A stretch of 23,309 nt of DNA from a virus. The stretch lies in the IMG/VR virus record IMGVR_UViG_3300046411_000628, positions 1-23,309 of that record, one strand, 5' to 3'. Position numbers and translations under genes: made by a program. The notes below the pieces were generated by a model. It was not told where the DNA came from, did not search any database, and worked only from the letters and a program-made list of their open reading frames with translations. Shown one piece after another: positions 1 to 23,309 of the stretch (positions within the stretch are counted from its first letter, which is position 1; each line of letters starts with the position of its first letter).

Positions 1-99
1 GATGCAGATATAAATAGTGGTAATGTAAGATTAAGAGTTACGCCAGCAAGTTCAGATACAATGGCGTATAAATTTATAAGGACAACAATAGAGGTATAA
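1..99 (+). CDS. C-terminal end of a phage structural protein (partial)
   Basis: The window opens inside an open frame whose last 32 codons end at a TAA (97-99). The visible residues include RLRVTPASSDTMAYKF and end in TTIEV, a beta-strand-like tail of the kind seen at the end of phage virion and fibre proteins. The next gene starts one base later and its ribosome binding site lies in these last codons, so the two genes are probably co-translated. Only this fragment is visible, so the structural role is inferred from the neighbouring fibre-like genes and not from a recognised domain. Confidence 0.6.
   Translation, partial: DADINSGNVRLRVTPASSDTMAYKFIRTTIEV
9..16 (+). promoter_or_regulatory. 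Possible T4-type late promoter box (TATAAATA)
   Basis: An exact TATAAATA, the T4 late-promoter -10 consensus, lies about 85 bases before the start of the 73-aa structural gene and points the right way for the fibre operon. A near match, TATAAATT, follows at 67-74. The box is inside coding sequence of AT-rich DNA where chance matches are common (two others lie inside - strand genes). It is a candidate only. Confidence 0.3.
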
Positions 100-100
100 A

Positions 101-322
101 ATGGGACAAAAATTAGACTTTAATATCGAAGACGCAGGTATCAAGATTGATGGAACACAGGTAGTTGACTCTAGTAGAAACTACCAAGGAACGGTCGCAT
201 CAGGTAAGATTGGGTCAGGTCAGATAGCAGCAGCTAGATTACCTTTTACAATAACTCAATCGGCACCTTCTAACACGAGTGGGACAACAGACGGACATAT
301 ATGGTTTGTATACTCGAGTTAA
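101..322 (+). CDS. Small phage structural protein, fibre-associated
   Basis: A 73-aa protein with no domain I recognise. It contains a short Gly/Ala/Ser-rich segment (SGKIGSGQIAAARLPF) and ends in a DGHIWFVYSS tail; such short beta-rich pieces are common in phage tail-fibre and baseplate regions. The start is well supported: GAGG at 91-94 stands six bases before the ATG. It lies between a structural-protein end and the long repeat protein, whose ATG begins three bases after this stop codon. A virion role is inferred from context. Confidence 0.65.
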   Translation: MGQKLDFNIEDAGIKIDGTQVVDSSRNYQGTVASGKIGSGQIAAARLPFTITQSAPSNTSGTTDGHIWFVYSS

Positions 323-325
323 GAA

Positions 326-3300
326 ATGGCAATATATGTAAATGATAATGGTACTTTACGACAAATAAAATTCCTAGCTGTAAATGACAGCGGAACAATT
401 CGTCGTATAAACGAGGTATACGTTAATGATAATAATGCATTAGCGGGGCCGTTTAGCGCCGTTCATCAGACTTCCAGAGATACTGCAACTACAAGAAGTA
501 CTATTTCTGGAGTACATGTAACTGCTTTCAATACCACTACAGGTTTTGATACAGACTATAATACTACTACTACGTTTGACACAAGTAGAACAACAACTTT
601 TGATACAAGTAGAACTACTGATACTAGTAGAACAACAACATTTGATACAACTACAGTATTTGCTACAAATGTAAATACAACTACTGCTTACAATACTACT
701 ACTACCTTTACAACAACAACAACGTTTAATACTACTACTACAACTACAACAACCTTTGCTACGACAACTGCATTTACTACTACAACAACGTTTAATACTA
801 CACAAGGTACTACGACTGCATTTACTACAACTACAGCGTTTACTACAACTACGACGTTTGATACTACTACAAGTACAACAACGCTTTATACAACTACCAC
901 TGCGTTTAATACTACAACAACTTTCAATACTACTATTGCTACAACAACGGCGTATACTACAACTACAACGTTTAATACTGCAAGAGCTACAACAACTGCT
1001 TACAATACTACTACAACTTATACGACAGCTTTTGACACAACAATTGAAACAAGCAGAACAACTGACTTTACAAACAATACATTAAGAGGAACTACTACTA
1101 CATTTGCTACAACTACTGCTTATGAAGATGGAACAACAGTAGCAACAAATACAAGTAGAAGTACAAATACAGCACAAAGTACTTCATTCACTACTACCTT
1201 TGGTACTTCAACGGCTTACGAAGATAACACAACCGTATCTACTAATACTTCTAGAAGTACAAATACAGCACAGTCAACTTCTTATACAACAACATTTGGA
1301 ACTGCAACAGCGTATGTAGACAATACATCATTTGCAACAACAACTACTTATACAACAACGTTTGGTACTACGACTGCATATACAGATACTACTACTTTTG
1401 CTACTTCTACTGCTTATAATACTACTCAAGCAACAAATACAAGTAGAAGTACTGGCTTTACAAATAATACAGGATTTACAAATACTACTACTTTTGCTAC
1501 TTCCACTGCTTACACCACTACTCAAGCAACAAATACAAGTAGAAGCACTGGCTTTACAAATAATACAGGATTTACAAATACTACATCATTTGGCACAAGT
1601 AGAAATACAAATACTTCTAGAACAACAGCCTATGTAGACAATACATCTTTTGGTACTTCAAGAAATACTAATACAAGTAGAACAACCGCATATGTAGACA
1701 ACACATCTTTTGGTACTTCAAGAAATACGAATACATCTAGAACAACCGCATATGTAGACAATACATCATTCGCTACTAACACTTCTAGAAATACTGGATT
1801 TACAAATAGTACTGGGTTTACAAATAATACAAGTAGAGGTACAGGATTTACAAATGGTACTGGTTTTACAAATAATACAAGTAGAAGTACTGGCTTTACA
1901 AATAATACAGGATTTACAAATAATACTAGTAATACAACAACTCAATCTACAGAAAAAGTTGCGGTGTCATTCGGAAACTATACTTACTATTATACAGCAG
2001 ATACTACTTTTGTAGAATCATATGCTACAAATACTTCAAGAAGTACGAACACAAGTAGAAATACATCATTCGCTACTAACACTTCTAGAAATACAAACAC
2101 TAGTAGAAATACCGCATTTGCTACAAACACAAGTAGAAATACAAATACTTCAAGAGGTACTAGTTTTACAAATAATACTTCTCAAGCAACAAATACAAGT
2201 AGAAGTACTGGATTTACAAACTCTACTGCTTATAACACTACTCAAGCAACAAATACAAGTAGAAATACAGGGTTTACAAATTCTACTGCTTACAACACAA
2301 CACAGGCAACAAATACAAGTAGAAGTACTGGCTTTACAAACTCTACTGCTTACGATACTTCTCAAGGAACAAATACAAGCAGAAGTACAAATACAGCTAG
2401 AGACACTGCTTATGTTGATAATACTTCTTTTGGAACGAGTAGAAATACAAATACTTCTCAAGCAACAAATACAAGCAGAAGTACAAATACAGCTAGAGAC
2501 ACTGCTTATGTTGATAATACTTCTTTTGGAACAAGTAGAAGCACAAATACAGCACAAAGTACAAATACAAGTAGAAGCACAAATACAGCACAAAGCACAA
2601 GTAGAAGTACCAACACAACACAGGCAACAAATACAAGTAGAAATACTAATACAGCACAATCAACTAGTAGGACTACTACGTTTGCTACGACTACTGCTTA
2701 TGTTGATAATACAGCCAGAACAACGAACACTGCAAGAAGTACAAATACAGCACAATCTACGAGCAGAACTACAACTTTTGGAACTACTACTGCTTATGTT
2801 GATAATACTGTTAGAACAACAAATACTGCAAGAAGCACAAATACAGCACAAGCTACTAATACTTCTCAGGCTACCAACACTTCTAGAACTACAACTTATG
2901 AAACTTCATATCAAACCTCTAGAACTTCGAGTAGAAGTACAGGAACAAGTAGAGACACAACTACTACATTTAATACTGCAAGGGCAACTGCTACCAGTAG
3001 AGAAACAACAAGTACTTTTGAGACTTCAAGAAGCAGCTTAACATCCAGAGCAACTGCTACAAGTAGAGATACTACTACTACTTATGCAACAACTCAAGGA
3101 ACAATTACTACAAGAAGTACAGCATCTAGTAGAACTACTACAAGTACCTTTAATACCACACAATCTACAGTTACAAGTAGAGCTACAGATACTACTAGAG
3201 ATACAGTTAGTACATTTAATACTACACAAGGTACTCTTACAGATAGAACAACAGGGTCAAGTAGAAGTACTACAAGTACCTTTGATACTAGCAGAGCTAC

Positions 3301-3586
3301 TGATACTAGTAGAACTACAGTATTTGGAACTACTACTACATTTGAAACAGATAGAGTTACTGAGTTTGCAACAGGAAGAACTACAACTACAACTATTGCA
3401 ACAGGTAATATTACAGAAACAAATAGAACTACTGACCATGTAACAACTACAACTTTTGATACAAGTACGATTAAATTCGAGAGAATTACAGCTTCTCAAG
3501 CAGGTACTATATTTGATACAGAAGTAGGTAGTGCCGGTGACTTTGGGTCATCTTATTGGGACGGTTCACAATGGAGTGAATCATAA
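326..3586 (+). CDS. Giant threonine-rich repeat protein, putative tail fibre
   Basis: A 1086-aa protein. Residues 1-45 contain three copies of a VNDxGxxRxI-type unit (VNDNGTLRQI, VNDSGTIRRI, VNDNNAL), a motif I associate with phage fibre N-termini. From about residue 48 to 1035 the protein is almost wholly low-complexity. Thr occupies roughly every second position, and alternate positions hold R, Q, F or Y (for example NTSRST, NTAQST, SFGT, TAYVDN). The modules are 6-residue (xTSRxT) and 4-residue ([SAG]FxT) pieces that combine into 16-, 20-, 22- and 32-residue repeats. A non-repetitive, aromatic-rich island lies near residues 543-567. The last ~45 residues (from FERITASQAG to WSES) form a non-repetitive cap. 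There are no Cys and very few Gly or Pro in the shaft. The two-residue alternation suggests beta structure, so a long beta-solenoid or fibrous shaft is likely. Fibre function is inferred from the ends, length and operon position. The repeats keep other frames and the opposite strand open, but those are not genes. Confidence 0.8.
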   Translation: MAIYVNDNGTLRQIKFLAVNDSGTIRRINEVYVNDNNALAGPFSAVHQTSRDTATTRSTISGVHVTAFNTTTGFDTDYNTTTTFDTSRTTTFDTSRTTDTSRTTTFDTTTVFATNVNTTTAYNTTTTFTTTTTFNTTTTTTTTFATTTAFTTTTTFNTTQGTTTAFTTTTAFTTTTTFDTTTSTTTLYTTTTAFNTTTTFNTTIATTTAYTTTTTFNTARATTTAYNTTTTYTTAFDTTIETSRTTDFTNNTLRGTTTTFATTTAYEDGTTVATNTSRSTNTAQSTSFTTTFGTSTAYEDNTTVSTNTSRSTNTAQSTSYTTTFGTATAYVDNTSFATTTTYTTTFGTTTAYTDTTTFATSTAYNTTQATNTSRSTGFTNNTGFTNTTTFATSTAYTTTQATNTSRSTGFTNNTGFTNTTSFGTSRNTNTSRTTAYVDNTSFGTSRNTNTSRTTAYVDNTSFGTSRNTNTSRTTAYVDNTSFATNTSRNTGFTNSTGFTNNTSRGTGFTNGTGFTNNTSRSTGFTNNTGFTNNTSNTTTQSTEKVAVSFGNYTYYYTADTTFVESYATNTSRSTNTSRNTSFATNTSRNTNTSRNTAFATNTSRNTNTSRGTSFTNNTSQATNTSRSTGFTNSTAYNTTQATNTSRNTGFTNSTAYNTTQATNTSRSTGFTNSTAYDTSQGTNTSRSTNTARDTAYVDNTSFGTSRNTNTSQATNTSRSTNTARDTAYVDNTSFGTSRSTNTAQSTNTSRSTNTAQSTSRSTNTTQATNTSRNTNTAQSTSRTTTFATTTAYVDNTARTTNTARSTNTAQSTSRTTTFGTTTAYVDNTVRTTNTARSTNTAQATNTSQATNTSRTTTYETSYQTSRTSSRSTGTSRDTTTTFNTARATATSRETTSTFETSRSSLTSRATATSRDTTTTYATTQGTITTRSTASSRTTTSTFNTTQSTVTSRATDTTRDTVSTFNTTQGTLTDRTTGSSRSTTSTFDTSRATDTSRTTVFGTTTTFETDRVTEFATGRTTTTTIATGNITETNRTTDHVTTTTFDTSTIKFERITASQAGTIFDTEVGSAGDFGSSYWDGSQWSES
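1103..1294 (+). repeat. Two tandem 96-bp repeats in the fibre gene
   Basis: Two in-frame 32-residue units (residues 260-291 and 292-323) share the order F[AG]T-TAYED-TTV-TNTSRSTNTAQSTS. The third spacing is again 96 bp (TTT at 1103, 1199 and 1295) before the third copy diverges. Silent changes between the copies show they are not a recent exact duplication. Confidence 0.9.
1388..1579 (+). repeat. Two nearly identical 96-bp tandem repeats
   Basis: Units at 1388-1483 and 1484-1579 encode 32 residues each (355-386 and 387-418), containing STAY, TTQAT, NTSRSTGFTN and NTGFTN. They differ at only a few bases, the closest pair in the tract, so this looks like the most recent duplication and a good substrate for slippage or recombination. 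Confidence 0.9.
1583..1762 (+). repeat. Three tandem 60-bp repeats
   Basis: Three 20-residue units (420-439, 440-459, 460-479), each TSFGTSRNTNTSRTTAYVDN, start at 1583, 1643 and 1703. The protein sequence is identical in all three, while the DNA differs at synonymous positions (for example TCA/TCT, GGC/GGT, AGT/TCA). Selection on the protein is therefore visible. Confidence 0.92.
2369..2560 (+). repeat. Two tandem 96-bp repeats
   Basis: Residues 682-713 and 714-745 repeat the order TNTSRSTNTARDTAYVDN then TSFGTSR. Copies begin at 2369 and 2465, again 96 bp apart, with small differences at the end of the second unit. Confidence 0.88.
2663..2854 (+). repeat. Two tandem 96-bp repeats
   Basis: Residues 780-811 and 812-843 repeat the order TSRTTTF-TTTAYVDNT then RTTNTARSTNTAQ. 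Copies begin at 2663 and 2759. This is the fourth place in the gene where the same 96-bp period appears with different module content. Confidence 0.88.
3041..3304 (+). repeat. Four tandem 66-bp repeats near the fibre C-terminus
   Basis: Four 22-residue units (906-927, 928-949, 950-971, 972-993) start at 3041, 3107, 3173 and 3239. Their consensus is T-S/T-R-x-T-x-x-x-R-x-T-x-S/T-T-F/Y-x-T-S/T-Q/R-x-T, and the last residue is I, V, L or D. They are more diverged than the central repeats and form a distinct section of the shaft. Confidence 0.88.
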
Positions 3587-3609
3587 TTTAACTTTATATA
3601 AAGGAAATA

Positions 3610-3780
3610 ATGAAATTAAAAGAAGAAGATATAACTCTTAAATATCTTAATAAAAAACAAGAGAGTATGATGAGTGCAACATTTGCATCTATAGGTGAGT
3701 TTGAAGAAAGATTAAAAAACTTAGAAGTAAAATTAATAGAACTAACTAACAAGCTAAATGAAAACAAAAACAGTAGTTAA
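3610..3780 (+). CDS. Small coiled-coil protein of unknown function
   Basis: A 56-aa frame begins at an ATG preceded by AAGGA with a four-base spacer, directly after the fibre gene. The protein is highly charged. From about residue 30 it shows a heptad-like run (FEERLKNLEVKLIELTNKL) ending in an Asn/Ser tail, which suggests a short coiled coil. It overlaps the next gene by 23 bases, so it probably belongs to the same late operon. I do not recognise a family. A small structural or oligomerisation role beside the fibre is possible but only inferred. Confidence 0.65.
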   Translation: MKLKEEDITLKYLNKKQESMMSATFASIGEFEERLKNLEVKLIELTNKLNENKNSS

Positions 3781-4672
3781 AAAAGCTGTAAAACCTAATA
3801 AGCTAGTGCCTATGGTATCTACAGAAAGTCTGGGAGATATACCAACTCACTTTATGAAATCAGGTTCTTGTATTAGACCTGAAGAAGATTTAAACACTTT
3901 ACAAGAGTTCAAAAATAAACTCTTGCCTGAAACGATTAGAGGAGCAAATTTAGAGTATGATGTGTGGTTCAATACAAATGAACTCAAAACAATTAGAAAG
4001 TGGCTTTATACAGACTTTTTAGGAACAGGTATTTATATTAGAGTAAACTCTATAAAAATCAATGATAAACTTATGTTTTCAATCATAGATAACCCTGACC
4101 AAAAAATAGATTGGGATAGAGTAGCGAAGATAAGAAATAATATTAAGAATAAGTATATACTTCAACCTAATGAAGAATATCACGACAAAGTAATATTTTT
4201 ACCTGGTAGTAATCTTTTATCAAAAGAAAAAGTAGTACACTATGGAAGAATTAAAAAGTTAGTAGACCAAGGTTATAAAATTAAACCACATCCAATAACT
4301 GTACCTTTATATTTGGCACAGTTAAGAAAACATTTTGGAGCAGAAAATATACTAGGTAAAAAAGTTGGAGGGATGGAATTGTTAATGAATTGTACTCATG
4401 TAGCTACTATGCCAAATAGTGAAATGGGACTTATAGCTTTACTACTAGATAAACCTCTTTCCTTGGTTTCATATAGCAAGAAAGAAAGAGAGAAAAACTT
4501 ATTAACATATGAAAGTTTATATCACGCGTGTTCTTTTAGAAATGGACACCAAGCAATATTAAAATTGTTTTCAGCAAAAAATTCAGGAATGATATTTAGT
4601 TTTGATGAAGACGCAGAAGAAAGGTTAGAACGATATGTAGCTAACTTTTGGGAGTATAAAATAGATGATTGA
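3758..4672 (+). CDS. Putative GT-B-like glycosyltransferase
   Basis: A 304-aa protein. The N-terminal half is not recognisable. The C-terminal half has the layout of a GT-B donor-binding domain of the surface-glycan or polysialyltransferase type: a KVIFLPGS strand (144-151), KPHP (176-179), GGMELLM (204-210), then a SE pair (221-222) and DKPLSLV (231-237), matching the common pattern in which a Ser-Glu pair and a KP motif contact the sugar nucleotide. This is pattern recognition only, without an aligned homologue. It overlaps the coiled-coil gene by 23 bases and the next gene by 8, so it is co-expressed with the fibre genes. A nearby role would be glycosylation of the fibre or of a host surface glycan. 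It could also be a structural protein with chance motif matches. Confidence 0.45.
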   Translation: MKTKTVVKKAVKPNKLVPMVSTESLGDIPTHFMKSGSCIRPEEDLNTLQEFKNKLLPETIRGANLEYDVWFNTNELKTIRKWLYTDFLGTGIYIRVNSIKINDKLMFSIIDNPDQKIDWDRVAKIRNNIKNKYILQPNEEYHDKVIFLPGSNLLSKEKVVHYGRIKKLVDQGYKIKPHPITVPLYLAQLRKHFGAENILGKKVGGMELLMNCTHVATMPNSEMGLIALLLDKPLSLVSYSKKEREKNLLTYESLYHACSFRNGHQAILKLFSAKNSGMIFSFDEDAEERLERYVANFWEYKIDD

Positions 4673-5603
4673 AATAGTACATGATTGGAAAGTAACATGG
4701 AGTATGTTTACTTTATCCTCACTACTTACAAAAAGCGAAGATATTCGCCTGCATATCTATGTCGATGACGCGCAATGGGACTCCTGTCCAAAAGATTGGA
4801 TTATTTCTAATTTTCCAAATGTAAAGTTATATAGAAAATTCTGGAGAACAGAAAATGCTTCTAGGAATATATCTCATTTAAAGAAATTTTGGGAGAACAA
4901 AGGATTAAATAAAAGAATAATGTATGCAGGAGGAAATAGAGTATTCTTGAAATCTGCATGGAAAAATGAAGTACCAAAACCTGACTTCTTTCAAAACAAA
5001 CTTGCACATTTATCTCGTAAAAGAGTTTATAAAACACACCCAAACTTTAAAAGATTTTATCAAGTATTAGGAACTTTTACAGGAGATAGATGGGACACCG
5101 TAGATCCTGAGTTCTTTATGCTTAACTACGACCAATTAGTAAAATGGTCAGATGACATACTATTCTACAAAGCAGATAGTTTAGAAACTTATAGAACAGG
5201 AAATGAGACTGATAGAAAAGTATTAGCAGCAAATGACAAAACATTCTTCACAAATATACTAGATAACTCTCCTTCTTGGTTGCCTTTATATATGAATGGC
5301 AAAAATGACTCTTTGATTGATGACGAAGCTCTAGAAATTATAGACTTAATTAATCACAATATTATGATGAGAAAATCTTTTAGTATCAACATACAACATG
5401 TTGATTTAGTAAAACCATACCATCAATTATGTACTAGTAAATTATTCGCCCTACCTTGGGATTGCTATACTTCTTTAATTGATAATATTCCTCAAAACTA
5501 TAGAGATGAAAAAATAAATGAAACTCTACTTATAAAAGCAGATAGACAGAAGATTGCTTCTAGAAAGTTACTAGAAAATGGTTACCAATTAGGTAAACTT
5601 TAA
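4665..5603 (+). CDS. Unknown protein, possibly GT-A-like
   Basis: A 312-aa protein I cannot place with confidence. The first 35 residues (WKVTWSMFTLSSLLTKSEDI then RLHIYVDDAQW) resemble the opening of GT8-type glycosyltransferases, where a list of subunits or sites precedes an IYVDD strand. A canonical internal DxD is not obvious: RIMYAGGNRVFL (84-95) occupies the place where one is expected. The rest is rich in Asn, Lys and aromatic residues and has no signal peptide. The ATG overlaps the preceding stop by 8 bases, with GGGAG 11 bases upstream. It is the last + strand gene, and its 3' end overlaps the convergent sialyltransferase-like gene by 15 bases. Confidence 0.4.
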   Translation: MIEIVHDWKVTWSMFTLSSLLTKSEDIRLHIYVDDAQWDSCPKDWIISNFPNVKLYRKFWRTENASRNISHLKKFWENKGLNKRIMYAGGNRVFLKSAWKNEVPKPDFFQNKLAHLSRKRVYKTHPNFKRFYQVLGTFTGDRWDTVDPEFFMLNYDQLVKWSDDILFYKADSLETYRTGNETDRKVLAANDKTFFTNILDNSPSWLPLYMNGKNDSLIDDEALEIIDLINHNIMMRKSFSINIQHVDLVKPYHQLCTSKLFALPWDCYTSLIDNIPQNYRDEKINETLLIKADRQKIASRKLLENGYQLGKL

Positions 5604-6227
5604 GAGTTCTTCTTTTAGGTCGGAAAGAATTTTCCAATTTAATTTGCCCTCACTTTGCCACTTAGATACTATTTGTTTCTCTTTGGCATTGTGTGGAGTT
5701 TTAGATATACTGTTAATAGGCATGTGCCAACTTGATGGATAGTCCATACCTGTATTGATAGGTAGTTTTTTCGCAAAGAAATCAAATCCAATAATTGTAA
5801 GAGAATTATATTCACACTTTTGCAAGAAATACAAAATTCCCAAGAAACCTGCACTCGGTCTTTGGCCCTCAGCTACTCCTATTTCTGCTCCCATTTTATT
5901 AAATATTTTTATGAGTTCCTCATCAGAGAACATATCCGTATAGTTATTAAAAGGTATTGTTTTCTTGGGAATTAGGTCAAGATGGATTCTGCAACGGTTG
6001 AATAAAATTTCTGCTCCAGGAAAGCAATGATAACTTCCCATACGAAGAAATCCTGTTATCCACATATCAGTCTTTTTTCCAATTGCATGAGAGTTGTCCT
6101 CGGTGGGAACACCTCGCCCAAATCTTACCACAGTATCAAAACTGTCAATATACTTTCCAAAGTCGTATTGTAGAAGTTCCACTGAATTTCCTACAAGTAT
6201 TATATTCTTTTTCTTATTTGCATCCAT
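5589..6227 (-). CDS. GT29 sialyltransferase-like glycosyltransferase
   Basis: A 212-aa protein. Residues 12-37 (VGNSVELLQYDFGKYIDSFD, then VVRFG) match the layout of sialylmotif L, which in GT29 enzymes binds CMP-sialic acid. Residues 122-149 (QRPSAGFLGILYFLQ ... IIGFDFF) match sialylmotif S (PSTG-LxxL-x-YGFD-like). Two His follow, and H179-NAK-E183 resembles the HxxxE of motif VS. The product would move a sugar from a CMP- or related donor to an acceptor; the donor and acceptor are unknown. The ATG at 6227 is preferred because GGAG lies about ten bases upstream. The frame opens further upstream only at a TTG. It overlaps the preceding glycosyltransferase by 28 bases. GT29 is chiefly a eukaryotic family, so its presence in a phage is notable. 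Confidence 0.7.
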   Translation of the reverse strand: MDANKKKNIILVGNSVELLQYDFGKYIDSFDTVVRFGRGVPTEDNSHAIGKKTDMWITGFLRMGSYHCFPGAEILFNRCRIHLDLIPKKTIPFNNYTDMFSDEELIKIFNKMGAEIGVAEGQRPSAGFLGILYFLQKCEYNSLTIIGFDFFAKKLPINTGMDYPSSWHMPINSISKTPHNAKEKQIVSKWQSEGKLNWKILSDLKEELLKFT

Positions 6228-6832
6228 GCTGCTGTATACTCCGAGTCTTCGTTTATATTTAACCAAGGCCCACCGTCTGTGTAGTGCAGGGCTTTTGGTT
6301 TCTTAAATTTGTAATAATTTACCATGGCATTGTACTGCGCGGGAAGTTCCCCTATGCTTTCTGCCCATCTCAACTCATGCAATGCACCCGCTGGGGCTTG
6401 GTTTACATAATCATAAGTAAGTTCTGTACACTTAGGATTATTGAAAAGCATGAGACTTGACCAGTATTTTCTAGGATAAGCATGGTTTTTCTTGCCTTTC
6501 ATTTTTTTCGGTTTAATGAGAAAATTAGGATGTTTTACAACATGAACTGTATGTTCATCGGAAAAATAGTCCATAACTTCTTCAGGGTCACAGAGCCATA
6601 AGAAATCTCCATCACAGAATAAAGCTTCGCCTTCATAGTCACAGAGCTGTGGTACTAGAAAACGGGTAAAGGCAAAGTCTGTACTCTCGTTCTGAAATGG
6701 ACGAGTATACTCAGATATTTCCGATTTTTTGAGTGGTATGATTTCATGGGTAGAATTAAAGTTGAGTATGCTTTTTCGACATACTTCAAACATATCTGGG
6801 TGGTTTGGCTCGTACCCTATAAATATTTTCAT
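6200..6832 (-). CDS. GT8-like glycosyltransferase
   Basis: A 210-aa protein with a GT-A fold signature. It starts with MKIFIGYEPNHPDMFEV, a typical opening strand. It has FCDGDFLWL with the metal-binding D74-G-D76, and ends with LHYTDGGPWL, resembling the C-terminal H-x-GxxKPW element of GT8 enzymes. The middle contains YWSSLMLFNN, similar to the acceptor-binding part of the family. The product probably transfers a hexose from a UDP-sugar; the acceptor is unknown. The ATG overlaps the TGA of the gene before it by four bases (ATGA), so the three glycosyltransferases are translationally coupled. The C-terminal codons overlap the sialyltransferase-like gene. Confidence 0.72.
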   Translation of the reverse strand: MKIFIGYEPNHPDMFEVCRKSILNFNSTHEIIPLKKSEISEYTRPFQNESTDFAFTRFLVPQLCDYEGEALFCDGDFLWLCDPEEVMDYFSDEHTVHVVKHPNFLIKPKKMKGKKNHAYPRKYWSSLMLFNNPKCTELTYDYVNQAPAGALHELRWAESIGELPAQYNAMVNYYKFKKPKALHYTDGGPWLNINEDSEYTAAWMQIRKRI

Positions 6833-8199
6833 TCTATTACCACCGGTGCTATGCCTATTTTAGTTTTATTTAATTTGCCCATGTGTCTAAGGGGTGGTGT
6901 GATTATCATATTATTTGCCCAGTATGTTTGTCCATGTAAAGAACATAATTTACTAATACAATGATAAGAAGCTCTAATTAAATTATCAAATTCTTCTTTT
7001 AGTTCTGCTTGTTCTTTTTCAACTTGTTCAATTTTTCTTAGCGTAGCTTGGACTTCAGGGTCTTGTATATTTGTAAATAAATTTTCATCAAGTACGATAT
7101 GTCCTTCTTCGTCATACTTATATACTCTATGACTATGAATACTTATACCAAAGTCAGCAGCAGTTTCTGCACTCTCCCCTTCAGGATAAGGTATCTCGAT
7201 ATCTGGTAAGTTAAACTCATGTAGTTTGTTTTGTTTTTTAAGTTCTTCAACTTCTTCATTAAAGTACTCCATCCAAATGTGGTTGGAAAAAGAAGTAGAG
7301 TGATTTCTTACTAATCCCATATCTGTTTGATTATAGACATAAGTACAAGGTCTTTCATAATGTCTAAACATTCTTAATTCTCCTCTAGCATGTGCGTCTT
7401 TCATTAGATAATATAGATAAGTATCTTCTCCTAATGTCATATCAGGTATAGTTCTATACTTTGAGGCTTTTTTACTATAAAATACCAGTCGGGAATGAGT
7501 TTCGCATACATCTTCTTCATCTTGATAAGGTTCTCCTACATGATAAGTTTCTCCATATCTTTTCATATTATTATCTGTAACTTTTTGTAGGTCTAAATAG
7601 CGTTTAAACTCTTCATCTAAGTCTGTAACTATCCTATTATTAATTAAATACTTTTTAGCATTGGGAGCTATTTCTGCCCTATCTTTTAATAACTTAATTT
7701 GTTTATCATAGTTAAAAGGTTCAATATCTGTTTGAAAACAAACATTATATTTCCTTTGACCATATTCTGTTCTATCAGCTGACCAAGAGTGAATTAAGCA
7801 TATAGAATCAGGAGGATTATCTAAGGCTACACATTCTTTGTAAAACCATACTCCATAAGGAGTTAGATAATCATCCCCATCTACTTGTACCATATAGTCA
7901 TATTTAGACTCATCAAAGACTCTAATACATTCGTTTTTTCCTTGTCCTGGCATACCGTTACATTCGGTTACATGAAACTCAATTCCCATTGCCATACACC
8001 AAGTAGAACACTCTCGTATATATTTTCTATCGATTGTATTGATAATTACTACAGCTTCGCTATAGTCTAGGTTACTCCAACGAGGACTAAAATGTCTTTT
8101 TAAATCTTCTAAGGCAGGATTTCTTCCCCCTGCCCCATAGAAGGTTTGACTATAATCTTTCTTGCTTGTTGTTAATATAAAAAATTTAAGATTCTTCAC
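6829..8199 (-). CDS. GT2-like glycosyltransferase with a long C-terminal extension
   Basis: A 456-aa protein. The N-terminal ~200 residues have the GT-A layout of family 2: VVIINTIDRKYI (50-61), a region with MPGQGKNECI (83-92), and YMVQVDGDDYLTP with the metal motif D107-G-D109-D110. The remainder includes a Lys/Glu-rich coiled-coil-like stretch (QVEKEQAELKEEFDN) and a non-conserved tail ending IAPVVIE. The longer C-terminus, compared with ~300 residues for typical family members, may bind an acceptor or partner. The start is a GTG: no in-frame ATG lies near it, the domain starts immediately, and the frame overlaps the preceding gene by 14 bases. Confidence 0.68.
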   Translation of the reverse strand: MKNLKFFILTTSKKDYSQTFYGAGGRNPALEDLKRHFSPRWSNLDYSEAVVIINTIDRKYIRECSTWCMAMGIEFHVTECNGMPGQGKNECIRVFDESKYDYMVQVDGDDYLTPYGVWFYKECVALDNPPDSICLIHSWSADRTEYGQRKYNVCFQTDIEPFNYDKQIKLLKDRAEIAPNAKKYLINNRIVTDLDEEFKRYLDLQKVTDNNMKRYGETYHVGEPYQDEEDVCETHSRLVFYSKKASKYRTIPDMTLGEDTYLYYLMKDAHARGELRMFRHYERPCTYVYNQTDMGLVRNHSTSFSNHIWMEYFNEEVEELKKQNKLHEFNLPDIEIPYPEGESAETAADFGISIHSHRVYKYDEEGHIVLDENLFTNIQDPEVQATLRKIEQVEKEQAELKEEFDNLIRASYHCISKLCSLHGQTYWANNMIITPPLRHMGKLNKTKIGIAPVVIE

Positions 8200-8389
8200 T
8201 CTTTAACTGCCCGCCTAGATCATTAATATATGCTTGTCGAGCTGTCTGACAAATAGCAATCAAATGCTTACATCTGTCCATCTCTTCATCACATTTATAA
8301 ATAGACACAACAATAGACTTTTGTTCTTCTGTCATGTCTTCAATATAATGGTCTTCGCCATCAATATTTAGTTTTTCTAATTCAGCCAT
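8186..8389 (-). CDS. Small DUF6447-like phage protein
   Basis: A 67-aa protein that opens with LNIDGEDHYIEDMTEEQKS and continues with a helical segment rich in Cys, Gln and Arg ending QTARQAYINDL. This layout (a short LNIDG/DLTEEQK start, then an amphipathic helix with TARxAY) matches the small family I know as DUF6447, found in phages and bacteria. Its function is unknown. It overlaps the NrdB stop by one base (TAATG) and the following GTG-start gene by 14 bases, so it is part of the same transcript as the RNR genes. Confidence 0.55.
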   Translation of the reverse strand: MAELEKLNIDGEDHYIEDMTEEQKSIVVSIYKCDEEMDRCKHLIAICQTARQAYINDLGGQLKSEES

Positions 8390-9348
8390 TATTTAAATAC
8401 ATCCTCCCAGTTACCTTGGGTACTTGCCTTAGCATACTCGGTAGCACGGTTTTCAAAAAAGTTGGTATGCTCAACTGCGTTGACTTGCATGTCAATCCAA
8501 GGTAAAGGGTTATCTGTACTATGAAATATTTTCTTCATACCGATACCTAATAACCTTCTGTCAGCAATATATCTAATATATTCCTTGACTTCTTTTGCTG
8601 TCAAATCTGGTATATCTGCTTTATCAAAACAAATATCAATAAAGTTATCTTCTAACTCTACTGTCTTTTCTGCAGCACAATATATTTCGTATTTTAACTT
8701 ATCAGTCCATAACTCGGGATTCTCCGAAATGAAAGTTCTGAATAGTTTTGACAATCCTTCAACATGTAAAGATTCATCACGAATACTCCATGTAACAATT
8801 TGTCCCATTCCTTTCATTAGATTATGCCTAGGGTAGTTAAGAAGAATAGCAAAGCTACTAAATAACTGTACTCCTTCTGTAAATGCACTATATACTGCCA
8901 TTGTCTTTGCCATATCATATGGAGTGTTCATACTGAAATCTTGTAGATATTCATGTTTCTCCATCATAGCATTGATATCAAAAAACTCTTGGTACATATC
9001 TTCTGATTTACCTAAAGTTTCTAGAAGAAGGGAATATGCTTCTTGGTGTACTGCTTCCATAGCAGCGTAACTAACTAACATCATTCTTACTTCTGGTTGT
9101 TTAAATGTAGGTAAGTAATGGTGGGCATAGCCGCCACATACATCTACATCTGCTTGAGTGAAAAACTTAAAGATATTGTCTAGCAATGTCCTTTCGCCTT
9201 CACTTAGTTTTTCTTTATAATCCTTTATATCATCTTGTAGGGTTACTTCTTCAGGTAACCAATGCATTTGCTGTTGTTTTTTATAGTTTTCAAATGCCCA
9301 AGGATATTGAAAAGGTTTATAGTATTCTCTTTCTTTTAATAAACTCAT
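8389..9348 (-). CDS. nrdB: Ribonucleotide reductase small subunit (class Ia)
   Basis: A 319-aa ferritin-like R2 protein. The metal and radical sites are complete: an Asp in FFTQAD, then 31 residues on E-A-V-H with a Tyr four residues after the His (radical tyrosine, as in E. coli Y122), a Glu in FTEGVQLFSSF, and IRDESLH with the Glu and His ligands. These match D84, E115, H118, Y122, E204, E238 and H241 of E. coli R2. It houses the tyrosyl radical that starts reduction of ribonucleotides by NrdA, supplying dNTPs for phage DNA. The ATG directly abuts the NrdA stop (TAAATG). The C-terminus, GNWEDVFK, would dock on NrdA. Confidence 0.95.
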   Translation of the reverse strand: MSLLKEREYYKPFQYPWAFENYKKQQQMHWLPEEVTLQDDIKDYKEKLSEGERTLLDNIFKFFTQADVDVCGGYAHHYLPTFKQPEVRMMLVSYAAMEAVHQEAYSLLLETLGKSEDMYQEFFDINAMMEKHEYLQDFSMNTPYDMAKTMAVYSAFTEGVQLFSSFAILLNYPRHNLMKGMGQIVTWSIRDESLHVEGLSKLFRTFISENPELWTDKLKYEIYCAAEKTVELEDNFIDICFDKADIPDLTAKEVKEYIRYIADRRLLGIGMKKIFHSTDNPLPWIDMQVNAVEHTNFFENRATEYAKASTQGNWEDVFK

Positions 9349-11115
9349 TTATCCCTCACAACTTAAACAATCTGCTTGTTCAAATATTATTTCTCGCTTA
9401 GCTTGATTAGATACATTATCAGCTCTACTGATAGCTTCACTTCTCAAGTAATACAATGTTTTTAAGTTTTTTGCCCATGCCAACATATGTACATTGTGCA
9501 AATCTCCCTTGTTTACATCAGGAGGGAAGAATAGATTTACACTTTGTGACTGACATATAAATTCTTGCCTTGCACTAGCGTGTTCTATTACCCATGCCTG
9601 ATTTATTTCTACTGCTGTTTTGAAAGTGTCTTTCTCCCAGTCATCTAACTGAGGAATATGTTGTACACTTCCTTTGTTCGCAACAATACTACTCCAAGTT
9701 TCCTCATCATTAATGCCATACTTATCTAAAACTTTTTCTAGGAATTTATTCTTTACTAGATTACTTCCTGATTTAGTTTTTTGAGTATAAGCATTTGCTC
9801 TATAAGGTTCTATACTTGGACTGGTATTGCCACAAATAATACTAGAGCTAGCATTAGGTGCTATAGCTAATAGATGAGCGTTCCTTACGGAAGCGGTATC
9901 ATCATCAGGACAAGCCCCTCTTTCTACTGCTAATTCTCTAGTTGTTCTTTCTGCACTTTCTTTGATATGCTTAAACATATCATAGTTAGTTGCTGATGCC
10001 ATTGGATTGTCAAAAGGTATTCCTTGTTTTTGTAAATACGCATGGAAACCCATAGCACCTAGTCCAATACTCCTCTCCCTTTGAGCACTGAACTTAGCTC
10101 TTTCAAGTTCGTCTGGAGCATTGTCTATAAAAGAAGTTAAAACATTGTCTAACATTCTTACTAAGTCAGGTATGAAAGCAGGGATATGTTTCCACTGGTC
10201 ATAGTACTCTAAATTTACACTTGATAAGCAGCATACTGCGGTTCTTTCTTCGTCTGTTGCAAGAGTAATTTCTGAACACAGGTTGCTGTGATGGACTCTA
10301 AGTCCTTTTCTTTTCTGAAAGTCAGGTAGTTCCGAATTGACTGCATCTTCGAACATTACATACGGTTCTCCTGTTTCCATTCTATTTTGCAATATCTTTA
10401 CCCATAATGCCCTAGCAGATACCGTTTTCTTTACTTGCTGAGAGTGAGGGTCAACCAAATCCCAGCTATCATCGAAGTCGGGATACTTAGTTGCGTTGTG
10501 TATCCGCTCCATGAAAGCATCAGATATAACGATCCCGTGGTGAAGATTAGTACACTTACGGTTGATATCGCCGCCTGTAGGTTTTCTAACATCTAAAAAT
10601 TCCTCTATTTCGGGGTGGCTAATATGTAGATAAGAAGCATAACTACCTCGTCTTGTAACTCCTTGTGAAAAAGCAAGCATTTCTGCATCTACTACTTTCA
10701 TAAAAGGAACAACACCTGTACTCTCAGAACCTTTAGATGTCTTTGTGCCAGATGCACGAACATCACTCCAACTGCCACCAATACCACCACCAAATGATGA
10801 TAAGAAAGCATTTTCTGTGTAGTGTCCTGTTATTCCTTCTCTACTATCGTCCACATAATTTAAAAAGCAACTAATCGGGAGCCCCCTCCTAGTGCCGCCA
10901 TTTGATAATACAGGAGTTGCAAACATAAACCATAACTTACTTACATAATCATATAGTCTTTGTGCATGAGCCTCATCATCTGCAAAAGCCATTGCAGCAC
11001 GCGCAAAAGCTTCTTGAGGTGAAGTTTCATCACCTACCATATATCTATCTTTTAAAGTTGCCTGTGCAAAGTCATCTAAAAGACTATCTTTACTAAAATC
11101 AATTTTTACTGACAT
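9349..11115 (-). CDS. nrdA: Ribonucleotide reductase large subunit (class Ia), no ATP-cone
   Basis: A 588-aa R1 protein with a complete active site: C83 (PISCFLN) and C295 (AVCCLSS) form the redox pair, N278-x-C280-x-E282 (SNLCSEI) is the catalytic site, Y555-Y556 (LYYLRS) serve radical transfer from NrdB, and a C-terminal shuttle pair C583-x-x-C586 (DCLSCEG) is reduced by glutaredoxin. E. coli NrdA is about 760 residues; here the N-terminus begins almost at the ten-stranded barrel and lacks the ATP-cone that senses ATP/dATP. The enzyme should therefore escape feedback inhibition by dATP, as in some other phages. It overlaps the exonuclease gene by 17 bases. Together with nrdB and the nearby glutaredoxin it makes a full dNTP-synthesis unit. 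Confidence 0.95.
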   Translation of the reverse strand: MSVKIDFSKDSLLDDFAQATLKDRYMVGDETSPQEAFARAAMAFADDEAHAQRLYDYVSKLWFMFATPVLSNGGTRRGLPISCFLNYVDDSREGITGHYTENAFLSSFGGGIGGSWSDVRASGTKTSKGSESTGVVPFMKVVDAEMLAFSQGVTRRGSYASYLHISHPEIEEFLDVRKPTGGDINRKCTNLHHGIVISDAFMERIHNATKYPDFDDSWDLVDPHSQQVKKTVSARALWVKILQNRMETGEPYVMFEDAVNSELPDFQKRKGLRVHHSNLCSEITLATDEERTAVCCLSSVNLEYYDQWKHIPAFIPDLVRMLDNVLTSFIDNAPDELERAKFSAQRERSIGLGAMGFHAYLQKQGIPFDNPMASATNYDMFKHIKESAERTTRELAVERGACPDDDTASVRNAHLLAIAPNASSSIICGNTSPSIEPYRANAYTQKTKSGSNLVKNKFLEKVLDKYGINDEETWSSIVANKGSVQHIPQLDDWEKDTFKTAVEINQAWVIEHASARQEFICQSQSVNLFFPPDVNKGDLHNVHMLAWAKNLKTLYYLRSEAISRADNVSNQAKREIIFEQADCLSCEG

Positions 11116-11950
11116 AATTCTCCACTAATCCTATAATCTCTTGTGAATGTCCTAGCACTGCTGCATCGACATCCCATGTTAAGTCCATGAGTTTTATACC
11201 CCTTTCTAGTCCTTCCATTCCAAACTCATTTAAGTTTTGCATGAATTTATACTTTCCATCAAGAGGTAAACTCGCCATAATATCAAAAACGTCTCCATAT
11301 TGCTGTATTAATTGAGTGGCACGCTTTGGGCCTACTCCATCAACTCCTGGAACGTTATCTCCCTTATCTCCAGTTAAGCACTTATAAGTTAGAAAATACT
11401 CAGGTTCAAACTCGTAATGCTCATCCCATGTCATAAGGGTTGTTTCTTTTCTAGTGACTGTTGAAAATCTACTTATATGTTCATCAATAAGTAAATCCCA
11501 GTCTTTATCAGAGGAAATCATCCATATATTTTCAATACCTAGATTCTCTCTGTTTTGACAGATAAGAGCAGCTATATCATCAGCTTCTACGCCTGCATAT
11601 TTAAGCGTAAGGTATCCCTTATACTTTAAAGTATTCATAGTAACTTGGAACTCGGCTAAGAATTCTTGGAACTCTTGTTCCTCTTTCTCAGTCTGTTCTT
11701 TATATCTCTCTTTTCTGTTTGCTTTGTACTCAGGGTCTATGGATTTACGGTAATTACTACCACCATCTCCTAGTACTACGATTTCTCCGCAATTATAAGA
11801 CTTTGCTAAAGACTGTACAGTCCTTACATAGTCATGCTCAAAATCTAATTTGTTTTGATGTTTCCATCTAAATGCCAGGTTAAGCCCATCAACTATTAAT
11901 AAGTTCCCATTCGGGGTCGGCTTTCCATGGCTCGTAAACGTTATCGCCAT
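11099..11950 (-). CDS. 5'-3' exonuclease / FEN-family nuclease
   Basis: A 283-aa protein of the PIN-like FEN fold (PolA N-terminal domain or T4 RNase H type). Acidic metal ligands appear in order: D21 (LLIVDG), D62 (VVLGDGG), E122-x-D124-D125 (GVEADDI), D148 and D150 (SSDKDWD), and D195 with D198 (TGDKGDN). A helix-hairpin-helix follows (GVDGVGPKRA, 202-211). YKANR near residues 75-79 is the usual arch-region motif. It would remove RNA primers and 5' flaps during phage replication. The ATG at 11950 is chosen because GGAG stands seven bases upstream; a frame-extending ATG at 12001 lacks such a site. It still overlaps the upstream nuclease gene by 62 bases, and its 3' end overlaps nrdA. Confidence 0.9.
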   Translation of the reverse strand: MAITFTSHGKPTPNGNLLIVDGLNLAFRWKHQNKLDFEHDYVRTVQSLAKSYNCGEIVVLGDGGSNYRKSIDPEYKANRKERYKEQTEKEEQEFQEFLAEFQVTMNTLKYKGYLTLKYAGVEADDIAALICQNRENLGIENIWMISSDKDWDLLIDEHISRFSTVTRKETTLMTWDEHYEFEPEYFLTYKCLTGDKGDNVPGVDGVGPKRATQLIQQYGDVFDIMASLPLDGKYKFMQNLNEFGMEGLERGIKLMDLTWDVDAAVLGHSQEIIGLVENYVSKN

Positions 11951-12377
11951 TTGTAAACTCCATGTTTTGTGTTTCGAAAAATTTTTCGGCAAAGGTGACA
12001 TAACACCCTAACCAGTTTATATACATATGTTTTTTGTAACATGGCTTTCTTGTCGTTGCCACGTACCATTGTGAGTGATTCTCTTTAAATATAAGTAAAG
12101 GTTCTTGTTGCATCTGTTCTGCTTGTTTAACAAGTTTACTCCACCAACCCACAAAGGTATTACTCTTTTGAGTAAATATTTTATGATTAAATGCCATATC
12201 TCTATAGAACTTAACCTCTATTGTAAACAGATTATGTTTGTGCGGTACCATTAAGTCTCCTTTAATTTTACCACTACCAGAGCCAGGAGTTTGCACAAAA
12301 GGCTCTCCTACTATTCTAGTCAACATCTCTGCTACTTTTAATTCTGCGTTATTTCCTTTCTGTCTACTATTAACCAT
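11889..12377 (-). CDS. PD-(D/E)XK nuclease, Holliday-junction-resolvase-like
   Basis: A 162-aa protein. GNNAE (8-12) with E12, TPGSGSGKIKGD with D41, then IEVK with E54-x-K56 form a canonical PD-(D/E)XK site with the Gly/Ser-rich loop seen in Hjc- and RecU-like resolvases. It would cut branched or Holliday-type DNA; the substrate is not proven. The ATG at 12377 overlaps the glutaredoxin stop by eight bases, with a strong GAGAGG site about seven bases upstream, and is preferred over an ATG at 12425 deep inside the glutaredoxin gene. It works beside the exonuclease, gp46/47 and SSB, so a role in recombination or DNA maturation is likely. Confidence 0.75.
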   Translation of the reverse strand: MVNSRQKGNNAELKVAEMLTRIVGEPFVQTPGSGSGKIKGDLMVPHKHNLFTIEVKFYRDMAFNHKIFTQKSNTFVGWWSKLVKQAEQMQQEPLLIFKENHSQWYVATTRKPCYKKHMYINWLGCYVTFAEKFFETQNMEFTNGDNVYEPWKADPEWELINS

Positions 12378-12600
12378 TAAGCAACCTCTCCAACTCAGTG
12401 TAGCCGCCAATTGGTTTATCATCAACTACTATCTGAGGAAAGGTTCTTGCTGTGGGAAATAGTTCCCTAACGTCTGCTGCACTATAATGTGCTCCCATCA
12501 TCTTATACTCTACCTCATGCACTTTATCACTATGCTCAGCTAAAAACTTAGCCTTACTGCAATAAGTACAATTAGGTATACTATAAATTTCTACTTTCAT
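12370..12600 (-). CDS. grx: Glutaredoxin
   Basis: A 76-aa thioredoxin-fold protein with a C11-T-Y-C14 active site (IPNCTYCSKAK), a cis-proline at TFP (53-55) and GGYTEL (65-70) for glutathione binding. It would reduce the C-terminal Cys pair of NrdA and so keep dNTP synthesis running; the peroxiredoxin farther upstream is another possible client. It is the first gene after the promoter at 12622-12650. Its ATG is preceded by TTGGAG (SD) six bases upstream, and its stop overlaps the nuclease start. Confidence 0.9.
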   Translation of the reverse strand: MKVEIYSIPNCTYCSKAKFLAEHSDKVHEVEYKMMGAHYSAADVRELFPTARTFPQIVVDDKPIGGYTELERLLNG

Positions 12601-12621
12601 TTTATCTCCAAAATATTATAT

Positions 12622-12650
12622 ATTATAACAAATTTTAAGTTGCATGTCAA
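12622..12650 (-). promoter_or_regulatory. Perfect sigma70 promoter before the glutaredoxin/RNR genes
   Basis: On the - strand, TTGACA (12645-12650) and TATAAT (12622-12627) are separated by exactly 17 bases. Transcription would start near 12615, leaving a leader of about 15 bases with TTGGAG before the glutaredoxin ATG. A second TATAAT at 12615-12620 has poor spacing. The promoter fills the 58-bp gap after the gp46 gene, which is the only gap of this size between - strand genes left of the SSB gene, so it probably serves the whole glutaredoxin-to-glycosyltransferase run. Confidence 0.82.
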
Positions 12651-12658
12651 GATATAAA

Positions 12659-14476
12659 TTATCCTTCCAGGTAACTAATATTTTCATCTTTAGTTATTTC
12701 TATCTTTTCTAGTAATGGATGAGTCCAACCATGTGATACCATATAAGTATTTAGGTTTTCTTCTTTTAATAGTACTTCCACTACTTTCTCTTTTCCGACT
12801 TCGTCTAACGCTTGGTTTACTTCGTCAAGGAAAAGAACATTAATTTGACTTCTACTAATTGAAGCCATAAGTTTTCGTATTGCAACTAATGTTGCTATGT
12901 TAACTCTAGCTAACTCGCCGCTAGAAAGAGCCAAAATGTCAATAATATTGCCGTTATCTGAGACTTCCACATTTAATTTATCATTCTCCACTACAAAGTT
13001 AATTGCAAATCTACCATCACTAAATTCTGCAAGGTAGTCGTTTGTTAATATTTCTAATTCTTTTACTAAAGATTCTATCTTGTATGCGAGGAGTCCATTT
13101 GTTGAGAAAGCTTTTTTAAGCGTTTCAAGTATCGCCAAGTTGCTTTCCGACTTCTCAAGAGTAGACTTATGGACATCAAGCTCTGATTGAAATTGCTCAG
13201 TCTGTTCGAGTATGATACCAATTCTAGTATTATGTCTTTCTCGTCTTTCATTTTCATCAATTACCTTTTGGAGTTCTTCTCTCTCTTCCATAATCTTTTG
13301 ACGGAGGTCAACAATTTTTGTCTCCAAGTCGTCTTTGTTTGTAACTGTACTCGGGAGTTTGTTGTCAATACTCCTGTAGAGGTTTTCCCAATCTTGGATT
13401 GTTTTACCTGCGTTCCTATGTATCTCATTTGCTTCCTCTATTTCTTTTAATAAGCCTTGGTCTTTTTGTGCAAATACTTCGCACTGTTCTAATCGTTCAC
13501 GGTGTTCTTTTAACATTCTCTCTACAAACTCTGTATCAATTTCACTACCACAAGTAGGACAATCCATATCTTCTAGTTTTGTTAAATCCTCATACTTTTT
13601 AATCATGGTGTTTTCAAACATCTTCTCTGAACGCCAAGCTCCCATTGCTTGTAGTTTCTGAGAGGTATCTTGTAGTTCTGGATGCAATGCTAACAAACGT
13701 TTTGCTTCGTGAAGGTCTATATCTTTTAACTGTTTCTTCAGAATTTCATTAGTATTTATTTTTTTATTTGATTCTGAAATATTTTCTAAATCTCTTGAAT
13801 AAGAACGTAAAAGTTTCTGATTCTCTTCCGACTCAAATGGTAAATCCATTTTGGAAAGTATGTTTGTATCTTCGAGAATATTATCTGATAACCATTTCTC
13901 AATTGTTGCAATTTTCGCATTGCTAGTAGTAATATCGCTAGAAGCAGTACGAACCGCTTCTTTAAATACTTCAAAGTAAGCAACGTAATCATCTAGTTTT
14001 AATAAATCAATTAAGAACTTTTTACGGTTAGTATCTGTGGCAGTTAAGAACTGCAAAGATGCGTTTGTATTTTGATAAACCAACTGTGAAAAAGTCTTGA
14101 AGTCTATTCCTAATATATTTCCCAATGTCTTGTATGTATTTGACGCTGTGTGGGAAGATATATCTTCTCCCTCCTTTGTCAGCTTACATTTTAATGTAGC
14201 ACGCCTTGATACACTAATAGTATATAAGTTGCTATCGACAGAAAAGTCAAGACTGATGTCATACCCTTTTCCAATGTATCTATTCGCGATGTCTGCTTTT
14301 TTAACATTTTTACTATTTTTATTAAATAAAACTTCCTCTAAAATAAGGGGAATAGAGGATTTTCCCACTCCGTTTGTGCCTACTAATTGCGTAAGAGTAG
14401 ACTTGCTTAAGTCTATCTCATTATTTTCGCCATATGAAAAGCAATTATCCCACTTCAACTTCTGAAGAATAATCAT
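12659..14476 (-). CDS. 46: gp46-like recombination nuclease ATPase (Rad50/SbcC family)
   Basis: A 605-aa SMC-type ATPase. Walker A is GTNGVGKSS (33-41); a CxxC zinc-hook-like element is C306-P-T-C309; the signature is LSSGE (517-521); and Walker B is INVLFLDE (545-552), followed by VSHG near 580-583. Coiled-coil segments flank the hook, as in T4 gp46 and Rad50. It forms the recombination exonuclease complex with the gp47-like partner encoded upstream, resecting ends for recombination-dependent replication. Its start overlaps the gp47 gene by 32 bases, and translation begins exactly at the conserved N-terminal strand, so this start is sound. Confidence 0.92.
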   Translation of the reverse strand: MIILQKLKWDNCFSYGENNEIDLSKSTLTQLVGTNGVGKSSIPLILEEVLFNKNSKNVKKADIANRYIGKGYDISLDFSVDSNLYTISVSRRATLKCKLTKEGEDISSHTASNTYKTLGNILGIDFKTFSQLVYQNTNASLQFLTATDTNRKKFLIDLLKLDDYVAYFEVFKEAVRTASSDITTSNAKIATIEKWLSDNILEDTNILSKMDLPFESEENQKLLRSYSRDLENISESNKKINTNEILKKQLKDIDLHEAKRLLALHPELQDTSQKLQAMGAWRSEKMFENTMIKKYEDLTKLEDMDCPTCGSEIDTEFVERMLKEHRERLEQCEVFAQKDQGLLKEIEEANEIHRNAGKTIQDWENLYRSIDNKLPSTVTNKDDLETKIVDLRQKIMEEREELQKVIDENERRERHNTRIGIILEQTEQFQSELDVHKSTLEKSESNLAILETLKKAFSTNGLLAYKIESLVKELEILTNDYLAEFSDGRFAINFVVENDKLNVEVSDNGNIIDILALSSGELARVNIATLVAIRKLMASISRSQINVLFLDEVNQALDEVGKEKVVEVLLKEENLNTYMVSHGWTHPLLEKIEITKDENISYLEG

Positions 14477-15419
14477 TAAACACTCCTATAATTTGTTTTG
14501 TTTTATTGTCGTCAAGACTTAATATTTCTTGTAGATATTTTACTAGTTCATCTGACATGGATAAATCTCCACTTAAATCTAATCGTGCATCTACTTGTCT
14601 TGTTACTACTTTTTTATCAAGAAGTTCTGAGTTTTTAACTTTTGCTAAATCCTGCACATCTCCTGTAACTTCGTATATTGTATGATGAAACTCTGTTTGT
14701 GTCATATCCGCTGGGTCTTCGATAGTCTTCCTTAATAATTGTGGCAAATCAAATTCATGCCATGTCCAGCACCAGTCTTCATCAAAATGATGGGTATTAG
14801 TATCTATAACTAAGTACCCTGTTTTTACTATATTTCTATGAAAAGAAGTGGTCATTGGTGAGCCAGGATATACAATATTTCTTTGAGTATTCTCGTGAGC
14901 ATGTAAATCTCCTGCGTACACTTCTTTAAACTTGCCAAATCTTTCTAGGTCTACTTCGGGCATAACATGAGGAGGTATCTCGCCTCTTACATGAGTAAAT
15001 AAATAATCTGCATCTATCATTTCTATACTACCTTTCTTATGTAAATCTGCATAAGGTAAGATTGCCCAATCATCTTCGTAGTATGTATCTGTAATAACCT
15101 TAACATGAGGGTTAAGTTCAGTTGTTACTCTCTTTAAGTTGTCAAAGAAAGTTTTGTTCTTTCTAGTGGCTTCGTGGTTGCCATCGTAGATAATTGTTCT
15201 TACTTTTTGTCTTTTTACAAAATCAAAATATAAAGTAAGTTCATCCATAGAAGGGACTCGATCAAACAAGTCCCCGCCTATGATGTGAAGATTCACTTGA
15301 TGTTTATCTACAGCTTCCTGTACTTGTTCAAAGAACATTTGATAGCGTGAGCAAGCCCATGCTACAGGCACATTCTTTTGTCCAAGTTTAATATGCCAGT
15401 CTGCTGTAAATAAAATCAT
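14445..15419 (-). CDS. 47: gp47-like recombination nuclease (Mre11/SbcD family)
   Basis: A 324-aa metallophosphoesterase. Motifs in order are D7-x-H9 (TADWH), G-G-D50-L-F-D53, G-N81-H82-E83, H143 (FTHVRGE) and G-D171-L-H173-A-H175. Together they form the two-metal centre of Mre11-type nucleases. It cuts DNA ends together with the gp46-like ATPase; the two genes overlap by 32 bases. Its ATG overlaps the peroxiredoxin stop as ATGA. Confidence 0.92.
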   Translation of the reverse strand: MILFTADWHIKLGQKNVPVAWACSRYQMFFEQVQEAVDKHQVNLHIIGGDLFDRVPSMDELTLYFDFVKRQKVRTIIYDGNHEATRKNKTFFDNLKRVTTELNPHVKVITDTYYEDDWAILPYADLHKKGSIEMIDADYLFTHVRGEIPPHVMPEVDLERFGKFKEVYAGDLHAHENTQRNIVYPGSPMTTSFHRNIVKTGYLVIDTNTHHFDEDWCWTWHEFDLPQLLRKTIEDPADMTQTEFHHTIYEVTGDVQDLAKVKNSELLDKKVVTRQVDARLDLSGDLSMSDELVKYLQEILSLDDNKTKQIIGVFNDYSSEVEVG

Positions 15420-15937
15420 CCTAATAGTTCATCCCCAGGTGTCCATTCACACCCTGTTAATCCACCTGCTTTAATGCCTTGCAAAGTTCTAAGAACTTCA
15501 TGAGCATTTCTGCCTGTGTCAAGTGCGTTAACACTTACATGTTGTATTATATCATTTCTGTCAATGATAAAAGTAGCTCTATAACATACTCCTACTTCTT
15601 CATGAACTATTCCTAGTTTAGAAGATAGTCCTAAGCCACAGTCTGCGGCCAAAGAGTGTTGTATGTTTCCAATGAGTTCATTATCTTGTTTCCAAGCTAA
15701 TTTACAAAACTCATTATCACCACTAATACCAATAACATTAGCTTCCCCTACTAACATATCCATTCCCGCAATTTCTGTTGGGCATATGAAAGTAAAGTCT
15801 TTTGGATAGAAGTATATAACTGTGTAATCTTTTTTCAAAGGTTCGTACTGTTCTGTGACAGATACGGGTACAAAGTTATTATCTTTGTCTACACCCTGCA
15901 GTGTAAAGGCAGGGAACTTCTCTCCAACGCCTATCAT
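15416..15937 (-). CDS. 2-Cys peroxiredoxin (AhpC/TSA family)
   Basis: A 173-aa protein. FTFICPTE carries the peroxidatic C52, with the conserved Thr and Pro around it; R120 (VCYRATFIID) is the expected Arg of the active site; and C163 (LTGCEWTPGDELL) is placed where typical 2-Cys enzymes carry the resolving cysteine. Three further Cys (78, 100, 118) are present. It would reduce H2O2 or organic peroxides using thiol donors, possibly the phage glutaredoxin. Its start and stop overlap gp32 and gp47 by four bases each (ATGA), so it is embedded in the replication/recombination operon. The family assignment is certain; its role in infection is inferred. Confidence 0.93.
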   Translation of the reverse strand: MIGVGEKFPAFTLQGVDKDNNFVPVSVTEQYEPLKKDYTVIYFYPKDFTFICPTEIAGMDMLVGEANVIGISGDNEFCKLAWKQDNELIGNIQHSLAADCGLGLSSKLGIVHEEVGVCYRATFIIDRNDIIQHVSVNALDTGRNAHEVLRTLQGIKAGGLTGCEWTPGDELLG

Positions 15938-16569
15938 GATACGTCAAACTCGCTAGAAATATCTTCTGAAACTTCTGAAGAACCTTCATTTTGAATTTCT
16001 CTTAGTAACGCTAGTTGAGCATCAGCAGTTGGTCTAACAAGTACTTCGTCCATAGACTTAAGGTCTTTAACTAAAGCTTGTTCCCACTCTTCTAATTCTC
16101 TTGGTTTACATTTTAAAACTGCTAACTGATATTCCACATTAAATACCTGTGGTCCAGTTTTCTTTCTTTTAAAATATATGTCGTAACCAGTTGTATAATC
16201 GGTTGGGTCTCCCAACTCTTCCATAGCAACTAGTATTTGGTCAAACAATTTTCTTTTTAAGTTTAACACTTTGATAGACTTGTCTGAATAGTCTATACAT
16301 TGAACCGCATAAGACCAACCACACTTTAAGTCTGGATAAAAGTCTTTTACATGGTCTGGTTCAACATTTGTGAAGGCTTCTGAATTTCTGTCGAATGACA
16401 AACACTCCATAGGAATGTTTTTGTTGTTCTTGCCTTTGACCCAGTAAACGTATCTCGGTAATAAATCACCAACAAGTCTTACATGATGGTCTTCTCCACT
16501 CGCATAGTTATATGTTACGATGGAATTTTTTTGGGCTGAGCCCTTTGTTGTATTAAAGCCAATAGCCAT
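15934..16569 (-). CDS. 32: gp32-like single-stranded DNA-binding protein
   Basis: A 211-aa protein. Its central part (residues ~85-155: SYAVQCID, VLNLKRKLFDQI, GYDIYFKRKKTG, QLAVLKCKP) matches the T4 gp32 pattern of an OB-fold strand, a Lys/Arg-rich helix and a second basic strand, and the C-terminus is acidic (EVSEDISSEFD), the tail that recruits replication proteins. Length is shorter than T4 gp32 (~300), and I see no clear zinc-binding Cys/His set. It binds exposed ssDNA during replication and recombination. A strong AGGAG lies eight bases before the ATG. Gene order next to gp46/47 supports the identification. Function is inferred by pattern similarity, not aligned. Confidence 0.72.
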   Translation of the reverse strand: MAIGFNTTKGSAQKNSIVTYNYASGEDHHVRLVGDLLPRYVYWVKGKNNKNIPMECLSFDRNSEAFTNVEPDHVKDFYPDLKCGWSYAVQCIDYSDKSIKVLNLKRKLFDQILVAMEELGDPTDYTTGYDIYFKRKKTGPQVFNVEYQLAVLKCKPRELEEWEQALVKDLKSMDEVLVRPTADAQLALLREIQNEGSSEVSEDISSEFDVS

Positions 16570-16578
16570 AATATTCTC

Positions 16579-16965
16579 CTATAATGTCTCCTCGAACTTA
16601 AAGTGAATCCTTTTATCTTTAATTTCAAGCAGTCTGTTTTTATTAATAATATCTTCTGATATTGGACATACCAGAAGGTCTAGTGTGGTGTCTTTGTTTT
16701 GAACATACTCATAGTAGTTTCTGAATGACGCGACACCTGCATATTCAGCTACCTCTTTGTCAGAGTATGTTCTACCAACGTCAAGTAATTCCTGGGGATT
16801 AAGTAGGAAAGACTTGCCGCCAAAATTATACTGATAAAATTTAAACGTTTTATCGTGATAATTTTTAGGGTGTATCTTAAATGTAATAATTCTAAGTATT
16901 GTAATTATGTCAGCGACATTGCCGTTGCTTGCTTTTACAATCCTATTCCAATTAAATAATAACAT
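16579..16965 (-). CDS. Conserved-looking phage protein of unknown function
   Basis: A 128-aa protein I do not recognise. It is mixed alpha/beta in appearance, with a DxxxxxRTYSDKEVAEYAGV segment near residues 62-77 that could be a short DNA-binding helix pair. The only ATG lies directly against the -10 box of a promoter, there is no Shine-Dalgarno before it, and no second ATG, GTG or TTG is seen in frame. A stop (TGA) is three codons upstream of the ATG. It sits just before gp32, where T4 keeps genes 33 and 59, so a replication or late-transcription accessory role is conceivable but not supported by sequence. Confidence 0.6.
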   Translation of the reverse strand: MLLFNWNRIVKASNGNVADIITILRIITFKIHPKNYHDKTFKFYQYNFGGKSFLLNPQELLDVGRTYSDKEVAEYAGVASFRNYYEYVQNKDTTLDLLVCPISEDIINKNRLLEIKDKRIHFKFEETL

Positions 16966-16994
16966 ATTATATCAAAATTTTGAGTTCTTGTCAA
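16966..16994 (-). promoter_or_regulatory. Perfect sigma70 promoter before the 128-aa and SSB genes
   Basis: On the - strand, TTGACA (16989-16994) and TATAAT (16966-16971) are 17 bases apart, a perfect consensus. Transcription would start near 16959, inside the 128-aa frame, so the natural target may be the SSB gene and those that follow. The -35 box lies within a palindrome (16983-16999). Confidence 0.8.
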
Positions 16995-16999
16995 GAACT
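16983..16999. promoter_or_regulatory. Palindrome overlapping the -35 box (possible operator)
   Basis: AGTTCTTG-x-CAAGAACT is an 8-bp perfect inverted repeat around a single base. It completely covers the TTGACA of the promoter and ends in the stop codon region of the preceding gene. The position is what a repressor site would show. It could also form a small hairpin, but no T-run follows on the - strand, so a terminator is less likely. No second copy was seen at the glutaredoxin promoter. Confidence 0.5.
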
Positions 17000-17900
17000 A
17001 TTTTCCAGTAGGTTTCGTAATAGACTGTTCAGAAGGTTTTTGCAAACTTTCTGCATATTCACCGCTAATCGTAGCGTGTACTCCTTGTTGAGCCATTTGT
17101 ATCATATTTCCGTGATATACGTAGCTTCCACAATGGCTAAGTTCAATAAATGGGAGAGTCCATATATCAATACCATTCTTTCTAGCTGTCTCACAGAACA
17201 TGTAATCTTCACTTAGATATCTGTTTTGTTCATTTATAATACAGTCAAAGAAAGCTGTTATCTGCTCTCCTGGAGCAAACTCTCCTTCTCTTATATGGTC
17301 TGGAGTATATTTTCTTTCTGGCATTGTTGGTTCAAGAGTTTCAAATACGCTTCTGTGTATCATCATAAATCCTGTACCACCTTCTTGTACTTTTACAGGT
17401 TCATATACTGGAACTTGATTGTTTTCATACTCACCAGGCAAAGGATTAAATACCATATCACCTGCTACTTTTTCTAGTCCCATAGGGTTGTTATCAAAGT
17501 TACCACTTTTTGCAGCATGTAATACTTTTTCCCATGCTATAGTTTTCTTTGGGTAAAGCCCTGTCATTATTTTATACTGTTCTGGATTGTCTGCCATTAA
17601 ATGCCACATATACATTAAATCCATATCTGACCAAGCAATATCGCTATCTATAAATAATAAATAATCACAATCACTTTTTAAAAAATTAGCAACACAATAG
17701 TTTCTTGCTCTAGTAATTAAACTTTCATTGAATAAATAATATAACTGTAAGTGTAGTCCTTGATTCATACAAGTACTGACAGTCTGCATTAGACTTCTAG
17801 TATAAAATCCATGGCACATTCCTCCATACATTGGTGTACCTAAAAACACTTTTGTTTTTCTCATTGCTTCAATATTTAATTGTATTTGTTGTTCACTCAT
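16998..17900 (-). CDS. Glycosyltransferase, phage GT-A type
   Basis: A 300-aa protein. After a short leader it begins KVFLGTPMYGGMCHGF; then SLITRARNYCVANFL precedes FIDSDIAW with the D85-S-D87 metal motif; further on GGTGFMMIHRSVF (a typical acceptor loop) and SEDYMFCE (general-base region) follow. This is the layout of GT2-like enzymes often encoded by large tailed phages. It probably transfers a sugar; the acceptor may be phage DNA, a virion protein or a host glycan. The ATG overlaps the UvsW stop by four bases. Confidence 0.75.
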   Translation of the reverse strand: MSEQQIQLNIEAMRKTKVFLGTPMYGGMCHGFYTRSLMQTVSTCMNQGLHLQLYYLFNESLITRARNYCVANFLKSDCDYLLFIDSDIAWSDMDLMYMWHLMADNPEQYKIMTGLYPKKTIAWEKVLHAAKSGNFDNNPMGLEKVAGDMVFNPLPGEYENNQVPVYEPVKVQEGGTGFMMIHRSVFETLEPTMPERKYTPDHIREGEFAPGEQITAFFDCIINEQNRYLSEDYMFCETARKNGIDIWTLPFIELSHCGSYVYHGNMIQMAQQGVHATISGEYAESLQKPSEQSITKPTGK

Positions 17901-19180
17901 AATACTTTTACCTCATATCCTTCTCTTATATAAAAGCCCATTCTAGCACTTGCTTGACGAGCTGCTGTTTTTCCTTTTAAATTGATATCCACAATTATTG
18001 GTTGCTTCTTACCTTCCTTTTTTCTTATTACCCTACCAATTAACTGTGTTAATAACGGGTCATTATTAACAGGTGTACCTAGTACTAAACAACTTAAATC
18101 ATCTAAAGATATTCCTTCTGAGAATATAGATTGCGTACCAAATAATATATCTTTTTCATCAGTTTTTAACTGGTTTAATGTAGTTTCCCTATCATCAAAG
18201 TCCATATCTCCAGTTATAGATACGGCTCTATCTCCTACTAATCTTGCGCACATTTTCAGTAAGTGTACTCTATCTGATACTACTAAAACTTTGTGTCCTT
18301 CTGCTGCATATTTTGATGCTATCAGAGCAACTGTATCTACATACTCTACATTATGTGTCAAGTCATTAACTCTTTCCGCCCAAGGAGTAAATGAACCATC
18401 TAGAAATCTAATATCAGTTTTATAAATGTGTATACTAGGAATAAGATAATTCTCTCTAGGCGGTCTAAAAAGAGTATTCCCAAAATAGTCTCTAAAAACT
18501 ACGTGCCTACCATCTTTACGCTCTAATGTTCCTGTCAAACCTATCTTATATCTTGTAGGCATTTCATCTACAATTCGTGTAAAAGTAGGACTACTAACAT
18601 GATGCATTTCGTCTAAAATCAATGTTCCAAATTCGTTCTTTATATCGTCCATTTTTCGGTATAAACTTTGAATATTCCCAATAACTATAGGAGCATCAAT
18701 ATTAAAGACACCACCACCTATCACGCCAGCTTTAATTCCAAAACATTTTTCTACCTCTTTTTCCCACTGCGCTCGTAATGATGTTGTATGTGTTACAACT
18801 AGTGTTTTCTGACTAAGTTTACCCGCTATAGAAATACCTGTAAAAGTCTTTCCCCAACTTACCCAAGCGTTAATTATAGCGTTGTCTTGTATGTCGTCAT
18901 ATACAACTTTCTGCGAAGGTCGTAAATCAAACTTAAAGTCTGGAAAGCTCGTTTCCACACTAACACGCTTGTCGACTATTTCGTAATCATCTGGGATTAA
19001 ATCCAATCTTCCCATAGGTATGGAAATCAAATCATCACGAATATACTTAATTGTTTTAAATACTTGTGGAGGGTCTTGAGGCATACGAGGAGGTATAGTA
19101 TAAGTAAGTTCTTTCTCGATAGAATTATGCAAATCTTTAGTGACTTCCATATAGATTCTGTTACTAAGAACTGCTTTCAT
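17897..19180 (-). CDS. uvsW: UvsW-like SF2 DNA helicase
   Basis: A 427-aa SF2 helicase. LRPSQ (86-90) is a Q-type motif; the Walker A is AWVSWGKT (105-112) with Ala and Trp where the family usually has a Gly-rich loop; DEMHH (190-194) is motif II; GLTGT (214-218) is motif III; SEGISLDDLS and QLIGRVIRKK are motifs V and VI. T4 UvsW branch-migrates stalled forks and Holliday junctions and unwinds R-loops that prime replication; this protein is of similar size (T4 UvsW is ~500) and sits near the SSB and recombination genes. Its start overlaps the cytidylyltransferase gene by 17 bases, with GAGG about ten bases upstream. Confidence 0.85.
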   Translation of the reverse strand: MKAVLSNRIYMEVTKDLHNSIEKELTYTIPPRMPQDPPQVFKTIKYIRDDLISIPMGRLDLIPDDYEIVDKRVSVETSFPDFKFDLRPSQKVVYDDIQDNAIINAWVSWGKTFTGISIAGKLSQKTLVVTHTTSLRAQWEKEVEKCFGIKAGVIGGGVFNIDAPIVIGNIQSLYRKMDDIKNEFGTLILDEMHHVSSPTFTRIVDEMPTRYKIGLTGTLERKDGRHVVFRDYFGNTLFRPPRENYLIPSIHIYKTDIRFLDGSFTPWAERVNDLTHNVEYVDTVALIASKYAAEGHKVLVVSDRVHLLKMCARLVGDRAVSITGDMDFDDRETTLNQLKTDEKDILFGTQSIFSEGISLDDLSCLVLGTPVNNDPLLTQLIGRVIRKKEGKKQPIIVDINLKGKTAARQASARMGFYIREGYEVKVL

Positions 19181-19562
19181 TTATCTTATTCCTCAAATTA
19201 GTACTAGAAAAAGAGTGTTGTCTACTTGTATACCAAACTTCATGCAGCCCTTTTCCTGTAAATTCTTTTTGTGTATAATCTTCTCCTACGAATCTTATAT
19301 GTATTTCAGTAGCCTCTAATAAATCAAGTAGACTTTGTTCCGTATCATAAGGAATAATCTCATCAATATATTTCACTGCCCTTAGTTGTATATATCTTTC
19401 AAATACAGACTGCACTGGTTTATTTTTATCCTGTCTATCAATGCTAGGGTCTGTTTGTAATCCAACTATTAGATAATCGCAATTCTCCTTTGCTTCTTTA
19501 AGCATTACTATATGCCCTGCGTGTAGTAAATCAAAACAACCACAAGTAAATCCTATTCTCAT
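19164..19562 (-). CDS. Cytidylyltransferase-like nucleotidyltransferase
   Basis: A 132-aa protein. RIGFTCGCFDLLHAGH with H14-A-G-H17 is the nucleotide-binding motif, and HSFSSTNLRNKI near the C-terminus matches the ISSTxLR motif that closes over the phosphate. Length fits the single-domain glycerol-3-phosphate / sugar-phosphate cytidylyltransferases (TagD, RfaE C-domain type). It would couple CTP to an unknown phosphate to make a CDP-activated unit. The ATG is set by the 4-base overlap with the asparagine synthetase-radical-SAM stop (ATGA); an upstream frame start would lie deep inside that gene. The substrate cannot be read from sequence. Confidence 0.8.
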   Translation of the reverse strand: MRIGFTCGCFDLLHAGHIVMLKEAKENCDYLIVGLQTDPSIDRQDKNKPVQSVFERYIQLRAVKYIDEIIPYDTEQSLLDLLEATEIHIRFVGEDYTQKEFTGKGLHEVWYTSRQHSFSSTNLRNKINESSS

Positions 19563-22135
19563 AATCCGTATGCCTCTGCCACTTCTGGTATGTAATCTCT
19601 TATACTCATATCTCTCCATTTATCTAATGTTCTTAATTTATTTTTTAGTGATTCTACTTGACTACTATCGTGAGCAGTATTAGGAATACCATGCCAGTTA
19701 GATATTAAGTGTTTATATTCATCTGGAAAATTAGTTATACACATGTCAGCTGGCTCCATACATTGTGTAATATTAACTTTAATATTTTCTTTCTTTGCCC
19801 ATTGCTCTAGTTCTAAATAATAAGGAGCGCTAAGCACACTTTGTAAAGAAGCTATTTGTACTTCTGCAAACTTTTTATATTTGTTTATATTTTTCTCCAT
19901 AATAGTCCAATCAGACCCACTTCTAACATACTTTGCCTTCTCGCCAATAACATCTACGGATACTAATATTAGTAGATTTGAAAATCTTTTTAATTGTTTT
20001 ACTACTGCAGGATTCCATATTGTTGCATTTGTAGTAATTTCAATCTCTACATCAGAAGGAAGTTTAGTTAATAAATAAGCCAAGTGCTTTACCATCATAG
20101 GCTCACCACCTGTTATTTCTATTCTTCTAACATCATGTTTAAGTATTTTGTTTAAATTGTCTTCTGTTATCCAATTATTTATTTCTGGTGTTATATCTAA
20201 ATAATGTATTTTATTATTTTCATGTTCTATTGCTTCCTTCATAATAGAACTACTAGAGCGAGGCCAACAACTTATACATTTTAAATTACAAGCATTGCCC
20301 AAAGCTAAATCAAAATGTGTAACTCCTTCTCCAGGGTCTGCCCACATTTTATTTATTCTCCACTTATTCAAACCATAAGGACTAGTGCTTAAAAACCTTT
20401 TACTAGTCATACCTATATCTTCTTTTACTTTGCAATTTTCACAAAACTTATGATATCTCATACTTGCCAAATCTTCTTTTGCTTGTATTACATCAGGAGT
20501 ATTTTTATATTCTTCTACTGTCATATCTGCTATATTATATTTAGTATCATCTTTACTTATACAACAAAATCTATACTTACCATCTGTGTCTACTTTTACT
20601 CCATGGTCTAACCAAGCGCATGAAGTCATACAAAAACTATTTAAAAGTCTTAAGTTTTCTTCTTTCCAATCTGCTTGTACCTTCCTATGGTTATTATCCC
20701 AAGGACTAGACCATCCTACTTTAGTTTTTCTTTCTTTTATATGGGCAGGTAAGTAGTGTCCTAAGGCTTCTCTTAACACATACTTGTAAGTGCCTGTTTC
20801 ATAGTCTATGTGTGGTTTAAATTTTTGTACACCTGCTTGTCTAAATATGTATCTAGCAAAGTTTTGTCCTAAAAATACAGGTCTTGATTCCATTCCAAAC
20901 ATACCACAAGTTTGGTCAGCTGCTAAAACATTCTGCTCAGAAGTTACTAAAAGGTCAAAAAATAATCCATTGTTAAATGTATCTGTTTTTGACCATATTC
21001 TTTTTGGTATCCACTCTTTGTGTTGTTTTAACCCGAAGTTTACTGTGTCATTATCATAGCCAATATTAAATCTTTTAGCATGATGAGTATAGCCAGTAAA
21101 AAATTCGTCTGCACTATCTCCTGTTAAAATTACTTTGCAACCATCTTCGGACGCAGTCTTACACATTAAATATCTAGGCGCTTGTCTATTCTTATCTACC
21201 CATGAAGTGTGCGTATTATTTACCCACATATTACCATAAGCATTTACATCCTCTTTCTTCAGAGTTACTACTTTATAGGGAATGTTCCACTCTTTACAAG
21301 TTTTTATAGCTAAATCTTTCTCACCCATAAAGCCTTTATGAGTATGATATTCTCCTTCAATATCTTCATAACCACAGATATAAGCAGTCAAGTCTAGTCC
21401 CATGTCTTTTACAACGGATAAAACAAATGTACTGTCTAGTCCTCCACTTAAAAATATACCTGTCTTTTGTTTATTATTTGCTACTTTTCTCATAGAAGTT
21501 ACAAGTTTATCTTCTAGTTCAGGAATATTCATAGGCTCAGATTTTATACTGTAGTAATCCCACATATTTTTCTGACTTATCTTTTTAGTTTTAATATTGT
21601 AAGTTATTACTTGTCCTGGTGCTACTTTCTTTACATTTTTATAAGGACTTAAATGTCCTGTCCATATTGGATTTCTATCAAAATGTTTCCATTTATCCAT
21701 ATCAACTTCTTTACTAAAAATACTTCTTAAACTTGTAGATGCTGTAAATTCTTTATCATCTAGTTTATACCATAAAGGCTTCGCTCCAAAATGGTCTCTT
21801 GCAATTGTAATTTCATCATCTTTGTAATAAGCAAAAGAGCCATGCCAATCTGCAAACTCAATAAATTTAAACCCATAAGTCTCATATCCATCAGCTAAGA
21901 ACTTAGTGTCATTCGCAATATTGGAATCATACATTTCTCCATTAAATACTAGATGATTACCTTTCTTAGTTTCGTAAGGCTGTACTTGATGTTCTCCATT
22001 TATATCTAAGAGTACATGCCCCATAGCTATACGACTATCATTCCAATAACTTACATCATCAGGCCCTCTAAATCTCTGGGCTTCTGTCATAGGCTTTATT
22101 CTATCTACTTCAGTTGTTACTACAAATCCGCACAT
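19559..22135 (-). CDS. Asparagine synthetase (glutamine-hydrolysing) fused to a radical-SAM domain
   Basis: An 858-aa single frame. Residues 1-~190 are a class II glutamine amidotransferase with catalytic C2, RGPDD (23-27), NGE (65-67) and DHFGAKPLWY (114-123). Residues ~205-490 are an AsnB synthetase with the PP-loop SGGLDS (230-235) and GDSADE (339-344). Residues ~500-590 hold Cys at 502, 506, 524, 525, 565 and 568 in a layout like an Fe-S cluster accessory (SPASM/twitch-like) domain. Residues ~605-800 are a radical-SAM core with C616-NLK-C620-IS-C623 and GGEP (676-679). The first half would amidate a carboxyl group using glutamine and ATP; the second would catalyse radical chemistry with S-adenosylmethionine. 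The gene abuts the gene before it and overlaps the cytidylyltransferase by 4 bases. No frame break is seen. Each half is clear; the joint substrate is unknown. Confidence 0.88.
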   Translation of the reverse strand: MCGFVVTTEVDRIKPMTEAQRFRGPDDVSYWNDSRIAMGHVLLDINGEHQVQPYETKKGNHLVFNGEMYDSNIANDTKFLADGYETYGFKFIEFADWHGSFAYYKDDEITIARDHFGAKPLWYKLDDKEFTASTSLRSIFSKEVDMDKWKHFDRNPIWTGHLSPYKNVKKVAPGQVITYNIKTKKISQKNMWDYYSIKSEPMNIPELEDKLVTSMRKVANNKQKTGIFLSGGLDSTFVLSVVKDMGLDLTAYICGYEDIEGEYHTHKGFMGEKDLAIKTCKEWNIPYKVVTLKKEDVNAYGNMWVNNTHTSWVDKNRQAPRYLMCKTASEDGCKVILTGDSADEFFTGYTHHAKRFNIGYDNDTVNFGLKQHKEWIPKRIWSKTDTFNNGLFFDLLVTSEQNVLAADQTCGMFGMESRPVFLGQNFARYIFRQAGVQKFKPHIDYETGTYKYVLREALGHYLPAHIKERKTKVGWSSPWDNNHRKVQADWKEENLRLLNSFCMTSCAWLDHGVKVDTDGKYRFCCISKDDTKYNIADMTVEEYKNTPDVIQAKEDLASMRYHKFCENCKVKEDIGMTSKRFLSTSPYGLNKWRINKMWADPGEGVTHFDLALGNACNLKCISCWPRSSSSIMKEAIEHENNKIHYLDITPEINNWITEDNLNKILKHDVRRIEITGGEPMMVKHLAYLLTKLPSDVEIEITTNATIWNPAVVKQLKRFSNLLILVSVDVIGEKAKYVRSGSDWTIMEKNINKYKKFAEVQIASLQSVLSAPYYLELEQWAKKENIKVNITQCMEPADMCITNFPDEYKHLISNWHGIPNTAHDSSQVESLKNKLRTLDKWRDMSIRDYIPEVAEAYGL

Positions 22136-22384
22136 CTATTCTACTCGAAACCAATCGATAATTGTATCTTCTCTTATATCTGCCCATCTGCCGAACTCTA
22201 CATCAAACATAAGTATTCTACCACCTAGTTTATCTCCATCATTTAACGCACGTGCATCCATACCCTTAGTATGTTCAGGTACTAGAGTCATTTCTCTTTG
22301 TTTTGTTTCGCCTGTTCTTAAGTCTTCGTACTTAACTAGACAAATCCCCTTCTCCAGTTTCTTCACTAATTTTTCTAAATTCAT
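22136..22384 (-). CDS. Small phage protein, DUF2693-like
   Basis: An 82-aa protein. After a short Lys-rich N-terminus it has EKGICLVKYEDLRTGE, REMTLVPEH and ends with ILMFDVEFGRWADIREDTII, a layout like DUF2693 proteins in which a cysteine- or KOW-like strand is followed by an FD-x-WR-x-R-x-D-x-I C-terminal motif. The function of that family is unknown. AAGGA lies six bases before the ATG, so the 53-base overlap with the preceding gene is real. Its stop is directly followed by the AsnB-radical-SAM start (TAGATG). Confidence 0.5.
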   Translation of the reverse strand: MNLEKLVKKLEKGICLVKYEDLRTGETKQREMTLVPEHTKGMDARALNDGDKLGGRILMFDVEFGRWADIREDTIIDWFRVE

Positions 22385-22670
22385 TGCTATCCTTTAAATC
22401 TGGCATATTATCGCCATACTGTTCTCTACATTCTTCTTCAAATTCTGAATCGAAATATGTAGAGTGTTCTGTTATTTTTTTCTTACTTAATGCTTCTTGT
22501 ACTTTTGAATTTTTCTTTAAGTTTTCTTTCAACATATACTCAGACATTTCTTCTTCGGCAAGTGCACGTAATCGTGGTTTCTTACCAAATATTTTCTCGT
22601 AGTTTTCGTCAAATTTATTCTTATCTTCAGGGCGACGTTTAGACCCTTTTCCTCCATGCCAGTTAGCCAT
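22332..22670 (-). CDS. Small phage protein with a WHGGKGSKRRP start
   Basis: A 112-aa, highly charged protein. The N-terminus (WHGGKGSKRRP followed by NKFDENYEKIFGKK) resembles a short phage protein I have seen in other tailed-phage genomes, where the same start is followed by a variable acidic tail. The rest is Glu/Lys-rich helix and ends in an acidic Asp/Ser tail. No function is known to me. It overlaps the 36-aa gene before it by eight bases. Confidence 0.6.
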   Translation of the reverse strand: MANWHGGKGSKRRPEDKNKFDENYEKIFGKKPRLRALAEEEMSEYMLKENLKKNSKVQEALSKKKITEHSTYFDSEFEEECREQYGDNMPDLKDSNEFRKISEETGEGDLSS

Positions 22671-22773
22671 CGTCTGCTAAACTCCTTATTAACTCTAAGA
22701 GTTCTTTGATAGTTTCCAAGTCTTGCTCGTTTTCAGTATCAATTTCTATTTGTATCTTCACATTTTTCTCCAT
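22663..22773 (-). CDS. Very small acidic protein, unknown function
   Basis: A 36-aa frame (MEKNVKIQIEIDTENE, then a Leu-rich helix LETIKELLELIRSL). The ATG at 22773 overlaps the preceding gene by 16 bases; frames open upstream to 22848 but those ATGs lie deep inside the preceding gene and lack better ribosome sites. One short strand and one helix are expected. The Shine-Dalgarno (AGAAAG) is weak, and the assignment as a real gene rests on its fit between two coupled genes. Confidence 0.45.
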   Translation of the reverse strand: MEKNVKIQIEIDTENEQDLETIKELLELIRSLADDG

Positions 22774-23297
22774 GTGTCTTTCTTTTGTTTTGTTGAGTAC
22801 TCCCATATTTTCCAAGGGAGTCCTTTTTTGTATATTAAACCTACCCAAGTATGGTCAGAAAGGGGAGGTCTACGTTCTATAAATGGGTAAGGAACATCTT
22901 TTATCCATACTACTGTTGCTATTTCTTTTAGTTCAAGTTTCTTTATCTTATGATATTTAATTTGTACTGTATGTGTTTTCTCATGTACAATTACTTTTCC
23001 TAAGCTATCAATAAATAACTTTCCTCTATGCTTGTTCATTGCTATTTCATCTTCTATCATATAGCGTAGAGGATATATACTTTTCATCGGAGTTTGCAAC
23101 CTTCTTTCTCCTAAAGTTTCTCCTAACATATTAGTATCATCAACTACTTGGTCTTCTATCCAAACAATTCCATCTATTACTTCAGGCTCTGCATGTATAA
23201 CAAACACAGGCCATGTTATTCTTCTATAATCCATCATATCTAAATTTTGTTTTATTCCCATTAAACATAGTAAAATACTTTTCTTTTTCTTGTTCAT
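22758..23297 (-). CDS. Conserved-looking phage protein of unknown function
   Basis: A 179-aa protein. The central part (ITWPVFVIHAEPEVIDGIVWI) and the C-terminus (VVWIKDVPYPFIERRPP, then GLIYKKGLPWKIWEY) resemble an uncharacterised protein I associate with T4-like cyanophages. No catalytic motif is seen. The start is uncertain: no clear ribosome site precedes the ATG at 23297, nor the Met at residue 13, nor those at 21-22; the conserved part begins about residue 22. It is the first - strand gene in the window, and its promoter must lie outside. Confidence 0.6.
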   Translation of the reverse strand: MNKKKKSILLCLMGIKQNLDMMDYRRITWPVFVIHAEPEVIDGIVWIEDQVVDDTNMLGETLGERRLQTPMKSIYPLRYMIEDEIAMNKHRGKLFIDSLGKVIVHEKTHTVQIKYHKIKKLELKEIATVVWIKDVPYPFIERRPPLSDHTWVGLIYKKGLPWKIWEYSTKQKKDTWRKM

Positions 23298-23309
23298 AGG
23301 TACTGTTAA

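Follow-up and report, generated by a model that had tools for sequence, protein, structure and literature searches.

An asparagine synthetase-like amidotransferase fused to an N-twitch radical-SAM enzyme in a marine phage lineage

Can a single phage gene encode both a glutamine-dependent amidotransferase and a radical-SAM enzyme, and if so, on what would the product act? The question is raised by one gene of the window (i.e. the whole stretch of DNA analysed, 23,309 nt), a 23-kb virus record. The original prediction, made from the letters of the sequence, had described a complete glutamine amidotransferase/AsnB module and a complete radical-SAM core in one 858-residue frame at 19559-22135. This frame was confirmed. 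Its strand, unstated in the prediction, is the minus strand; read from 22135 to 19559 it comprises 858 uninterrupted codons, a length with a probability of ~8e-29 by chance at the base composition of the window. Pfam searches of the 858-aa protein returned GATase_6, Asn_synthase (residues 206-495) and Radical_SAM (613-755), each above its cut-off. Both modules look complete, as had been claimed, on the basis of Pfam and NCBIfam domains, catalytic motifs and confident predicted folds (pLDDT 91.0 for residues 1–499 and 88.4 for the radical-SAM half, each half being modelled apart from the other). Beyond what had been described, the radical-SAM half also contains an N-terminal twitch/SPASM-type auxiliary cluster domain. 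A fusion in one frame, with two modules that look complete, is therefore real. The features of the gene and its neighbours, all on the minus strand, are as follows.

22136..22384, minus: small protein, conserved left flank
19559..22135, minus: fused gene, AS-like amidotransferase plus N-twitch radical SAM; 858 aa, stop included
21551..22135, minus: class II glutamine amidotransferase (Ntn) domain, residues 1-195; C2, N65, G66, E67 and D76 invariant
20651..21520, minus: Asn_synthase-type ATP-pyrophosphatase domain, residues 206-495; Pfam, fold match to 1ct9
21428..21448, minus: PP-loop SGGLDST, residues 230-236; S230, G231, G232, D234, S235 and T236 invariant
20621..20641, minus: fusion junction NSFCMTS, residues 499-505; no linker, natural amidotransferase C-terminus
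20396..20620, minus: N-terminal twitch (auxiliary Fe-S) domain, residues 506-580; C506, C565 and C568 invariant
19871..20299, minus: radical SAM core, residues 613-755; Pfam
20267..20290, minus: CxxxCxxC motif CNLKCISC, residues 616-623; C616, C620 and C623 invariant in 46 homologues
19164..19562, minus: heptose-1-phosphate adenylyltransferase-like nucleotidyltransferase; its ATG overlaps the fusion stop (ATGA)
17897..19180, minus: UvsW-like helicase, conserved right flank
16998..17900, minus: glycosyltransferase-like protein (matches Anp1 weakly), part of the conserved block

The same fusion gene was found in two further IMG/VR contigs (3300017728_000224 and 3300017735_001110) with a single nucleotide difference (S844N), and an assembly or sequencing error is therefore ruled out as the source of the fusion. 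Because the three contigs look like one phage species, the two further copies do not speak for wide conservation; the second contig with the fusion encodes a DNA polymerase that shares 44–46% identity with its counterparts in Vibrio, Aeromonas and related phages. The original prediction had called the combination unfamiliar, and the searches agree: no other fusion was present among 15 matches in isolated phages, nor among the best 80 sequences ranked against the full-length protein, drawn from at least 284 radical-SAM and 207 amidotransferase relatives in IMG/VR, and none is reported in the titles and abstracts of the open-access papers searched. The pairing of an amidotransferase with an N-twitch radical-SAM enzyme is a new combination of two known families, specific, on the collections searched, to one marine-phage species or lineage.

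The amidotransferase half (residues 1–~499) is a member of the asparagine synthetase (AS)-like group. Its predicted fold (residues 2–499) matched E. coli asparagine synthetase B (1ct9) with a Z-score of 37.9 over 422 residues, and it carries PF00733 with a class II GATase domain, an N-terminal Cys, Asn-Gly-Glu, Asp, SGGxDS and the whole fold; these elements, together with DE...Y, are common to E. coli AsnB, TsnB9, beta-lactam synthetase, TsrC and PesC. When 32 viral sequences were aligned with E. coli AsnB, every one of them had kept the PP-loop motif as well as the Cys, Asn, Gly, Glu and Asp of the glutaminase site. Unlike the members of this group, the window protein is fused to a radical-SAM module, is about 20% identical in sequence and does not match the aspartate-site residues of a true asparagine synthetase (E348, D384 and R387). 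Based on sequence alignment at this low identity, E. coli E348 corresponds to D340 and D384 to N402, changes shared by 32/32 viral homologues, while R387 corresponds to A405 in the fusion and to Ala or Thr in 30/32. The position of the glutaminase Arg49 of E. coli is a gap in 32/32 sequences of the MAFFT alignment, in a loop where such low identity makes alignment difficult. In human asparagine synthetase, activity depends on E364, the equivalent of E. coli E348 (PMC6748925). Furthermore, the score against the TIGR01536 model for glutamine-hydrolyzing asparagine synthetase (162.4 bits) fell below the cut-off of 267.1. Since all 32 viral homologues differ from true asparagine synthetases at aspartate-linked positions, a plain asparagine synthetase appears unlikely, and the half probably uses a carboxylate acceptor other than free aspartate. 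Other acceptors are well documented for AS-like enzymes, some of which amidate peptide C-termini or form nitriles there (PMC13060819). Thus, of the original label, the AS-like fold and motifs stand, but the name asparagine synthetase probably narrows it too far.

The radical-SAM half (~503–858) was assigned to the NCBIfam family N_Twi_rSAM (NF033640), which it matched at residues 505-840 with 200.9 bits (cut-off 170), and with 204.8 bits when searched alone. It shares with that family the N-terminal twitch Cys set and the CxxxCxxC motif, and all six cysteines listed above are invariant across 46 radical-SAM homologues. Members of NF033640 are usually stand-alone proteins of about 330-460 aa, whereas the window form makes up the C-terminal half of a protein that begins with an amidotransferase. 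Structural comparisons were less specific with respect to substrate. The top Foldseek matches were the twitch/SPASM peptide enzymes SkfB, anSME and SuiB, but in VIA-align radical-SAM enzymes of peptides, sugars and nucleotides tied at a Z-score of about 12 with no preference for a substrate class, the peptide enzymes being level with BlsE, NifB, viperin and MoaA.

The origin of the fusion can be followed in the gene order of sister phages. An alignment-guided scan yielded 207 amidotransferase relatives, the best 80 of which were kept. In about 60 contigs the genes follow one order: a small protein, the amidotransferase, usually a heptose-type nucleotidyltransferase (77–90% identical), a UvsW-like helicase, a glycosyltransferase and an ssb-like gene. 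The sister contigs are genome fragments. Their amidotransferase (phrog_16728-like, about 502 aa) is 50-60% identical to that of the window and has the same position and gene order, yet stands alone without a radical-SAM half, and is followed directly by the nucleotidyltransferase (in most) or the UvsW-like gene. Two adjacent genes in close relatives, which would have pointed to a split counterpart of the fusion, are ruled out, as only the amidotransferase is found there; no N-twitch radical-SAM gene was present within 8 kb of any other amidotransferase locus examined, and no amidotransferase within 8 kb of the free-standing radical-SAM loci examined. A C-terminal extension of ~45 residues, absent elsewhere, was observed in the closest stand-alone amidotransferases (L054, L055 and L058; about 60% identity).

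At the junction, the amidotransferase half stops where its free-standing relatives stop ('ENLRLLNSF' versus 'EDLEYLTVL' and 'QDLDFLDSL', each of the latter two followed by a stop codon), and Met503 lies one residue ahead of the start position of free-standing radical-SAM proteins, with no apparent Shine-Dalgarno-like sequence upstream. In sister phages a few bases separate the stop of the amidotransferase from the start of the nucleotidyltransferase gene, and in the window it is the radical-SAM stop that overlaps this start (ATGA); the radical-SAM module therefore sits exactly in that junction. We infer that the module arrived by horizontal transfer: a marine-phage N-twitch radical-SAM gene may have entered a conserved phage gene for an AS-like amidotransferase at its stop codon and then fused with it in frame, which would have given a bifunctional enzyme. 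No close donor was found among the viral relatives retrieved.

Free-standing relatives of the radical-SAM half were abundant in other viral contigs, where they are separate genes (33–42% identity) with up to seven per locus. In 77/77 viral loci (L132-L210, e.g. L178, L044) the gene after the N-twitch one encodes a kinase-like protein of 150 aa, and multicopy Asp/Asn beta-hydroxylases, in some cases with a Trp halogenase, lie nearby. These sets of separate genes, each with a kinase-like gene after it, differ from the window, where the module is fused to the amidotransferase. Homology of the window nucleotidyltransferase to the small gene after free-standing radical-SAM genes was considered and rejected, the latter being kinase-like. 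Comparable gene sets have been described as radical-SAM cassettes in marine T4-like phages (PMC7029224; PMC5332604), although the subfamily in those papers may differ; one such genome has 12 radical-SAM genes (PMC5332604), and in pelagimyophages the cassettes lie in a glycosyltransferase-rich host-recognition region, the glycosyltransferases of which have been proposed to modify the O-chain (PMC7029224).

A scan of bacteria gave six distant matches to the radical-SAM half and none to the amidotransferase half. Members above the NF033640 cut-off were found in 2/398 genomes of one phylum and 1/385 of one class, are more distant from the window module than its viral relatives, and in 3/3 loci lie among sugar or polysaccharide genes. 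Two of these loci (L293 and L296) contain glycosyltransferase 2 and NAD-dependent epimerase genes. The third (L292, proteobacterial) has four N_Twi_rSAM members in a row, one of which is itself a fusion: an 840-aa protein (L292:8582-11101) with Wzt (ABC_tran plus Wzt_C) as its first half and an N-twitch radical-SAM module as its C-terminal half, in an O-antigen operon with a Wzm-type permease, RmlD, RmlC, a WbsX glycosyltransferase and a TylF-type methyltransferase. This protein resembles that of the window in having the same radical-SAM family as its C-terminal half and a sugar context, but differs in its partner (an O-antigen export ATPase), its chromosomal location and its lineage.

A second pairing was noted in some sister phages, which carry a different radical-SAM gene with a C-terminal SPASM domain. 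In five contigs (G005, G007, G008, G009 and G013) this gene adjoins a QueC-like PP-loop ATPase, adjacency in some of the five being inferred from positions or near-identity and several of the contigs being near-identical. The pairing of a radical enzyme with an ATP-pyrophosphatase therefore recurs in this phage group in another form. Loci L271, L272 and L273 show this arrangement.

What, then, would the fused enzyme do? A surface-glycan role is suggested because of the nucleotidyltransferase and glycosyltransferase neighbours, the three bacterial sugar loci and the pelagimyophage cassettes (PMC7029224). This context favours a sugar or glycan over a peptide or nucleotide substrate, and our tentative first choice, to which we give slightly less than an even chance, is a lineage-specific bifunctional enzyme that would tailor a surface-glycan precursor. 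Counting against it, the Asp/Asn beta-hydroxylase, Trp halogenase and kinase-like clusters of the closest viral radical-SAM genes also fit a peptide, the structure search does not discriminate, the glutaminase Arg49 position is a gap in the alignment of the homologues, the bacterial loci number only three and the fusion is known from a single species. Our second choice, unlikely though far from negligible, is tailoring of a peptide or protein in the manner of RiPP pathways: the amidotransferase would amidate a carboxylate on a ribosomal peptide or on a virion protein, and the radical-SAM half would modify that same chain. The peptide C-terminal chemistry of AS-like enzymes (PMC13060819), the best Foldseek matches and the company of hydroxylases and the halogenase are all in keeping with a peptide, but the VIA-align tie and the three bacterial sugar loci argue in the other direction, and Pfam recognised neither a precursor peptide gene nor a leader-binding domain in the window.

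We regard it as distinctly unlikely that the two halves are independent enzymes tethered incidentally through loss of a stop codon, each with its own job. The many viruses in which relatives of either half occur without the other within 8 kb, the absence of a linker, the Met kept at the radical-SAM start place and the restriction to one species are what such an accident might leave; against it are the exact placement of the junction, the frame kept in three contigs, the lack of an apparent Shine-Dalgarno-like sequence upstream of Met503 and the recurrence of a radical-SAM/SPASM and QueC-like ATPase pairing in five sister contigs. Hypermodification of DNA or nucleotides is improbable: in its favour, the genes around the fusion include helicase, ssb-like, nuclease, RNR and polymerase genes, and the block holds a glycosyltransferase, but no thymidylate-synthase-type hydroxymethylase was found in ten sister contigs, although these may be incomplete. 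Least probable of all is asparagine supply, in which the first half would serve phage protein synthesis as a normal asparagine synthetase and the radical-SAM half would be a passenger; the overall AS fold and Pfam membership agree with it, yet the TIGR01536 score (162 against 267) and the aspartate-site changes in all homologues weigh against it.

Under the surface-glycan reading, the amidotransferase half would release ammonia from glutamine, adenylate a non-aspartate carboxylate and form an amide, and the radical-SAM half would cleave SAM at its [4Fe-4S] cluster and, with the auxiliary cluster in the twitch domain, carry out radical chemistry. With less certainty, both halves may act on the same or consecutive surface-glycan intermediates, e.g. 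a uronic-acid sugar, which the neighbouring nucleotidyltransferase and glycosyltransferase might then activate and transfer, so that the host surface would be changed against other phages or the virion decorated. That both activities share one substrate, as the original prediction suggested, is plausible, as a guess from the fusion, although each half has many free-standing viral relatives with no such partner nearby and the fusion is seen in one lineage. The fuller proposal, in which one polypeptide couples ATP-dependent amidation of a carboxylate to radical-SAM chemistry and a single surface-glycan (or peptide) intermediate undergoes both, yielding an undescribed modification that the phage carries to alter the cell or virion surface, is possible, but we consider it doubtful.

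Natural fusions often mark enzymes with a common intermediate, and the fusion protein is therefore a compact object for biochemistry. The N-twitch radical-SAM family is common in marine phage contigs and is without an assigned function; the phage fusion points to a chemistry that accompanies it, the bacterial Wzt fusion to a pathway, surface polysaccharide, and both together give a testable proposal for the family.

Elsewhere in the window, positions 326-3586 encode a 1086-aa protein that consists almost entirely of short Thr/Ser-rich repeats (TTTTF, NTSRSTG, TAYVDNT) and has no Pfam match. It is followed by several glycosyltransferase-like genes, one of them sialyltransferase-like (GT29), and is a candidate glycosylated fibre.
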